This document shows, piece after piece, positions 1-64,000 of a DNA stretch of 64,000 nucleotides (positions within the stretch are counted from its first letter, which is position 1; the number at the start of each line of letters is the position of its first letter). The position numbers were made by a program, and so were the translations under genes. Source of the DNA: Thermotoga sp. KOL6 (lineage in GTDB: Bacteria > Thermotogota > Thermotogae > Thermotogales > Thermotogaceae); NCBI RefSeq assembly GCF_002866025.1, contig NZ_LNDE01000002.1, positions 186,001 through 250,000 of the forward strand, written 5' to 3'. The notes beneath the pieces were generated by a model, which saw only the letters and a program-made list of their open reading frames with translations, had not been told where the DNA came from and ran no database searches.

Positions 1-808
1 TCCATAAGGGGGCTGCAAGTATTTTGGCGGTAAGTTGAGGACTGTATCCAAATCTCCTCATAAAGAGATCAACAAGGTAAGCAACAACTTCCGTATCCGT
101 CATGAGGGTACATTTGTAGCCATAAGCCTCTAGGAATCTCCTATTTATGCCGTAAGAAGAAATCTCCCCATTGTGTACAACCGTCCAGTCTAAAATGCCA
201 AAAGGATGTGCTCCTCCCCACCATCCAACCGTGTTCGTTGGAAACCTGTTGTGTGCAGTCCAAATGTATCCTTTGTACTCGTCTATTCTGTAAAAGTCTC
301 CTATATCCTCTGGAAAACCGACCCCTTTAAACACTCCCATGTTCTTTCCACTGGACATCACAAAAGCCCCGTTCATTTTTTCGTTTATGAACATAACGGT
401 GTCAACCACGTAATCTTCTTCTGTTCTGTCCTCAGGAATATCCTTTGGCTTCAAAAAGTATCGCCATAGAATGTGAACTTCTTTGATATGGGGATTTTTT
501 CTAGTGGGGATAGGTTCACTTTCGATGATTTCGTAATGATCTTTTATGTATTCTTCAGTGTTTTTTTTATCGAGATTGCTATTGTAGAGCATATGAAAAC
601 AGTAAAAGTCTCTCAGCTCCGGATAAATTCCATAAGCAGCGTAACCCGCACCAAGACCGTTTCCTCTTTCCCTCATGAGTGCCATCGATTCGATTATGAT
701 GCTGCCGCTGAATCTTTTACCGGATGTGTTCATAATTCCAGATATACCGCACGCAGATGGTACCCTGAAATCCTTATCAGGTAACAAATGCGGGAGGTCA
801 TAAGGCAA
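1..808 (-). CDS. Glutamate synthase-type class II glutamine amidotransferase, N-terminal part (runs off the window)
   Basis: About 269 residues are visible before the window edge. The reading frame has the class II amidotransferase (Ntn-hydrolase) pattern of archaeal-type glutamate synthase large-subunit proteins: a short propeptide of 19 residues ends at VPSACGISG, making Cys20 the probable nucleophile after processing, and further on come [28 protein letters not shown] and TDTEVVAYL. It would hydrolyse glutamine and release ammonia for a synthase partner. I place the start at a TTG (806-808) because AGGAGG lies 8 bases before it; a GTG nine bases upstream is in the same frame but sits inside the ribosome binding site. 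A strong promoter lies about 55 bases upstream. The rest of the protein and any partner genes are outside the window. Confidence 0.85.
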
Positions 809-864
809 GACATTCACCTCCTGAAGGATGGAAAAAGCATGAATATAAAATCTTGTGTATAACA

Positions 865-893
865 TTTATACCATATCAAATATGTTTGTGCAA
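865..893 (-). promoter_or_regulatory. Promoter of the amidotransferase gene
   Basis: On the minus strand there is TTGCAC (888-893), a 17-base spacer and TATAAA (865-870). The expected start of transcription is near 858, giving a leader of about 50 bases to the TTG start codon. Confidence 0.75.
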
Positions 894-992
894 GAAATGT
901 AGCATAAATTTTTCAATTGAGAAATGTGGGTGGTATTTGTGAAAAACACCTGTAATTATTCAAAATACCGCATAAAAATAAAAACTGTCTAT

Positions 993-1027
993 GAAGAAAA
1001 AACAAGGGATGCCACTGCATCCCTTGT
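993..1027 (-). terminator. Rho-independent terminator after tRNA-Gln
   Basis: A perfect 10-bp stem (1002-1011 with 1018-1027, 6-base loop) is followed on the minus strand by TTTTTTCTTC. It begins three bases after the encoded CCA of tRNA-Gln. Confidence 0.9.
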
Positions 1028-1029
1028 AC

Positions 1030-1103
1030 TGGCTGGGAGGGGAGGACTCGAACCTCCACCAGCGGATCCAGAGTCCGCCGTCCTACCGTTAGACGACCTC
1101 CCA
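1030..1103 (-). tRNA. tRNA-Gln (anticodon CUG)
   Basis: A 74-base cloverleaf on the minus strand: acceptor stem TGGGAGG/CCTCCCA, discriminator G and an encoded CCA. The anticodon stem is GCGGA/TCCGC around the loop CTCTGGA, so the anticodon is CTG. It has its own promoter and terminator and is therefore a single-gene unit. Confidence 0.95.
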
Positions 1104-1118
1104 ACTTTTGCGTGTTAA

Positions 1119-1147
1119 ATTATACCTCAAAAATAACTGCCTTTCAA
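1119..1147 (-). promoter_or_regulatory. Promoter of tRNA-Gln
   Basis: Minus strand TTGAAA (1142-1147), 17-base spacer, TATAAT (1119-1124). Transcription would start a few bases before the tRNA 5' end at 1103. Confidence 0.85.
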
Positions 1148-1276
1148 GAAAGATAAGGAGCCTTTTCGAAAATACGAATCGAGAACAAGAGAAGCAAGGT
1201 ATGTCGATTTTACACGCTTTTTTTACATTCAAACTGGTAAAATTCCACTGAGTCAAAATACATGGAGGGGTGAGAG

Positions 1277-1928
1277 GTGAGAATCCTTTTGGTCGAAGAT
1301 GAGCGCGATCTTGCCGACTTAATAGCAGAAGCGTTGAGAAGAGAAATGTTCACAGTTGACGTTTGTTATGATGGAGAAGAAGGAATGTACATGGCTTTGA
1401 ATGAAGTCTTCGATGTTGTAATATTGGACATTATGTTACCTGTCCATGATGGCTGGGAAATACTGAAAGCGATGAGGGAAAAAGGTATCAACACACCTAT
1501 TCTGATGCTGACAGCTCTTTCTGATGTGGAGTATCGTGTGAAGGGTCTCAACATGGGAGCAGATGATTACCTTCCAAAACCCTTTGATCTAAGAGAACTA
1601 ATTGCCAGAGTGAAAGCCCTGATTCGAAGAAAAACAGAGAACAAGAACACAAAGCTTGTTTGCGATGATCTCGTGTTGGATACCATCAGTAAGAAAGCTT
1701 TCAGAGCTGGAAAAGAAATAGATCTCACAAGGAAAGAGTACCAAATCTTGGAATACCTTATGATGAACAAGAACAGGGTAGTTACAAAAGAAGAGCTTCA
1801 AGAACACTTGTGGAGCCTTGAAGATACTTTTTTCTCTGATGTTTTAAGAAGTCATATAAAAAATTTGAGAAAGAAAGTGGACAAAGGATTCAAGAGGAGA
1901 TTAATTCACACTATAAGGGGAATCGGTT

Positions 1929-1948
<20 letters not shown>
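1277..1948 (+). CDS. drrD: OmpR/PhoB-family response regulator
   Basis: This 223-residue protein is a DNA-binding response regulator. The receiver domain occupies about residues 1-115 with acidic pocket VEDE (7-10), phospho-acceptor Asp51 (VVILDIMLP), Thr79 and Lys101 (LPKPF). A winged-helix Trans_reg_C domain follows (about 125-220, ending in the typical RRLIHTIRGIGYVI). The GTG start is supported by GGAGGGG 6 bases upstream. The next gene, a sensor kinase, overlaps its end by 20 bases, so the two form a cognate pair. Sequence and order match T. maritima DrrD (TM0399) as I remember it. Its target genes cannot be read from the window. Only a weak promoter-like sequence is seen upstream. Confidence 0.93.
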
Positions 1949-3702
<1,754 letters not shown>

Positions 3703-3928
3703 TTATATCACTATATATATGATCGAAACATTCTCGTAATTGACTTTCGTGATGATGATTGTTACCATTAAAGCATACAAAAATTCCTCCAAAGAAAATT
3801 TGACGATATTTTAAATTAAATAGATAGATAAATATGGGGTTCGTGCCCTTAAAAGGAAGAACTCCATAGTGTTGTATTTTTATTGTTGATAAACTTTGTT
3901 CATACAAACTTATAAAGGAGGTGTTTTT

Positions 3929-5236
3929 ATGCGAAAGAAGGTGTTCTTGTTATTTTCTATTCTTTTTATGATTTCTTTAGGGTTTGGTCAAAGTAAAAGT
4001 GTAGACATAGAAAAAGCTCTAGACATGGTATGGATTCTTCTTTCTGCTGGCTTAGTTTTCTTTATGCAAGCAGGCTTTGCCATGGTTGAATCTGGTTTCA
4101 CACGTGCAAAAAACACGGTCAATGTCATCATGAAAAATCTCATGGATTTTTCTGTAGGCTCCATAGTCTACTTCCTCTTTGGATATTGGATAATGTTTGG
4201 AAAACATCCGCTTTCTTTCGATCCCTCAACAAAAGAAGGACTATGGGAATTCGCAGTATGGATGTTTCAAATGGCGTTTGCAGGGACTGCTGCAACTATC
4301 GTATCTGGAGCCATGGCAGAGCGTACAAAATTCAGTGCATACCTATTTTATACAGGTTTCGTCACAGGTTTCATCTATGCAGTCGTCGGGAAATGGATTT
4401 GGGGAGGGGGATGGCTTGCTCAAAAAGGTTTTATTGATTTTGCGGGTTCTACTGTTGTGCACTCTGTTGGAGGATGGGCCGCTATGATAGGAGCAGCCCT
4501 CCTAGGTCCCAGGTTTGGGAAATATGACAGTCGAGGTAATCCTAGACCCATTCCTGGACATAACATTCCACTTGCTGCACTTGGGACTTTCATTCTCTGG
4601 TTTGGATGGTTTGGGTTCAACGGAGGAAGCACTCTTGCGGGAACGAATGCAGCGATAGGTATGATAATCCTGAACACCAATCTTGCTGCCGCAGCCGGTG
4701 CAATTACTGCTATGATGACTGTATGGTTGCGATTTGGAAAGCCTGATGCAAGCATGACTATGAATGGGGCTCTTGCCGGACTTGTTGCTGTTACCGCCCC
4801 GTGTGCTGTTATCTCCCCAGTGAGTTCTATCATTGTAGGAGCGATCGGCGGAATCCTCGTTGTTTTTGCTGTAGAATTCTTTGATAAGGTTTTGAAAATC
4901 GATGATCCTGTTGGTGCCATATCGGTCCATGGTATCAACGGAGCGTGGGGTACGATCGCTGTAGGATTGTTTGTACAAAGCAAGTATGCTCAAGCAAGTG
5001 GGATAGGGGATATTAATGGTTTTTTCTTTGGAGGAGGAATCCATTTGCTTGTGGTTCAATTGATGGGAGTTGCTAGTGTTTTTGTTTGGACGGTTGTAAC
5101 AAGCTTTCTCGTTTTCTGGATGATCAAAAAAACGATAGGCTTGAGAGTTGATAGAGACACTGAACTAAAAGGTCTTGACATCGATGAGCACGGCATGGAA
5201 GGGTATGCAGACTTCGAGATATTTACAACAAGATGA
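3929..5236 (+). CDS. amtB: Ammonium transporter
   Basis: The 435-residue Amt/MEP/Rh protein conducts ammonium/ammonia across the membrane. It starts with a cleavable signal sequence (about residues 1-20, ending GFGQ), as in E. coli AmtB, followed by the usual eleven membrane spans. The signature stretches STVVHSVGG and VHGINGAWG provide the two pore histidines. I chose the ATG at 3929 because AAAGGAGGTG lies just before it and the signal peptide begins there; an in-frame start 33 bases upstream would put the ribosome binding site inside the gene. It is followed after 14 bases by a P-II gene, the standard Amt-regulator pairing. The 244 bases upstream contain TTGACG near 3803 but no convincing -10 box. 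Confidence 0.96.
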   Translation: MRKKVFLLFSILFMISLGFGQSKSVDIEKALDMVWILLSAGLVFFMQAGFAMVESGFTRAKNTVNVIMKNLMDFSVGSIVYFLFGYWIMFGKHPLSFDPSTKEGLWEFAVWMFQMAFAGTAATIVSGAMAERTKFSAYLFYTGFVTGFIYAVVGKWIWGGGWLAQKGFIDFAGSTVVHSVGGWAAMIGAALLGPRFGKYDSRGNPRPIPGHNIPLAALGTFILWFGWFGFNGGSTLAGTNAAIGMIILNTNLAAAAGAITAMMTVWLRFGKPDASMTMNGALAGLVAVTAPCAVISPVSSIIVGAIGGILVVFAVEFFDKVLKIDDPVGAISVHGINGAWGTIAVGLFVQSKYAQASGIGDINGFFFGGGIHLLVVQLMGVASVFVWTVVTSFLVFWMIKKTIGLRVDRDTELKGLDIDEHGMEGYADFEIFTTR

Positions 5237-5250
5237 GGAGGTGATAGAAA

Positions 5251-5592
5251 ATGAAGTTGATAATAGCAGTTATACAACCTCATAAACTTCCGAATGTAAA
5301 AAAAGCACTTTTCGATGCCCAAATTTATAAAATGACTGTTATGAACGTTCTGGGATGTGGTCAACAAAAGGGTTACACCGAGACATATAGGGGAGAAATA
5401 GAAGAGGTAAATTTGTTAAAAAAAGTGATGTTATTGATTGCCGTGAATGAAGAATTTGTGGAACCAACAATAGACGCGATACAGAAAGGTGCGAGGACAG
5501 GAAAAATAGGAGATGGGAAGATTTTTGTTTTGGATCTTCTGGATTGCGTAAGGGTAAGGACAGGAGAGAGGGGACGGGAGGCCATAGGATGA
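5251..5592 (+). CDS. glnB: Nitrogen regulatory protein P-II, partner of AmtB
   Basis: At 113 residues this is a full-length P-II protein. It has the N-terminal [12 protein letters not shown] strand, a T-loop (about 37-55), the B-loop [10 protein letters not shown] (near 83-92) and the C-terminal [10 protein letters not shown] that binds nucleotide. P-II proteins of this pairing usually plug AmtB in response to ATP/ADP and 2-oxoglutarate. In the T-loop, position 51 is Glu rather than the Tyr that is uridylylated in proteobacteria; Tyr42 and Tyr46 are present. It lies 14 bases after amtB and is followed by a strong terminator, so the two genes make a closed operon. It could equally be called glnK. 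Confidence 0.93.
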
Positions 5593-5602
5593 TTTCTTTT
5601 TC

Positions 5603-5632
5603 GGGAGGAGGTTTCTCCTCCCTCTTTTCTTC
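5603..5632 (+). terminator. Terminator of the amtB-glnB operon
   Basis: An 8-bp GC-rich stem (5603-5610 with 5615-5622, loop GTTT) is followed by TCTTTTCTTCT. Confidence 0.88.
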
Positions 5633-5699
5633 TCCGTCCCTCTCACCTGGCAGGGGTCGGGGATAATGATTATACTACAAAGAACGAGGGAAGTAAACC

Positions 5700-5732
5700 C
5701 CCTTAGTTTTATTATGATACAATCACTAAGGG
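5700..5732 (+). promoter_or_regulatory. Inverted repeat around the -10 region and ribosome binding site of the deaminase operon
   Basis: CCCTTAGT (5700-5707) is exactly repeated inverted as ACTAAGGG (5725-5732), with 17 bases between. The enclosed TACAAT could be a -10 box and the right arm contains the AAGGG used as ribosome binding site by the GTG at 5740. It may be an operator or an RNA hairpin that hides the ribosome binding site; which one cannot be decided here. Confidence 0.45.
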
Positions 5733-5739
5733 TGATCCT

Positions 5740-6249
5740 GTGAAGGAGAGATTAACAGAGTATTTGAACAATTTGAGAATAGGGAAAAAGCCAGACGACA
5801 GGGAATCTTGGGATTCCTATTTTATGCGGATAACCAGGATGGTGAGCGAGAGATCCACGTGTTTCCATAGGAAAGTTGGAGCAGTGATCGTTAAAGATCA
5901 TAGAATTCTCGCCACAGGTTACAACCAACCTCCTTCAAAGTTTCCTCACTGTAATGAAATAGGTTGTGTTCGTGATGATCTAGGTATAAACTCTGGAGAA
6001 CATCAAGAAGTGTGTTATGCACTGCATGCGGAACAAAATGCTTTAATGCAAGCAGCGAAATTTGGTATAGCGGTGGACGGTGCCACTATCTACGTAACCC
6101 ATAAACCTTGCTCTATTTGCGCAAGACTCATTGTCAACGCTGGAATAAAGAGAGTCGTTTATGAGAAAGATTATCCCGACCCTTTGACGGATTTTTTCTT
6201 TAAACTCACTGGAGTGGAGAGTGTTCAATTTAAGGGTGATATGAAATGA
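5740..6249 (+). CDS. dCMP/cytidine deaminase family protein (ComEB-like)
   Basis: The 169-residue protein belongs to the zinc-dependent cytidine/deoxycytidylate deaminase family. The zinc and proton-shuttle motifs are HAEQN (His96, Glu98) and PCSIC (Cys124, Cys127). The stretch CVRDDLGINSGEHQEVC before the HAE motif is typical of dCMP deaminases, so deamination of dCMP to dUMP for dTMP synthesis is the best guess. It begins with GTG, the first two of its bases overlapping nothing, with AAGGGTGAT before it. The next gene overlaps it by ATGA. The neighbouring genes are not nucleotide genes, so the operon gives no further support. Confidence 0.85.
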   Translation: MKERLTEYLNNLRIGKKPDDRESWDSYFMRITRMVSERSTCFHRKVGAVIVKDHRILATGYNQPPSKFPHCNEIGCVRDDLGINSGEHQEVCYALHAEQNALMQAAKFGIAVDGATIYVTHKPCSICARLIVNAGIKRVVYEKDYPDPLTDFFFKLTGVESVQFKGDMK

Positions 6250-7046
6250 AAACGAGGAAACTTGTATCTTATCTCAGACCGGGAAGGTGGCCCAGTGTTT
6301 GGTGTCCGGGTTGTGGAAACGGCATAATTTTAAAAGCTTTTTTAGAGGCAGTTGATTCCCTTTCACTTCCTAAGGAAAAACTGGCAGTGGTCTCTGGTAT
6401 TGGATGTTCTTCAAGAGCAACAGGTTACCTTGACTTCAACACCCTTCACACACTTCATGGAAGAGCAATTCCTTTTGCGACAGGTGTAAAACTTGCAAAG
6501 CCAGATTTCGAAGTAGTTGTCATGGGTGGAGATGGAGATATCGTATCAATAGGTGGTAATCACTTTATTCATGCTTGTAGGAGAAACATAGATATTACGG
6601 TAATCGTGTTCAACAACATGATATACGGTATGACAGGTGGGCAAGCTTCACCAACAACTCCTCTTTATCAGCAAACAACAACCACTCCTATTGGATCTTT
6701 TGAAGAACCTCTCGATGTGGTGAACCTTGCTCTTTCGTCTGGAGCCACTTTTGTGGCAAGAAGCACAGTTTACCATTACGACCATCTTGTTGAAATTCTG
6801 AAAAAAGCACTCAAGCACAGAGGAATCTCTGTCGTAGATGTTTTAACGAATTGCCACACTTACTTTGGCAGATACAATGGAATGCCAGAACCCTATCAAA
6901 TGATGGAGTATTTCAAAAGTCATACTTGTTCCTTGGAAAGAGTCGAAGAAGGTAAAATAAAAATAGGTGTTTTCCGCGATATAGAAAAGGAAGACTTTCT
7001 CACATCTTACAGGCGCCTGACAAAGAGAGAAGGGGCGATGGAATGA
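6246..7046 (+). CDS. 2-oxoacid:ferredoxin oxidoreductase, beta (TPP-binding) subunit
   Basis: This 266-residue protein is a KorB-type beta subunit. WCPGCGNG at the N-terminus is the family signature, and GDGDIVSIGGNHFIHACRRN with VFNNMIYGMTGGQ forms the thiamine diphosphate/Mg site. Such subunits decarboxylate a 2-oxoacid and pass electrons to ferredoxin together with an alpha/gamma partner. It overlaps the deaminase gene and the gamma gene by ATGA on each side. No alpha subunit and no ferredoxin-like delta subunit are found in the window, so the complex must be completed by genes elsewhere or has an unusual composition. Substrate (2-oxoglutarate, branched-chain or aryl oxoacid) cannot be told. 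Confidence 0.88.
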   Translation: MKTRKLVSYLRPGRWPSVWCPGCGNGIILKAFLEAVDSLSLPKEKLAVVSGIGCSSRATGYLDFNTLHTLHGRAIPFATGVKLAKPDFEVVVMGGDGDIVSIGGNHFIHACRRNIDITVIVFNNMIYGMTGGQASPTTPLYQQTTTTPIGSFEEPLDVVNLALSSGATFVARSTVYHYDHLVEILKKALKHRGISVVDVLTNCHTYFGRYNGMPEPYQMMEYFKSHTCSLERVEEGKIKIGVFRDIEKEDFLTSYRRLTKREGAME

Positions 7047-7645
7047 CAGAACCAGTATCTATCCGCATAGCAGGAATTAGCGGTCAGGGAAATATTTTGG
7101 CAGGGTTGATTCTTGCAAAAGCTCTTGTTTACGAAGGGAAATGGGTGGTTCAGACGCAATCGTACACTGCTCAAGTAAGGGGAGATGTGAGTTATTGTGA
7201 TATCCTTTTCGATGACGAACGAATAGATTATCCAGAAAGCGAGTATTTCGATATCGAGTGCATAATGCATCAAAAGGCGATGGATGAATTGTACAAATCC
7301 GTTAAGATAAACGGGGTAGTACTACTCGATAAGGCGTTTGTAAAAAACGTTCCAGATTTCGTAAATCGGATTACTCGTAAAATACTCTTCGTTCCTGCTA
7401 CAGAAAGAGCCATATCTGAGTTGAAAACTCCTTTAGTCTCAAACATGATAATGATAGGGGTGTTGGCAAAGGTTTGCAACATTGCGAAATTAGAGTATTT
7501 GAGAAGAGCTTTAAAAGATTATGTTCGTCGGTCATTATGGGAAGTAAATTTAAAAGCATTGGAAATTGGATACAACATGTTTGAAAAACAATTCAAAATA
7601 AGAACGGAGAGGGTGTGGAAGAAACTTGCGCCGGGATTCGAATAA
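7043..7645 (+). CDS. 2-oxoacid:ferredoxin oxidoreductase, gamma subunit
   Basis: The 200-residue sequence matches the pyruvate/ketoisovalerate ferredoxin oxidoreductase gamma domain (POR): GISGQGNILAGLILAKAL near the N-terminus, then the conserved QSYTAQVRGDVSYCDI. It would form the catalytic unit with the beta subunit directly upstream, with which it overlaps by ATGA. The next gene (dgkA) begins inside its last 20 bases. As for the beta gene, there is no adjacent alpha gene. Confidence 0.87.
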   Translation: MTEPVSIRIAGISGQGNILAGLILAKALVYEGKWVVQTQSYTAQVRGDVSYCDILFDDERIDYPESEYFDIECIMHQKAMDELYKSVKINGVVLLDKAFVKNVPDFVNRITRKILFVPATERAISELKTPLVSNMIMIGVLAKVCNIAKLEYLRRALKDYVRRSLWEVNLKALEIGYNMFEKQFKIRTERVWKKLAPGFE

Positions 7646-8111
7646 CATTCTGAATTCTTTTAAAAACGCTTTTAGAGGAATAGAAGAAGCTTTAAAGTTA
7701 GAGAGAAATCTCAAAATACATTTTTTCATAGGAATAGCGATAGCTATGTTTTCATTGTTTCTACCTTTGGATAGTAAAGACTTGTTGTGGCTTTACTTTG
7801 CTGTGTTTTCCGTTATAGGAGCCGAACTGCTGAATACTGTTGTGGAGAAGTTTCTTGATCTTTTTTTTGAAGATTACAGTGAATCTGTCAGACTGGTAAA
7901 GGATATCGCGGCTGGATTAGTGCTTTGGTACTCTTTGTTTTCGATAGTCGTGGGAATATTGATCTTAGGAAAAAATCTCTTTTCATGGCCTCCATCTATA
8001 GCAAAATTTTTTGTTTCTGGCGTTTTGATATTCTTCCCTGTGCTCTCTTTGATAATGAGGAGGTATAAAAAATATGACAGACAAACAAATAAAAGTTCTA
8101 GTGGCGGATGA
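7626..8111 (+). CDS. dgkA: Diacylglycerol/undecaprenol kinase (DgkA family)
   Basis: The 161-residue integral membrane protein carries the DgkA family pattern: FRGIEEALKLERNLKIH at the start and GAELLNTVVEKFLDL in the second helix, which supply the catalytic glutamates and the Mg-binding residues. It phosphorylates a membrane lipid alcohol; in Gram-positive relatives this is undecaprenol. The start is a TTG at 7626 inside the end of the gamma-subunit gene. It has about 35 extra C-terminal residues with one more hydrophobic segment (SIAKFFVSGVLIFFPVLSLIM) compared with the 120-residue family core. It overlaps cheB by 38 bases. Confidence 0.85.
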   Translation: MRRDSNNILNSFKNAFRGIEEALKLERNLKIHFFIGIAIAMFSLFLPLDSKDLLWLYFAVFSVIGAELLNTVVEKFLDLFFEDYSESVRLVKDIAAGLVLWYSLFSIVVGILILGKNLFSWPPSIAKFFVSGVLIFFPVLSLIMRRYKKYDRQTNKSSSGG

Positions 8112-9108
8112 TTCCGCTTTCATGCGAATGGTGCTGAAAGACATTATAGATTCTCAGCCTGACATGAAGGTAATCGGTTTTGCAAAAGATGGTCTAGAAG
8201 CGGTTGAGAAAGTAATAGAATTGAAGCCAGATGTCGTAACCATGGATGTTGAAATGCCAAAGTTGAATGGAATTGAAGCGCTGAAGCTCATTATGAAGAA
8301 GTCTCCCACTCGCGTCATAATGGTGAGCAGTTTAACAGAGGAAGGAGCAGAGATAACCATAGAAGCACTGAGGAATGGGGCCGTAGATTTCGTTACAAAG
8401 CCTCATGGTTCGATTTCCATGACCTTTAGACAGGTTGCATCGGATCTTTTAAATAAGATCAGACAGGCTATGAACGTTGATCCTCGTACTTTGATTTTTA
8501 AACCCAAAGTTTCGCGGCTGACTATATCGAAACCTGTTGTTGGTGGGAAAATCGTGGTTATAGGTTCCTCAACAGGTGGCCCTAGATCTTTGGATATGAT
8601 CATACCGAATCTTCCCAAAAATTTCCCTGCTCCCATTGTTGTGGTTCAACATATGCCGCCAGGTTTTACAAAATCGCTGGCTATGAGGTTGAACAGTTCT
8701 TCGGAACTGGTTGTAAAAGAAGCTGAAGAGGGTGAAGAGCTCAAGCCAGGTCATGTGTATGTGGCCCCAGGGGATTTTCATCTTGGTTTGAAGGCACAGA
8801 ACGGTAGGGTTTTTTTCTTTCTGGACAAATCTGATAAAATAAACAACGTAAGACCTGCCGTAGACTTCACTTTGGACAAAGCAGCTGAAATCTATAAATC
8901 GAAAACAATCGCCGTTATTCTGACGGGGATGGGTAAAGATGGAACAAAGGGAGCGTTCAAAGTCAAATTTTATGGAGGGAAAGTGATTGCGGAATCCAAG
9001 GAGACTTGTGTAGTTTTCGGTATGCCAAAGTCAGTAATAGAAGAAGGATATGCAGATTACATCCTACCAGCTTACAAGATACCTGAAAAACTGATAGAGC
9101 TCGTATGA
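8074..9108 (+). CDS. cheB: Chemotaxis protein-glutamate methylesterase
   Basis: The 344-residue protein removes methyl groups from, and deamidates, chemoreceptors. It has a receiver domain (about 1-120; VADDSAFMR, phosphorylated Asp in VTMDVEMPKLNG, Lys in TKPH) joined by a linker to the catalytic domain (about 155-344). The Ser-His-Asp triad is in GSSTGGPR, VVQHMPPGF and TGMGKDG. GAGGAGGT lies before the ATG within the end of dgkA. It is separated here from other chemotaxis genes. It ends at the ATGA that touches the peptidase gene. Confidence 0.96.
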   Translation: MTDKQIKVLVADDSAFMRMVLKDIIDSQPDMKVIGFAKDGLEAVEKVIELKPDVVTMDVEMPKLNGIEALKLIMKKSPTRVIMVSSLTEEGAEITIEALRNGAVDFVTKPHGSISMTFRQVASDLLNKIRQAMNVDPRTLIFKPKVSRLTISKPVVGGKIVVIGSSTGGPRSLDMIIPNLPKNFPAPIVVVQHMPPGFTKSLAMRLNSSSELVVKEAEEGEELKPGHVYVAPGDFHLGLKAQNGRVFFFLDKSDKINNVRPAVDFTLDKAAEIYKSKTIAVILTGMGKDGTKGAFKVKFYGGKVIAESKETCVVFGMPKSVIEEGYADYILPAYKIPEKLIELV

Positions 9109-9122
9109 AAGGATGGGGAAAA

Positions 9123-9938
9123 ATGAGGCGGTGGTTACTTGTTCTTTGGCTGTTCGTTTCGATTACGTATGGCCTTTCTTCCTATTTCTTAGTACATTAT
9201 AAGATACAGAAGAACGATACCTTGTACAGTATCTCACTTGACTTTGGTGTATCACCTTCACTCATCTTGGATTGGAACCCGGGTCTTACACCTTGGAATC
9301 TTAAGGTTGGTCAGATTATCATTATCCCTCAGCCTCCAGGATACATGTACACAGTACAGAAAGGAGATAACCTCGATATCATAGCAAAAAGATTTTTCAC
9401 GACCCCTGTTTTGATAAAAGAGGCAAATCATCTGACATCGGACATCATATACGTTGGTCAAAAGTTGTTCATTCCTGAGAGTGCTATTGGGAAAGCCTTC
9501 AACGACGAGAAGTTTTTCATATGGCCGGTTTACGGAACAATCTCTTCGGGATACGGTTGGAGGATACACCCGATAACGGGGAAGTATTCCTTTCACTCTG
9601 GAATCGATATAGCCGCTCCCACAGGGACTCCCATTTTCGCAGCTGAAAGTGGAATTGTGGAATTTGCCGGTGTAAACGGCGGTTATGGTCTTATGGTGAA
9701 GATAAAATCTTCATCTTATGAACATGTGTATGGTCATTTATCGCAGATAGATGTTTATGAAGGACAATACGTGAAAAAAGGACAACTGATAGGGCGGGTT
9801 GGAAGCACGGGATTGAGTACAGGACCTCATCTCCATTTTGAAATCAGAGTGAGAGAGAAGGCTGTGAATCCTCTGAACTACTTGCCAAGTAAGATCTGGG
9901 TTTTAAAAAAAGAATTGGTGGGTGCTGGTGGTGAATGA
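9123..9938 (+). CDS. LysM-M23 cell-wall peptidase
   Basis: This 271-residue exported protein begins with a signal-anchor (about residues 1-20), has two LysM repeats (about 25-70 and 73-118; HYKIQKNDTLYSIS and MYTVQKGDNLDIIA) that bind peptidoglycan, and a C-terminal M23 LytM-type endopeptidase. Zinc ligands are in FHSGIDIAAP and GPHLHFEIR. It probably cleaves peptide cross-links during growth, or is a regulator if inactive; all metal ligands are present, so activity is likely. I chose the ATG at 9123, which follows GGATGGGG; an ATG at 9105 overlaps the cheB stop but has a poor ribosome binding site. The next gene overlaps by ATGA. Confidence 0.9.
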   Translation: MRRWLLVLWLFVSITYGLSSYFLVHYKIQKNDTLYSISLDFGVSPSLILDWNPGLTPWNLKVGQIIIIPQPPGYMYTVQKGDNLDIIAKRFFTTPVLIKEANHLTSDIIYVGQKLFIPESAIGKAFNDEKFFIWPVYGTISSGYGWRIHPITGKYSFHSGIDIAAPTGTPIFAAESGIVEFAGVNGGYGLMVKIKSSSYEHVYGHLSQIDVYEGQYVKKGQLIGRVGSTGLSTGPHLHFEIRVREKAVNPLNYLPSKIWVLKKELVGAGGE

Positions 9939-10387
9939 AGATCCTTGTCAGTGCCTGCCTTCTTGGGATACCCACAAGATACGATGGTGTTTCAAAAATC
10001 GATGAAAAAGTGATTTCTCTTTTAGAAAAGCATGTCTTGATTCCCGTTTGCCCTGAACAGTTGGGTGGTCTTCCTACACCACGACCGCGCTGTGAAATCA
10101 TAGGTGGACACGGTTGGACAGGAAAAGAGAAAGTTGTTGACGAGTTCGGAAATGATAGAACAGAAAATTACGTAAGGGGTGCAAAACTCACCTTCAATAT
10201 TGCCCGCCTTTTGAAGATTGATCTCGCAATCCTCAAATCAAAAAGTCCTTCTTGTGGAAATAAGTGTGTCTACGATGGGAGCTTCTTAGGGAAATTAGTT
10301 GAAGGGAAGGGGGTCACCGCCTATTTTCTGGAAAAAAACGGGATCAGAGTTTTAAATGAAAGAGAAATTCATTTGATTCCTGAATAA
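9935..10387 (+). CDS. DUF523 family protein
   Basis: The 150-residue protein matches the YbbK/DUF523 family: VSACLLGIPTRYDG at the N-terminus, PVCPEQLGGLPTPRP and KSPSCG. The conserved cysteines (in SACL, PVCPE, PSCG) suggest a metal or Fe-S site, but no function is established that I know of. It is the last gene of the run from 5740 and is followed by a terminator. Confidence 0.85.
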   Translation: MKILVSACLLGIPTRYDGVSKIDEKVISLLEKHVLIPVCPEQLGGLPTPRPRCEIIGGHGWTGKEKVVDEFGNDRTENYVRGAKLTFNIARLLKIDLAILKSKSPSCGNKCVYDGSFLGKLVEGKGVTAYFLEKNGIRVLNEREIHLIPE

Positions 10388-10442
10388 CAATAATATTCAT
10401 TAGAAAATAATAATTCTTGGTTGAATATAGAATTTTAACCCA

Positions 10443-10475
10443 AGGAAACTTTTGTTTCCTCTTTTTTTCTTATTT
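10443..10475 (+). terminator. Terminator after the DUF523 gene
   Basis: AGGAAAC (10443-10449), loop TTTT, GTTTCCT (10454-10460), then CTTTTTTTCTT. Confidence 0.85.
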
Positions 10476-10483
10476 TTCTGTAT

Positions 10484-10534
10484 ATTGACAAATTGATTAT
10501 AATGGAGTTAGTTAGTTTATAAGAACGAACGAAC
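10484..10534 (+). promoter_or_regulatory. iolR promoter region with a candidate IolR operator
   Basis: The region contains TTGACA (10485-10490), TATAAT (10498-10503) and, just downstream, an imperfect palindrome: GTTAGTTAGTT (10507-10517), six bases, AACGAACGAAC (10524-10534). The arms match at 9 of 11 positions when inverted. TTGACA and TATAAT are too close to act together, so the exact promoter is uncertain. The palindrome position, next to the start of transcription of a ROK regulator gene, suggests self-regulation of the inositol operon. Confidence 0.5.
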
Positions 10535-10554
10535 AGGGAGGACGAAGAAGTCGT

Positions 10555-11649
10555 ATGTTGAACGAACTTGAAAGAACAATTCTTCAAATACTAAAAGACA
10601 GGAAAAATATCTCAAGAATAGACATTAGCAGGAAATTGGGAATTAGTAAACCCGTTGTTTCTAAGGCTGTGAACAAGCTGATAAATTTGGGGTTTGTTAA
10701 AGAAACCGGAAAAAAGGAGAGCTCATCTAGAGGAGGAAGGAGACCTATTTTGCTTTCTTTTGTTCCAAGAAACAGATACGTTGTGGGTGTGGATATCGGA
10801 GGTACAAAAATCGATGCTATCCTTACGGATTTAAACGGAACTGTCTTAAGGAAAGAACATAAAAACTTGCCGGAAAAAATTGGCAAGGAACATCTTTTTG
10901 AAGAAATTGTGAATGTTATTGATCCCTTTTTGAGGGAAGACAAAGTCCTTGGGATAGGAATAGGCATCCCAGGGACTGTTGACGAAAAAGGTTTTGTGAA
11001 ACGACTTCCTGCTTTTGGAGTGATGAACTGGGATCTGAGGCACGAGTTGGAACGTAGAACGGGTTTACCCGTTCTCATAGAAAACAATGCGAATTTAGAT
11101 GCATTTTCAGAAAGCAGAATAGGAGCTGGTAAAGGGTTTAAATGCGTGCTCTTGATTTCCATAGGTTGGGGTATTGGAGCGGGGATGGTCTACAACGGGG
11201 AGATTTTTAGAGGTGCCAAGGGAAAGGCAGGGGAATTTGGACACATTGTAACTGATTGGGTGAAGGAGAGAAAGAGAGTTCCTGAGAAAGGTTTCGGACA
11301 CCTGGAGGAGTGGTTCTCCGGTTTTTCCCTGAAGAGAAAGTTTGGTGAAATTGAACCTAATGAAGTGTTTGACCAACATTTTTCGGATTTGAAAGAGGGA
11401 ATAGAGCACCTCGGTGTTGCCATTGCGAATGCTGTTGTATTGGTTGACCCAGATGTGGTGATCATCAAAGGTGGAATAGGATTTCATCAATTCGAGAAAA
11501 TTGAGCCTATAATCAAATCTGTTTTGGAGAACACCGTACCAAAAGACATTCTCGAAGATGTTGTCATTAAAAAAGGTGAAATCGAAGAATACGGGGTAGC
11601 GATCGGGGGAGCTCTTTTTGTTATCAAAAACATCTTGGGATTGGTGTAA
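10555..11649 (+). CDS. iolR: ROK-family transcriptional regulator of inositol genes
   Basis: The 364-residue protein has an N-terminal winged helix-turn-helix (about 1-75; SRIDISRKLGISKPVVSKAVNKL) and a ROK sugar-kinase-like sensor domain (VGVDIGGTKIDAILTDL, IGIPGTVDEKG, LIENNANLDAF, AGEFGHIVTD). It heads the inositol block and matches T. maritima TM0411 (IolR) in order and type. It probably represses the operon until an inositol intermediate binds the ROK domain. The usual ROK zinc motif (HxGCx...CxCGxxGC) is absent between AGEFGHIVTD and GFGHLEEWFSG; that loop is Cys-free here. Only 14 bases separate it from iolM. Confidence 0.9.
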   Translation: MLNELERTILQILKDRKNISRIDISRKLGISKPVVSKAVNKLINLGFVKETGKKESSSRGGRRPILLSFVPRNRYVVGVDIGGTKIDAILTDLNGTVLRKEHKNLPEKIGKEHLFEEIVNVIDPFLREDKVLGIGIGIPGTVDEKGFVKRLPAFGVMNWDLRHELERRTGLPVLIENNANLDAFSESRIGAGKGFKCVLLISIGWGIGAGMVYNGEIFRGAKGKAGEFGHIVTDWVKERKRVPEKGFGHLEEWFSGFSLKRKFGEIEPNEVFDQHFSDLKEGIEHLGVAIANAVVLVDPDVVIIKGGIGFHQFEKIEPIIKSVLENTVPKDILEDVVIKKGEIEEYGVAIGGALFVIKNILGLV

Positions 11650-11663
11650 AGGAGGGATATCTT

Positions 11664-12851
11664 ATGAAGGCTGTACGGTTACATGCGAAATGGGATCCAA
11701 GATCTGGATTCAAGTTGGGACCAAAGGATGTCGAAGGAAAACTCACTTGGCTTGGCAGCAAAGTTTGGAGATATCCTGAGATTAAGGTGGAAGAAGTTCC
11801 AGAACCGAAGATAGAAAAACCAACAGAGATCATCATTAAAGTAAGAGCGTGTGGTATCTGTGGTAGTGATGTACACATGGCCCAGACTGATGAAGAAGGA
11901 TACATTCTCTATCCTGGCCTCACAGGTTTTCCAGTTACACTTGGTCACGAGTTTTCCGGAGTGGTAGTGGAAGCAGGGCCGGAAGCTATCAACAGAAGAA
12001 CGAACAAACGTTTTGAGATAGGAGAACCTGTTTGTGCGGAAGAGATGTTGTGGTGCGGTCATTGCAGACCCTGTGCAGAGGGATTTCCAAATCACTGTGA
12101 AAATTTAAACGAATTGGGTTTCAACGTGGATGGAGCGTTCGCTGAATACATAAAAGTAGACGCAAAGTATGCCTGGAGTTTGAAGGAACTTGAGGGTAAG
12201 TATGAAGGAGACAAACTCTTCCTCGCGGGAAGTCTTGTTGAACCAACTTCTGTTGCTTACAATGCTGTGATTGTCAGAGGTGGAGGAATCAGACCTGGTG
12301 ATAATGTGGTAATTCTTGGAGGAGGACCTATCGGACTCGCAGCGGTAGCAATATTAAAACATGCTGGGGCAGCGAATGTGATTCTCTCCGAACCATCGGA
12401 ACCCAGAAGAAATCTGGGTAAGGAACTCGGTGCAGATTATGTGATAGATCCGACAAAAGAAGATTTTGTGGAGGCAGTTCTCGATTACACAGGTGGTATG
12501 GGTGCAAAACTCTTCTTAGAAGCAACTGGTGTCCCACAGATTGTCTGGCCTCAGATAGAAGAAGTGATTTGGAGATCTAGAGGTATCAACTCTACAGTGG
12601 TGATCGTGGCGAGAGCAGATGCGAAGATACCATTGACTGGAGAAGTGTTTCAAGTAAGAAGAGCACAAATATTTGGTTCACAGGGACATTCTGGTCATGG
12701 TACGTTTCCAAGAGTGATAAGTTTGATGGCTTCCGGTATGGACATGACAAAGATCATTTCCAAAGTGGTTTCATTGGAAGAGATTCCTGAGTACATAAAG
12801 AAGCTTCAAACAGACAAATCTTTGGTGAAAGTCACCATGTTGAACGAGTGA
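11664..12851 (+). CDS. iolM: NAD-dependent 2-keto-myo-inositol dehydrogenase (zinc alcohol dehydrogenase family)
   Basis: The 395-residue medium-chain dehydrogenase has the catalytic zinc ligands CGICGSD and GHEFSG, a structural zinc lobe CGHCRPCAEGFPNHC, and the Rossmann motif GGGPIGLAA. In T. maritima the homologue TM0412 (IolM) oxidises 2-keto-myo-inositol in the non-classical inositol pathway. The N-terminus is about 45 residues longer before the first zinc motif than in typical alcohol dehydrogenases. It is transcribed with iolR upstream and iolN 11 bases downstream. Confidence 0.92.
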   Translation: MKAVRLHAKWDPRSGFKLGPKDVEGKLTWLGSKVWRYPEIKVEEVPEPKIEKPTEIIIKVRACGICGSDVHMAQTDEEGYILYPGLTGFPVTLGHEFSGVVVEAGPEAINRRTNKRFEIGEPVCAEEMLWCGHCRPCAEGFPNHCENLNELGFNVDGAFAEYIKVDAKYAWSLKELEGKYEGDKLFLAGSLVEPTSVAYNAVIVRGGGIRPGDNVVILGGGPIGLAAVAILKHAGAANVILSEPSEPRRNLGKELGADYVIDPTKEDFVEAVLDYTGGMGAKLFLEATGVPQIVWPQIEEVIWRSRGINSTVVIVARADAKIPLTGEVFQVRRAQIFGSQGHSGHGTFPRVISLMASGMDMTKIISKVVSLEEIPEYIKKLQTDKSLVKVTMLNE

Positions 12852-12862
12852 GGTGAGAGATT

Positions 12863-13834
12863 ATGGGTAAATGGCAAATTCCTCCCGAAGGAGGACACAT
12901 GGAAAGGCCAACGGGTGTTTACTACCAAACTATGACGATGAAACAGATAAAAGAAAGACTGAAACAGTGCGATCTCATCATAATTCCTGTGGGAAGTACA
13001 GAGAATCATGGTCCGAACGCTCCAACAGGAGAAGATACATTTCTCGTTACACGAATGGCAGAGCAAGTTGCTCTGAAGACGGGATGTACAGTGGCCGAAC
13101 CAATTTGGTACGGTTACCATCCTTATCACCACATTGGTATGCCTGGAACCGTTCCAGTCAAGGATGAAGCGTTCATAGACTACTTGGTGAGCGTCATAGC
13201 GGGTTTTTGGAACACAGGTTTTAGAAAACAGATTCTTCTCAACGGCCACGGTCAAGAGTTCGTGATTCCCGTTGCTATACACAAGTTTGCCAAGATCTTC
13301 CAAGTTCCCGCCATCATAATCAATTTAAACTGGTATCACGCGATACAGGACAAGTTCAAAACAAAAGACGAAGGTGGTCCTTACGAAACTCCTTTTATTC
13401 ATGCAGATGAAGTGGAGACTTCCTGGAGTTTAGCACTCTTTCCAGAGTTCATGCATCAAGAATGGGCGGTAGATACCGAACCGAAAGGATTTCTTCCCGA
13501 GGGACACATAGATAAAGCTGGTAACCTCCTCCACAGACCAATTGCCTGGTATGGACATGTAGGTGGAGGGCCAATTGAAGTGGTGGCGTATCCCGAAGGA
13601 GTGGTTGGAAAAGCTACTCTCGCGTCTGCTGAAAAAGCAAAAGAAGGAGTGGAAGCTTTACTCGATTATCTTGAAAAACTTGTGAGAGACATCATGGAAA
13701 GGTTTCCAGCAGGGAAATTACCTCCTGCTGAAATGCTTTCACAAAGGCCGAAGGAGGAACTGGAAGCTCTCACAAAAGAACCCTTGAGTGAAGGATGGAG
13801 GAATCTCTACACTGCGGGTAATCTCTGGGGATGA
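12863..13834 (+). CDS. iolN: Creatininase-family hydrolase of the inositol pathway
   Basis: The 323-residue protein belongs to the creatininase amidohydrolase family. Metal ligands are visible in VGSTENHGPNAPTGED and LLNGHGQEF, plus HADEVETS. The T. maritima homologue TM0413 (IolN) hydrolyses the ring of the IolM product to 5-keto-L-gluconate. The gene sits between iolM and iolG with 11 and 4 bases of spacing. The family core is about 250 residues; the extra length is at the N-terminus and in a C-terminal tail after position 265. Confidence 0.9.
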   Translation: MGKWQIPPEGGHMERPTGVYYQTMTMKQIKERLKQCDLIIIPVGSTENHGPNAPTGEDTFLVTRMAEQVALKTGCTVAEPIWYGYHPYHHIGMPGTVPVKDEAFIDYLVSVIAGFWNTGFRKQILLNGHGQEFVIPVAIHKFAKIFQVPAIIINLNWYHAIQDKFKTKDEGGPYETPFIHADEVETSWSLALFPEFMHQEWAVDTEPKGFLPEGHIDKAGNLLHRPIAWYGHVGGGPIEVVAYPEGVVGKATLASAEKAKEGVEALLDYLEKLVRDIMERFPAGKLPPAEMLSQRPKEELEALTKEPLSEGWRNLYTAGNLWG

Positions 13835-13838
13835 TACT

Positions 13839-14843
13839 GTGAGGCTCGGTGTTATCGGTCTTGGTAGGATAGGAACGATCCATGCGGAAAATATTATGAA
13901 ATTAGATGATGTAGAGTTGTACGCAATTTCCGATGTTAGAGAAGACCATCTGAAAAAGATGGCGGAAAGATTCAATGTAGCGAGAGCTTATGTAGATCCT
14001 TACGAGCTCATAGAAGATCAGAAGGTTGATGCTGTCCTAGTTTGTTCTAGCACTGACACTCATGCAGATTTGGTCGTTGCTTGTGCAAAGGCAAAGAAGC
14101 ATGTTTTTTGTGAGAAACCTCTTTCGTTGATTCTTGAAGATGTGAACAAGATGATAGAAGAAGCGAAGAAAAACAAAGTGATTTTGTTCGTGGGTTTCAA
14201 CAGGCGTTTTGACAGGAATTTTAGAAAAGTGAAAGAAGCTGTTGAAAAGGGAACGATAGGTGAACCACACATTCTCAGAATCACAAGTCGAGATCCAGAA
14301 CCGCCACCGATCGATTACATAAGGGTTTCCGGTGGTATCTTCCTTGACATGACTATTCACGACTTTGACATGGCAAGATATGTGATGGGAGAAGAAGTAG
14401 AGGAAGTTTTTTCAACAGGGTCTGTTTTGATAGACAAAGAAATTGGGATGGTAGGGGATGTTGATACAACAGTGGTCGTTCTAAGATTCAAAAGCGGAGC
14501 CTTGGGAGTGATAGATAATTCAAGGAAGGCTATATACGGTTACGACCAGAGATTGGAAGTGTTCGGAACGAGAGGAAAGATTTCTGTAGACAACGTGAGA
14601 GAATCCACTGTTGTCTTCACCGATGAACATGGTGATCGCGGTTCTAGGTATCTCTATTTCTTCCTTGAAAGGTACAAAGAAGCTTATCTGGAAGAGTTAA
14701 AAGCATTTGTGGACAGTGTGAGAAACAATAAGCCGCCTGCAGTGAGTGGAGAGGATGGTAAGATGGCACTTCTTCTCGGGTATGCTGCAAAGAAATCTAT
14801 GGAAGAAAAAAGACCTGTGAGATTAGAGGAAGTGATGTTGTGA
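13839..14843 (+). CDS. iolG: myo-Inositol 2-dehydrogenase
   Basis: The 334-residue Gfo/Idh/MocA-family enzyme oxidises myo-inositol to 2-keto-myo-inositol with NAD. The nucleotide fold GVIGLGRIGTIHAEN is at the very N-terminus, followed by CEKPLS and the catalytic SGGIFLDMTIHDFDMARY with the conserved Asp and His. I use the GTG at 13839: it follows GGGGATGA and puts the Rossmann strand at residue 3, as in other family members; a longer in-frame start would lie inside iolN. It overlaps iolK by GTGA. Confidence 0.94.
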   Translation: MRLGVIGLGRIGTIHAENIMKLDDVELYAISDVREDHLKKMAERFNVARAYVDPYELIEDQKVDAVLVCSSTDTHADLVVACAKAKKHVFCEKPLSLILEDVNKMIEEAKKNKVILFVGFNRRFDRNFRKVKEAVEKGTIGEPHILRITSRDPEPPPIDYIRVSGGIFLDMTIHDFDMARYVMGEEVEEVFSTGSVLIDKEIGMVGDVDTTVVVLRFKSGALGVIDNSRKAIYGYDQRLEVFGTRGKISVDNVRESTVVFTDEHGDRGSRYLYFFLERYKEAYLEELKAFVDSVRNNKPPAVSGEDGKMALLLGYAAKKSMEEKRPVRLEEVML

Positions 14844-15697
14844 TCACCTTCGTCGGGCACGTTTCCAAGGATGTGAATGTGGTATCTGGGGAACGCAAAG
14901 TTATGCGTGGAGGAGGGGTGGTAATGGGTTCCATCGCCGCCTCCCTCCTTGGGGTGCGATCGAAGGTAGTCACCAAGTGTTCGAAAGAGGATGTGCCTTA
15001 TTTTTCCTTTTTGAAAAATTTCGGTATCGAAGTGATCTTTCTCGATAGTCCTAAAACAACGAGTATAGAGAACAGATATTCCAACGAACCGGATAAGCGA
15101 GAGAGTTTCCTCATTTCTGCGGCTGATCCGTTCACGAAAGATGATCTGGAGTATGTAACTGGGGAAGTTGTTCACGTTAATCCTCTTTGGTTTGGTGAAT
15201 TTCCAGAAGATCTGATACCAATATTGAGAAAAAAGGTGAATTTTCTTTCCGCAGACGCGCAAGGTTTTCTGAGAGTTCCCGAAAATGGAAAGTTAGTTTA
15301 CAAAAAATGGAAAAGAGTTGAGTATTTAAGATTCTTCGATCTTTTCAAAATGGACGCCAAAGAGTCTGCAGTACTGACAGGAACCGATGATTTGAGAGAA
15401 TCGTGTAAAATTGTCTATTCTCATGGTGTGAAATTAGTTCTTGTTACACATGGAAATGGAGTAATAGTGTTCAACGGGATGTTCTTTGAAGCACCTTTCG
15501 AAGGGTGGACCATGGAAGGAAGAACAGGAAGGGGAGACACCTGTACAGCAGCATTTTTGGTGGCATATTTGTTCAAAAAAATGAACTTGGAAGAAACTAC
15601 TAAATTTTCCGCAAAGATAACTTCTCTGAAAATGAAACATCCTGGACCTTTGAAAAGAGAAGATGTTGAAGCCTTTTTAAAAGATGAACAATGCTGA
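14840..15697 (+). CDS. iolK: PfkB-family carbohydrate kinase of the inositol operon
   Basis: The 285-residue ribokinase-type kinase has the N-terminal GG-containing sugar site (RGGGVVMGSIAASLLG) and the C-terminal anion hole/catalytic base GRTGRGDTCTAAF, where the usual GAGD is GRGD. It corresponds to T. maritima TM0415. Its substrate is not settled to my knowledge; an inositol-derived sugar acid is likely from context. The start codon is a GTG overlapping the iolG stop. A hairpin follows before the ABC transporter genes. Confidence 0.82.
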   Translation: MITFVGHVSKDVNVVSGERKVMRGGGVVMGSIAASLLGVRSKVVTKCSKEDVPYFSFLKNFGIEVIFLDSPKTTSIENRYSNEPDKRESFLISAADPFTKDDLEYVTGEVVHVNPLWFGEFPEDLIPILRKKVNFLSADAQGFLRVPENGKLVYKKWKRVEYLRFFDLFKMDAKESAVLTGTDDLRESCKIVYSHGVKLVLVTHGNGVIVFNGMFFEAPFEGWTMEGRTGRGDTCTAAFLVAYLFKKMNLEETTKFSAKITSLKMKHPGPLKREDVEAFLKDEQC

Positions 15698-15710
15698 GAA
15701 ATCGCTAAAT

Positions 15711-15732
15711 ATCCGGCTTGTCTGTGCCGGAT
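15711..15732 (+). promoter_or_regulatory. Intergenic stem-loop between iolK and the CUT2 binding-protein gene
   Basis: A perfect 7-bp stem ATCCGGC/GCCGGAT with an 8-base loop and no T-run. It may mark an mRNA processing or stabilising site before the highly expressed binding-protein gene. Confidence 0.5.
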
Positions 15733-15756
15733 AAATTACCTGAGGGGGGATCTGTC

Positions 15757-16689
15757 ATGAGGAAGTTTCTCTTGGTGATACTCTTGGTAGTAGTTGTGCT
15801 GGCGTTTCCTAAGTACACATTCTATCTGGTATCTCACGGTGGTCCAGCTGATCCATTCTGGGGAGTAGTTATGAAAGGCATGAAGGACGCGGCCGAAAAA
15901 TTTGGAGTGGAAGCTGTCTATTTGGGACCCGAAAAGTACTCCTTGAAGGAATTCATCGATCTTGTGAACAGTGCGATAGCTAGAAAACCCGATGGTTTGA
16001 TTGTCACTATAACCAATCCTGTTGCCCTTGATGAACCATTACGGAAGGCTATAAAGATGGGTATACCCGTTGTCGCGATAAACGTTCCCGATACAAGACC
16101 TCCGGAAGAGGCCATACCTTATTTGGTTTACGTCGGCATGGATGAATACCTGGCCGGTGTTTACGCTGCTAGAAGGATGTTACAAGAATTCACTCCAAAG
16201 AGGGCAGTTGTTGCTATTCACGAGCCAGGACACGCGGGTTTAGAGGCTAGAGCCAAGGGTATCATAGATGTCTTATCGGAGAAACACATACCCGTTGAGA
16301 AATTGGATATAACGACGGACCCGACAAAAGCATTGACAGTAATGAAGAGTTACTTGATGAAGCATCCTGACACAGACGCTATTTTTACTTTGGGACCTTT
16401 GGGTGCACATCCTGCAATACAACTGGTAGAAGAAGAAGGATTGGCAGGAAAGGTTAAGATAGGTGCTATAGACTTATCAACGAAAATCATAAACGCCATA
16501 AAAGAAGGAGTGATTGTGTTTACCATAGACCAACAACAGTATCTCCAGGGATACCTGCCGATCGTCTTCCTGTATTTGTACAAAGAGTACGGTTTAATAC
16601 CACACGAAAAAGTTCTTACGGGGCCTTCAATCATTGACAAGAGTAATGTTGAGATAGTTGAGAAGACAGTACAGATGGGATACAGATAA
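15757..16689 (+). CDS. CUT2 (ribose/inositol-type) ABC transporter, substrate-binding protein
   Basis: The 310-residue protein has a signal peptide (MRKFLLVILLVVVVLA) and the type I periplasmic binding fold of RbsB-like proteins (YLVSHGGPADPFWGVVMKGM, DGLIVTITNP, IPVVAINVPD, VYVGMDEYLAG, TDAIFTLG, GAIDLS). ATG 15757 follows GAGGGGGG. It starts a three-gene transporter placed inside the inositol operon, between iolK and iolO. Free myo-inositol is the most likely ligand by context and by resemblance to IbpA-type inositol binding proteins, but ribose or another cyclitol cannot be excluded. Confidence 0.85.
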   Translation: MRKFLLVILLVVVVLAFPKYTFYLVSHGGPADPFWGVVMKGMKDAAEKFGVEAVYLGPEKYSLKEFIDLVNSAIARKPDGLIVTITNPVALDEPLRKAIKMGIPVVAINVPDTRPPEEAIPYLVYVGMDEYLAGVYAARRMLQEFTPKRAVVAIHEPGHAGLEARAKGIIDVLSEKHIPVEKLDITTDPTKALTVMKSYLMKHPDTDAIFTLGPLGAHPAIQLVEEEGLAGKVKIGAIDLSTKIINAIKEGVIVFTIDQQQYLQGYLPIVFLYLYKEYGLIPHEKVLTGPSIIDKSNVEIVEKTVQMGYR

Positions 16690-16694
16690 TAGAA

Positions 16695-16716
16695 AAAGGG
16701 GGGATTCCCCCCCTTT
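16695..16716 (+). promoter_or_regulatory. Stem-loop after the binding-protein gene
   Basis: AAAGGGGGG (16695-16703), loop ATT, then CCCCCCCTTT (16707-16716), with a single-base offset in the C-run. It separates the binding-protein gene from the permease gene and could attenuate downstream transcription or protect the upstream message. Confidence 0.6.
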
Positions 16717-16735
16717 CAAACCGGGGGGATAACTC

Positions 16736-17713
16736 ATGGAAGGTGGAAAATTGGAATCTGAAAGATTCTTAATGAAAATTCTCAGACTCAAAGAAATGGG
16801 AGCAATTGTTGGTATATGCATCTTTTTCATCCTGTTCATGTTTATATCAGAAAGATTTTTAAGTATAGAAAATCTTGCTTCTACCTTCACAATGGCATCA
16901 GAACTAGGAATAGTTGCTGTAGGTATAACTATGTTAATGATTTCGGGGGAATTCGATCTTTCTGTTGGTTCCACTTATGCCGTTGTTCCTATGGTGATGG
17001 CCCTTATGATGAATTCTGGTTTTTCAAGTGCTTTTGCTCTTTTGGTTTCATTGCTTGTGGGTATTGGAATTGGCTTTTTGAACGGTGTTGTCACACTGAA
17101 AACAAATATTCCATCGTTCATAACAACTCTTGGTATGATGATGTTCTGGAGAGGAGTTCTTCTTGCAGTCACTGGGGGATTTCCTATAATGTTGGAAAAA
17201 AGTAGCAAGATTCTGAAATTTTTTGGAGGAAGTTTGGCGGGGGATCTTAGGTATTCAGGTGTTTGGTTTATAGTTCTTGCTTTTGTGTTCGGATTAATTC
17301 TCGAAAGAACCGCTTATGGAAATTGGGTATTTGCTACTGGTGGCAATCTTGGAGCGGCAAAAGCTCTTGGAATACCAACAGAGAGAGTGAAACTTATAAA
17401 CTTCATGATAAGCGGTCTTCTTGCGGGAATAGCGGGTATCACGACCTTTGGAAGATTCAAGATAATAGATCCGACTCTCGGGCAAGGAATGGAACTTGAA
17501 GCCATAGCATCTGCCGTAATAGGAGGGTCACTCCTCACAGGTGGCTATGGAAGTATTTTAGGGACTTTTATAGGAGCTTTCATGATAGGAATGGTCAGAA
17601 GTGGTTTGGTTCTCGCAGGTGCCCCCGCTTATTGGTATAGAGCATTTATAGGAGTCATACTTGTTATATCAGCGATCATAAATGCGAAGATCAGGAAGAG
17701 GGTGGCAGGATGA
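16736..17713 (+). CDS. CUT2 ABC transporter permease (RbsC/FrcC-like)
   Basis: The 325-residue membrane protein has the BPD_transp_2 fold: eight to ten hydrophobic segments, GEFDLSVGSTYAVVPM and NGVVTLKTNIPSFITTLGMM, AKALGIPTERVKLINF (cytoplasmic coupling loop) and IASAVIGGSLLTGGYGS. These match RbsC-type permeases, which act as homodimers. The ATG follows a G-rich ribosome binding site GGGGGG. The ATPase gene overlaps its stop by ATGA. Confidence 0.9.
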   Translation: MEGGKLESERFLMKILRLKEMGAIVGICIFFILFMFISERFLSIENLASTFTMASELGIVAVGITMLMISGEFDLSVGSTYAVVPMVMALMMNSGFSSAFALLVSLLVGIGIGFLNGVVTLKTNIPSFITTLGMMMFWRGVLLAVTGGFPIMLEKSSKILKFFGGSLAGDLRYSGVWFIVLAFVFGLILERTAYGNWVFATGGNLGAAKALGIPTERVKLINFMISGLLAGIAGITTFGRFKIIDPTLGQGMELEAIASAVIGGSLLTGGYGSILGTFIGAFMIGMVRSGLVLAGAPAYWYRAFIGVILVISAIINAKIRKRVAG

Positions 17714-18462
17714 GTGACTACATAGTTGAAATGAGAGGGATAAAGAAAAGTTTCGGTAAGGTTCAAGCGTTAAAAGGGGTAGATTTTTACGTGAAAAAGC
17801 AGGAAATAGTCGGTCTTCTAGGTGATAATGGGGCGGGGAAGTCAACGCTTATAAAGATTCTCGTTGGGTACTATCAACCAGATGAAGGGGAAATATATTT
17901 TGAAGGAAAAAAAGTATTTTTTAAATCTCCTTGGGATTCCAGAAGAATGGGAATAGAAACAGTTTATCAAGACCTTGCTCTCGTCAATTTGATGCCTATT
18001 TGGAGAAATTTCTTCCTTGGTAGGGAAATCACTCGTAAGGTAGGTCCTATCAAGTTTTTGGATGTTGGAAAGATGAAAAAAATTGCAAGAGAGGTTCTAA
18101 AAGATGTGGGAATATTCATCAGGTCTCCAGATGAAACAGTTGCATTCCTTTCAGGAGGAGAGAGACAAGCAGTTGCAATCGCAAGGGCTATATATTTTGG
18201 TGCGAAGCTTCTCATATTGGATGAACCAACGGCGGCTCTTTCCGTTGGTGAAACAAAGAAAGTTCTTGAACATATCTTGGAAGCGAAGAAAAGAGGGATT
18301 TCTGTGATATTTATCACGCACAACATTTATCACGTTTATGAAGTGGCTGATAGGTTAGTCCTTCTGGAGAAAGGAGAAAAAATAGGTGATTACGATAAGA
18401 AGGAAGTTACTCCAGAGAAAGTGATGAACATAATAGCTGCTGCGGCAGGCGTTACCGGGTAA
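17710..18462 (+). CDS. CUT2 ABC transporter ATP-binding protein, single-domain
   Basis: The 250-residue ATPase has Walker A GDNGAGKST, Q-loop, signature LSGGERQAVAIARA, Walker B LLILDEPTAAL and switch His in FITHN. Most CUT2 ATPases (RbsA, XylG) are about 500 residues with two fused domains; this one has one domain, as in FrcA-type systems, so it should work as a homodimer. It completes the transporter with the binding protein and permease. 48 bases separate it from iolO. Confidence 0.9.
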   Translation: MSDYIVEMRGIKKSFGKVQALKGVDFYVKKQEIVGLLGDNGAGKSTLIKILVGYYQPDEGEIYFEGKKVFFKSPWDSRRMGIETVYQDLALVNLMPIWRNFFLGREITRKVGPIKFLDVGKMKKIAREVLKDVGIFIRSPDETVAFLSGGERQAVAIARAIYFGAKLLILDEPTAALSVGETKKVLEHILEAKKRGISVIFITHNIYHVYEVADRLVLLEKGEKIGDYDKKEVTPEKVMNIIAAAAGVTG

Positions 18463-18510
18463 ATCTATTACTTTTTAAAGATGCAAACGTTAGGAATGGG
18501 AGGGAGAGCG

Positions 18511-19317
18511 TTGAAACTTTCTTTGGTGATAAGTACTTCTGATGCTGCTTTTGATGCATTAGCTTTTAAAGGAGATTTAAAAAAGGGAATGGAACTTGCT
18601 AGAAAGATAGGATATCAAGCGGTGGAAATAGCGGTGAGAGATCCCTCTACTGTAGATTGGAACGAAGTTAGAAATATGTCAGAAGAATTGGAACTCCCTA
18701 TTTGTGCCTTTGGAACTGGTCAAGCTTATCTTGCGGAGGGTTTATCTTTAACACACCCTGATGAAAAGATCAGGAAGAAAGCACTGAGAAGAGTGGAAAG
18801 CCATGCGAAAGTTGCAACGATGTTCGGAGCGGTTGTCATCATCGGTCTTATCCGTGGAAGGAGAGAAAGAAGATCGCGACAAGAAGTTGAGGACATTTTT
18901 ATCGACAGTATGAAATATCTTCTCAAGATCACAACTGATGTGAAGTTCGTCATAGAGCCTCTTAACAGATACGAAACAGACTTCATAAACACCGTGGATG
19001 AAGCACTACAACTGTTGGGGAAAATCAACTCGGAAAGAGTAGGGATACTTGCAGATACTTTCCACATGAACATAGAAGAAGTAGATATCTCAGAGAGTTT
19101 GAAAAAAGCTGGTGAAAAGCTTTACCATTTTCATGTGGCGGACAGTAACAGATGGGCTCCAGGATTTGGTCATATAGATTTTGAGGGCATTTTTAGAACG
19201 TTGAAAGAAATACGCTACAATGGGTATGTGTCTGTGGAGTGTCTTCCGTTGCCAGGTGGTATGGAGAAAGCAGCTCAATTTTCTTACGAAAAACTCAATA
19301 GATTGATGTCTTCTTGA
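18511..19317 (+). CDS. iolO: 5-Keto-L-gluconate epimerase
   Basis: The 268-residue TIM-barrel protein belongs to the xylose-isomerase-like sugar phosphate isomerase/epimerase family. Metal ligands are expected in [35 protein letters not shown] and YVSVECLP. T. maritima TM0416 (IolO) epimerises 5-keto-L-gluconate to D-tagaturonate. I use the TTG at 18511, after GGGAGGGAG, because the protein then begins MKLSLVIST as I remember for TM0416; an ATG at 18481 would add ten unrelated residues. D-tagaturonate is the substrate of UxaE, also encoded in this window (44060). Confidence 0.9.
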
Positions 19318-19376
19318 AAACCATTAACAAATTCTAAACAAATCGTGATAAAATTGTTCCAATGGGGGGTGAGGAT

Positions 19377-20708
19377 ATGCGTAAACTTCTACTGACGATC
19401 CTTTTGGTGGCATCTCTCTTGATTTTCGCAGAAGAAATCACTATTACCGCATGGACGGTGGGTCCTGACAATCCTTCCTATTACAGGTTTGAAAACTTAA
19501 AGACCGCAGCAGAGAGGCTCAACAAGATACTCAGAGATCTTGGAGTAGATCTTACGATTAAAGTGGATGGATATTTTGACACCACAGATTGGAGCTCTTT
19601 CAAACAGAAAGTGGTATTCGGTATCAAGTCGGGTCAGGTTGTGGATATTGTCTGTTCAGGCCACGACGACATAGGAGCTTGGGCTAGAGCAGGATATATT
19701 ATTCCTCTCGATGAATACGTGAAGAAGTATTGGGACGAGGTCTATTACGATTTCATACCATCGCTCTGGGAATCGACGAAGTACAAAGGGAAGATTTACG
19801 GTATTCCACAGGATACAGAAGCTAGGCCGTTCTATATCAACAAACAGGTGTTGAAAAAACTTGGATGGTCTGATGAGGAAATCAACTCATTACCGGAACG
19901 TATCGCCAAGGGAGAATTCACCTTTGAAGATTTCATCGAAGTAGCAAAAGAGGCTGTGGAAAAAGGGTATGTTGAGTGGGGTATTTATCACAGGCCAAAA
20001 GCAGGTATCGACTATTACCAGCTTATGATCAGCATGGGTATCGATTTCTATGATGAAGAAAACGCGGTGTTTGTTTACAATGTGGAGGACATGAAGCGCT
20101 ATTATAAACTCCTGTACGATTTGGCGAATACCTACAAGATCTTGCCTAAGAACATGATAGGAACACCTTGGACCTCTGTGCACAAAGATGTCACAAGTGG
20201 AAAAGTTTTGGCATGGATGGGTGGTACCTGGAATTGGGCAGAATGGAAGAAGGATTACGGAAAAACCGAAGAAGAGCTTCAGAGCATGTTCATCCTTGCG
20301 CCGGTTCCAAAGTTCAGAGATAAAGGGAGACCGAATACATTGTCCCATCCCATTGTTTACATGATACCGAGTACGAGCAAACATCCTGATATTGCTTTCT
20401 TGCTTATAACACTTGCTTCCGCGCCGGAACTCAACATGAGACATGCCGTTGAAAGCGGGCATCTTCCCATCAGGTGGCAACAGACCGTCCTTCCAGAATA
20501 TACGAAGGAATTCATCATGGTTGAAGGAACAAAACTTCTACCGTATTCAGGCTTCATACCGAACGATGATATGTTCAATCTCTACAATCAAATCATTTTC
20601 GAAGGTATGCAAATGGCAGAAGGTGGTATGAATCCGGAGAAAGTGGCAGAGGATGTGGCGAAAAGATTAAAATCTCAACTGAAAGACAGAGTTGTGATCA
20701 TTGAGTGA
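19377..20708 (+). CDS. inoE: Inositol(-phosphate) ABC transporter, substrate-binding protein
   Basis: The 443-residue protein has a signal peptide (MRKLLLTILLVASLLIFA) and the extracellular solute-binding family 1 fold of CUT1 systems. It corresponds to TM0418 (InoE); the T. maritima InoEFGK system was reported to recognise myo-inositol phosphate. The ATG at 19377 is preferred to one 15 bases upstream because the G-rich ribosome binding site lies between them. A GATAAAAT at 19348-19355 may be a -10 box for a separate transcript, but no good -35 is seen. Its stop codon lies in the stem of a hairpin. Confidence 0.88.
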   Translation: MRKLLLTILLVASLLIFAEEITITAWTVGPDNPSYYRFENLKTAAERLNKILRDLGVDLTIKVDGYFDTTDWSSFKQKVVFGIKSGQVVDIVCSGHDDIGAWARAGYIIPLDEYVKKYWDEVYYDFIPSLWESTKYKGKIYGIPQDTEARPFYINKQVLKKLGWSDEEINSLPERIAKGEFTFEDFIEVAKEAVEKGYVEWGIYHRPKAGIDYYQLMISMGIDFYDEENAVFVYNVEDMKRYYKLLYDLANTYKILPKNMIGTPWTSVHKDVTSGKVLAWMGGTWNWAEWKKDYGKTEEELQSMFILAPVPKFRDKGRPNTLSHPIVYMIPSTSKHPDIAFLLITLASAPELNMRHAVESGHLPIRWQQTVLPEYTKEFIMVEGTKLLPYSGFIPNDDMFNLYNQIIFEGMQMAEGGMNPEKVAEDVAKRLKSQLKDRVVIIE

Positions 20709-20730
20709 GGGGTTCTCCCCTCACTCTTTT
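20705..20730 (+). promoter_or_regulatory. Stem-loop after inoE
   Basis: GTGAGGGG (20705-20712), loop TTCT, CCCCTCAC (20717-20724), then TCTTTT. It resembles a weak terminator and contains the inoE stop codon; it probably lowers expression of the permease genes relative to the binding protein. Confidence 0.7.
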
Positions 20731-20744
20731 CGTGAGGTGAGGAC

Positions 20745-21629
20745 ATGAAAAAGTTGAAAGCTTGGTTCCTTCTTTCGCCTCTCTTATTTTTTGTGATAGT
20801 GTTCTTTTTCATACCGGTGGTACTCACTGTAGTGATAGCATTCACAGATATGGATTACACGCTTTCGTGGAATTTTGTGGGTTTTCAGAATTTTAAGGAC
20901 ATTTCCACTGATTTCATCATACCCAAAGTAATCGCAAACACTTTCATTTATACTTTTGGTACCCTAGGGATGTTTAATCTGGGAACTGCCCTTTTGCTTT
21001 CCCTTCTCACCACTTCCATAAGCGATAAATGGGGGAATTTTTTCAGAACTCTTTGGATGTTACCAAGACTCACACCATCTGTTGTTTACGGTCTTCTCTG
21101 GCTTTGGATGTTCGATCCTACTGAATACGGACTTGTAAATTTCCTGAGGAGCTTTTTCGGATTGCCACCACAGGATTGGCTCCACACCGCTCCAATGTGG
21201 ATGATCATTTTCGCAAATGGGTTCATCGGAGCATCTATGGGTATGCTTGTTTTCACTGCTGCAATAAAATCCATTCCAGAAGACTACTACCGAGCTGCGA
21301 AAATCGATGGTGCAAGTTGGTTCATGATTGCACGCCGAATTACTCTTCCGTTGATAAAATGGCATCTGCTTTTCGTAACTGCTTACCAAACCCTTTCACT
21401 CCTGGCTTCTTTTGAATACATTCTCATCATAACCGATGGGGGACCGGTTTACAGAACAGAAGTTTGGGCACTTTATACCTATCACAATGCTTTCTCCCAT
21501 TTTAGATTCGGTTACGGTGCTGCTCTTTCCATAATACTGGTCATTATTGGTGTGATCTCGGCATTTGTTTACATGAGATTCTTTGGTTTCGAGTCTTTGA
21601 TGGAAAGACCGAAGGTCGAGGTGGAATAA
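20745..21629 (+). CDS. inoF: Inositol(-phosphate) ABC transporter permease 1
   Basis: The 294-residue CUT1 permease (MalF/UgpA type) has six hydrophobic segments and the EAA-type coupling loop EDYYRAAKIDGASWFMIARRITLPLIKW shortened here to its core AAKIDGAS. ATG follows GTGAGGTGAGGAC. It is followed by a TAATG junction with the second permease. Matches TM0419 by order. Confidence 0.9.
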   Translation: MKKLKAWFLLSPLLFFVIVFFFIPVVLTVVIAFTDMDYTLSWNFVGFQNFKDISTDFIIPKVIANTFIYTFGTLGMFNLGTALLLSLLTTSISDKWGNFFRTLWMLPRLTPSVVYGLLWLWMFDPTEYGLVNFLRSFFGLPPQDWLHTAPMWMIIFANGFIGASMGMLVFTAAIKSIPEDYYRAAKIDGASWFMIARRITLPLIKWHLLFVTAYQTLSLLASFEYILIITDGGPVYRTEVWALYTYHNAFSHFRFGYGAALSIILVIIGVISAFVYMRFFGFESLMERPKVEVE

Positions 21630-22480
21630 TGAGGCTCTCCTTCTGGCAAAGAAATTCGGAGAAAATAAGAACAATAGTGATAATATTCATTCTCTTCTTG
21701 ATCACTTCTCCAATTCTAATTGGATACGTCTGGCTCGTCCTTAGATCTTTCAGTGAAGACCTTGTTAACGGATTCATTCCCACTAAGCTTACTTTAAAAA
21801 ATTGGAGATTTCTTTGGCAAGAAATAAAGGGATATCCGAATATTTGGCATACCACCCTGAACACAGCATTACTTGCACTTGGTGTTATGGGAGTTGAAGT
21901 TATAATTACGAGTTTAGGAGGATATGCCCTTTCAAGATACGATTTTCCAGGGAGATCCACTATGATGAAATTCATCCTAGCCTTACACGCATTTCCTGCC
22001 ATTTCGCTCATGACAGCAGTTTTCTATCTGCTTTGGACACTCAAACTTTTAGATACCCTGTGGGGAGTTATTCTTCTCAAGGCTTCTTTGGAAGTTCCGT
22101 GGGGAACTTGGATTATGAAAGGATTTTACGATGGTATACCCTGGGAACTCGAGTGGGCAGGCCTTGTTGACGGATACAGCAGATTCGAAGTATGGAGAAG
22201 GATCCTATTGCCCCTTGTGAAACCAGGAATTGCAGTTACCGCTATCTTTGCTTTCCTATCAGGGTGGTCTGAATTTGTCTTCGTGAACACATTCATCTTT
22301 TCTCAGAATTTGTGGACACTTTCGAAGTATGTGAAGGGATTTATAGGAGATTACAGATTCGCGGACTATGGACTCGTTACAGCCGTTGGGTTGTTCTACA
22401 TGATACCAACCATCATTTTCTTCTTCTTTGTCAGCAAGCATATGATAAAGTTGACGATTGGTGGGGGAGTGAAAGGATAA
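21629..22480 (+). CDS. inoG: Inositol(-phosphate) ABC transporter permease 2
   Basis: The 283-residue CUT1 permease (MalG/UgpE type) has six membrane segments and the coupling loop ELEWAGLVDGYSRFEVWRRI. Its ATG shares a base with the inoF stop (TAATG), and its own stop shares a base with the inoK ATG, so the three are translationally coupled. Matches TM0420 by order. Confidence 0.9.
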   Translation: MRLSFWQRNSEKIRTIVIIFILFLITSPILIGYVWLVLRSFSEDLVNGFIPTKLTLKNWRFLWQEIKGYPNIWHTTLNTALLALGVMGVEVIITSLGGYALSRYDFPGRSTMMKFILALHAFPAISLMTAVFYLLWTLKLLDTLWGVILLKASLEVPWGTWIMKGFYDGIPWELEWAGLVDGYSRFEVWRRILLPLVKPGIAVTAIFAFLSGWSEFVFVNTFIFSQNLWTLSKYVKGFIGDYRFADYGLVTAVGLFYMIPTIIFFFFVSKHMIKLTIGGGVKG

Positions 22481-23559
22481 TGCCTGGTATCAGAGTAGTC
22501 AATCTGAGGAAGTATTTTGGAAAGGTGAGAGCGGTAGATGGTGTTAGCTTCGAAGTGAAGGATGGGGAATTCGTAGCGCTTCTTGGACCGTCTGGGTGCG
22601 GCAAGACAACTACTCTTTTAACTTTGGCCGGGATATATAAACCCACTTCGGGGGAGATATACTTTGACGACGTTCTTGTCAACGAAATACCTCCAAAACA
22701 CAGAGAAGTTGGGATGGTCTTTCAAAACTATGCCCTGTATCCTCATATGACCGTTTTTGAGAACATCGCGTTTCCTTTGCGAGCTAGGAGATTTCCTAAA
22801 GAAGAAATAGAAAAGAAAGTTGTTGAGATAGCGAAAAAACTCCTCATAGATAACTTGCTAGATAGAAAACCTGCGCAGCTTTCAGGGGGTCAGCAACAAA
22901 GGGTAGCACTCGCAAGAGCCCTTGTGAAAGAGCCGAAAGTTCTGCTTTTCGACGAACCTTTGTCGAATTTGGATGCAAACTTAAGAATGCTCATGAGAGC
23001 AGAGATAAAACATTTGCAGCAGGAGCTTGGTATCACATCGGTTTATGTGACACATGACCAGGCTGAAGCTATGACGATGGCGTCGAGAATAGCGGTTTTC
23101 AATCAGGGAAAACTTGTTCAATATGGAACACCGGACGAGGTATATGAAAAACCGAAAAACATGTTTGTTGCCTCCTTCATAGGAAATCCCCCTACAAATT
23201 TTTTGAAAGGTTTTTCTGTTGTCGTGGCAGAAAACCAGACTATTTTGAGAAGAGACAACGTAGTTTTAAAAATACCACAAGTTGTACGTACCGATTTAAA
23301 GGAAGTGGTAGTGGGAATCAGGCCTGAACATTGTAAGATATCTTACAAGCGTGAAGAAAACGCTATTCCGGGAAATGTATACGTTGTAGAACCTTTAGGA
23401 AGAGATATAATAGTGAATGTGCAAACAGAGCACGGAGAGTTGATAAAGGTTTTTGGCGAGCTCGGTAAAATACCGCAGCCAGGGGAGAAGGTGTTCCTCG
23501 TTCCGTCCGTAGAAAAGCTACATTTGTTCGATCCACAAACTGAGGAGACGATCTTCTAA
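22480..23559 (+). CDS. inoK: Inositol(-phosphate) ABC transporter ATPase (MsmK/UgpC type)
   Basis: The 359-residue ATPase has Walker A GPSGCGKTT, signature LSGGQQQRVALARA, Walker B VLLFDEPLSNLDA, switch VTHDQAEAM and a C-terminal OB-fold regulatory domain (about 240-359) typical of CUT1 ATPases. ATPases of this type often serve several CUT1 transporters, which matters because the CUT1 genes at 33263-36223 have none. I start at the ATG overlapping the inoG stop; longer in-frame starts would lie inside inoG. Confidence 0.9.
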   Translation: MPGIRVVNLRKYFGKVRAVDGVSFEVKDGEFVALLGPSGCGKTTTLLTLAGIYKPTSGEIYFDDVLVNEIPPKHREVGMVFQNYALYPHMTVFENIAFPLRARRFPKEEIEKKVVEIAKKLLIDNLLDRKPAQLSGGQQQRVALARALVKEPKVLLFDEPLSNLDANLRMLMRAEIKHLQQELGITSVYVTHDQAEAMTMASRIAVFNQGKLVQYGTPDEVYEKPKNMFVASFIGNPPTNFLKGFSVVVAENQTILRRDNVVLKIPQVVRTDLKEVVVGIRPEHCKISYKREENAIPGNVYVVEPLGRDIIVNVQTEHGELIKVFGELGKIPQPGEKVFLVPSVEKLHLFDPQTEETIF

Positions 23560-23572
23560 AGAAGGTGCGGTG

Positions 23573-24478
23573 ATGATCAAAGGAATAGGAACGAACGTCG
23601 ATACGAGAAGGGTGAACGGATCGATAAAGAGATTGGTGAGTGAGCTTGAATTCTTCAAGAGTATTGGCTTTGATTACGTGGAGATACCGGCAGCAGGACT
23701 CGATGTCATTGCTAGAGGTCGCATCATCAGGAAAAGGTTGGAACGAGTAAAGGAACTACTTTCCAATTACAATTTTCGTTACACGGTACACGCCCCTGAT
23801 GTTATCAACCTCAAGATAAAAACAAATCCCTGGCATTACAAGGTTATGGAGGCTACTATAGAGTTTGCCGGAGAGATAAAGGCAGAAGTGGTGGTATACC
23901 ATTACGGTGATGTAGACCATTCCATAGACATACCTGAAAGGTTGCAGAGAAAAGCGGAAATTAACGCCCTCGGTGAACTCGCAGAATTCGCAAGAGAGAA
24001 GAACGTTGTGATAGGAATTGAAAATGTAACCCATTCCGTTTCCGAGGTGTTAGAACTTGTAAAAACAGTGAATCATCCTAACGTTAAGTTAGTCATAGAT
24101 GTAGGGCATCTCTTTATCTTTACAAGTTACACAGGGATCAATTTTTATGGAGAGTTGAAAAAAGGTCTCCCACATGCTGTAGAATTGCACCTCAGTGATA
24201 ATTTTGGTGAATCGCCTCAGACGTATCAAAAGATTCCGGATATAGAAGCCTTTCGTTTTGTTTATGGAATAGGGGACCTCCATCTTCCCATTGGGGAAGG
24301 CGATATCCCCTACAACAAAGTGTTGAAAATCATAAGGGAATCTGGTTTCGATGGAATCGTCATATTGGAGATAAATTCGATGGATAGATTTGCCGACGAA
24401 TATGCGGATTCTTTGAATCTGCTTCGAAAGAGACTCATTTTGAATAGCAACAGAAAAAGAAAAAACAGATCAAGATAG
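23573..24478 (+). CDS. Sugar phosphate isomerase/epimerase family protein
   Basis: This 301-residue TIM-barrel protein (AP-endonuclease-2/xylose isomerase-like) begins GIGTNVDTRRVNGSIKRL and has VIGIENVTHS, LVIDVGHLFIF, VELHLSDN and IVILEINSMD, which would carry the metal ligands. It follows inoK by 13 bases and closes the inositol operon, so a role in isomerising or epimerising an inositol-derived keto sugar is likely, but its reaction is not known to me. An in-frame GTG directly before the ATG is an alternative start. Confidence 0.8.
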   Translation: MIKGIGTNVDTRRVNGSIKRLVSELEFFKSIGFDYVEIPAAGLDVIARGRIIRKRLERVKELLSNYNFRYTVHAPDVINLKIKTNPWHYKVMEATIEFAGEIKAEVVVYHYGDVDHSIDIPERLQRKAEINALGELAEFAREKNVVIGIENVTHSVSEVLELVKTVNHPNVKLVIDVGHLFIFTSYTGINFYGELKKGLPHAVELHLSDNFGESPQTYQKIPDIEAFRFVYGIGDLHLPIGEGDIPYNKVLKIIRESGFDGIVILEINSMDRFADEYADSLNLLRKRLILNSNRKRKNRSR

Positions 24479-24509
24479 GAAGTTTTATCTTTACTAAAGG
24501 AGGGGTTTT

Positions 24510-25190
24510 GTGTCAAAGGTTCATGAAACAGTGGAAAAAATCGAAAAATTGATAGAAGAAATGAATCTGAAGAAGGGTGATAGACTTCCTTCGGAAAGAG
24601 AGTTGTGTGAACGAACGGGTGCTTCACGAATAATCGTAAGAGAAGCTCTGAGCTTTCTGAAAGCTTCAGGAATCATCAAAAGTAGAAGAGGGAGCGGAAA
24701 TTACATTGTAAGACTTCCCAGGGAAAAAAACAGTAGATCAGAAAATTTTGAGCTTTTTTTAGAGTATGATATAGATGAATTGGTGAACGCTCGTGAGTTT
24801 TTGGACAAAGCAATTGCGGAATTTTGTCTTCACAATTTTACTCTTCAAATGATAGAGGATATGGAGCGGTTTCTTTCCATGATGAAGGAAAACTACAAGC
24901 GAAAGAATTTCCAATCTTTGACAGAGGCAGATATAATGTTTCACAAAGTGTACATAAAAGCAGCGCGGAATCCCATCATTTCATCTTTAGCGGGTAATTT
25001 GTTGGAATACATGAAAAGCCGTATCTGGTATGTTCTGAAAAAGGATTATCTGGCAGATTCGGAATATCAGAAAAGATCCATAAAGTTTCATGAGGATATA
25101 CTCAATGCAATAGTCTCAAATAACAAAACGCATCTTCTAAAGGCTATAGAAAATCATTACAAAAACATCCTCGATCATCTAAGCCTTTGA
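24510..25190 (+). CDS. GntR-family (FadR/FCD subfamily) regulator, candidate regulator of the sulfo-sugar operon
   Basis: The 226-residue protein has an N-terminal winged helix (about 1-75; LPSERELCERTGASRIIVREALSFLKASGIIKSRRGSGNYIV) and a helical FCD ligand domain (about 85-226; DIMFHKVYIKAARNPIISSL and HEDILNAIVSNNKTHLLKAIENHY provide the usual metal-binding His/Asp). GTG start after AAAGGAGGGG. It ends 26 bases from the convergent glycosidase gene. It has no obvious link to inositol, and the operon promoter at 36261-36288 contains TGGTAATACCA, of the TGGTnnnACCA type bound by FadR-like proteins, so it may control that operon. Confidence 0.82.
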   Translation: MSKVHETVEKIEKLIEEMNLKKGDRLPSERELCERTGASRIIVREALSFLKASGIIKSRRGSGNYIVRLPREKNSRSENFELFLEYDIDELVNAREFLDKAIAEFCLHNFTLQMIEDMERFLSMMKENYKRKNFQSLTEADIMFHKVYIKAARNPIISSLAGNLLEYMKSRIWYVLKKDYLADSEYQKRSIKFHEDILNAIVSNNKTHLLKAIENHYKNILDHLSL

Positions 25191-25216
25191 GTTTCGTTCA
25201 ATAGGTACTCTAGCAA

Positions 25217-27133
25217 CTATCCATAAAATCTTTCTATCTTTCTTATGGTAGTCAGAATATCTTCTGAAAATTTGGAATCCTCTCTTATAAAAACAGGTGG
25301 TTCACCAAGAGGAGCGGGGATCTCCACCCATCCTCCTTTGAATGTTTTTTGGGACCAAATGTGTACCCATTTTTCTCCTCGTGGCAAAAAGACTCTCCAC
25401 CATCTCTTACCATGTTTCAAAACGGGAGCCACTAGTATGTCGTCTCCAAAGAGATATTGGTATTTTGTCCTCCAAGACTCAAGATCCTCGGGATAGTTTA
25501 AAAACAGAGGTTTCACAACTGGTAAGTTGTTTTTCAGAGAAGTGTTGAATTGTTCTTTTATATATTGAATAAGGGACACGTGTACATTTGCCATTTTCGA
25601 GAAATGTTTTAGTATATCGTCCTGTGTGTCAAATTGAATATTTTTCAATGGTCGATTAGTTTGATGGGTACGCATGACAGGAGAGAAAGCTCCCACTTCG
25701 GCCCATCTCATAAACAGTTCGGGAGTTCTTTTCAACCAAAATAGAGAAGTGTACCCTCCTATATCAAAATGCATGAACCTTACGCCAGAAAGACCAGAAC
25801 TCAACATAGCTGGAACAACGGTTGGTAATCCATCGCTTTTTGACCAATCGACGTTTTGATCTCCTGCCCAAAAGCATGGGCAAAATTTGGTTGATCCGAG
25901 GAATCCCGATCTCATGAAATAGATAATACTTCTCGATGATTCTTTTACAGCTTCAAAGTTCAACCTTGCCCACTCTACTGGATATTTATTATGGAACTCA
26001 ACGGCTGACGAGGTTTTCAAAAGAGCATCTAATGGTAAATACTCCCCGAAATCGGCCATCCAACCATCTATACCTATCGATATCATATTCCTTACTATTA
26101 CCGACTTGTACCATTCGAATGCTTCCGGATTGCTTAAATCTAAAAGCCCGGCTGGGAATGTTGTAACAATAATGTCGTAGACACTACCATCTCTTTTCTT
26201 AACTAAATAGCCGTTTTTGGCAGCTTCCTTGTACATTTTCCCATCTTTTATCAAGAACGGGTTTATATAAGCCAAAAAATGGATGCCCATTTCCCTCCAT
26301 TTTGAGATATACTCCGGCAGATCGTGGTAATCCTCCCTGTCGTATTCCCAGTTCCAGTACACTTGTCTTCCAAACTTGGTGTACACTTTTCCAGACCAAT
26401 CTTGACACCAAATAGCATGAAGAGGGATATCCCACTTTTTGGCTGTTTCAATGACTTTTTCAGCTTTTTCTATTCCTCCTTGGGAGGCTAACCATACACC
26501 AAACATCCAATCTTCATACTCAAATATTCCACCGAAAATTTCATAGAATTTTCTCACCATATCCTCTATTGAACCTTCGAGGAATATGACGCTACACTTG
26601 TTATTCCATATTTCAAAAGTAGCAACATCTTTCAATTCAATCATTACAGGAGTAAAGACTTTCAAGACGATTCCGTATCCTTTGTTGGAGAAAAAAACTG
26701 GTTGAGGAAAATATGTAGTGTACCAATCTCCCCTCACTCCTTTTAGTGCTGCAAGGAGGGATATTAAGTTTTTTCCTCTGCCAACTCCCTGTTCTTGCAC
26801 AAGCAATGGAAATTTTTTCCCTCTCAAATTGAGTTCGTTGTATTGTTCCCCACCTCCGAAGATGATCTCATCATCTTCCAATTCGATCTCCATTATTATT
26901 CTGTTACTTGTTTTGTTCCCATTGATCTCTATTTCTAAGGGGTCTTCAGAAACCACCCTTAAGGTTCCCTCAAATTTTTTCTTTTCTTTTAAAACCGATT
27001 TTATGAGGTAGTGTCCATGGTGTTCTTTAATTTCTACCTCTCCAGTACCTTCCCATAACCTTTCTGAGGAAAACAGGATTCGATCCTGGATTTTAATGTA
27101 AAATTTATTCTTAGAGGGATTGAATATCACCAT
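25217..27133 (-). CDS. GH31 glycosidase of the YihQ (sulfoquinovosidase) type
   Basis: The 638-residue protein has an N-terminal beta-sandwich, a TIM barrel and C-terminal beta domains of GH31. The nucleophile is Asp361 in DGWMADFGEYLPLD and the acid/base Asp425 in WAGDQNVDW; both stretches are close to E. coli YihQ. Of the YihQ residues that recognise sulfoquinovose (Gln, Gln, Arg, Trp, Tyr), Gln218, Gln244, Trp260 and Tyr461 appear conserved, but the Arg position is Gln257 with Arg at 256. It should release an unusual glucose derivative, possibly sulfoquinovose from its glycerol glycoside. No signal peptide, so substrate is imported first. Last gene of the minus-strand operon; start overlaps the isomerase gene by 23 bases. 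An ordinary alpha-glucosidase/xylosidase is the alternative. Confidence 0.85.
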   Translation of the reverse strand: MVIFNPSKNKFYIKIQDRILFSSERLWEGTGEVEIKEHHGHYLIKSVLKEKKKFEGTLRVVSEDPLEIEINGNKTSNRIIMEIELEDDEIIFGGGEQYNELNLRGKKFPLLVQEQGVGRGKNLISLLAALKGVRGDWYTTYFPQPVFFSNKGYGIVLKVFTPVMIELKDVATFEIWNNKCSVIFLEGSIEDMVRKFYEIFGGIFEYEDWMFGVWLASQGGIEKAEKVIETAKKWDIPLHAIWCQDWSGKVYTKFGRQVYWNWEYDREDYHDLPEYISKWREMGIHFLAYINPFLIKDGKMYKEAAKNGYLVKKRDGSVYDIIVTTFPAGLLDLSNPEAFEWYKSVIVRNMISIGIDGWMADFGEYLPLDALLKTSSAVEFHNKYPVEWARLNFEAVKESSRSIIYFMRSGFLGSTKFCPCFWAGDQNVDWSKSDGLPTVVPAMLSSGLSGVRFMHFDIGGYTSLFWLKRTPELFMRWAEVGAFSPVMRTHQTNRPLKNIQFDTQDDILKHFSKMANVHVSLIQYIKEQFNTSLKNNLPVVKPLFLNYPEDLESWRTKYQYLFGDDILVAPVLKHGKRWWRVFLPRGEKWVHIWSQKTFKGGWVEIPAPLGEPPVFIREDSKFSEDILTTIRKIERFYG

Positions 27134-28463
27134 TTCTAAACACCTTCCATCCTTTCATTTTCGCAAATCTTATCAGTGGATTTGCAAAAGATCCGTATCC
27201 TAAAACGACATGATGCGGGAACCCATTTTCCACGAGAACTTTTAAGGTTTTCACAGGGTCTTTTACCTTGACTCTCACGTATGTTCCTTTTAACTCTTGC
27301 TTAGTGGGAATGGCTTCGCCTTCAGTTACAAAAAGTCTCCATTCCCCATCCATATGATCTACTCGAGCAATGGTAACATGTCCTGGCTTAAGGACAAAAT
27401 CCGTGGTTACACCTTTTCCGCCTGCAAAATAGGTTTCCAAAGATTTTCTTGATTTGCCATCCCAAAGTGTATGCGGCGCTACTCCACAATGCCACATTAG
27501 AAAAGTTGAATCCTTTTCGATGATCTGACTAATATCTGAAAGGTAAACATCCTGACATCCAATTGCTTTGAGCATCAACATAGTAATAGCTCCTAGTATA
27601 TCACCTTCGCAGCTTAAAACGAAGTCATTTGCCATATTCCATGCCATAGCAGCACAAGGTGATATCCCGTAATGGGTAGCAAACTCTGGCCAACATCTAA
27701 TAGCTAAAGCATCAAAGTTTCCTGTTTCTATGATTCTTTTCAAGGAAATAGCCAAATTGCATACTTTATTTTTTTTGTCTTCAGAAAGCTTACTCGTATC
27801 GTAAATCTTTTCCATTTCACGCTTCAGAGTTTTTAAAGATTCATCATCCGCTCTTATATTAAAGGCAGTGTTCAAGGGAATGTATTCTACCATCACATTC
27901 AACTCTTTTAAAAGAAGGGGTTCGTAAATGTCAATGTTCAAGAAAGTTTTTGCATGCCCCCCTAGAACTCCTATTTTCGATCCTTTCAGTTTTTTGCTGA
28001 TTTTTATGACATCAATCCATTCTTTGAACTCTCGGTGAAAAGATTTGTCTTTTGATGAACCGTAAATGAAATCAACATCCTTTCTTCCAATTTTTTTCAA
28101 ATTAGATACGTCAAGATGCGCTCCTACTAAAGAGTTGAGTTTTACCCTCCCTTCTGAAGAATAAGGGGGCTCAGGGACTGCCCAACAAAGCATTGGAGTT
28201 TTTGGAAATTCTTGCGAAAGAAGAAGAGCAATGTTACCAAGATGAAAGGTTAAGCTCATGATTACCATACCGTCTATGTCTATCTTCTTCGAACGATTTA
28301 AAAACGCTTCTAAATTTTCTGGGTACTCTACAACATCCGGTGGTATGATCCAATTGACCTCTTTGTATTTTCTTAGGATATTTAATTCTTCTTCAAATAT
28401 GCTCCTTCCTTCAGACACCTCATATGTACTTCTCACGGCTGGAACAAGTAGAAGATTGATCAT
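27111..28463 (-). CDS. L-fucose/L-arabinose isomerase-like protein, candidate sulfoquinovose isomerase
   Basis: This 450-residue protein resembles the fucose/arabinose isomerase superfamily. The C-terminal half carries the expected Mn ligands: Glu260 in AIRCWPEF, Asp288 in SCEGDI and His325 in FLMWHCGVAPH. It is shorter than FucI (about 590) and close to the group used as sulfoquinovose-sulfofructose isomerases in sulfo-transaldolase operons of Firmicutes, as far as I remember. The ATG at 28463 is preferred over a GTG nine bases upstream that lies within AGGGGTGAT, the ribosome binding site. It starts 5 bases after the aldehyde dehydrogenase gene. Substrate assignment is inference from context. 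Confidence 0.75.
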   Translation of the reverse strand: MINLLLVPAVRSTYEVSEGRSIFEEELNILRKYKEVNWIIPPDVVEYPENLEAFLNRSKKIDIDGMVIMSLTFHLGNIALLLSQEFPKTPMLCWAVPEPPYSSEGRVKLNSLVGAHLDVSNLKKIGRKDVDFIYGSSKDKSFHREFKEWIDVIKISKKLKGSKIGVLGGHAKTFLNIDIYEPLLLKELNVMVEYIPLNTAFNIRADDESLKTLKREMEKIYDTSKLSEDKKNKVCNLAISLKRIIETGNFDALAIRCWPEFATHYGISPCAAMAWNMANDFVLSCEGDILGAITMLMLKAIGCQDVYLSDISQIIEKDSTFLMWHCGVAPHTLWDGKSRKSLETYFAGGKGVTTDFVLKPGHVTIARVDHMDGEWRLFVTEGEAIPTKQELKGTYVRVKVKDPVKTLKVLVENGFPHHVVLGYGSFANPLIRFAKMKGWKVFRNGDIQSL

Positions 28464-28468
28464 AGATA

Positions 28469-29884
28469 TCACCCCTGATCGAATATGATAGTTTTTATTT
28501 CCATCATCTCTTCTAACGCAAATCTGATCCCTTCTCTTCCTATTCCGCTTTCTTTGTATCCACCATATGGCATGAAATCTGCCCTATATCGCGGGCCTTC
28601 GTTTATTAAAACACCACCAAATTCCAGTGTTTCGATAGCTCTAAACGCTTCATCGATTTTTGAGGTGAAAACTCCCGCTTGAAGGCCATATTTTGTGGAA
28701 TTCGCTTCTTTAAGGGCTTCGTCAAAACTCTCAAAAGCATTTACAGCAACTGCCGGACCGAAGAGCTCTTCAGTCATCATTTTTGTATCTTTTGGTACGT
28801 GTAGCAGAACTGTTGGTTGAATCAGGGTGTCTTTCCTGTTCCCTCCTATTCCTATTTTGGCGCCCTTTTCTACCGCTTCTCTTATCCATTCCTCTATTCT
28901 AATGGCGTTGGCTTCATCTATTACTGGCCCCATATCAGTTTCTTCCTTCATGGGATCCCCCGTCTTTAATTTGCTCACTTCTTTTATGAGTAGATCCACA
29001 AAATCTTCGTATATAGTCCTCTGAACATAGACTCTTTGAACAGAAATGCAAACTTGTCCAGCCTGTGAAAATCCACCAGATACTGTGGCTTTTACTGCCT
29101 TTTCAAGGTTTCCGGTTTCTGTTACTATAAGTGGACTGTTGGACCCAAGCTCCAATGCAACTTTTTTGAGGCCGGCATTTTGCATTATCATTTTTCCTAC
29201 TGAAACACTCCCTGTAAAACTAACCATTCTTATCCTTCTGTCTCTTACGATGGCAGTTCCCACCTTTCCACCCGGTCCTGTTAGAATACTCAGGGCTTCA
29301 GGAGGAAGACCTGCTTCAAGTAGTATCTCCCCTAGAATCAAATTCGTGAGAGGATCTTGGGTAGGAGGTTTTATGATAACAGCGTTTCCAGCCGCTATGG
29401 CAGGACCTATCTTGTGAGCACAAAGGGCTAACGGAACGTTGAAAGGTACTATAGCAGCCACTATACCAACAGGTTCTCTTATAAAGTATCCTTTCTTTTT
29501 TTCGGAACCTTTCAGAGAATCAAAAGGTAAGGTCTCGCCATGAATCCTTTTTGCCTCTTCCGCTGACAATCTGAACAGGCCAGCAGTTCTGAGTACTTCT
29601 GCTCTGGCCTCTCTTATAGTTTTTCCGGATTCTTTGACAAGAAGAACCGACATTTCTTCGGATCTTTTCTCGATCAGTTCCGCTGCTTTTTCCAATACCT
29701 CAACTCGTTTCCAAATCGGAGTTTTTTTCATCACTTTTGCCCCTTCGACGGCTTTACTAATGGCCTCTTCTATATCCTCTTCTGTGGCTATGGGAACTGT
29801 ACCAACCACGCTTCCATCATAAGGATTTAAAACCTCTATTTGCTCATCTCTATCTATCCATTTCCCAGCAACAAGCATCTTCAT
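28469..29884 (-). CDS. NAD(P)-dependent aldehyde dehydrogenase, candidate sulfolactaldehyde dehydrogenase
   Basis: The 471-residue enzyme is a full-length aldehyde dehydrogenase. It has the oxyanion-hole Asn149 (VPFNVP), cofactor motif SFTGSVSVG, general base Glu245 (VALELGSN) and nucleophile Cys279 (GQVCISVQR). It is of the succinic-semialdehyde/non-phosphorylating glyceraldehyde-3-phosphate type, the group to which known sulfolactaldehyde dehydrogenases belong. In the operon it would oxidise 3-sulfolactaldehyde to 3-sulfolactate. ATG 29884 follows GGGAGGGTG; a longer reading frame upstream lies in the LarA gene. The gap to the upstream gene is 4 bases. Confidence 0.9.
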   Translation of the reverse strand: MKMLVAGKWIDRDEQIEVLNPYDGSVVGTVPIATEEDIEEAISKAVEGAKVMKKTPIWKRVEVLEKAAELIEKRSEEMSVLLVKESGKTIREARAEVLRTAGLFRLSAEEAKRIHGETLPFDSLKGSEKKKGYFIREPVGIVAAIVPFNVPLALCAHKIGPAIAAGNAVIIKPPTQDPLTNLILGEILLEAGLPPEALSILTGPGGKVGTAIVRDRRIRMVSFTGSVSVGKMIMQNAGLKKVALELGSNSPLIVTETGNLEKAVKATVSGGFSQAGQVCISVQRVYVQRTIYEDFVDLLIKEVSKLKTGDPMKEETDMGPVIDEANAIRIEEWIREAVEKGAKIGIGGNRKDTLIQPTVLLHVPKDTKMMTEELFGPAVAVNAFESFDEALKEANSTKYGLQAGVFTSKIDEAFRAIETLEFGGVLINEGPRYRADFMPYGGYKESGIGREGIRFALEEMMEIKTIIFDQG

Positions 29885-29888
29885 GATT

Positions 29889-31130
29889 TCACCCTCCCAG
29901 TTTGTAGATTTTGTACGGAATAATTTGGGACGCGTTTGGGATAACAGCGATTTCTTTTTCAGAAGAGACAATTTTGAGAACCTCACGTGTGTTTTCTAAA
30001 GGATGAAAAAACATTTTTCTTAGTTTTTCTCCGGGTAAAGATGAAAGTATGAATACTTTACATTTAGTAAGAGTGCGAGCCAATAAAAATGCTTTATGAG
30101 GCCCTGCCTTAAAATTTGAAAAATCAAAATTCTTTATAACATCCTCTGGGGAAGAGGCTTTTTCGAGGATTTGAACGTATCCTCCTTCGTCACCAAACCC
30201 GTTCGAACATTCCGCTAAAAGTAATATTTTCCCTCCCGACTTGCAAAATTCTTGGGCAACAACTAAAGCTTTCTGGGATTGATAAAGATCTATGTCTCTG
30301 GGATATCCTCCTGGGGACACTATTACCGCACTGTAGAGCTTCTTTATAGGCATCCCACTAATATCTTTTACAAAATGGCATGCTTTCCGATGAGATTCTG
30401 GATGGCTTCCAATAAACAGTTTTATTATTTCTTTCCTCTCATTCGTGACGGCGTTTATCAGAAGATCCAAACCTACCATGTTTCCTATTTCATCTATTTC
30501 CTCTCTCACTGGATTTCCTTTGATAACTCCTATTTTTGCAAAAGGGGAAGCGAGTTTGGAATGATTCTTGCTCACGGTTTCCCTTCCACCTAACCCTATT
30601 GCCACTCCTTTCGCACCACCTGAAAAACCCGCGAATTGGTGCTCTTCCACGAGAGAGAGGACGATTTTAAGATCGGATTCCACGAAATATTTCATGATCC
30701 ATACAGGCGTATTGAAAGAAGTTTTCCCCACAAAGGTTAACGTCTCTCTCTTATCCGCGTTGTGTACAAGAATTTTTATCTCGCGACTTTTAATTGGAAT
30801 AAGTTCAGTTATTTCTTCTTTTGATGGGCTTCTATGAAGTCCTGTCCCCACACATATGCGTATTTCCTTTGCTTTTTTTCTCGATAGAATGTTCACTAAA
30901 GGTGGAAGTAAGTCTTTTGATATGTTAGGTCGTGTCTGATCAGGAATAGCAACTGCTACTGTTTTCCCAGAAACATGAAGTTCCTTGAAGGCTTTCTCGA
31001 GTTCTTCTTTAACTTCTTTCTCATCCATGCGGGGGAAATTCCCCCGCTGTCTCTCTAAAAGTTCGATTTTTAAATTTTTCGGAAATGTTAAAATAATCTC
31101 ACTTTTGCCGTAAGGAAGCACTATTTCCAT
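29889..31130 (-). CDS. LarA-family nickel-pincer hydroxyacid racemase, candidate sulfolactate racemase
   Basis: The 413-residue protein is a LarA homologue. Motifs present: PDQTRPN (cofactor-binding), GTGLHR, HQFAGFSGGAKG containing the lysine that covalently holds the nickel pincer nucleotide in LarA, and SKNHSKL with a metal-ligand histidine. LarA relatives racemise or epimerise 2-hydroxyacids. Here it lies between the aldehyde dehydrogenase and SuyB, a place where (S)-sulfolactate would have to be turned into the (R) form used by SuyAB. LarB/C/E, which make the cofactor, are not in the window. ATG 31130 follows AGGAG; SuyB ends 2 bases before it. Confidence 0.85.
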   Translation of the reverse strand: MEIVLPYGKSEIILTFPKNLKIELLERQRGNFPRMDEKEVKEELEKAFKELHVSGKTVAVAIPDQTRPNISKDLLPPLVNILSRKKAKEIRICVGTGLHRSPSKEEITELIPIKSREIKILVHNADKRETLTFVGKTSFNTPVWIMKYFVESDLKIVLSLVEEHQFAGFSGGAKGVAIGLGGRETVSKNHSKLASPFAKIGVIKGNPVREEIDEIGNMVGLDLLINAVTNERKEIIKLFIGSHPESHRKACHFVKDISGMPIKKLYSAVIVSPGGYPRDIDLYQSQKALVVAQEFCKSGGKILLLAECSNGFGDEGGYVQILEKASSPEDVIKNFDFSNFKAGPHKAFLLARTLTKCKVFILSSLPGEKLRKMFFHPLENTREVLKIVSSEKEIAVIPNASQIIPYKIYKLGG

Positions 31131-31132
31131 TA

Positions 31133-32287
31133 TCAAGCGCTCCTGTAAAGTTTTGTTAAAACGAATTCCTTGTGGTTAAGTGTTTCTGCTCTCACCATAC
31201 GCCCATTTGCTGTTTCCACAACTCTCTGCCAAAGTTTGTCAGCTGCTTCATCTATGCTTACTCCTTCTGTTAATACTGGCGAAACATCGATGTCTATATG
31301 TTCTGACATAACACGTGCAGTCTTCGGATTTGCTGTGATTTTCACGACGGGTATTATAGGATTTCCTATAGGATTTCCTTGCCCGGTTGGGAAAAGATGA
31401 ATTACGGCACCGGCTGCTGCAAAGAGTGTAACGGCTTCTGCAGCAGCGGATGAAGTGTTCATGAAATACAGTCCTTTTCCTGGAACATCCTCTAAGAAAT
31501 CTAAAGCACCATCTATCATGGCGTTTCCAATCTTCTGAATATTTCCAAGAGCTTTCTCTTCTATCGTACTCAAACCGCCTGCAATGTTTCCTTCAGTAGG
31601 TTGTGATCCAAGGAGATCTACACCTTGTGATTTAATCAATTCCTGATATTCATTGAAAATCTTCAAGAATTTTTCTTTGTCTTCTTTTTTCTTGAATCTA
31701 GAAGCTATGATATGCTCGGCACCTGTCAATTCTGTTGTTTCTCCGAAAAGTACCGTTCCACCTATTTCGAGGAATCTCTCAGTGAATCTCCCTACTACTC
31801 TGTTTGAGCCGAGTCCTGAAGTGGTATCCGATTCTCCACATTTCAAGCTTATTGTAATTTCACTGATATCCACCGGTTCTCGTTTCAAGTTGGTGGTATC
31901 TTCTACCATTTTTACAGCAACTCTTGAGACTTTTTCAATTGTTGCGAGTTGACCATATCCCTCCACCCAAAAGGCTTCGACAGGTTTTCCTGTTTTGGCT
32001 ATTCCATCTGCCACTCTGTGAGTCCATTTTGGCTCGATACCAACAACTATTACCGCAGCGACATTTGGGTTGGATCCCGTTCCTATAAGTGTTTTGAAGA
32101 AAAGTTCCAAGTCTTTCCCAAACTGAAGTCGTCCGTATGGATGTGGAAGAGCAAGAGTACCAGCAATGGATTTTTCCACAGCTTCAACAACGGCATTTGA
32201 TATATCGTCAACCGGTAATAGAAGAACGTAATTCCTGACACCAACCTTTCCATTTTCTCTCACATAACCAAGTATTGTTCTTTCCAT
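31133..32287 (-). CDS. suyB: (R)-sulfolactate sulfo-lyase, large subunit
   Basis: The 384-residue protein belongs to the altronate dehydratase/SuyB family and matches SuyB rather than UxaA: GKVGVRNYVLLLPVDDISNA near the N-terminus, PHPYGRLQFGKDLELFF, IGTGSNPNVAAVIVVGIEP, LKCGESDTTSGLGSN and GGLSTIEEKALGNI. SuyAB splits (R)-3-sulfolactate into pyruvate and sulfite, an iron-dependent elimination. ATG 32287 is chosen since GGGGGTGAT lies in front; a start 15 bases earlier would lie inside suyA. It follows suyA by 5 bases. Altronate or another hexonate as substrate is the alternative but is less likely given the separate small subunit and these motifs. Confidence 0.85.
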   Translation of the reverse strand: MERTILGYVRENGKVGVRNYVLLLPVDDISNAVVEAVEKSIAGTLALPHPYGRLQFGKDLELFFKTLIGTGSNPNVAAVIVVGIEPKWTHRVADGIAKTGKPVEAFWVEGYGQLATIEKVSRVAVKMVEDTTNLKREPVDISEITISLKCGESDTTSGLGSNRVVGRFTERFLEIGGTVLFGETTELTGAEHIIASRFKKKEDKEKFLKIFNEYQELIKSQGVDLLGSQPTEGNIAGGLSTIEEKALGNIQKIGNAMIDGALDFLEDVPGKGLYFMNTSSAAAEAVTLFAAAGAVIHLFPTGQGNPIGNPIIPVVKITANPKTARVMSEHIDIDVSPVLTEGVSIDEAADKLWQRVVETANGRMVRAETLNHKEFVLTKLYRSA

Positions 32288-32292
32288 TTTTA

Positions 32293-32577
32293 TCACCCCC
32301 ATCTCAGGCTTCGTATGTTGTGAACGTGAACATGGGAACCTTTGGTAATGTTTTTTGTAGCCTTACCTATTACTTCTCCGTATTCTTTTATTTTTTCTCC
32401 TTCTTTGATGTCCCTCAATGCTATTTTGTGACCGAGTGGAATATCCTCTCTGGTTTCCAATTCGTAAAATTTTTCTCCTTCAAGTGTTTTTCCTTTTATT
32501 TTTTCATTGGCAGATATGTCACGAACTGCTATTCCTACGTCATCTCCCTCTTTGTGAACCAAAAAATCCACTACCAT
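32293..32577 (-). CDS. suyA: (R)-sulfolactate sulfo-lyase, small subunit (SAF domain)
   Basis: This 94-residue SAF-domain protein begins VVDFLVHKEGDDVGIAVRD and contains DIPLGHKIALRDI, YGEVIGKATKNITKG and a terminal HVHNIRSLRW, which is the SuyA pattern. It pairs with SuyB to form the lyase; the conserved histidines near the end likely take part in the active site. ATG 32577 has AGGAGGTGA in front that overlaps the stop of the transaldolase gene (7-base gap). In altronate dehydratases this domain is usually fused to the large domain; here the two are separate, as in SuyAB. Confidence 0.85.
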   Translation of the reverse strand: MVVDFLVHKEGDDVGIAVRDISANEKIKGKTLEGEKFYELETREDIPLGHKIALRDIKEGEKIKEYGEVIGKATKNITKGSHVHVHNIRSLRWG

Positions 32578-32584
32578 TTCTGTA

Positions 32585-33247
32585 TCACCTCCTGTATATG
32601 CTATCCCACGCTTCAGAAAAGATTTGAAGTCCCAGTTTTGTATACGGATTGTCAAAGGCTCTCCTGTAAACTTCGAACCCCGCTGTCACAATGTCAGCTC
32701 CTGACATGGCTGCTTCTATGAAGTGCCTTCCAGATCTAACAGCAGCGACTATTATCTGGGATTTGTAACCGTATCCTTTTACAGCTTGAACGATTTGTTT
32801 CAAAAAATCTGTGTTCATTTCCCCTCTTTCTTCTCTCCATCCCACAAAAGGGCTTATATAAAAAGCCCCTAGCCGAGCAGCTTGGACCGCCTGAACCATG
32901 TTGAAAACCAGAGTCACATTCACTTTCACTCCCTTAGGGCTCAATTCTGCTAAAGCTTCAAACCCATTCTCTGTAGCTGGAATTTTTATTGCAAAATTTT
33001 CTGAGATCGCTGCTAACGAAAGAGCCTCCTGAACGATTTCTTCTGGAGAATCTAAATGTGGATTGACTTCTAGACTCACGGTGATATGCGTTCCTTCGAC
33101 AAGTTTTTTCACTTCTTTGGCAAAATTTTCTACTGTCATTCCTGCATTCATCAAATGCCTTGGATTCGTTGTCACACCATCGATCTTCCATTTTTTAATG
33201 GCGTACTCAATCTCATCCAGTTTGGCACTATCGAGAAAGAATTTCAT
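32585..33247 (-). CDS. Transaldolase / fructose-6-phosphate aldolase-family protein, candidate sulfofructose transaldolase
   Basis: The 220-residue class I aldolase has the Schiff-base lysine Lys88 in ENFAIKIPAT and the barrel signatures MKFFLDSA and DGVTTNP. Positions that form the phosphate pocket in ordinary members differ: TTNPSL is TTNPRHL, SPFVGR is ISPFVGW (133-139) and the later AASVR-H is AAVRSGRHF. A changed anion pocket fits a 6-sulfonated rather than 6-phosphorylated ketose. It would transfer dihydroxyacetone from sulfofructose to glyceraldehyde 3-phosphate, giving sulfolactaldehyde and fructose 6-phosphate. ATG follows GGAGGTG. It lies between the permease and suyA genes. Confidence 0.82.
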   Translation of the reverse strand: MKFFLDSAKLDEIEYAIKKWKIDGVTTNPRHLMNAGMTVENFAKEVKKLVEGTHITVSLEVNPHLDSPEEIVQEALSLAAISENFAIKIPATENGFEALAELSPKGVKVNVTLVFNMVQAVQAARLGAFYISPFVGWREERGEMNTDFLKQIVQAVKGYGYKSQIIVAAVRSGRHFIEAAMSGADIVTAGFEVYRRAFDNPYTKLGLQIFSEAWDSIYRR

Positions 33248-33262
33248 TGTATCGACACCTCC

Positions 33263-34081
33263 TTATCCTTTAATGCCCCCTGCTGACAAACCCTTTATTA
33301 TGTACCTTTGAAAACCTAAAGTTATGGCAAAAACGGGAATGAGCATAATTGTTCCAGCGGCCGAAAGTTGACCCCACAATGGAGCATATTGACCAAGGAA
33401 TCCGTTAACTGCAACAGGTGCCGTCTTTGCCCTCACACCGGTTAAAACTAAAGCGTAGATAAACTCGTTCCATGACATGAGGAATGTAAAAACAGCAGCT
33501 ACAACAATCCCAGCTGATGCAAGAGGGAAGAATATCCTCCAATATATTTGGAAATCTTTGCAACCATCTATTTTTGCAGCTTCTTCAAAATCGCGCGGTA
33601 TGCCTTCAAAAAATGGTAAAAGCAAAGCCACAGCATATGGAAGGTTGAAACTGATGTGTGCTAGAGATAATCCTAAAATATTGTCACTGAGGCCCATTTT
33701 CTTGAAGATTAGATAGAAAGGAAGTGACAACGTTATTTGTGGTACCATTCTCAAAAGAAGTAGCAAGAAAATAATGCCGTCATTTATTTTGAATCTGTAC
33801 CTGGATAATCCATAAGAGGCCATTGAACCGAAGAAGACAGAAACAAAGGAAGAAATACTTGCGGCTATCAAGGAATTTTTCAAGCCACGAACAAAATCCT
33901 CATTTTCGAACACTTTTTTATAGCTCGCAAGAGTAGGTTTAAAATAGAAAGGATTTCTACTCCAGATGTCTATGTCTTTTTTAAAACCGTTTAGAACAAC
34001 TATAAGAATTGGAAAAAGTTCTACAACTACTATGAAAAGGGCAATAAAAAAGATGATCCATCCCATTGTTCTTTTTCTCAT
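33263..34081 (-). CDS. CUT1 ABC transporter permease 2 of the sulfo-sugar operon
   Basis: The 272-residue MalG/UgpE-type permease has six membrane segments and the coupling loop GIPRDFEEAAKIDGCKDFQIYW shortened to the EEAAKIDG core. ATGA overlap with the upstream permease gene. GGTGAG serves as ribosome binding site. No ATPase gene occurs in this operon, so energy must come from a shared CUT1 ATPase such as InoK. Confidence 0.9.
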   Translation of the reverse strand: MRKRTMGWIIFFIALFIVVVELFPILIVVLNGFKKDIDIWSRNPFYFKPTLASYKKVFENEDFVRGLKNSLIAASISSFVSVFFGSMASYGLSRYRFKINDGIIFLLLLLRMVPQITLSLPFYLIFKKMGLSDNILGLSLAHISFNLPYAVALLLPFFEGIPRDFEEAAKIDGCKDFQIYWRIFFPLASAGIVVAAVFTFLMSWNEFIYALVLTGVRAKTAPVAVNGFLGQYAPLWGQLSAAGTIMLIPVFAITLGFQRYIIKGLSAGGIKG

Positions 34082-34986
34082 AGTGTCTCACCACGCAAAC
34101 CTCTTTTAACAACGAAGTAAGATATTGCAAGCGAGATAATCATCAAGAACGTCCCCACTGCAGAAGCGTAGGATATGTTTCCAAACTCAAAAGCTTGCTT
34201 GTGTATATACAGTGAAAGTAACATAGTCGCGTTTGAAGGACCTCCGTAAGTCATAACGTAAACCTCCGAGAAAATTCTGAGAGCGTCAATTAGTCTTAAA
34301 AGAAAAGCGATTGCCAAAACTGGCTTTAAAAAAGGGATAATGATGTATGATACTCTTTGAAAAAAACCTGCGCCATCTATAAGAGCGGCTTCTATATATT
34401 CATTGGGTAGTGAGGATAAACCAGCGAATATTATCATGAACATGAAAGGCCACATTCTCCATATATCTTGAAAAATCACGGCCACGTAGGAAAAGGTTTT
34501 ATCCGCGAGCCAAGCTTCTGGCCCAATTGATAGTCTCTGAAACAGAGCAGCTAGCACACCATAGTCCGGTTGTAACATCAATCGCCAAGTCAATCCGGAA
34601 AGAACTGGTAATACAAATACAGGAAGCATGAGTAAAGAACGAAGTAATTTAGAAAAAGGAAATTCCTTGTTGAACAACAATGCAACGAAAAATCCAATAA
34701 TAAGCTCTATAGGAAGTGCTATGGCTATAAAACCTAATTGTAACCATAAAGAATGCCAAAAATCTGGATCTTTAAACATAGAGGAATAGTTCTGAAAGCC
34801 AATGAATTTTACATTCCCAAGGAATAGCAATTGTCTATTCGTAAAAGAGATGAAAAAGACATATACAACCGGATATAACAAAATAAAAGCAACTATTAAA
34901 AGCGTTGGAATAATGAAGAAAAGGAAGGGGCCGATCCCCTTCCTTTTTATTTTTTTAGTAGCCGTATTTCTTGAGGACGTTTTCAA
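34078..34986 (-). CDS. CUT1 ABC transporter permease 1 of the sulfo-sugar operon
   Basis: The 302-residue MalF/UgpA-type permease has six membrane segments, with the coupling loop NEYIEAALIDGAGFFQR. The only start that keeps the first membrane helix whole is a TTG at 34986, 32 bases inside the binding-protein gene, with GGTGATC in front. This places a GC-rich 10-bp hairpin (34921-34945) inside its first codons. It overlaps the second permease by ATGA. Confidence 0.85.
   Translation of the reverse strand: MKTSSRNTATKKIKRKGIGPFLFFIIPTLLIVAFILLYPVVYVFFISFTNRQLLFLGNVKFIGFQNYSSMFKDPDFWHSLWLQLGFIAIALPIELIIGFFVALLFNKEFPFSKLLRSLLMLPVFVLPVLSGLTWRLMLQPDYGVLAALFQRLSIGPEAWLADKTFSYVAVIFQDIWRMWPFMFMIIFAGLSSLPNEYIEAALIDGAGFFQRVSYIIIPFLKPVLAIAFLLRLIDALRIFSEVYVMTYGGPSNATMLLSLYIHKQAFEFGNISYASAVGTFLMIISLAISYFVVKRGLRGETL
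34921..34945 (-). promoter_or_regulatory. Stem-loop just after the binding-protein stop codon, within the permease coding start
   Basis: AAGGAAGGGG and CCCCTTCCTT form a perfect 10-bp stem with a 5-base loop (minus strand reads stem, then TTCTTC). Its place after the binding-protein gene matches the hairpins at 16695, 20705 and 40029, but here it codes for part of the permease N-terminus. Confidence 0.65.
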
Positions 34987-36223
34987 TGCCGATCACCATC
35001 CTGTCTACCGCTAGTTCAGCGGGGAGCTCTCCAGAGATGGCTTTGAGCCAGTAAACTCTTATGACTTGAGAAACTTCTGGATAATGCTCGAATCTTGGCC
35101 TTTCGACGGCATACTTGAGAGAGTCATAAATTCCTGCAAACCAAGGTCTCTCCTTTTGAAGTTCCGGATCAAGTAACAGAGAAGCTCTGGCAGGAGTCAT
35201 CCCTTCTGGAATGAGCTTTTTCTGAGTATCCAACGCCATCCACCAGTATGCAAATTCAGCAGCAGCTTTTTTGTTTTTGGCAGCTTTGGGTATTCCTACT
35301 ATCCAAGCTCCTCTTACAGCCGCTCTTCCAGCGGGACCAGCTGGGGGAGCAGAGTACACAATTTTTCCCGCGACAAGAGATTTTTCAGGATTTTCAAGAT
35401 CCGGGATTAGTGCGGGCCAATTGAACATAGAGAACACTTGACCTTGCGCAAAAGCAGCCATTCTTTCGGAATGACCATAATCCAGAGCACCTTTCGGAGC
35501 GTATTTTAGAAGCTCTTTGTAAAACTCGATAGCTTGAACTGCTTTTTCTTTGTCAAGCACTATTTTGTAACCATCTTCTGTTACTTCGAGAACTTTTGTT
35601 CCGAAACTTCTGAACATCCATATAGCTTCGCAAGTACTACCCTCCGTTGGTTTTGTAAATGGAGCCCATCCGTATATGCCTTTCTTGGAAAGAAATTTGG
35701 CCATATCAAGGAGTTCTTGAAGAGTTTCTGGAACTTTCATCTCGTAACCATATTCTGCTTTGAATTCATCCTTATACTTTTCAATAATATCCTTTCTGGT
35801 GAGCCATACGTATATGTTTGCGTTAACAGGAAGGCCCATAAATTCACCTTTCCATTTTCCCGCTTCGAGTGCAAGAGGCATAATATCGTTCATATCAGGC
35901 TGAGGATAATAATCTGTAGAGGGCCATTCGGAGAGAGGTAGTAATAAAGGTGCAACCATCGGTATGTTAGGCTCATCCACAGCGACAAGATCATAATCCG
36001 AATTTTCAAGAGTCACACTTAAAAGTGTTTTTTGGAGCATTGAACCGCTTGGTACCAATTCGAGTTCGACTTTGATTCCCGTTTTTCTCTCAAACTCATC
36101 TAAACCTGCTTTTAAAGCTCTGGTCATAGCGTCGTCCCAAAGGAGTACTCTTACCGTTGAAGAAAACGCTATCGCACTGACCAACAAAAGAGAAGCAAGA
36201 ATCACCACACTGAAACGCTTCAT
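34955..36223 (-). CDS. CUT1 ABC transporter substrate-binding protein, first gene of the sulfo-sugar operon
   Basis: The 422-residue protein has a signal peptide (MKRFSVVILASLLLVSAIAFS) and the family 1 solute-binding fold (TVRVLLWDDAMTRALKAGLDEFERKTGIKVELELVPSG). ATG 36223 follows AGGGGGGATC; an in-frame start far upstream would lie in the promoter. As the first gene of the operon it should bind the sugar or glycoside that the GH31 enzyme later cleaves. The ligand cannot be predicted from sequence alone. It belongs with the two permeases that follow. Confidence 0.9.
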   Translation of the reverse strand: MKRFSVVILASLLLVSAIAFSSTVRVLLWDDAMTRALKAGLDEFERKTGIKVELELVPSGSMLQKTLLSVTLENSDYDLVAVDEPNIPMVAPLLLPLSEWPSTDYYPQPDMNDIMPLALEAGKWKGEFMGLPVNANIYVWLTRKDIIEKYKDEFKAEYGYEMKVPETLQELLDMAKFLSKKGIYGWAPFTKPTEGSTCEAIWMFRSFGTKVLEVTEDGYKIVLDKEKAVQAIEFYKELLKYAPKGALDYGHSERMAAFAQGQVFSMFNWPALIPDLENPEKSLVAGKIVYSAPPAGPAGRAAVRGAWIVGIPKAAKNKKAAAEFAYWWMALDTQKKLIPEGMTPARASLLLDPELQKERPWFAGIYDSLKYAVERPRFEHYPEVSQVIRVYWLKAISGELPAELAVDRMVIGIENVLKKYGY

Positions 36224-36260
36224 GCTGATCCCCCCTAGTAGAGAAGTTGTACGCTCATAT

Positions 36261-36288
36261 TTTATATCTGGTAATACCAATTTGTCAA
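36261..36288 (-). promoter_or_regulatory. Promoter and operator-like palindrome of the sulfo-sugar operon
   Basis: Minus strand TTGACA (36283-36288), 16-base spacer, TATAAA (36261-36266). The spacer contains the palindrome TGGTA-T-TACCA (36269-36279), of the TGGTnnnACCA type typical for FadR-like GntR regulators, so a bound repressor would block RNA polymerase. Confidence 0.7.
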
Positions 36289-36364
36289 GTGTGATTTTAA
36301 CGATATGTTTCAAAGAAAACAATATTACGGCCGATTATTGACAAATATTTATTATATTTTGATT

Positions 36365-36393
36365 TTGTTGTTTCAGTATGATGTTTTTATAAT
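36365..36393 (+). promoter_or_regulatory. Promoter of the GPH symporter gene
   Basis: TTGTTG (36365-36370), 17-base spacer, TATAAT (36388-36393), divergent from the operon promoter 80 bases away. AT-rich leader of about 75 bases to the ATG at 36474. Confidence 0.6.
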
Positions 36394-36473
36394 ACTAATC
36401 GTGGAAGAATTATTATAATAAAAAGTTTTAAAAAGCCTCATTTTTTCGAATCAGCTTGGAAGGGAGGGAAAAT

Positions 36474-37901
36474 ATGAAGTCTGTGAAATTCAAAAATCTC
36501 GTTTTCTACGGTTTAGGAGATATATTTGGAGGGGGTTCGTTTATTGTTATAGGTACTCTTTTTTTAATTTTCCTCACGGATGTAGTAGGATTGAGTCCTA
36601 CTCTAGCTGGACTCGTTATCATCATTGGGAAAATCTGGGATGCTGTTTCAGATCCTTTAATGGGTTACATATCTGATAACACGAAGTCACGCTTTGGTAG
36701 AAGGCGCTTGTATTTTCTAATAGGAATTGTTCCTATATTTGTGAGCTTTTCCATCCTTTGGTATCCTTTTGTCTCAAGTTCTCAGCTCTCTATTTTTATC
36801 TATTATTCTTTAGCTTATGTATTCTTTTCAACAGTTTACACAATGGTCATGGTTCCCTACAGTGCTTTGATTACTGATATGACAGATGATTATTATGTTC
36901 GGACAAGACTTTCCGGAGCAAGGATGATGTTCTCTCAAATCTCTGCCCTTATTTCTGGTACCCTTCCAAAGATGATTGTGGATTCAGCCCCTGATCCCAA
37001 AATAGGTTTTAGCAGAATGGGAATGATATTCGGAATAATTTACTCTCTTCCGTGGCTATTCGTTTTTCTCGGAACCTGGGAAAACAGGAAAGGTTCTTCA
37101 TCCAGAGTATCTGGAAATGTGCTTTCTGTTTTCAAAAACAGAGTTTTTAGAGTGCACATTGCCATGTACATTTCTGCATACACGGCTATGGATATAATGA
37201 TGGCCCTGTTTGCTTATTACTTGACTTACTATTTAAACAAAGAGAATATGTTTTCCGTAGTTATGGGTGCAGTTTTATTAACTCAAATTCTGTTTCTTCC
37301 CATATACGTAAAATTGTCAAATTCTTTAGGAAGTGCCACGGCGTACAGGATAGGACTTTCTTTGTGGGGATTTGGTATGTTGATGCTTGCGTTTATGCCT
37401 TCCAATTCTTCGAACCTTCTGATAATTGTTGACAGTATCGTAATAGGAGCTGGACTATCTGCAGGTGTTATGATACCCTGGGCTATGCTTCCAATGGTTG
37501 CGGATGTTGACGAATTGATAACCTCGGAGAATAGAGCGGGGTTGTATTCTGGTATGATGACTTTCATAAGAAAATCTGTGCAGGCTTTTGCACTTTTCGC
37601 GATAGGCATCGCCCTTGATTTGATAGGATATGTTCCTAAGGGAGTTCAATCATCTAGAACGTTGTTAGGATTGAAAATTTTGACCGCAGTTGTTCCTCTT
37701 GCCTTGATTATCGTTGGTATACTTTTCTCATTCAGATTTAAAATAAATCCTAAGATCCACAAAATCTTAATGACAGAAATAGAAAGACTCAGGAAAGGTG
37801 AAAGCAAGGCATCCGTGAGTGCAGATGTTAAAGGAATTTGTGAAGCAATAACTGGGATATCTTATGAAAAGTTGTGGCAAAAACCGAAAAAATCTAAATA
37901 A
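36474..37901 (+). CDS. GPH-family (MelB-like) sugar:cation symporter
   Basis: The 475-residue protein has twelve hydrophobic segments and the GPH signatures GLGDIFGGGSFIVIGTLFLIFLTDV, DAVSDPLMGYISDNTKSRFGRRR and MVPYSALITDMTDDYYVR near the N-terminus. GPH carriers take up glycosides, pentosides and hexuronides; E. coli YihO, which imports sulfoquinovosides, is in this family. It is divergent from the sulfo-sugar operon and may import a related substrate. ATG 36474 follows GGGAGGG. It ends convergently with the AEC gene, overlapping by 8 bases. Confidence 0.88.
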   Translation: MKSVKFKNLVFYGLGDIFGGGSFIVIGTLFLIFLTDVVGLSPTLAGLVIIIGKIWDAVSDPLMGYISDNTKSRFGRRRLYFLIGIVPIFVSFSILWYPFVSSSQLSIFIYYSLAYVFFSTVYTMVMVPYSALITDMTDDYYVRTRLSGARMMFSQISALISGTLPKMIVDSAPDPKIGFSRMGMIFGIIYSLPWLFVFLGTWENRKGSSSRVSGNVLSVFKNRVFRVHIAMYISAYTAMDIMMALFAYYLTYYLNKENMFSVVMGAVLLTQILFLPIYVKLSNSLGSATAYRIGLSLWGFGMLMLAFMPSNSSNLLIIVDSIVIGAGLSAGVMIPWAMLPMVADVDELITSENRAGLYSGMMTFIRKSVQAFALFAIGIALDLIGYVPKGVQSSRTLLGLKILTAVVPLALIIVGILFSFRFKINPKIHKILMTEIERLRKGESKASVSADVKGICEAITGISYEKLWQKPKKSK

Positions 37902-38781
37902 AGATGCTTTCTAGAATAATAGCCCATATGGGAAGAGTGAAAACTGCAAAAAAAGTGGTAACGGTTACTCCGAAACCTGCTGTTTCATCGTCGCCGTTTA
38001 AAGCAGCCAAAAGTACTACGCTGTTTACCGCTACTGGCATAGCTGTTTCCAAAACAAAAACTTTTCCTGCTAAACCGTTAAGTTTGTAAATCACTACAAA
38101 ACCTAAGGCAATCAGTGGTGCAAAGACGAGTTTATTGAAAATAATAGTTGCTCCTATTTTTAGGAGGTGTTTACCAACCTTCACTTTTGAAACGGATAAT
38201 CCTACATACAAAAGCAGATAGGGAATCGCTGATCCCTTGATCATTTGCACTGTGCTTAGTATATAGGGAGGAAGATCCTTATAATGCCATCCCAATTTTC
38301 CTGTTAAAAAAGCGATCGGCAACACATAAATGTACGGCAACCTTAGGAGGTTTTTGAATTCCAACTTTTTTCCAAGAAAAGCGGGAAGGATGGTATACAT
38401 AAGAACTATTAAAAAAGCGTAGACGACACCCAAAGCAAGTGCTTCTTCTCCCCACAAAGATAAAAGTATAGGATATCCTAGATATCCCGCGTTACTAGCG
38501 ACAGAGGTTACAAATACGAGATCCTTCTTCTCCCTGAAGAACCGTGAGTAGAGGTAGAAAAACAAAGAAAGGATCACCATTCCTATACCAAAGTCTTTCA
38601 AATTAGAAACACTCGGTGTAAACTCATTTACGAAGGTAAACGTCACTGTGGGTACCATGACCCAGATTGCTATTTTAGAGGCAAGCCCCATGGCTTCTCG
38701 TGAAAAAATTTTTCCCACCGTGTATCCAATGAGAATGATAAAAAAAGAAGGCAAGATAGCTGTGAAAGTTGTAGACAGCAC
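37894..38781 (-). CDS. AEC (auxin efflux carrier) family transporter
   Basis: The 295-residue membrane protein has about ten hydrophobic segments in two repeats, starting STTFTAILPSFFIILIGYTVGKIF and ending with NSVVLLAALNGDDETAGFGVTVTTFFAVFTLPI. The GTG at 38781 is preferred because GAAGGAGGAATAGAA stands before it and the first helix then begins at residue 3; an ATG 66 bases upstream would add a hydrophilic leader. Bacterial AEC carriers move organic acids such as malate or malonate. Export of an acid or anion product of the neighbouring pathways is possible but only a guess. Confidence 0.82.
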   Translation of the reverse strand: MLSTTFTAILPSFFIILIGYTVGKIFSREAMGLASKIAIWVMVPTVTFTFVNEFTPSVSNLKDFGIGMVILSLFFYLYSRFFREKKDLVFVTSVASNAGYLGYPILLSLWGEEALALGVVYAFLIVLMYTILPAFLGKKLEFKNLLRLPYIYVLPIAFLTGKLGWHYKDLPPYILSTVQMIKGSAIPYLLLYVGLSVSKVKVGKHLLKIGATIIFNKLVFAPLIALGFVVIYKLNGLAGKVFVLETAMPVAVNSVVLLAALNGDDETAGFGVTVTTFFAVFTLPIWAIILESIFI

Positions 38782-38798
38782 TTCTATTCCTCCTTCAG

Positions 38799-38814
38799 GT
38801 TTGAACGAACAAAC
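38799..38814. promoter_or_regulatory. Palindrome GTTTGAAC/GAACAAAC upstream of the AEC start
   Basis: The arms agree at 6 of 8 positions and the centre GAACGAAC resembles the arm of the palindrome before iolR (AACGAACGAAC). It lies just before the AEC ribosome binding site. It may be an operator or chance. Confidence 0.25.
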
Positions 38815-38867
38815 TATTCTCGTTTTTGAGGTAAATTCTGTTTCCATTTTATCATTCTAGAACATCT

Positions 38868-38929
38868 GGAGGCTCAATCCCATGGTTAAGGATCTTATCT
38901 TCTAAAAGCAATAGAAAGCGTCGGCCTCC
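38868..38929 (-). ncRNA. Possible structured leader of the AEC gene (three-way junction)
   Basis: Read on the minus strand, GGAGGC and GCCTCC (38924-38929 and 38868-38873) enclose two further hairpins: TTCTA/TAGAA with a 7-base loop and ATCC/GGAT with an 8-base loop. The layout is a small three-way junction about 90 bases before the AEC start. No known riboswitch consensus is recognised and the promoter is not clear. Confidence 0.3.
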
Positions 38930-38962
38930 AATATAGGTTTTCAACATTAAAAGTGTATATTC

Positions 38963-39014
38963 TTGAATATAATGCATCTTTTTCGATATAATATATCTGG
39001 TGTGATATGTCACA
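38963..39014 (+). promoter_or_regulatory. Promoter of the TRAP-gluconate operon with an overlapping palindrome
   Basis: TTGAAT (38963-38968), 18-base spacer, TATAAT (38987-38992). The perfect palindrome-like TGTGA-TATG-TCACA (39001-39014) lies at the expected start of transcription, a typical repressor position. The GntR gene of the same operon (43411) is the natural candidate. Confidence 0.75.
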
Positions 39015-39040
39015 TATCTTAGTCCAAGGGGGTGTTTATT

Positions 39041-40009
39041 GTGAAGAAGTTCGTGTTCGTTTCAATCTTGTTGATGGTCCTGATGTTTTTCTCAACATTC
39101 ATTCTTGCCGATCCAATTATTTTGAAAGCAGCTGACGACCATGCAGAGGGTTATCCCACAGTGGAAGCGCTGAAAGTTATGGGAAAAGTTATAGAGATAA
39201 TGACCAATGGAAAGTACAAGGTAGAGGTTTATCCCAGCGCCCAGCTTGGTTCTGAGAAAGAAACGATAGAACAAACGATACTTGGTGCAATCGATATCAA
39301 CAGAGTTTCTGTTTCACCTCTAGTTGCTTTCTACGAACCTATAGGTGTTCTTACCATGCCCTATTTGTTCAGAGATTCGGAGCATATGTGGAAAGTCTTG
39401 GAGGGACCAATCGGTGAAGAACTCTTGAAAGGTCTTGAGAAAGTAGGTCTTGTTGGTCTTTGTTACTATGATGCGGGTGCCAGAAGCTTTTATACAGTGA
39501 AAAAGCCTATACTCAAACCTGAAGATCTCAAGGGGCTGAAAATAAGAGTACAGAAGAATCCTGTCATGATTGAACTTATGAAAGTGCTGGGAGCATCTCC
39601 CGTTCCAATGGCATTTGAAGAAGTGTATACCGCACTTCAAACAGGTGTCATTGACGGTGCAGAAAACAACCCGCCAAGCTATTATGAAACAAGACATTTC
39701 GAAGTAGCTCCGTACTACAGTTTGGATGGTCATACAAGGATACCAGAAGTGGTCCTCGTTTCAAAAGTTCTTTGGGATAAATTGACACCAGAAGAAAAAT
39801 TGATTTTCAAAACGGCTGCTATAGCATCAGTTGAGTATGAAAAGTTGCTCTGGAAACAGTGGGAAGAGGAAGCACTTAAAGCTGTTCAGGAAGGTGGTGC
39901 GAAAATATTCTATCCAGATGTTTCGTTGTTCCAAAAAGCAGTCCAGCCTCTTTATGACAAATATCCGCAGTACAAAGAATTGATAGAGAAAATACAAGCT
40001 GTGAAATGA
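39041..40009 (+). CDS. dctP: TRAP transporter substrate-binding protein
   Basis: The 322-residue protein has a signal peptide (VKKFVFVSILLMVLMFFSTFILA) and the DctP fold: LKAADDHAEGYPTVEALK, PSAQLGSEKETIEQ, LKGLKIRVQKNPVMIELMKVLGASPVPM with the carboxylate-binding Arg, and ALQTGVIDGAENNPPSYY. It captures an acidic substrate for the DctQM carrier. Since it heads the gluconate/tagaturonate operon, a sugar acid such as gluconate is likely. GTG 39041 follows GGGGGTG; a GTG nine bases earlier lies inside that ribosome binding site. Confidence 0.92.
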   Translation: MKKFVFVSILLMVLMFFSTFILADPIILKAADDHAEGYPTVEALKVMGKVIEIMTNGKYKVEVYPSAQLGSEKETIEQTILGAIDINRVSVSPLVAFYEPIGVLTMPYLFRDSEHMWKVLEGPIGEELLKGLEKVGLVGLCYYDAGARSFYTVKKPILKPEDLKGLKIRVQKNPVMIELMKVLGASPVPMAFEEVYTALQTGVIDGAENNPPSYYETRHFEVAPYYSLDGHTRIPEVVLVSKVLWDKLTPEEKLIFKTAAIASVEYEKLLWKQWEEEALKAVQEGGAKIFYPDVSLFQKAVQPLYDKYPQYKELIEKIQAVK

Positions 40010-40028
40010 TATCCTTGTTTATCACAAG

Positions 40029-40058
40029 GTAATCCGGGGGAAAGAACCCCCGGATTAC
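40029..40058 (+). promoter_or_regulatory. Stem-loop after dctP
   Basis: A perfect 12-bp stem (40029-40040 with 40047-40058) and 6-base loop AAAGAA, no long T-run. Same position relative to the binding-protein gene as the hairpins of the ABC operons. Confidence 0.75.
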
Positions 40059-40084
40059 TATAATAAACGAGGGAGGAAATAATA

Positions 40085-40564
40085 ATGAAGATACTAGACA
40101 AAATATCAAAACTTGTAGAAAAAGTGATAATTTACTTTGCTGTTATAGGCCTCGCTGCAATGTTAGTAATTATTTTTTATCAAGTTATCGCAAGGTATGT
40201 ATTCAACAATCCTCCATCATGGTCAGAAGAAATATCGCTTCTTATTATGATTTGGATTTCTTTACTCGGAGCAGGGGTTGGCGTTCGAAGTGGCATTCAT
40301 ATGAAGGTGGAGCTTTTTACGAATTTGCTTCCGGAATGGTTTAAAAAAACCTTGGAATTTATTGTCTTGATTTTGATAGGGAGTTTTGGATACGTAATGG
40401 CGAAATATAGTTATATTCTTTCAGTGAGGTTACCTAATAGAATGCCGGCAACCGGAATTCCCGTTTGGTGGATGTATCTTCCTGCGATGGTAAGTGGGAT
40501 ACTAATAATATTCAGTGTTTTTATAAGAATAACAGTGGATGTTTTCGGGAGGAGAAGAAAATGA
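40085..40564 (+). CDS. dctQ: TRAP transporter small membrane subunit
   Basis: The 159-residue protein has four membrane segments and the DctQ signature FYQVIARYVFNNPPSWSEEISLLIMIWISLLGAGVGVR. It forms the carrier with DctM. ATG follows GGGAGGAAA. It overlaps dctM by ATGA. Confidence 0.92.
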   Translation: MKILDKISKLVEKVIIYFAVIGLAAMLVIIFYQVIARYVFNNPPSWSEEISLLIMIWISLLGAGVGVRSGIHMKVELFTNLLPEWFKKTLEFIVLILIGSFGYVMAKYSYILSVRLPNRMPATGIPVWWMYLPAMVSGILIIFSVFIRITVDVFGRRRK

Positions 40565-41955
40565 AAATACGAATTCCTACCATTTTGACTTTAATATCCA
40601 TCTTTGTACTAGCATTTATTTTTGTCTCATTCTTTTTGAGATTACCTTTTGTTCAAAACGTTTCTAGAGAAACAGCGGGAACTGCCGTATTGCTTTCGAC
40701 ATTTTTCTTAACGATGATGGTAGGAATGCCTATATCTTTTTCCCTCGGATTGTCGGCATTCCTAACCGCATACTATTTAGGAATACCGGTAATGATAGTG
40801 TTTCAAAGAATGAGCGCAGGAATAAATGCATTTTCGCTTATAGCAATACCATTCTTTATACTTGCTGGTCAAATAATGGCCGATGGTGGAATAGCAGAGA
40901 AAATAGTTGAATTTTCGAAAATACTCGTTGGAAGAATCAGAGGCGGTCTTGCTATGACGAACATTGTAGCAAGTATGTTTTTTGGGGGAGTATCTGGATC
41001 TTCAGTTGCAGATACCTCCTCAATAGGGGCATTATTGATTCCTATGATGGTAAAGGAAGGTTACGATAGAGAATTTTCGGTTGCAGTTACCGTAACTTCT
41101 TCAACACAAGGAATCATCATTCCCCCAAGTCATAACATGATAATTTATTCCCTCGCTGCAGGTGGTGTTTCTATAGGCGCACTGTTCATGGCAGGTTACA
41201 TTCCAGGAATAATGGTTGGAGTGTCGCAAATGATAGTTGCTTACTTTATAGCTAGAAAACGAAATTATCCTAAAGCCGGAAAGGTGGGATTCAAAGAGGC
41301 ACTGAAAATAACGAGGGATTCGATCTTAGGATTAATGGCAGCTTTGATAATAATTCTGGGAATAGCATTTGGAGTGTTTACGGCAACAGAAGCTTCTGTT
41401 ATAGCTGCAGTTTATGCATTGATAATAACTGTTTTTGTTTATAGAACTATGAACTTTAGGAAAATAATAACAGTTTTCAAAAATGCATCCATAACGATTG
41501 CCATGGTTTTGTTTTTGATAGCGAATGCATCTGCTTTTGGATATCTGATGGCTTATTTGAGAATACCTCATACGATTGCACAAATGCTTTTGAGTGTGAC
41601 AACTAACAAGTATCTTTTAATGTTGTTGATAAACTTAACCTTATTACTTCTTGGAATGATAATGGATATGGCTCCTCTGATCTTAATAACCACACCAATA
41701 TTTCTACCTATTGTTACAAAGCTTGGTTGGTCACCGATCCAATTTGGAATCATAATGTTGCTGAATTTATCTATAGGACTTTGCACTCCACCAGTTGGGA
41801 ACACATTGTTTGTTGGTTGTGCAATAGGGAAAACGACCATAGAAAAAACGGTGAAAGCCATGTGGCCATTTTATATTTCCATGATAATCGTTCTTTTATT
41901 AGTTACTTACGTTCCATGGTTTACAATGTTTTTGGGAAGCAAATTTATGAAATAG
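40561..41955 (+). CDS. dctM: TRAP transporter large membrane subunit
   Basis: The 464-residue protein has about twelve membrane segments and the DctM family stretches MVGMPISFSLGLSAF, FSLIAIPFFILAGQIM, GGVSGSSVADTSSIGALLIPMM and TSSTQGIIIPPSHNM. It performs sodium-driven transport of the ligand delivered by DctP. It starts within the dctQ stop. There is then a 49-base gap to gnd. Confidence 0.93.
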   Translation: MKIRIPTILTLISIFVLAFIFVSFFLRLPFVQNVSRETAGTAVLLSTFFLTMMVGMPISFSLGLSAFLTAYYLGIPVMIVFQRMSAGINAFSLIAIPFFILAGQIMADGGIAEKIVEFSKILVGRIRGGLAMTNIVASMFFGGVSGSSVADTSSIGALLIPMMVKEGYDREFSVAVTVTSSTQGIIIPPSHNMIIYSLAAGGVSIGALFMAGYIPGIMVGVSQMIVAYFIARKRNYPKAGKVGFKEALKITRDSILGLMAALIIILGIAFGVFTATEASVIAAVYALIITVFVYRTMNFRKIITVFKNASITIAMVLFLIANASAFGYLMAYLRIPHTIAQMLLSVTTNKYLLMLLINLTLLLLGMIMDMAPLILITTPIFLPIVTKLGWSPIQFGIIMLLNLSIGLCTPPVGNTLFVGCAIGKTTIEKTVKAMWPFYISMIIVLLLVTYVPWFTMFLGSKFMK

Positions 41956-42004
41956 TGTTTCTGGAGCACTATGCTCGTTTTGTTTTTATAAGGGGGTGGT
42001 GTTC

Positions 42005-43414
42005 TTGAAATCACACATCGGTCTCATAGGACTTGCAGTGATGGGACAAAATCTTGCCTTGAACATCGCAAGGAAAGGTTATAAAGTATCTGTTTATAAT
42101 AGGACAGCGCAAAGAACAGAAATGTTTGTGAAAAATCGCGTTAGAAACGAGGAAATAGAAGCTCATTACGACATCAAAAAATTTGTTGAGTCTCTCGAAA
42201 AGCCACGAAAAATCATTTTGATGGTAAAGGCAGGGAAACCTGTTGATGACACTATCTCACAGTTGTTACCGTATCTGGAACCGGGGGACCTGATAATAGA
42301 TGGGGGGAACTCTCATTACATGGATACAGAAAGAAGATACGAGGAGCTCTCGAAGAAAGGGATTCTCTTTCTTGGAATGGGAGTTTCTGGTGGTGAACGC
42401 GGAGCCCTTCATGGGCCTTCTTTGATGCCTGGTGGGAGCAAAGAGGCCTACGCATTGGTCGAAGAGATCCTTCTCAAGATCGCTGCTAAAACGGATGATG
42501 GACCTTGTTGCACCTACGTTGGAGAAAGATCAGCAGGCCATTTTGTGAAAATGGTCCACAATGGAATAGAGTACACCATCATGCAAGCAATCGCGGAGAT
42601 CTATCATATTATGAGGGATGTGATGAAACTTGTTCCTGAAGAAATGTCGCAGATTTTCGAAGAGTGGAACAAAGGGGAACTCAACTCATTTCTCATAGAG
42701 ATAACTTACAAAATTTTGAGAAAGAAAGATGAAGAAACGGGAAGGCCGATGGTTGATGTGATCTTGGACAAGGCGGAGCAGAAAGGAACTGGGAAATGGA
42801 CATCACAAGCAGCTCTAGATCTTGGAATTCCTACTCCCTCGATAAATCTTGCCGTGGTTGAAAGAATCATTTCTCATTTCAAAAATGAAAGAGTCAAACT
42901 TTCGAAATTGTATAATAAAAAAAGAAACACCGTTCAAAAAAGTGACAATCTGATAAAGGATCTTGAAAATGCTCTCTTCTTTGCCATGTTGGCAGCTTTT
43001 TCTCAGGGGATGTGGTTAATAGCGGAGGCATCAGAGGAATTCAACTATAACATCGATCTTCCAGAAGTTCTAAGAATTTGGAAAGGTGGATGTATCATCA
43101 GAGCGAGATTGATAGATACGATAAGAAAGCATGTATCTTATAACAACGCGTATTTGTTGGGAAGCAAAGAAATGATTTCTTTGTTAGAAGATCGTCTAGA
43201 TTCTTTGAAAAGAGTTCTAAGAATGGCCGTAGATAATGAGATCCCCGTACCTGCTATGAGCTCCGCTTACAATTACTTCATGAGTATGACCGAAGAAAAG
43301 CTCCCGGCAAATCTCATACAAGCTCAGCGAGATTTCTTTGGAGCACATATGTTTCAAAGAATCGACAAAGAAGGAGTATTTCACATCGATTGGGAGGAAG
43401 GAGAGATAGTATGA
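42005..43414 (+). CDS. gnd: 6-Phosphogluconate dehydrogenase, decarboxylating
   Basis: The 469-residue enzyme oxidises 6-phosphogluconate to ribulose 5-phosphate and CO2. The N-terminal fold starts IGLIGLAVMGQNLALNIARKG, followed by VKAGKPVDD, IDGGNSHYMDT, LGMGVSGGERGALHGPSLMPGG, and the active-site HFVKMVHNGIEY; the all-alpha domain has KAEQKGTGKWTSQAALDLG. I use the TTG at 42005 since GGGGGTGG precedes it; two in-frame GTG codons upstream lie within that site. It heads the sugar-acid enzymes and overlaps gntR by ATGA. Confidence 0.95.
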   Translation: MKSHIGLIGLAVMGQNLALNIARKGYKVSVYNRTAQRTEMFVKNRVRNEEIEAHYDIKKFVESLEKPRKIILMVKAGKPVDDTISQLLPYLEPGDLIIDGGNSHYMDTERRYEELSKKGILFLGMGVSGGERGALHGPSLMPGGSKEAYALVEEILLKIAAKTDDGPCCTYVGERSAGHFVKMVHNGIEYTIMQAIAEIYHIMRDVMKLVPEEMSQIFEEWNKGELNSFLIEITYKILRKKDEETGRPMVDVILDKAEQKGTGKWTSQAALDLGIPTPSINLAVVERIISHFKNERVKLSKLYNKKRNTVQKSDNLIKDLENALFFAMLAAFSQGMWLIAEASEEFNYNIDLPEVLRIWKGGCIIRARLIDTIRKHVSYNNAYLLGSKEMISLLEDRLDSLKRVLRMAVDNEIPVPAMSSAYNYFMSMTEEKLPANLIQAQRDFFGAHMFQRIDKEGVFHIDWEEGEIV

Positions 43415-44055
43415 AAAAAATAGAAGTGGATCTTGTAAGAACGAAAGTATACAATCTTTTGAAAGAAATGATCTTGAATCACGAGTTAAGATTGGGAGAA
43501 AAGCTCAACGTAAGAGAACTCTCCGAAAAACTCGGGATAAGTTTTACGCCGGTGAGGGATGCCCTTCTTCAGCTTTCTTCGGAAGGTCTTGTGAGAGTGG
43601 TTCCAAGGGTCGGCTTTTTTGTCACCGAAGTTGATGAAAAATTCATAATGGAAACCATAGAAACGAGACTCATGATGGAAGTTTTTTGCCTTGATAACTA
43701 TTTTGAAAGGATAGCATCTTCAGAAGAAATCAGAACGATAAAGGAAGAGATAGAAGAAGTAGAAAGGAGTTCAAGAAGAGATCTTTTCGATGATTCCGAT
43801 AAAAGGCTTCACAAGCTTTTCATAAGAGCTTCGAAGAACGAGCTAATAATTTCTCTTTACGAGAAGATCTGGGATCGAATAGATCTTGTGAGACACCTCA
43901 ATGAAAGGTACACCGTTTCAAACGAGGAACATAAAGAACTCGTTCAGAAAATCCTTCAAGGAGACAAAGAAGGGGCTATCGATAAACTGAAAGAACATCT
44001 AAAGAACGTTGAGCGGGAAACCTTGAGGAATCTGTACCTTTATGAGAAAGGGTGA
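43411..44055 (+). CDS. GntR-family (FCD) regulator of the gluconate operon
   Basis: The 214-residue protein has the winged helix (GEKLNVRELSEKLGISFTPVRDALLQLSSEGLVRVVPRVGFFV) and an FCD domain (about 75-205; DDSDKRLHKLFIRASKNELI, EEHKELVQKILQGDKEGAIDKLKEHL). It corresponds to T. maritima TM0439, the regulator of gluconate genes. It probably senses a sugar acid and may act at TGTGATATGTCACA before dctP. AAGGAGAG precedes the ATG within the end of gnd. Confidence 0.9.
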   Translation: MKKIEVDLVRTKVYNLLKEMILNHELRLGEKLNVRELSEKLGISFTPVRDALLQLSSEGLVRVVPRVGFFVTEVDEKFIMETIETRLMMEVFCLDNYFERIASSEEIRTIKEEIEEVERSSRRDLFDDSDKRLHKLFIRASKNELIISLYEKIWDRIDLVRHLNERYTVSNEEHKELVQKILQGDKEGAIDKLKEHLKNVERETLRNLYLYEKG

Positions 44056-44059
44056 GAAT

Positions 44060-45508
44060 ATGGTTTTGAAAGCCTTCAGAGAGCATTTTGGAAGAGGTTA
44101 TGAAGTTTATGAAAAATCGTATAGAGAAAAATCCGGTTTTTCCTTCTTCCTGGCGAAAGGAGAGGAAGGAAAATTGCTCATCGTTGCTGGTGAAAAAGCT
44201 CCTGAGGGTCTTTCTTTCTTTAAAGAACATAAGATAGAGGATAAAAGATTCTTCTTCTGTAGAAAAAATCACGAAAACCTAGAAGTTTTGAAAACGTACT
44301 TTTCCGATTTGAAACCTGTACCTATAGGTTTGAAGCCTTCTTTTGGAACTGGAGACAGACTTGGTATCACCACGCCTGCTCACGTTAGGGCTTTGAAAGA
44401 TTCTGGGCTCTTTCCTGTGTTTGCACAACAGTCTGTAAGAGAAAACGAAAGGACTGGAAGGAACTGGAGAGATGTTCTGGATGATGCCACCTGGGGTGTT
44501 TTCCAAGAAGGCTTCAGTGAAAGTTTTGGGGCAGATGCAGATCACATCAAAAAGGAAGAGGATCTAATTGCTGCAGCGAGAGAGGGGTTCTCAATGTTCA
44601 CGTTGGATCCTTCGGATCATGTGAGAAACCTTTCCAGACTAGATGAAAAAGAAAAGAATGCGATATTTGAGAACATCCTGAAAAAAGAGCGTCTGGACAA
44701 GATCTACCTTGGAAAAAAATACACCGTAGTGAAAGAAAAAGTCGAATTCGATGAAAAAAACTTAAGAGATGCTGCTTTGGTTTATTACGATGCAGTGGTA
44801 TATGTGAGCATGATGTATCAAATATTGAAGGACGAAATTTCCGATTTTGATTTGGAGGTTTCCGTAGATGAAACTGAAACACCTACAAGTCCTTTGTTTC
44901 ATATTTTCGTGGTTGAGGAGCTGAGGCGGAAAAAAGTTGAGTTTACAAACCTTGCTCTTAGGTTCATTGGCGAGTGGGAAAAAGGAGTGGACTACAAAGG
45001 AGATCTTGCATTGTTCGAAAAAGAGATAAAGATGCATGCGGAGATTTCTAGAATGTTTGGTGGATACAAATTATCCCTTCATTCTGGCAGCGACAAATTC
45101 TCTGTGTATCCTATCTTTTCTGCAGCAACTGATGGTCTCTTTCATGTGAAAACAGCTGGTACGAGTTATTTGGAAGCTATAAAAACTGTTTCCATTGTGA
45201 AACCTTCATTGTTCCGTGAGATATTCAAATGTGCCGTTAATCATTTCGAAGAAGACAGGAAGTCCTATCACATTTCAGCTGATCTTTCAAAAGCTCCTGA
45301 TATCGATGAAGTGAAGGATGAAGATCTCCCGAAACTTTTTGAAGATAGCAATGTGAGACAGATACTTCACGTCACTTACGGTTCAGTTCTTCGTGATATA
45401 TCTTTGAAAAAAGCGCTGTTCGAAACACTCGAACAGAATGAAGAACTCTTCTACGAAATAGTTGCCAACCATATTAAAAAGCATGTAACTCTTTTGGGAG
45501 GTAATTGA
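44060..45508 (+). CDS. uxaE: Tagaturonate epimerase (tagaturonate/fructuronate)
   Basis: The 482-residue protein matches T. maritima TM0440 (UxaE) in order and, as I remember, in sequence; UxaE converts D-tagaturonate to D-fructuronate. It has no common isomerase signature that I can point to; recognisable stretches are GTGDRLGITTPAHVRAL, FGADADHIKKEEDL, MFGGYKLSLHSGSDKFSVYPIF and KTAGTSYLEAIKT, with several His/Asp/Glu residues that could bind metal. D-tagaturonate is also the end product of IolO (18511), which links the inositol and sugar-acid operons. ATG 44060 follows AAAGGGTGAG. Confidence 0.88.
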   Translation: MVLKAFREHFGRGYEVYEKSYREKSGFSFFLAKGEEGKLLIVAGEKAPEGLSFFKEHKIEDKRFFFCRKNHENLEVLKTYFSDLKPVPIGLKPSFGTGDRLGITTPAHVRALKDSGLFPVFAQQSVRENERTGRNWRDVLDDATWGVFQEGFSESFGADADHIKKEEDLIAAAREGFSMFTLDPSDHVRNLSRLDEKEKNAIFENILKKERLDKIYLGKKYTVVKEKVEFDEKNLRDAALVYYDAVVYVSMMYQILKDEISDFDLEVSVDETETPTSPLFHIFVVEELRRKKVEFTNLALRFIGEWEKGVDYKGDLALFEKEIKMHAEISRMFGGYKLSLHSGSDKFSVYPIFSAATDGLFHVKTAGTSYLEAIKTVSIVKPSLFREIFKCAVNHFEEDRKSYHISADLSKAPDIDEVKDEDLPKLFEDSNVRQILHVTYGSVLRDISLKKALFETLEQNEELFYEIVANHIKKHVTLLGGN

Positions 45509-45509
45509 A

Positions 45510-46268
45510 GTGTTCGATTTGAAAGGAAGAACGGCACTCATAACGGGGGGATCTCGAGGATTGGGATTTGGAATCGCTCAAGGTTTGGCAGAAGCAGGGA
45601 GTACTGTTTTGTTAGTGAGCAGAAATTTTCAGGAAGCAGTGGAAGCCGCTCAAAGAATATCGAAGGAATACAAAGTAATCGCGAAAGCTTACGAGTGTGA
45701 TGTTTCTAAATACGAGGATGTGAAAAAATTGATAGAAATCGTTGAAGAGGAGTTTGGGAAACTAGATACTGTGGTCAACGCGGCAGGAATAAACAAACGA
45801 TATCCAGCGGAAAAGTTTCCGATAGAGGAATTCGAACGAGTGATAGCTGTGAACCTTTTGGGAACTTATTACGTGTGTAAAGAAACTTTCAAACTACTCA
45901 GAAAATCCGATAATCCTTCGATAATAAACATAGGTTCTCTCACCGTTGAAGAGGTTACTATGCCAAACATAGCTGCTTATGCGGCATCGAAAGGAGGAGT
46001 GGCCTCGTTGACAAAAGCTCTCGCGAAAGAATGGGGAAAGTACGGAATACGAGTGAATGCCATTGCTCCCGGGTGGTACAAAACAAAAATGACAGAGCAA
46101 GTATTCAACGATCCGGAGAAAGTAGAGTACATGCTGAAGAGAATACCGTTGGGAAGAACGGGCGTTCCCGAAGATTTGAAGGGTGTTGCCGTCTTTCTTG
46201 CCTCAGAAGAGTCTAGGTATATAACGGGACAAATCATATTTGTCGACGGTGGTTGGACTGCAAATTGA
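45510..46268 (+). CDS. Short-chain dehydrogenase (gluconate 5-dehydrogenase/KduD-like)
   Basis: The 252-residue SDR has the cofactor motif TGGSRGLGFGIA, NAAGINKR, catalytic Ser in NIGSLTVE, and the YAASK tetrad (Tyr-x-x-x-Lys), ending with the usual ITGQIIFVDGGWTAN. It is close to gluconate 5-dehydrogenases. In the operon it could interconvert gluconate and a keto-gluconate. GTG start after GGGAGGTAATTGAA, one base after the uxaE stop. Matches TM0441 by order. Confidence 0.87.
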   Translation: MFDLKGRTALITGGSRGLGFGIAQGLAEAGSTVLLVSRNFQEAVEAAQRISKEYKVIAKAYECDVSKYEDVKKLIEIVEEEFGKLDTVVNAAGINKRYPAEKFPIEEFERVIAVNLLGTYYVCKETFKLLRKSDNPSIINIGSLTVEEVTMPNIAAYAASKGGVASLTKALAKEWGKYGIRVNAIAPGWYKTKMTEQVFNDPEKVEYMLKRIPLGRTGVPEDLKGVAVFLASEESRYITGQIIFVDGGWTAN

Positions 46269-46280
46269 AGGGGTGAGAGT

Positions 46281-47564
46281 GTGACTGTGTATTTAGAAGG
46301 TGAACCTCTTACGGAAGAAAAAATAACGGAAGGTTTAGTAAAGCTTGTTGAGGATTTAGGAAAAATCAAAAGGGTTCTGGTTATCCATACCGATTATACA
46401 AGAGTAGATTTCACGAACCTGATAGCTAGAAATCTGTACAAGTTGCTCCTCGAGAAAGGAATAGAAGAATTTCATACACTCAATGCGAGTGGTACACACA
46501 GAGCAATGACAGTTGAGGAGTTCGAAAAAAAGCTGGGAATATCCAAATACGAGAGAGGAGTTTTCTTTCACAACCACGAGTTCTTCAATCCAGAAGCATT
46601 GGAATTCGTTGGATCTCTTTCACCAGATTTTGTTTCGGAGATGACAGAAGGAGATTTGGAGGAAGAAATACCTGTAAAGGTGAATAAGATGCTTTTTGAG
46701 GATTTCGATGTGATCTTTTTCATCAATGGGACGGTTCCACACGAATCTACAGGATTTTCTGGAGGATTGAAGATAGTCATACCTGGAATCGCGAGTCCCG
46801 AGGTGGTTGACACCTTTCATTGGGCTGCAGTTCTCATAGGGATCCCAAGGTTGATAGGGACGGTAGACAACCCGGCGAGGAAAATAATAAATCGTGCATC
46901 TGAATTGGTTTTTCAAAAGATAAAAATCAGGTCTTTCACCCTGAATATGGTGTACGAGGAAGAAGAAGAAGTGATTCCCAGAGCACTTTACATTGACGAA
47001 GGATATGAAGGATTTCTGAGGGCTTATGAGAAGGCATGTGAACTCAGCGCAAAGCTTCACGTGAAATACTTGGATCGTTCTCTCAAAAGAGCAGTTCAGG
47101 TGATAGGTGAAGAATACGACGAAGTGTGGACAGCCGGTAAGGGTTCCTACAAGCTTCAAAGACCTGGAGTGATGGCCAAAGGCGGACAAATCATAATTTA
47201 CGCTCCTCATATCAAGAAGTTCCACTCCAATCCACAGATGGACAAATGGATCAGGGAGATCGGATACCATTGTAAAGATTACGTAAAATGGTACTTGAAG
47301 AAACATCCTGATTTCAACAAAAACGTTGCGGCACATGTGATCAACGTTAGAGGAGCAGGCGTGTTCGATCCCGAAACGGGAAAAGAGGATTTTGAATTCG
47401 ATGTGATACTTGCAACATCCATCCCTGAAGATGAATGTAAAGCAGTGAATTTAGGATATATGGATCCTTCGAAAATAAGGAAAGAAGACTTTATGGATGA
47501 GTATTCTCTTTGGATAGAGCCGGGTGGGAAGTACCTTTACGACTTGAAGGAGAGGAGAAGATGA
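46281..47564 (+). CDS. LarA-family hydroxyacid epimerase of the gluconate operon
   Basis: The 427-residue protein is a second LarA-type nickel-pincer family member in the window. It has DYTRVD, NASGTHRAM, HESTGFSGGLKIVIPG with the cofactor-binding Lys, and TFHW with a possible metal-ligand His. It matches TM0442 in order. Some LarA relatives are gluconate 2-epimerases, and its place between the SDR and gluconokinase genes makes a C2 epimerase of a sugar acid likely. GTG start after GGGGTGAG. It overlaps the kinase by ATGA. It is clearly different from the LarA at 29889, so the two are not recent duplicates. Confidence 0.83.
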   Translation: MTVYLEGEPLTEEKITEGLVKLVEDLGKIKRVLVIHTDYTRVDFTNLIARNLYKLLLEKGIEEFHTLNASGTHRAMTVEEFEKKLGISKYERGVFFHNHEFFNPEALEFVGSLSPDFVSEMTEGDLEEEIPVKVNKMLFEDFDVIFFINGTVPHESTGFSGGLKIVIPGIASPEVVDTFHWAAVLIGIPRLIGTVDNPARKIINRASELVFQKIKIRSFTLNMVYEEEEEVIPRALYIDEGYEGFLRAYEKACELSAKLHVKYLDRSLKRAVQVIGEEYDEVWTAGKGSYKLQRPGVMAKGGQIIIYAPHIKKFHSNPQMDKWIREIGYHCKDYVKWYLKKHPDFNKNVAAHVINVRGAGVFDPETGKEDFEFDVILATSIPEDECKAVNLGYMDPSKIRKEDFMDEYSLWIEPGGKYLYDLKERRR

Positions 47565-48991
47565 TCGTTGCTATCGATATAGGAACAGAGAGCGCACGCC
47601 TTCTCTTTGAACGTAATGGTAATTGGGAAATCTTGAAAGAATCTTATAAAATTTTCTTTCCTTCACCTGAAGCAGTAGAACAAAATCCCAACGAAATACT
47701 GTCCGCTACTCTTAAGCTTCTGGAGCGGGTTCCAAAAGAGGACGATGTTTTGTACGTTGGTTTGAGTTCTGTTTTTCATAGCATACTCGGACTTGATGAA
47801 GATTTTGAACCCGTAACCCCTCTTCTCAACTGGGCAGACCGTCGATCTTACAAGGAAAAGGAAGAACTCGAGAAAAGATACGGTGTTCGGTTTTTCTACG
47901 AAAAAACTGCATGTCCCCTTCATCCTATGTATTGGCCTTCGAAGATACTTTGGATGAAAAAAAATTCAAAAGCCAAGAGGTTCTGTTCTATAAAGTCTTA
48001 CATTTTGCAGAAATTGACGGGGGAGTTCGTAGAAGAATTGTCACTTGCTTCCGGCACTGGGATTATGAATATCCACAGTCTCGACTGGGACGATAGTATT
48101 CTCGAGATACTCGGTGTGAGTAGAGATGAACTACCGATAATATTGTCACCTTACGGGCGAGTAAGGATGAAGGAAACTATTGCGAAAAAGTTGGGCTTTA
48201 AAGATGTTCTCTTTGTTCTCGGTGGTGGCGATGGTGTGATGACGAATGTAGGAGTGAACGCCATGACTTCAGATTCCGCCACCGTAACCATAGGAACAAG
48301 TGGAGCATTCCGAGTAGTTTTAGACAAACCCGTCATAGATCGAGAAGGAATCTCGACATGGTGTTATCTGATAGATGAAAAGAGCTACGTTTTAGGAGGT
48401 GCAATAAACAATGGAGGAATAGTGCTGATGTGGCTCAAAGATATTATGAAATTTGAAGATTACAATGAGATTGTGAGGACAGCTATGAAATCTCCTATTG
48501 GAGCGAATGGATTAATTTTCTTGCCTTTTCTCAATGGAGAACGAGCTCCTCACTGGCGTGAAAGGTACCGTGGAGTTCTAGTGGGTTTATCTTCATCACA
48601 CAAAAGATGTGACATAGCTCGATCAGCACTCGAGGGAATTTGTTTCAGAATAAAAGATATATACAACGCAGTAACGAAAGTAGGAAAAGTTGAGCCAAAG
48701 AGAATCGTTGCCACAGGTGGTTTCACTTCCGCACCAGAATGGGTTCAACTTCTGGCGAATATCTTAGGGAAAGATATCGTGGTGACGAACATAAATAATC
48801 CATCAGCCTTCGGAGCGTATGTTATGGCTTTGAAATCTTTCGGAGAAAACGTCGAGGACTTTTTGGCGAATCATCTTAAGGTGAGAAAAGTTTTCAAGGT
48901 AGAAACAGAAGTAAACAATAGGTACGATGAGCTTTACAAGGAGTATCAGTACCTTTACGAAAAGCTCGTAGATTATTTTTACAAGGAATAA
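47561..48991 (+). CDS. gntK: FGGY-family gluconokinase
   Basis: The 476-residue sugar kinase phosphorylates gluconate to 6-phosphogluconate, the substrate of Gnd at the start of the same gene run. It has the FGGY fold: IVAIDIGTESARLLF at the N-terminus, TPLLNWADRRS, ATP-binding GTSGAFRV and the catalytic-region GGDGVMTNVG, then PFLNGERAPHWRERYRG and RIVATGGFTSAPEWVQLLANILG. It matches TM0443. ATGA overlap with the epimerase gene. It ends convergently with aspA, overlapping by 13 bases. Confidence 0.92.
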   Translation: MIVAIDIGTESARLLFERNGNWEILKESYKIFFPSPEAVEQNPNEILSATLKLLERVPKEDDVLYVGLSSVFHSILGLDEDFEPVTPLLNWADRRSYKEKEELEKRYGVRFFYEKTACPLHPMYWPSKILWMKKNSKAKRFCSIKSYILQKLTGEFVEELSLASGTGIMNIHSLDWDDSILEILGVSRDELPIILSPYGRVRMKETIAKKLGFKDVLFVLGGGDGVMTNVGVNAMTSDSATVTIGTSGAFRVVLDKPVIDREGISTWCYLIDEKSYVLGGAINNGGIVLMWLKDIMKFEDYNEIVRTAMKSPIGANGLIFLPFLNGERAPHWRERYRGVLVGLSSSHKRCDIARSALEGICFRIKDIYNAVTKVGKVEPKRIVATGGFTSAPEWVQLLANILGKDIVVTNINNPSAFGAYVMALKSFGENVEDFLANHLKVRKVFKVETEVNNRYDELYKEYQYLYEKLVDYFYKE

Positions 48992-50355
48992 CCAAGTCCG
49001 GTCATCTTTTTCAAATTGAGCTTCTTTAGAATTTCTTCGATCGGGATGTTTTTTTCTTTGGAAAGCATCTTCAAAGCTTCTTGAATGTTCCAATTTGCCT
49101 TTTTTATAGCTTTGGAAACAGAATCATACCCAAAGATATTTATTAAAGGTGTGAGGTTCGAAATTGACCTTAAAAGATTCTCTTCACAACGTTTTTTGTT
49201 CGCCTCTATTTTAACTATGTAACTCGCCAAAGCCTTGCAAGAATTGGTCAGAAAGGACAGAGATTTTAAAGTGAGATGGACTATGAGAGGTGCGAATTGG
49301 TTGAGTTCGAGATTTCCAAGAGCGCACGCGTGATTCAAAACAGCATCGTTTCCAAATACCGAGTGACAAAGCTGCATCACGTACTCTGGTACAACGGGAT
49401 TTACTTTTCCAGGCATGATCGAACTCCCTGCTTGTACTGCGGGTAGGAGGAGTTCTCCTATAGCGGTATTTGGACCACTTCCCAGAAGCCTTATATCATT
49501 CGCTATCTTGTACAAGTTGACGGCGAGAGATTTGAGTAGACCATGTACTTCCGCAAAGACATCCCAATTTTGTGTGGCATCTATCAGATTCTCTGCCTTA
49601 GCAATTTTCACTCCTGTTACTTCTCTGACCTTTTCTGCGATCTTCAAGATGTAGTCCTTCGGTGCGCCAACGCCTGTTCCTATAGCAGTACCTCCTATGT
49701 TCACGCTCCTGATCCTTTCTTCAACCTTATGGAGCCGCCATCTGTCTCTCGCCAAAGCATCTGCGAATGCTCCAAATTCTTGACCCAACATGATGGGAGG
49801 ACCATCCATAAGTTGGGTTCTTCCAGGTTTTCTGATAGTGTAGAATTCTTTTTCTTTTCCTTGGATTTTCTCCTGAAGTTTTATCACTTCGTCTATGAGT
49901 TTTCTCAGCTTTACGATGACTGCAATCTTGGCACTCGTTGGAAAGGTATCATTTGTGGACTGATGCAGGTTTACATGCATCAGAGGATCGACAATGTACT
50001 CTCCTTTTTTCCCCCCCAAGATCTCGGTTGCTTTGTTTGCGATTACTTCATTTATGTTCATATTTACCGACGTTCCTGCACCACCAGCGAGTGGATCCAC
50101 TACTATGTAGTCTTTCAAAGTTTCCCACTCGTCGCATGCCTGAACGATAGCTTTCCCTACCCTTTCTTCCAGATAACCTAATTCCATGTTTAGGAGGGCA
50201 CACGCCTTTTTCACCATGAAATAGGCCCAAATGAATTCTCTATCTATCTTTTCACCCGTTGAAGGGAAATTCATCAAGGCTCTTTTCGTGTGAATTCCGT
50301 AGTAGACGTCTTCTTCTATTTCGAGTTCTCCAAGGTAGTCTCTTTCTTTTCTCAT
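48979..50355 (-). CDS. aspA: Aspartate ammonia-lyase (aspartase/fumarase superfamily)
   Basis: The 458-residue enzyme of the superfamily converts L-aspartate to fumarate and ammonia. Signatures are [38 protein letters not shown] and the mobile loop [15 protein letters not shown] with its catalytic Ser. Fumarase shares most of these motifs, but the N-terminus ([20 protein letters not shown]) and its place next to hydF favour aspartase. It overlaps hydF by 4 bases and is the second gene of that operon. Such an aspA-hydF linkage is also seen in clostridial hydrogenase-maturation operons. Confidence 0.88.
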
Positions 50356-51566
50356 ACTTCCACTTCCCGTTTGAATGGACGAATAGCTCTGTCTAAAACC
50401 CCGTGTAGGTAAGAGATAGTTACACCGTAATTAGTCATAGGAATACCCAGTCTTTTTGCCATCCTCACCCTTCTCATCATCGACGTGCGATTCAAAACGC
50501 ATCCTCCACAGTGGATAATCAATTCCGCGCCTTCAAGTTCTTCAGCATCTGGGAAATCTTTTCCTGCTATTACTTTGAAGTTCAGTTGAGCACCTGTGTG
50601 ATTCACGAGCCATCTCGGTATTTTGACTCTCCCAATGTCTTCGGTTAAAGGTCTGTGCGTGCAACCTTCCATGATGACCACTGTGTCTCCGTCTTCAAGT
50701 TCCTCTATCTTTTTAACGCTTTCGACGAAGTAAGAAAGATCACCACGGTAGCGCGATTCTACAATAGAAAATGTGGTGAGCTCAACATCCTCTGGTATGT
50801 CAGATACAACTTTCATCACTGCTTGGGAATCTGTTATCACAAGTTTCGGCTTCATTCCTATATTTTCTAGCGTATATCTGAGTTCTCTTTCCTTCACCAC
50901 CAGAGCGATTGCTTCTCTGTCCAGAACTTCCCTTATCGCGTGTACCTGGGGCATGATGAGTCTCCCTTTTGGTGCTCCAAGATCTATCGGAACAACCAAG
51001 ATAACCAAATCGCCACCGTCTATCAAATCGCCAAGATAGGGCAACTCTTCGTCGTTTGGTACGATTTCCGAGAGTACTTTTCCAATGTCCTCGAATCCCT
51101 TTCTTTCCAAAGCAGAAACGAGAAGCACTTTCACTCTGTACCGATCTTCATAATTTTTTTTCAGTCTTTCGGCTGTTTCTTTCAGTACGTCTATCTTGTT
51201 TATCACAACCACAAAGGGTATTTCCATCTCTTTGAAGAGTTCAGCGACATCATCTTCGTAAGGCGTTGGTTCGCTGTCCGTCACTAGTATTCCGCAATCT
51301 GCTCGATAAAATACCCTTCGAGCTTTCTCTACTCTGAGTCGTCCCAGTTCTCCTACATCGTCCAAACCCGGTGTGTCGACCAGTGTAACGGGTCCGAGAG
51401 GATACAACTCCATCGATTTGTAGACAGGATCTGTTGTTGTTCCTGCGTGATCGCTCACTATGGATACATTCTGCCCTACAAGTGCGTTCATAAAAGATGA
51501 TTTTCCAACGTTTCTTCTTCCAGCAACTACTATATACCTTCTGAACCCTGCATCCGGAAGTCTCAT
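50352..51566 (-). CDS. hydF: [FeFe]-hydrogenase maturation GTPase HydF
   Basis: The 404-residue scaffold protein assembles and delivers the diiron subcluster of [FeFe]-hydrogenase. It has a GTPase domain (about 8-170: P-loop [12 protein letters not shown], switch [25 protein letters not shown]), a dimerisation domain and a C-terminal Fe-S domain with the CxH...HCxxC set Cys302, His304, His352, Cys353 and Cys356. HydE and HydG are not in the window. A leader with overlapping hairpins precedes it. Confidence 0.96.
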
Positions 51567-51580
51567 ACTATCACCCCATA

Positions 51581-51684
51581 AAAAGAAATCCCCTTCATAA
51601 ACCGAAGGGGCATGTTCCCCCTCGGTGTCGGAATCCCTTCACCTCAGGTGGAACTCTCTTTCCAAGTTAATTTTATCACAAATC
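51581..51684 (-). promoter_or_regulatory. Attenuator-like leader of hydF (terminator/antiterminator pair)
   Basis: On the minus strand GAAGGGG (51590-51596) pairs with CCCCTTC (51604-51610) and is followed by ATTTCTTTTT: a Rho-independent terminator. The same CCCCTTCGGT (51601-51610) can instead pair with ACCGAGGGG (51618-51626). Upstream, GTTCC (51650-51654) can pair with GGAAC (51614-51618) and CACC/GGTG form a small hairpin, giving an aptamer-like fold. TAAAAT at 51670-51675 may be a -10 box. No known riboswitch consensus is recognised. The simplest alternative is just the purKE terminator. Confidence 0.6.
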
Positions 51685-52200
51685 TCAATCTTTTTCTTCA
51701 AGATATTTACTGTGACCTAACTCTTCCAATTTTTTCGCCTTTTGTAAGGCTCTTTCTTTCATCTTTTTCTTGTATTCTTTAACCTTTGCAGCCACATCTG
51801 GGTATTTGATTCCTAGAATGGATGCCGCGAGGATTCCCGCGTTCTTCGCGTTGTTTATTGCGACAGTGGCAACTGGAACCCCAGCTGGCATTTGAACAAT
51901 GGAGAAAAGTGAATCCAAGCCGTTCAACGTAGAAGTCTTGACGGGAACTCCTATGACTGGCAAATGTGTGAGACTTGCAACCATTCCAGGAAGATGGGCT
52001 GCACCGCCCGCTCCTGCAATGATGACCTCTATACCTCTTTCCTCGGCCGTTTTTGCGTATTCAAACATACGATCCGGAGTTCTGTGAGCGGAGACGATAG
52101 TGATTTCATAGTCTATTCCAAATTCTTCTAAAATCTCTGCCGCTGCTTTCATAACGGGAAGATCTGAATCGCTTCCCATGATGATTCCTACTTTCGGCAT
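51685..52200 (-). CDS. purE: N5-carboxyaminoimidazole ribonucleotide mutase
   Basis: The 171-residue class I PurE converts N5-CAIR to CAIR in purine synthesis. Motifs are [26 protein letters not shown] with the catalytic His, [13 protein letters not shown] and [15 protein letters not shown]. It begins 13 bases inside purK. The C-terminal Lys-rich extension (about 145-171) is a little longer than in E. coli PurE. Confidence 0.96.
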
Positions 52201-53330
52201 GATGAAACCTCCTCTGAAACCACTTTTAAAATTTTTTTTGCCCTTAAAGCCTTTTCTAAAGCTGTTTCTACATTATCATCGACTACCGTAAAATGTCCCA
52301 TTTTTCTAAAGGGTCTAGTCTCTTTTTTTCCATAGAAGTGGAGAGAAAGTCCTTCTATCTCAAGAGCATTCTCGAGCCCAATCAACTTAGGTGTTCCGTG
52401 GTAATCTTTTTCCCCAAGAAGGTTGACCATCACAGCAGGAGTGAGGAGTTTTGTTGAACCGAGCGGAAGATTCATTATTGCTCTTATGTGCTGTTCAAAT
52501 TGGCTTGTGACACACGCTTCTATTGTGTAATGTCCTGAGTTGTGGGGCCGAGGAGCGATTTCGTTCACCAGAATTTCTCCGTTTTTAGTGAGGAACATTT
52601 CGATTCCAAAAACGCCAATACCTTCGAAAGCCTCTACAATGGAAGTTGCTATTTCCTTTGTTCTTTTTTCAAATTTTTTTTCAATTCTTGCAGGTGCAAT
52701 TACTGTATCACAAATATTGGCTTCTTCATCAAAGAACATTTCAACTACTGGATAACATTTAACTTCACCTTTTTTGTTTCTTGCCACCATTACAGCGATT
52801 TCTTTCTCTATAGGGACAAACTCCTCAAGGTAGGTTTCGCCCACTAGAGCTTCTTCAATATCTGCTTTGTTCTTTATCACGAATACCCCTCGTCCATCGT
52901 AGCCTCCTTTTCTTGCTTTCTGAACGACAGGGAAACTAAACTCTTCGACGTCTTTTTCCAAGTTTGTTACCAACTTGTATCTGGGAACCGGTATACCTTT
53001 GGATCTCAAGAATTCCTTTTGGGCGAATTTGTCTTGTATTATCTCCAAGATGTATGGTGAAGGATGGATCTCATAACCTTCATTGTACAATCTTTTCAAG
53101 GTTTTGATATCTATGTGTTCGAGATCATAGGTGGTGACGTCGACATTTCTCACCAGTTTTTCTATCTTTTCCGAATCGAAAAAGTTTGCAGTAATCTGTT
53201 CATCTGCAACTTGTCCAGCCGGACTTTTTGGAGTAGGATCGAGTATTGTTACATAAAACCCCATCTTCTTCGCTTCAAGACTCATCATTTTCCCCAACTG
53301 TCCACCACCTATGATGCCGATCTTTTTCAC
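52188..53330 (-). CDS. purK: N5-carboxyaminoimidazole ribonucleotide synthase
   Basis: The 380-residue ATP-grasp enzyme makes N5-CAIR from AIR, ATP and bicarbonate. It starts [20 protein letters not shown], with [15 protein letters not shown] (ATP binding), [17 protein letters not shown] and [17 protein letters not shown]. It acts directly before PurE, with which it overlaps by 13 bases. It follows bamA by 13 bases. Confidence 0.96.
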
Positions 53331-53343
53331 CTACACACCCTCC

Positions 53344-55482
53344 TCACCAACTTCCCATGAGAAAGTAAAACTGCCAGTCTTTTTCGTTAAATTTGTAAGC
53401 TCCTCCAATTTCAATACTTCCAAAGAGCGGTACGACGAGATCAAGTTTTATTCCTGCAGAGGAGAGGTACCTCATACTTCCTTCTTCCACACCACCGTAA
53501 TCGAAGAACAATCCTGTAACTACTGGAACGTTTTCTCTCTGTAGAATCCAATTCAAATCTGCTGAAAGTTTGAACATCTTTTTCGTCTCAAAGTAGTTAT
53601 AACCACGTACCGCGTACTGTCCTGATACTTCAAGAAGTTCAGTTCCAATTTCATTATAAACGACACCGCCTATTCCTCTGAAACTCCAGAAAAGACTTTC
53701 GAAGACAGGATAGTACGCTTGTGCTGAAAGAATTGCTTTCCAATATTTCTGCTCATTTAGATTAAGAAGTCCCGCACGAGTTAGATCGAGAGACAAAAAG
53801 TAACCTTTTGTTGGAAGTATGGCAGAATTCTTCGTGTTGTACTTGTATTTAAAAAGTGCTGCAAGAGTTCCTTTGCTTTCTTCAGTGAGGAATTTTTCGT
53901 AAAGGAATCCTATTCCAAAGGAATGACCCTTGTATGGAAGCGTTGATACCACACTCTTCATGTTGATCGTATCTGTTCCACTTCCAGTAGCGTAGTTCGT
54001 ATATCCTATCCCAAATTCGATATTCATGGGAATTTCGTACTTAACGGGGATTTTGAAATTTCCTTCAATGCTTCTTTCAGTGAACCCGAGATTTACATCA
54101 AGGGAGAAAGATTCCCCGTATCCAAAGGTATTCACCATGGAGACTTTTGCGCTGCCTGAAAAACCTTCCCACCATTCACCTTTTTTGGGCATGGTCCATC
54201 CAATACCACCAATAAAATTTCGTGTTTTCTCCGACTCTTTCAGATCGATCACGACATCAACTTGTGTAGCTGTGGTAGAAAACTGTGGGTAGATATTCAC
54301 TGCGTCAAAATATTCGCTATTCTGCAAATAAGAATAGGTGAGGGAGATTTTTTCTCTGTTCAATGGTTCTCCTTCTTTCACGGCAACCAGATTCTCTACC
54401 ACGTAAGGTTTTGTTCTTTTTAAACCTTCTATCTTCACCGAACGAACGTATTTTTCATAAACGTTGAAGATGAGTTTGCTGTCTTCCACTCTCGCTTCAA
54501 CCCAAACGTATGGATAGTTGTTCTTGTTATAAAAATCGACAATCCTATTCATGGCAAGTAGAATTTGAGAGTTCGTGTACTTTTCTTCGGAGGACAAACC
54601 GGATGCGTGTAACAATTCTCGATCTGTAAAGATGGTGTTTCCAAGAAAAACGAATTCTTTGAAGACTTTTTCTCCTTCAAAAATTTTCCTTTGAACCACA
54701 TTAACGACCATGATTACCACATTTTTTTCTTCTATATCTTTTACCGTGGTTTTTTTGAAATCCACGGACGTTTTTTCAGAGAAGAAGGGATAAGTGTTCA
54801 AAATGGAAATAAAATTGCTTATTTCTGAATACGTGGGGTAAAAATCTTTTTTGCTCATGGTGAAAAATCTAACTAATGGAGAAGAAGAATAATAATCTCT
54901 CAAAGTCTTTATCTTTGCCTTCGACAAGATGGATACTATGTCCAGACCATCTGTTTCACCGTTGAAAACAATATCCCAAAGTGCGTACTCTTTTACGAGA
55001 ATTTTGTAGATTCCATCTTCAAAGTTTCCGTTTATCTCAACGAGAAAATACCCAGCTTCATTGTATTTGTTCCTAATCGCTTCGAAGCTTTCCTTCAGTG
55101 AATTTGTGTTCAAGGGCATGCCTTTTTCAATTTTAACAAGTTTTTCAAGCTCCTTTTTATCGATCAAACCAGGACCTTCTATTTCGAGTTTCCAATCTTC
55201 AACCAGGGGGTTTTCTTTCAAACTTACAACCAACTTGTATCCAAGATCTGATGGTTCGAAAGAAGGGGTCAAGCTGGAAAAATAGCCCAAATTGAAGATC
55301 TTTTTGAGATAATTTTGAATCTCATTTGATGTGACTTCCCCGAACAATTTTCCCACTTTTTCCGTTATGAACTCTGGCTTGAGTACGTTCAATCCCTCGA
55401 ATTTAACCTCGGAAATGTAAATGGCCATAACAGAAACACTGAAAATTGTAAAAACGATCAGCGTGAAGAGCTTCCTTTTCAT
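53344..55482 (-). CDS. bamA: BamA/Omp85 outer membrane assembly protein
   Basis: The 712-residue protein has a signal peptide ([20 protein letters not shown]), about four POTRA domains (roughly 20-380) and a C-terminal 16-strand beta-barrel (about 400-712) ending in FYFLMGSW with an aromatic terminal residue. It inserts beta-barrel proteins into the outer layer (toga). The barrel has the RGYN motif ([11 protein letters not shown]) that marks Omp85 strands. It starts within the thyX stop (ATGA). Confidence 0.92.
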
Positions 55483-56141
55483 GTTCGTACCTCCCTTAAC
55501 AAATCTCCTTTATAAGCATGCTTAAGGAAAGCTTCGAAAGTCCAGGGACACTTCTTTTCGAAAATTTTGGCAATGGCCAAGGCGTACTGCTGGATTTCCC
55601 ATTGAGCATGGGAATCTGCCCTCAAATTTAAGAAGTTCATCAAACTTCTAGCGTTCACGGTCCAATAAAATCGGGTGTAAAGGTTTAAAGGCAACACAAT
55701 TCTTGCGACTTCTCTTGGAACGCCCTCTTCTAATAGTTCCGTGTACATCTTGTAAGCTTTGTCTACAATTCCTGATATTTTTCTCACTATTTCTTCTGGG
55801 GAAACTTTTATATCGTATCCTTCAAAACGTTTTGACGAAGGTATATAAAACTCGTATGAAAGTTTCGAATACCTTCCGCTCAACTCGTTGTAGGAAGCTA
55901 TCCGATGTCTGAACCACTGTCTGGTAACGAAGATAGGAGCTTTTACATGGAAGGTGAAGACAATGTGTTCAAAAGGGGATTCATGCCCGTGCTTCATAAG
56001 GTATTCAACGAGATGCTTGTCTCTTTTTTCATCCTTCAATTCCATGTTGAATGATACACGAGCGGCACGCACAGCGGAAAGATCATTTCCCATCATGTCT
56101 ATCAATTCGACGAATCCTTTATCCAAAACAGGGAGCTTCAT
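55479..56141 (-). CDS. thyX: Flavin-dependent thymidylate synthase
   Basis: The 220-residue enzyme makes dTMP from dUMP with FAD and methylene-tetrahydrofolate. The ThyX motif RHRxxSxxxxSxR is residues 78-90, and [12 protein letters not shown] and [10 protein letters not shown] follow. The start at 56141 follows AGGGAGGTC and gives the 220-residue length of the T. maritima enzyme; an in-frame start 27 bases upstream would bury the ribosome binding site. The deaminase at 5740 may supply its dUMP, and tdk (3130) is the salvage route to the same product. Confidence 0.96.
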
Positions 56142-56232
56142 TTGAGACCTCCCTTCCCTTGGTATCATCTGTTACAATACTAACATATAACAATATGAAC
56201 GTTGAGCATCTGATATTTGAGGGGGAAAAATG

Positions 56233-56266
56233 AATCAGAAAAGAGGGCCGAGATCTCAGCCCTCTT
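56233..56266 (-). terminator. Bidirectional terminator after the 50-residue gene
   Basis: AGAGGGC...GCCCTCT arms at 56242-56248 and 56259-56265, with extra inner pairs, form a stem with a T-run on both strands (minus TTTTCTG, plus TTTTTTT). It contains the stop codon of the small minus-strand gene. Confidence 0.75.
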
Positions 56267-56408
56267 TTTTTGACATAATATTGACGATGGTTTTTTCGAT
56301 TTTCTCTCTATCTATCTTGCTACCGTTTTTTAATATCTTCAACGCAGCTTTTATGACGAGTATCCTAGGATATTTCACAAGCATTTCTTTAATGGGGTCC
56401 CTTCTCAT
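56256..56408 (-). CDS. Small basic protein of 50 residues, function unknown
   Basis: The frame reads MRRDPIKEMLVKYPRILVIK at the start and ends NIMSKKEG. It is helical and lysine-rich, with no known domain that I recognise. AAGGAGTG lies before the ATG at 56408, and a second in-frame ATG six bases upstream is an alternative start. The stop codon lies in a terminator stem, which supports a real minus-strand transcript. It sits between thyX and the tRNA-Met promoter, diverging from the latter. Confidence 0.6.
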   Translation of the reverse strand: MRRDPIKEMLVKYPRILVIKAALKILKNGSKIDREKIEKTIVNIMSKKEG

Positions 56409-56422
56409 GTGCATCACACTCC

Positions 56423-56451
56423 TTGACAAGGTGGTTGTGTTAGAATATAAT
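56423..56451 (+). promoter_or_regulatory. Consensus promoter of tRNA-Met
   Basis: TTGACA (56423-56428), 17-base spacer, TATAAT (56446-56451): both boxes match the sigma-70/sigma-A consensus exactly. The tRNA begins 14 bases after the -10 box. Confidence 0.95.
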
Positions 56452-56464
56452 GTACTACCGGGAT

Positions 56465-56540
56465 GGGCTCGTAGCTCAGTTGGCAGAGCGCCCGGCTCAT
56501 AACCGGGTGGTCGGGGGTTCGAATCCTCCCGAGCCCACCA
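56465..56540 (+). tRNA. tRNA with CAU anticodon (probably elongator Met)
   Basis: 76 bases, acceptor stem GGGCTCG/CGAGCCC, discriminator A, encoded CCA. The anticodon stem CCCGG/CCGGG holds the loop CTCATAA. The first pair is G-C and the anticodon stem lacks the three G-C pairs of initiator tRNA, so it is not the initiator. Tyrosine-like variable arm absent. Confidence 0.92.
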
Positions 56541-56550
56541 GATCCAAAAT

Positions 56551-56583
56551 ATAAGGAGAGCTTTGCTCTCCTTATTATTTTAA
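56551..56583 (+). terminator. Terminator after the first tRNA
   Basis: ATAAGGAGAGC (56551-56561), loop TTT, GCTCTCCTTAT (56565-56575), then TATTTTAA. It makes the first tRNA a separate unit. Confidence 0.85.
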
Positions 56584-56616
56584 CACATTTTTTATATTCC
56601 TCAAGTTAGAATGAGG

Positions 56617-56645
56617 TTGACAAAGAAAAAGGGTGATAGTAAAAT
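56617..56645 (+). promoter_or_regulatory. Promoter of the tRNA-rpmG-secE-nusG-ribosomal protein operon
   Basis: TTGACA (56617-56622), 17-base spacer, TAAAAT (56640-56645). The next gene starts 15 bases later and no terminator is seen until the rplJ leader. Confidence 0.85.
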
Positions 56646-56660
56646 TATTGAACGGTCCTG

Positions 56661-56733
56661 GGCGGCGTAGCTCAGCGGCGAGAGCGGGTGATTCATAATC
56701 ACCGTGTCGTGGGTTCGAGTCCCACCGCCGCCA
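56661..56733 (+). tRNA. tRNA with CAU anticodon (Met or lysidine-modified Ile2)
   Basis: 73 bases with acceptor stem GGCGGCG/CGCCGCC and discriminator A; CCA is not encoded (the next bases are TGA). The anticodon stem GGTGA/TCACC holds the loop TTCATAA. The identity (Met or Ile2 with modified C34) cannot be decided from the sequence alone. Confidence 0.88.
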
Positions 56734-56764
56734 TGAAAAACGTGGTCATCGAAAAGACGAATGG

Positions 56765-56840
56765 GCCAGCGTAGCTCAACCGGTAGAGCGACTGATTTGT
56801 AATCAGTAGGTTGTGGGTTCGAGTCCCACCGCTGGCTCCA
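56765..56840 (+). tRNA. tRNA-Thr (anticodon UGU)
   Basis: 76 bases, acceptor stem GCCAGCG/CGCTGGC, discriminator T, encoded CCA, anticodon loop TTTGTAA in stem ACTGA/TCAGT. Confidence 0.95.
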
Positions 56841-56854
56841 CGACAAACTTCAAT

Positions 56855-56941
56855 GGTGGGGTGCCCGAGTGGCCAAAGGGGGCGGACTGTAAATCCGCTG
56901 GCAGAATGCCTTCGGAGGTTCAAATCCTCCCCCCACCACCA
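56855..56941 (+). tRNA. tRNA-Tyr (anticodon GUA)
   Basis: 87 bases with a long variable arm (class II). Acceptor stem GGTGGGG/CCCCACC, discriminator A, encoded CCA, anticodon loop CTGTAAA in stem GCGGA/TCCGC. Confidence 0.95.
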
Positions 56942-56969
56942 GTATCTTTTAAAGGAAGGGTGAAACAAC

Positions 56970-57119
56970 ATGCGAGTGTTGGTAGCTTTGAAATGTTCCA
57001 AGTGTGGTAACAAGAATTACTACACAACAAAGAACAAGGAAAAAAGAGCAAAGTTGGAGCTTAGAAAATATTGCCCGAAGTGTAATACTCATACTGTTCA
57101 CACCGAAACAAAAGCGTAA
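56970..57119 (+). CDS. rpmG: Ribosomal protein bL33
   Basis: The 49-residue protein starts MRVLVALKCSKCGNKNYYTT and ends CPKCNTHTVHTETKA. The two CxxC pairs (Cys9/Cys12 and Cys36/Cys39) make it a zinc-binding form of bL33. AAGGAAGGGTG precedes the ATG. It lies between tRNA-Tyr and tRNA-Trp, the usual place next to secE in many bacteria. Confidence 0.93.
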   Translation: MRVLVALKCSKCGNKNYYTTKNKEKRAKLELRKYCPKCNTHTVHTETKA

Positions 57120-57123
57120 TTGC

Positions 57124-57199
57124 AGGGCCGTAGCTCAATTGGTAGAGCGCCGGTCTCCAAAACCGGTGGTTGCGGGTTCGAGTCCTGCCGGCCCTGCCA
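57124..57199 (+). tRNA. tRNA-Trp (anticodon CCA)
   Basis: 76 bases, acceptor stem AGGGCCG/CGGCCCT, discriminator G, encoded CCA, anticodon loop CTCCAAA in stem CCGGT/ACCGG. It begins 5 bases after the rpmG stop. Confidence 0.95.
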
Positions 57200-57225
57200 T
57201 TTTTTGAACTGAGGGGGCACAGAAG

Positions 57226-57423
57226 ATGGAAAAGCTTCGAAAATTCTTCAGAGAAGTTATCGCTGAAGGAAAGAAAATTTCTTGGCCCTCCCGAAAGGAG
57301 CTCTTTACTTCTTTTAGTGTTGTACTTGTGATATTGGTCGTTACAGGTCTTTATTTTTTTATTCTCGATTTCATCTTTTCGGGAGTCGTGACTGCCATTT
57401 TTAAAGCACTTGGAATAGGATAA
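57226..57423 (+). CDS. secE: Protein translocase subunit SecE
   Basis: The 65-residue protein is a short SecE with a single membrane segment (about 33-60: VVLVILVVTGLYFFILDFIF) after the conserved amphipathic EVIAEGKKISWPSRKEL. It is part of the SecYEG channel. The gene is 27 bases after tRNA-Trp and 13 bases before nusG, the usual secE-nusG pairing. Confidence 0.95.
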   Translation: MEKLRKFFREVIAEGKKISWPSRKELFTSFSVVLVILVVTGLYFFILDFIFSGVVTAIFKALGIG

Positions 57424-57435
57424 GGTGGTTGAGGT

Positions 57436-58497
57436 ATGAGGAAAAGATGGTACATAATAATCACCATGTCGGGATATGAAGAAAAAGTTAAGGAAAACAT
57501 CGAGAGAAAAATAGAGGCTACAGGGATCAGGAATTTTGTCGGTAGGATTGTGATTCCTGAAGAGATAGTTTTAGATGCCACAAGTCCTTCTGAGAGAGTC
57601 ATTCTCTCCCCCAAAGCCAAATTGCATGTTAACAACGGTAAAGATGTAAACAAGGGTGATCTTATAGCTGAAGAACCGCCTATCTATGTCAGGAGAGCCG
57701 GTGTGATTATCGAAGTAAAAAACGTGCGGAAAATCGTGATAGAAACGATGGATAGAAAATATACAAAGACTTACTATATACCAGAATCTTCTGGCATTGA
57801 ATCGGGATTAAAAGTGGGAACCAAAGTGAAGCAAGGCTTACCCCTTTCCAAAGATGAGGAATATATCTGCGAACTCGATGGAAGAATTGTTGAAATTGAA
57901 CGAATGAAAAAAGTGGTTGTTCAAACAGCTGACGGAGAGCAGGATGTCTACTACATACCCAAAGATGTCTTTGACAAAAACAAGGTGAAGAAGGGAAAAG
58001 AAGTGAAGCAAGGTGAAATGTTGGCAGAAGCTCGGAAGTTCTTTGCGAAAGTTTCAGGTAGGGTAGAAGTGGTTGATTTTCCCACTAGGAAAGAGATCAG
58101 AATCTACAAAACGAAGAGACGAAAGTTGTTTCCTGGATACGTTTTCATAGAGATGATCATGAACGACGAAGCTTACAATTTTGTCCGCTCGGTGCCTTAC
58201 GTGATGGGATTCGTGAGCTCGGGAGGACAACCAATTCCTGTCAAAGACAGAGAGATAAGACCTATTCTCAGATTGGCGGGACTTGAAGAGTACGAAGAAA
58301 AGAAGAAACCTGTGAAAGTGGAAATGGGGTTCAAAGTGGGAGATACCGTGAAAATAATAAGTGGACCCTTCGAGGATTTTGCTGGTGTTATAAAGGAAAT
58401 AGATCCAGAAAGGCAAGAATTGAAAGTCAATGTGACCATTTTCGGAAGGGAAACACCTGTTGTGCTTCACGTTTCAGAAGTTGAGAAAATCGAGTGA
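57436..58497 (+). CDS. nusG: Transcription factor NusG with an inserted domain
   Basis: The 353-residue protein is about twice the usual 180. The NGN domain begins RKRWYIIITMSGYEEKVKENIERKI and resumes at KRRKLFPGYVFIEMIMNDEAY near residue 228; between lie about 185 inserted residues rich in beta-type repeats (GKDVNKGDLIAEEPPIYVRRAGVI and related). The C-terminal KOW domain is VGDTVKIISGPFEDFAGVIKE. The insertion is known for Thermotoga NusG (domain II) and is not an artefact. NusG binds RNA polymerase and couples transcription to termination and translation. Confidence 0.96.
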   Translation: MRKRWYIIITMSGYEEKVKENIERKIEATGIRNFVGRIVIPEEIVLDATSPSERVILSPKAKLHVNNGKDVNKGDLIAEEPPIYVRRAGVIIEVKNVRKIVIETMDRKYTKTYYIPESSGIESGLKVGTKVKQGLPLSKDEEYICELDGRIVEIERMKKVVVQTADGEQDVYYIPKDVFDKNKVKKGKEVKQGEMLAEARKFFAKVSGRVEVVDFPTRKEIRIYKTKRRKLFPGYVFIEMIMNDEAYNFVRSVPYVMGFVSSGGQPIPVKDREIRPILRLAGLEEYEEKKKPVKVEMGFKVGDTVKIISGPFEDFAGVIKEIDPERQELKVNVTIFGRETPVVLHVSEVEKIE

Positions 58498-58545
58498 TAA
58501 GTTGTGGGAGGAGTTTTCCGTACCACACAAAGGAGGTTTGTTAGT

Positions 58546-58971
58546 ATGGCTAAGAAGGTAGCAGCCCAGATCAAATTGCAACTGCCTGCAGGGAAAGCTA
58601 CGCCGGCACCTCCTGTTGGTCCCGCATTGGGGCAGCATGGTGTTAACATCATGGAGTTTTGTAAGAGGTTCAACGCAGAAACGGCAGATAAGGTTGGTAT
58701 GATACTTCCTGTTGTCATCACTGTGTACGAGGATAAATCGTTCACCTTTATTATCAAGACACCACCCGCTTCTTTCCTTTTAAAAAAGGCTGCCGGCATA
58801 GAGAAAGGATCTTCTGAAGCAAAAAGAAAGATAGTGGGAAAGGTTACAAGAAAACAAATCGAAGAAATAGCTAGAATTAAGATGCCAGATTTGAACGCTA
58901 ACGATCTCGAAGCTGCTGTGAGGATAATAGAAGGAACAGCTAAAAGTATGGGAATTGAAGTGGTGGATTGA
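58546..58971 (+). CDS. rplK: Ribosomal protein uL11
   Basis: The 141-residue protein has [26 protein letters not shown] and [13 protein letters not shown], the standard uL11 N-terminal domain and rRNA-binding C-domain. ATG 58546 follows AAAGGAGG; a longer in-frame start would add an unrelated N-terminus. Confidence 0.97.
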
Positions 58972-58995
58972 TGTAAAAGGAAAGGAGGAGGCGCA

Positions 58996-59697
58996 ATGCC
59001 GAAGCACTCCAAGAGATATTTGGAAGCAAAAAAAATGGTAGATAGAACTAAATATTACGATCTGGATGAAGCGATAGAACTCGTTAAAAAGACGGCCACC
59101 GCGAAGTTTGATGAGACGATAGAACTCCATATACAGACAGGGATAGATTACAGGAGACCGGATCAACACGTAAGGGGAACCATCACTCTTCCTCATGGTA
59201 CAGGAAAAGAAGTGAAAGTTTTGGTATTTGCCAAGGGTGAAAAAGCAAAAGAAGCTCAAGAAGCCGGTGCAGATTATGTTGGTGCCGAAGATTTGGTGGA
59301 GAAGATAGAAAAGGAAGGATTTCTCGACTTCGATGTTGCAATAGCAACACCGGATATGATGAGAGTTATAGGGCGACTTGGAAAGATACTCGGGCCAAGA
59401 GGTTTGATGCCGTCCCCAAAATCAGGAACGGTTACCCAAGAAGTGGCAGAGGCTGTTAAAGAATTCAAGAAAGGAAGAATAGAAGTCAGAACTGATAAAA
59501 CAGGAAACATTCATATACCAGTGGGAAAGAGGAGTTTCGACAATGAGAAACTCAGGGAAAACGTAATTTCCGCTATAAAGCAGATTTTGCAAATGAAACC
59601 GGCTGGCGTCAAAGGACAATTTATAAGAAAGACTGTTCTTTCTTCTACAATGGGGCCTGGTATAAAATTGAACCTTCAAAGCATCCTGAAAGAGTAA
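58996..59697 (+). CDS. rplA: Ribosomal protein uL1
   Basis: The 233-residue protein has [29 protein letters not shown] and the signature [15 protein letters not shown]. uL1 also represses rplKA translation in many bacteria. ATG after AAGGAGGAGG. Confidence 0.97.
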
Positions 59698-59719
59698 GAA
59701 ATTCTTAAATGATATACGA

Positions 59720-59825
59720 AGACGCCGTAGATGGCAGGGCCGACGGGTTAATAATCCTGCCGGAGGCGTCCCAAAAAGGTCTTGAAACCTTTTTGTGGAC
59801 CCCTCCGGGGTCCACAAAAATTTTT
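59720..59825 (+). ncRNA. L10 leader with overlapping attenuator hairpins
   Basis: GACGCC (59721-59726) pairs with GGCGTC (59765-59770) around GGCAGG/CCTGCC, the expected shape of the L10-L7/L12 binding leader. Two mutually exclusive hairpins follow: AAAAAGGT/ACCTTTTT (59773-59780, 59787-59794) and TTTTTGTGGACCCC with its 14-base complement (59790-59803, 59807-59820) ending in TTTTT, a terminator. Autoregulation by L10 is the likely function. Confidence 0.8.
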
Positions 59826-59839
59826 GGGAGGTGAATCGA

Positions 59840-60379
59840 TTGCTGACTAGACAACAAAAAGAGGCTATTGTAAAAGAGATGAGCGAGGTGTTCAAGCAAG
59901 CTTCGTTGATTCTTTTTGCAGATTTTCTCGGGTTTACCGTAGCGGAGCTCACCGAGCTTCGTTCTAAATTGAGAGAAAAGTACGGTGATGGTGCACGATT
60001 CAAGGTTGTAAAAAATACTCTTTTGAACTTCTCGCTCAAGAACGCAGGATACGAAGGTTATGAAGAATTTTTGAAAGGGCCCACCGCCGTGCTTTATGTT
60101 ACAGATGGGGATCCTGTGGAAGCTGTGAAAATCATTTATAATTTTTACAAAGACAAAAAAGTTGATTTTTCAAAGCTAAAGGGCGGATTCCTTGAAGCTA
60201 AGAAATTCACTTCGGAAGAAGTAGAAAACATAGCCAAGCTTCCGACCAAAGAAGAACTCTATGCTATGCTCGTTGGTCGCGTACAAGCTCCCATTTCAGG
60301 CCTTGTGTTCGTGTTAAGTGGTCTTTTGAGGAATTTGGTACTTGTGCTCAATGCCGTTAAAGAGAAAAAATCTGAATGA
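59840..60379 (+). CDS. rplJ: Ribosomal protein uL10
   Basis: The 179-residue stalk-base protein starts [13 protein letters not shown] and has [25 protein letters not shown] and the C-terminal helices that carry L7/L12 dimers. TTG 59840 follows GGGAGGTG and gives the MLTRQQKE start expected for Thermotoga; an ATG at 59795 lies inside the terminator hairpin of the leader. Confidence 0.95.
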
Positions 60380-60395
60380 TTGGAGGTGTTTGAGA

Positions 60396-60782
60396 ATGAC
60401 GATTGATGAAATCATTGAAGCGATTGAGAAACTCACCGTTTCTGAACTTGCTGAACTCGTTAAAAAGTTGGAGGACAAGTTTGGTGTTACAGCTGCGGCA
60501 CCTGTAGCAGTTGCTGCTGCTCCAGTTGCTGGAGGTGCTGCTGGAGCCGCTCAAGAAGAAAAAACGGAATTTGATGTCGTTTTGAAGAGCTTTGGCCAGA
60601 ACAAAGTTCAAGTGATCAAGGTTGTAAGAGAGATCACAGGACTTGGTCTGAAAGAAGCGAAGGATCTTGTTGAGAAAGCCGGAACACCGGATGCTGTTAT
60701 TAAGAGTGGAGTAGCTAAAGCGGAAGCCGAGGAAATCAAGAAGAAACTCGAAGAAGTCGGCGCAGAAGTGGAATTGAAATAA
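60396..60782 (+). CDS. rplL: Ribosomal protein bL12
   Basis: The 128-residue protein has the dimerisation domain (1-33), an Ala/Gly/Pro-rich hinge ([19 protein letters not shown]) and the C-terminal factor-binding domain ([35 protein letters not shown]). ATG 60396 follows GGAGGTG. Confidence 0.97.
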
Positions 60783-60810
60783 ATTTTCATTTGTGAAAAA
60801 AGTATGTTGC

Positions 60811-60848
60811 AACCCTGTACCGCCTCTTGCCGGTACAGGGTTTTTGTG
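60811..60848 (+). terminator. Terminator or attenuator after rplL
   Basis: A 12-bp stem (60811-60822 with 60831-60842, 8-base loop) is followed by TTTGTGTTTT. Because rpoB belongs to the same unit in most bacteria it probably acts as a partial terminator that lowers rpoBC expression. Confidence 0.8.
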
Positions 60849-60921
60849 TTTTAATAAGTAAAGTGCGATACGAGTGTTCCTTCTCACCCGATTTCCCTCT
60901 TCTTTCTCTCGAAAGATCAAG

Positions 60922-60943
60922 CCCAGGAGAAAAAAATCCTGGG
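60922..60943 (+). promoter_or_regulatory. Stem-loop in the rpoB leader
   Basis: CCCAGGA (60922-60928) and TCCTGGG (60937-60943), 8-base A-rich loop, 31 bases before the rpoB start. Possibly an mRNA processing site between rplL and rpoB. Confidence 0.5.
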
Positions 60944-60974
60944 GGTTTCTTACTCCACAACGAGAGGTGAGAAA

Positions 60975-63900
60975 ATGAAAGAGATTTCTTGCGGTAGGAG
61001 AAAAAGGCTTTCTTTCGGCAAAATCCAAGAGCCCATATCCGTACCAGATCTAGTGGAAATCCAGAAGAATTCCTACCGAAAATTTCTTGAAGAAGGCCTT
61101 CTCGAAGTTCTCAGAAAATTCTCTCCGATTTACTCACAGACAACCCGCTCAGATTTGAGAAAATCAGATAAGGGTTTTGCACTGGAGTTCGTTTCCACAA
61201 GAGTGGGAGAACCAACCGTTGAACCCCTAGAATGTAAAGCGAAAGGATTAACTTACAGTGTTCCCGTTTATGCGACTGCCCGTCTTACAGATTTGAAAAG
61301 CGGCGAGATGAAGGAAGAAGAAGTCTTTTTAGGATACATTCCTTATATGACAGAAAGGGGAACCTTCATTATAAACGGTGCAGAGAGAGTTGTGGTAAAT
61401 CAGATAGTGGTCTCCCCTGGATTGTATTTTTCTTCGGAGTATATAGATAGAGAAGAATACGGTGGTTATTTTCTTCCGTCTCGAGGTGCATGGCTTGAAG
61501 TCATCCTGGATCCCTATGATGGTGTTCTCTACGCAGGTTTGGATGGAAAGAAAGTCAATCTTTTCCTGTTTTTAAAAACGATCGGTTATGAAAAGGACGA
61601 AGATATCCTGTCGTTGTATCCAACCTTTCTCGATGCTGACGACGAGGACAGTCTGCTCCTTCACGTTGGGTCCATCATTTTAGAAGATGTTTACGATGGC
61701 GATAGGAAGATCGCGGAAAAGTGGGAAATTCTCACCAAAGATTTGGCCGAGAGGATCTTGATGTCAGATAACATAGAACAAGTGAAGATTGTTCATCCAA
61801 TTGCGCAGAATACTTTTGAAAAAATGTTGGAGATCTTGTCATCATCGAACGAAGGAGAGGAAGAAGAAAAAACGAGAGTTTACGGTTTGAACGAAGTCAC
61901 TGTTGTCGACGCATATCTGGAGATATTCAGGAAGTTGAGACCAGAGGAACTTCCTAGAATTAACGCCGCTAAAAGATATCTCCATGACCTTTTCTTCAAT
62001 TCAGAAAGATACGATCTTTCTGAAGTGGGAAGATACAAAGTCAACGAAAGACTCAAAAATGCGTATGTTAAGTACCTCATAGAAGTGGAAGGTGAAGATC
62101 CAGAAAAAGCGCGTGAAAAAGTTTACAATGAGACCTCTCCTATTTTAAAACCTCTAGATATTGTTTTAGCTTCTAGAATTCTTTTCGATTACTTTGAAAG
62201 ACGATATATCAACGATTTCGAAATAGATTCTTACGAAATGAAAAATCTGGTAAGAATATTCAAGGAAGAATACCTTGAAAAAAGAAAGACAGCATCCTAT
62301 GATCTTAGAAAGCTCATCTCTACTTTCAGAAAAAACTATGATGTTGGTTCCGATATAAGTGTCTTTGCTGCTATCAGGTATATTTCCAACATAAATAAGG
62401 AACTTCCAACGATACCCTTCGACACAAAGGATCATCTTGGAAACAAACGAGTCAGATCAGTGGGAGAGCTTGTTCAAAGAGAATTCGAAAGGCTATTTGC
62501 TCGAGCACAGAAGGCGATACAAGAAAGATTGACTCTCATAAACTCTTTGAGCAAAGCCTCAATACAGAGTCTGATAAACATAAAATCCATCATTTCAACG
62601 GTGAACCAGTTCTTTGCTATGAATCAACTTTCCCAGTTTATGGATCAGGTCAATCCTTTGTCAGAACTAACACACAAGAGGAGAGTCTCCGCTGTAGGAC
62701 CAGGCGGCTTGCGTAGGGAATCCAAAGTTTTTGAAGCAAGAAACGTGCACTATTCGCAGTATGGGAGGCTCTGTCCCATTGAGACACCAGAAGGTGCAAA
62801 CATAGGTTTCATCACGTCACTTGCTATATACGCCAAGGTGGATGAGTACGGATTCTTAATGACGCCCTACAGAAAAGTGAAAAATGGCAAAGTAACAAAC
62901 GAGATTGTCTATTTGAGAGCCAACGAAGAAGAGGAATACAAGATCGTTCCCGCTACAACCCCAGTGGATGAAGACGGAAATATCATTCCAGAACGTGTAG
63001 TCGCTCGTATAGGGGAAGATATAAGACTTGTCCCCAGGGAAGAAGTAGACCTGATGGATGTTTCAACAAAGCAGCCGTTCAGTGTCTCTGCTTCTTTGAT
63101 TCCCTTCCTCGAGCACGACGATGCAAGTAGAGCTCTCATGGGATCCAACATGCAAAGACAGGCTGTACCTCTTTTGAAAACAGAAGCACCGCTCGTCGGG
63201 ACAGGAATGGAATGGGAAGCGGCGAAGAATTCTGGTTATGTTGTTCTGGCAAAACATGATGGTATTGTCAAAGAGGTGGATGCCTCCAAAATCGTTGTTC
63301 ATCGAATCGATGAAAATGGTAATTTAATGTATGACGAAGCCGGGAATCCAGTTGTGGATGAGTACAAACTACTGAAATTTGTGAGATCCAACCAGGATAC
63401 TACGATAAATCAAAAGCCGATTGTGAATGAAGGAGATTTAGTCAGAGAAGGAGATCCAATAGCGGACGGACCGGCCACTGATATGGGTGAACTTGCACTT
63501 GGAAGAAACATTTTGGTTGCGTTTATGCCATGGGAAGGTTACAACTACGAAGACGCAATTTTGGTTAGCCAAGAGCTTTTAGAAGAAGACGTTTTCACAT
63601 CCGTTCATATCGAAGTTTATGAAACACAGGCGAGGGAAACACGACTTGGACCCGAAGAAATCACTGCCGATATACCGAATGTGAGTAAAGAACTTCTCAA
63701 AAATCTCGATGAGAATGGAATTATCAGAGTAGGGGCATACGTTGTCAGTGATTACGGTGTGGGTTCTCAGGCTATACTTGTTGGAAAGGTAACCCCCAAG
63801 GGAGAAGGAGACACTACACCTGAAGAGAAGATCATCAGATCTGTGTTTGGGGAGAGGGGTAGAGATGTTAAAGATACCTCACTCAGGCTTCCTCATGGTG

Positions 63901-64000
63901 TCGAAGGAAGAGTTATAAGAGTAGATGTCTACGATCAGAATGACATAGCTGAGTTAGGTTCGGGTGTTCTGAAGCTCGTTAGAGTGTATGTGGCAGCGAG
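60975..64000 (+). CDS. rpoB: RNA polymerase beta subunit (cut off by the window end)
   Basis: About 1008 residues are visible, starting [20 protein letters not shown]. The rifampicin region is present: [20 protein letters not shown] and [13 protein letters not shown], then [12 protein letters not shown]. Just before it stands FFAMNQ where E. coli has FFGSSQ. The active-site region [10 protein letters not shown] is also present. Insertions typical of proteobacteria are absent. ATG 60975 follows GAGAGGTGAG. The visible part is open throughout; the C-terminal third lies outside the window. Confidence 0.97.

Follow-up and report, generated by a model that had tools for sequence, protein, structure and literature searches.

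Few organosulfur compounds are as abundant as the plant sulfo-sugar sulfoquinovose, and an operon for its use in Thermotoga sp. KOL6 raises the question of how sulfolactate made in one hand can reach a lyase that takes the other. Sulfolactaldehyde (SLA) from sulfoglycolysis is the S form and SLA dehydrogenase yields (S)-sulfolactate (PMC11382572, PMC12421959), whereas SuyAB is an (R)-sulfolactate sulfo-lyase, with SlcC and ComC as the racemising pair (PMC9594981). A preliminary description of this DNA had set out the same mismatch and its solution by two dehydrogenases, in agreement with these papers on homologues; hitherto, wrong-hand sulfolactate has been known to reach SuyAB only by way of the dehydrogenase pair. 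We propose that in the window (the whole stretch of 64,000 nucleotides analysed) a LarA homologue encoded between the dehydrogenase and SuyB genes is probably a nickel-pincer-nucleotide (NPN)-dependent 3-sulfolactate racemase working in the S-to-R direction and replacing SlcC/ComC, a reading of substrate and direction that is drawn from sequence and gene context. The LarA family and the need for racemisation were both known; the link between LarA and sulfolactate is, within the reach of the searches, new. No paper in the open-access literature searched connects sulfolactate to LarA, to lactate racemase or to nickel, in line with the earlier statement that a one-enzyme LarA route had gone undescribed.

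The larA gene and its operon

The coordinates originally given for the gene correspond to a 413-codon ORF that fills the interval, although the strand required correction: the ORF lies on the minus strand, with its ATG at 31130 and its stop at 29889, and the plus strand across the same interval contains many stops. Its location exactly between the dehydrogenase and SuyB genes is confirmed, with 2 nt separating the suyB stop from the larA ATG (an AGGAG-type ribosome site lies within suyB), and 4 nt separating the larA stop from the ATG of the aldehyde dehydrogenase (ALDH) gene. On the minus strand the genes run from a substrate-binding protein and two ABC permeases through transaldolase, SuyA, SuyB, LarA and ALDH to the SftI-type isomerase and GH31 sulfoquinovosidase (Table 1), constituting a complete sulfo-TAL/SuyAB operon that is faced by a GntR regulator gene.

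SuyB shares 57% identity with the SuyB-like protein encoded in the Cupriavidus pinatubonensis hpsN-hpsO-...-suyA-suyB cluster. The SuyA ORF overlaps the transaldolase gene, and the true SuyA start is therefore probably downstream of the first TTG. The best NCBIfam matches of the ALDH are to lactaldehyde dehydrogenase and to the sulfoacetaldehyde dehydrogenase SafD, both under the respective cut-offs. Sulfo-TAL clusters that contain SuyAB are described for Thermotogae and Chloroflexi (PMC9594981), and the operon is one of these; it includes LarA, whereas the text of the reviews consulted names no racemase step.

Table 1. Features of the sulfoquinovose operon and of the second NPN-type enzyme in the window
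Feature	Position	Strand	Basis
LarA homologue (LarAH5-type), proposed sulfolactate racemase, 413 aa	29889..31130	-	Lar_N/LarA_C, NCBIfam LarAH5, residues, tree
SuyB, large subunit of (R)-sulfolactate sulfo-lyase	31133..32302	-	Pfam GD_AH_second/GD_AH_C; homologue identity
SuyA, small SAF-domain subunit	32293..32655	-	Pfam SAF
Sulfofructose transaldolase (SftT/SqvA type)	32585..33247	-	Pfam TAL_FSA, context
Candidate sulfolactaldehyde dehydrogenase (SlaB-like ALDH)	28469..29884	-	Pfam Aldedh
Sulfoquinovose isomerase (SftI-like)	27111..28472	-	NCBIfam SftI 1.8e-75, under cut-off
GH31 sulfoquinovosidase (YihQ-like)	25217..27133	-	NCBIfam PRK10426 787 bits
ABC sugar importer, whole	33263..36231	-	ORFs; kept upstream of TAL-suyAB in relatives
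ABC permeases, two	33263-34081, 34078-34986	-	ORFs
ABC substrate-binding protein	about 34955-36231	-	ORF
GntR/FadR-type cluster regulator	24510..25190	+	Pfam GntR + FCD; kept in relatives
Second NPN-type enzyme, GntE2 orthologue	46281..47564	+	phmmer to 4nar 1.9e-266

Substrate pocket and family of the window LarA

The protein matches Pfam Lar_N (1.3e-42) and LarA_C (2.6e-15), and thus has both LarA superfamily domains. In an alignment with LarA (5huq) and Mar2 (6d6z), the catalytic residues D72, H108, H174 and K298 of LarA correspond to D64, H99, H164 and K287, and the NPN-binding R75, K184 and H200 to R67, K174 and H190, so that all seven are kept and the initial assignment as a LarA homologue with all key residues stands. 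In solved complexes, LarA residues 175, 176, 358 and 359 face the alpha-carbon substituent of the substrate, and the Lys of malate racemases is thought to hold the second carboxylate (PMC7583248, PMC11851776). The equivalent pocket residues in the window LarA are Q165, F166, H345 and K346, compared with F, F, W and T in lactate racemase, and the last two are part of a GHK motif (G343-H345-K346). This H-K pair is that of malate racemases, making the pocket one of malate/dicarboxylate and not of lactate type. Because 3-sulfolactate is malate with SO3- replacing one carboxylate, such a pocket would fit the sulfoquinovose context. An AlphaFold2 model, for which the window protein and a single relative served as input, had a mean pLDDT of 41 and was discarded.

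The lactate racemase of Lactiplantibacillus plantarum (PDB 5huq) shares its NPN chemistry, catalytic and cofactor residues and domains with the window LarA, but has a hydrophobic pocket (F175, F176, W358, T359) for the methyl group. The closest solved structure is that of LarAH6/Mar2 from Thermoanaerobacterium thermosaccharolyticum (PDB 6d6z, 4.9e-56), which likewise has a cationic side-chain pocket for a second acid group, but differs in having Tyr172/Lys173 in place of Gln165/Phe166, in its sub-millimolar KM for malate, and in forming its own clade. LarA enzymes span many 2-hydroxy acids (PMC11770544), and the substrate might be another cellular compound of this kind with no sulfonate link (lactate, glycerate or a hexonate). 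This is highly improbable, as the lactate signature F-F/W-T(E/Q) is missing from the pocket, which is not hexonate-type either, and a separate GntE2 is present in the genome for hexonates.

Among NCBIfam families the best match is to the malate racemase LarAH5 (NF052595), with a score of 460 bits, 2 bits short of the curated cut-off of 462; LarA members of Bacillota and Chloroflexota adjoining suyAB score 516-553 bits. This best match, together with a GHK pocket like that of Mar2, favors the view that an ordinary malate racemase (LarAH5/MAR) lies in the operon by chance and passes D- or L-malate to central metabolism. We consider that unlikely: the operon is without a malate enzyme, and Mar1 of Desulfitobacterium hafniense, the only assayed group member named in PMC7583248, has a KM of 55 mM for L-malate, with its authors doubting that malate is the native substrate (PMC7583248).

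Mar1 and its family share with the window LarA the Gln at LarA position 175, the GHK motif and all catalytic residues; they differ in that LarAH5 was named malate racemase from an assay, whereas the window LarA falls just under the cut-off and is located in a sulfoquinovose operon. A passage of PMC12890257, citing Cook et al. 2006, has D. hafniense DCB-2 respiring sulfolactate. In a genus that is probably Desulfitobacterium, a clade member was present in three of four genomes, always beside suyAB and with 90-100% identity to a query protein taken from one genome of that genus. Since LarAH5 is the Gln-175 clade (see below) and Desulfitobacterium-type members adjoin suyAB, sulfolactate racemisation may also be the role of Mar1, which is presumed to correspond to these suyAB-adjacent members.

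When 106 LarA proteins were placed in a tree, the 32 that have Gln at LarA position 175, including the window LarA (Q165), all fell on one branch with a support of 99. Group 5 of LarA homologues has Gln or His at this position, replacing the aromatic residue that follows the second catalytic His (PMC7583248), and because this published residue and the HMM results agree, we equate the Gln-175 clade with LarAH5. Every suyAB-adjacent LarA falls within it (13/13), compared with 19 of 93 others (p 2e-8, kinship ignored), and eight of these 19 belong to genomes that carry suyB at another site. The clade extends beyond sulfolactate enzymes, however, as 11 of its 32 members are from genomes in which suyB was not detected, and one (locus L160, 6613-12900) is in a run with fumarase alpha and beta and succinate-dehydrogenase/fumarate-reductase-type subunits. 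The latter context suggests malate use by that protein, and gives some support to a malate racemase at the window locus also. Some clade members thus probably act on malate, and Gln at LarA position 175 was rejected as a sulfolactate marker by itself.

Distribution of LarA and SlcC/ComC-type genes beside suyAB

In a set of 103 Thermotogota genomes, SuyB was counted at an identity of at least 75%, giving 14 genomes; these whole-genome searches replaced a contig scan with SuyB as the sole query, which had yielded seven loci only. In seven of the 14 (the window's own genome included, and from two families) larA directly follows suyB and, where the contig allows, precedes the ALDH gene, and in an eighth Thermotogota genome the order larA-ALDH-SftI-SQase is found at a contig start. 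That the arrangement is kept in six further Thermotogota genomes argues that it is not due to chance, and conservation of larA between ALDH and SuyB in two families is difficult to reconcile with a malate racemase that is in the operon by accident. Within the window's genus, suyB and Q-clade larA are both present in three genomes and both absent from four.

The other seven SuyB genomes are Pseudothermotoga-like, with SuyB 76-84% identical, and have the same operon but no larA; neither LarA, SlcC nor ComC is encoded in these operons (loci L049-L055 and L036), and the flanking genes code for LacI regulators, a metallo-beta-lactamase-fold protein and transporters, with no isomerases. That these operons are served by SlcC/ComC encoded elsewhere was ruled out, since Ldh_2 (PF02615), the ComC family, is absent from all 14 Thermotogota genomes with suyB. 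It is likewise absent from the window's own genome, and the SlcC/ComC pair is not found within the window operon. The Pseudothermotoga-like operons show that a sulfo-TAL route can exist without a recognised racemase alongside, which counts against the role proposed for LarA.

If the route can run in this way, the window LarA might be a sulfolactate racemase that acts mainly on opposite-hand sulfolactate imported from outside, with the window SuyAB or ALDH having a stereospecificity unlike those studied; Bacillota relatives that combine LarA with a tripartite transporter point in the same direction. We regard this as quite unlikely, because the sugar importer and sulfoquinovosidase of the window operon indicate that sulfolactate is made within the cell, and because Chloroflexota sulfo-TAL clusters contain an SlcC/ComC-type pair, which is sensible only if the hand must change.

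The Pseudothermotoga-like genomes do carry a malate-type LarAH6, outside the sulfo-TAL/SuyAB operon, with Trp at LarA position 175 and mostly beside malic enzyme. The true malate-type LarAs of the phylum form a separate clade with a different context, which counts further against malate as the substrate of the window LarA. A second pairing of LarA with a UxaA-type lyase was seen at loci L057, L058, L059, L067 and L068, where LarAH6 (Trp 175) shares an operon with malic enzyme, a transporter of TctA/TctC type and a UxaA-family pair whose identity to SuyB is 37-41%.

The preliminary description had proposed a search for larA next to suyAB in other genomes, and the pairing recurs in three phyla, with Q-clade LarA adjoining suyAB in seven genomes of Thermotogota, one of Chloroflexota and several of Bacillota. 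The Chloroflexota sulfo-TAL clusters L076-L079 and L082 contain suyA-suyB with genes for ALDH, an SlcC-type 2-hydroxyacid dehydrogenase and a ComC-type Ldh_2 protein, and cluster L084 has transaldolase-suyA-suyB-larA instead of the SlcC/ComC-type pair. In Bacillota, suyA-suyB-larA is found at L101, L103 and L120, followed at L101 and L103 by a tripartite TctABC-type transporter; at L042 and L104, the two LarA loci with a ComC-type gene, larA, a GntR gene and the ComC-type gene are beside suyAB, which counts against the proposal. At L120 the LarAH5-clade gene has a suyB copy on either side.

A survey of suyB loci at an identity of at least 55% gave 62, of which 14 (window included) have a Q-clade LarA, 14 have SlcC+ComC-type genes, and most others have neither. 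The SlcC+ComC-type pair is present at none of the 14 loci with LarA, counting the window among these, versus 14 of the 48 without; the Fisher p of 0.03 was obtained with the window counted as without LarA and with loci taken as independent, and is a rough guide only. Across 398 Bacillota genomes, suyB is present in 11 of the 22 with a Q-clade LarA detected among the matches listed, versus 10 of the 376 without, in a sample that includes some incomplete genomes and with counts that treat genomes as independent of shared descent. At L195 and L196 a LarA of another group has as its neighbours a SuyA/SuyB-like pair (about 41%) and, close by, an SlcC-type dehydrogenase, a further case of LarA with a UxaA-type lyase.

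Proposed route and cofactor supply

In the route that we favor, the isomerase and transaldolase would convert sulfoquinovose to (S)-sulfolactaldehyde, from which the ALDH would form (S)-sulfolactate. LarA would then transfer the C2 hydride onto the NPN cofactor, hold sulfopyruvate transiently and return the hydride on the other face to give (R)-sulfolactate, which SuyAB would cleave to pyruvate and sulfite. An S-forming ALDH and an R-specific SuyAB are presumed here by analogy with the studied homologues; if the window SuyAB is not R-specific, LarA could still be a sulfolactate racemase, used in a different direction. The SlcC/ComC pair of Chromohalobacter and Paracoccus has the same net reaction as that proposed for LarA and the same place in suyAB clusters, but consists of two NAD(P)-dependent dehydrogenases from families unrelated to LarA, with sulfopyruvate as a free intermediate. 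With LarA in their place, neither free sulfopyruvate nor NAD(H) would be involved. Such a one-enzyme nickel route, if true, would explain how anaerobic thermophiles and sulfite-respiring Bacillota manage without ComC, and would give NPN enzymes their first sulfonate substrate and Mar1 a native one.

Sulfite inhibits L. plantarum LarA reversibly and competitively, and it also shields the enzyme's cofactor against oxidation (PMC11851776). By analogy, sulfite released by SuyAB is predicted to act on the window LarA, which it may hold in check or protect. More tentatively, most members of the LarAH5 branch, Mar1 included, may be sulfolactate racemases, which would make them the first NPN enzymes to act on a sulfonate and a one-enzyme replacement of SlcC/ComC in three phyla, with SuyAB-derived sulfite both protecting and inhibiting the NPN cofactor as a form of product feedback.

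The cofactor-synthesis genes larB, larC and larE, for which the genome was to be checked, are all present, contiguous in the order larC, larB, larE at C1:30062-32803 and each over its NCBIfam cut-off. Their presence removes a possible objection and is not specific support, because the GntE2 orthologue in the window needs larBCE too. This second enzyme, which matches 4nar (Thermotoga maritima GntE2), is outside the sulfoquinovose pathway and draws on the same cofactor supply as the window LarA. It is surrounded by TRAP transporter, 6-phosphogluconate dehydrogenase-like, epimerase-like, SDR and sugar kinase genes, a context of hexuronate/gluconate use.
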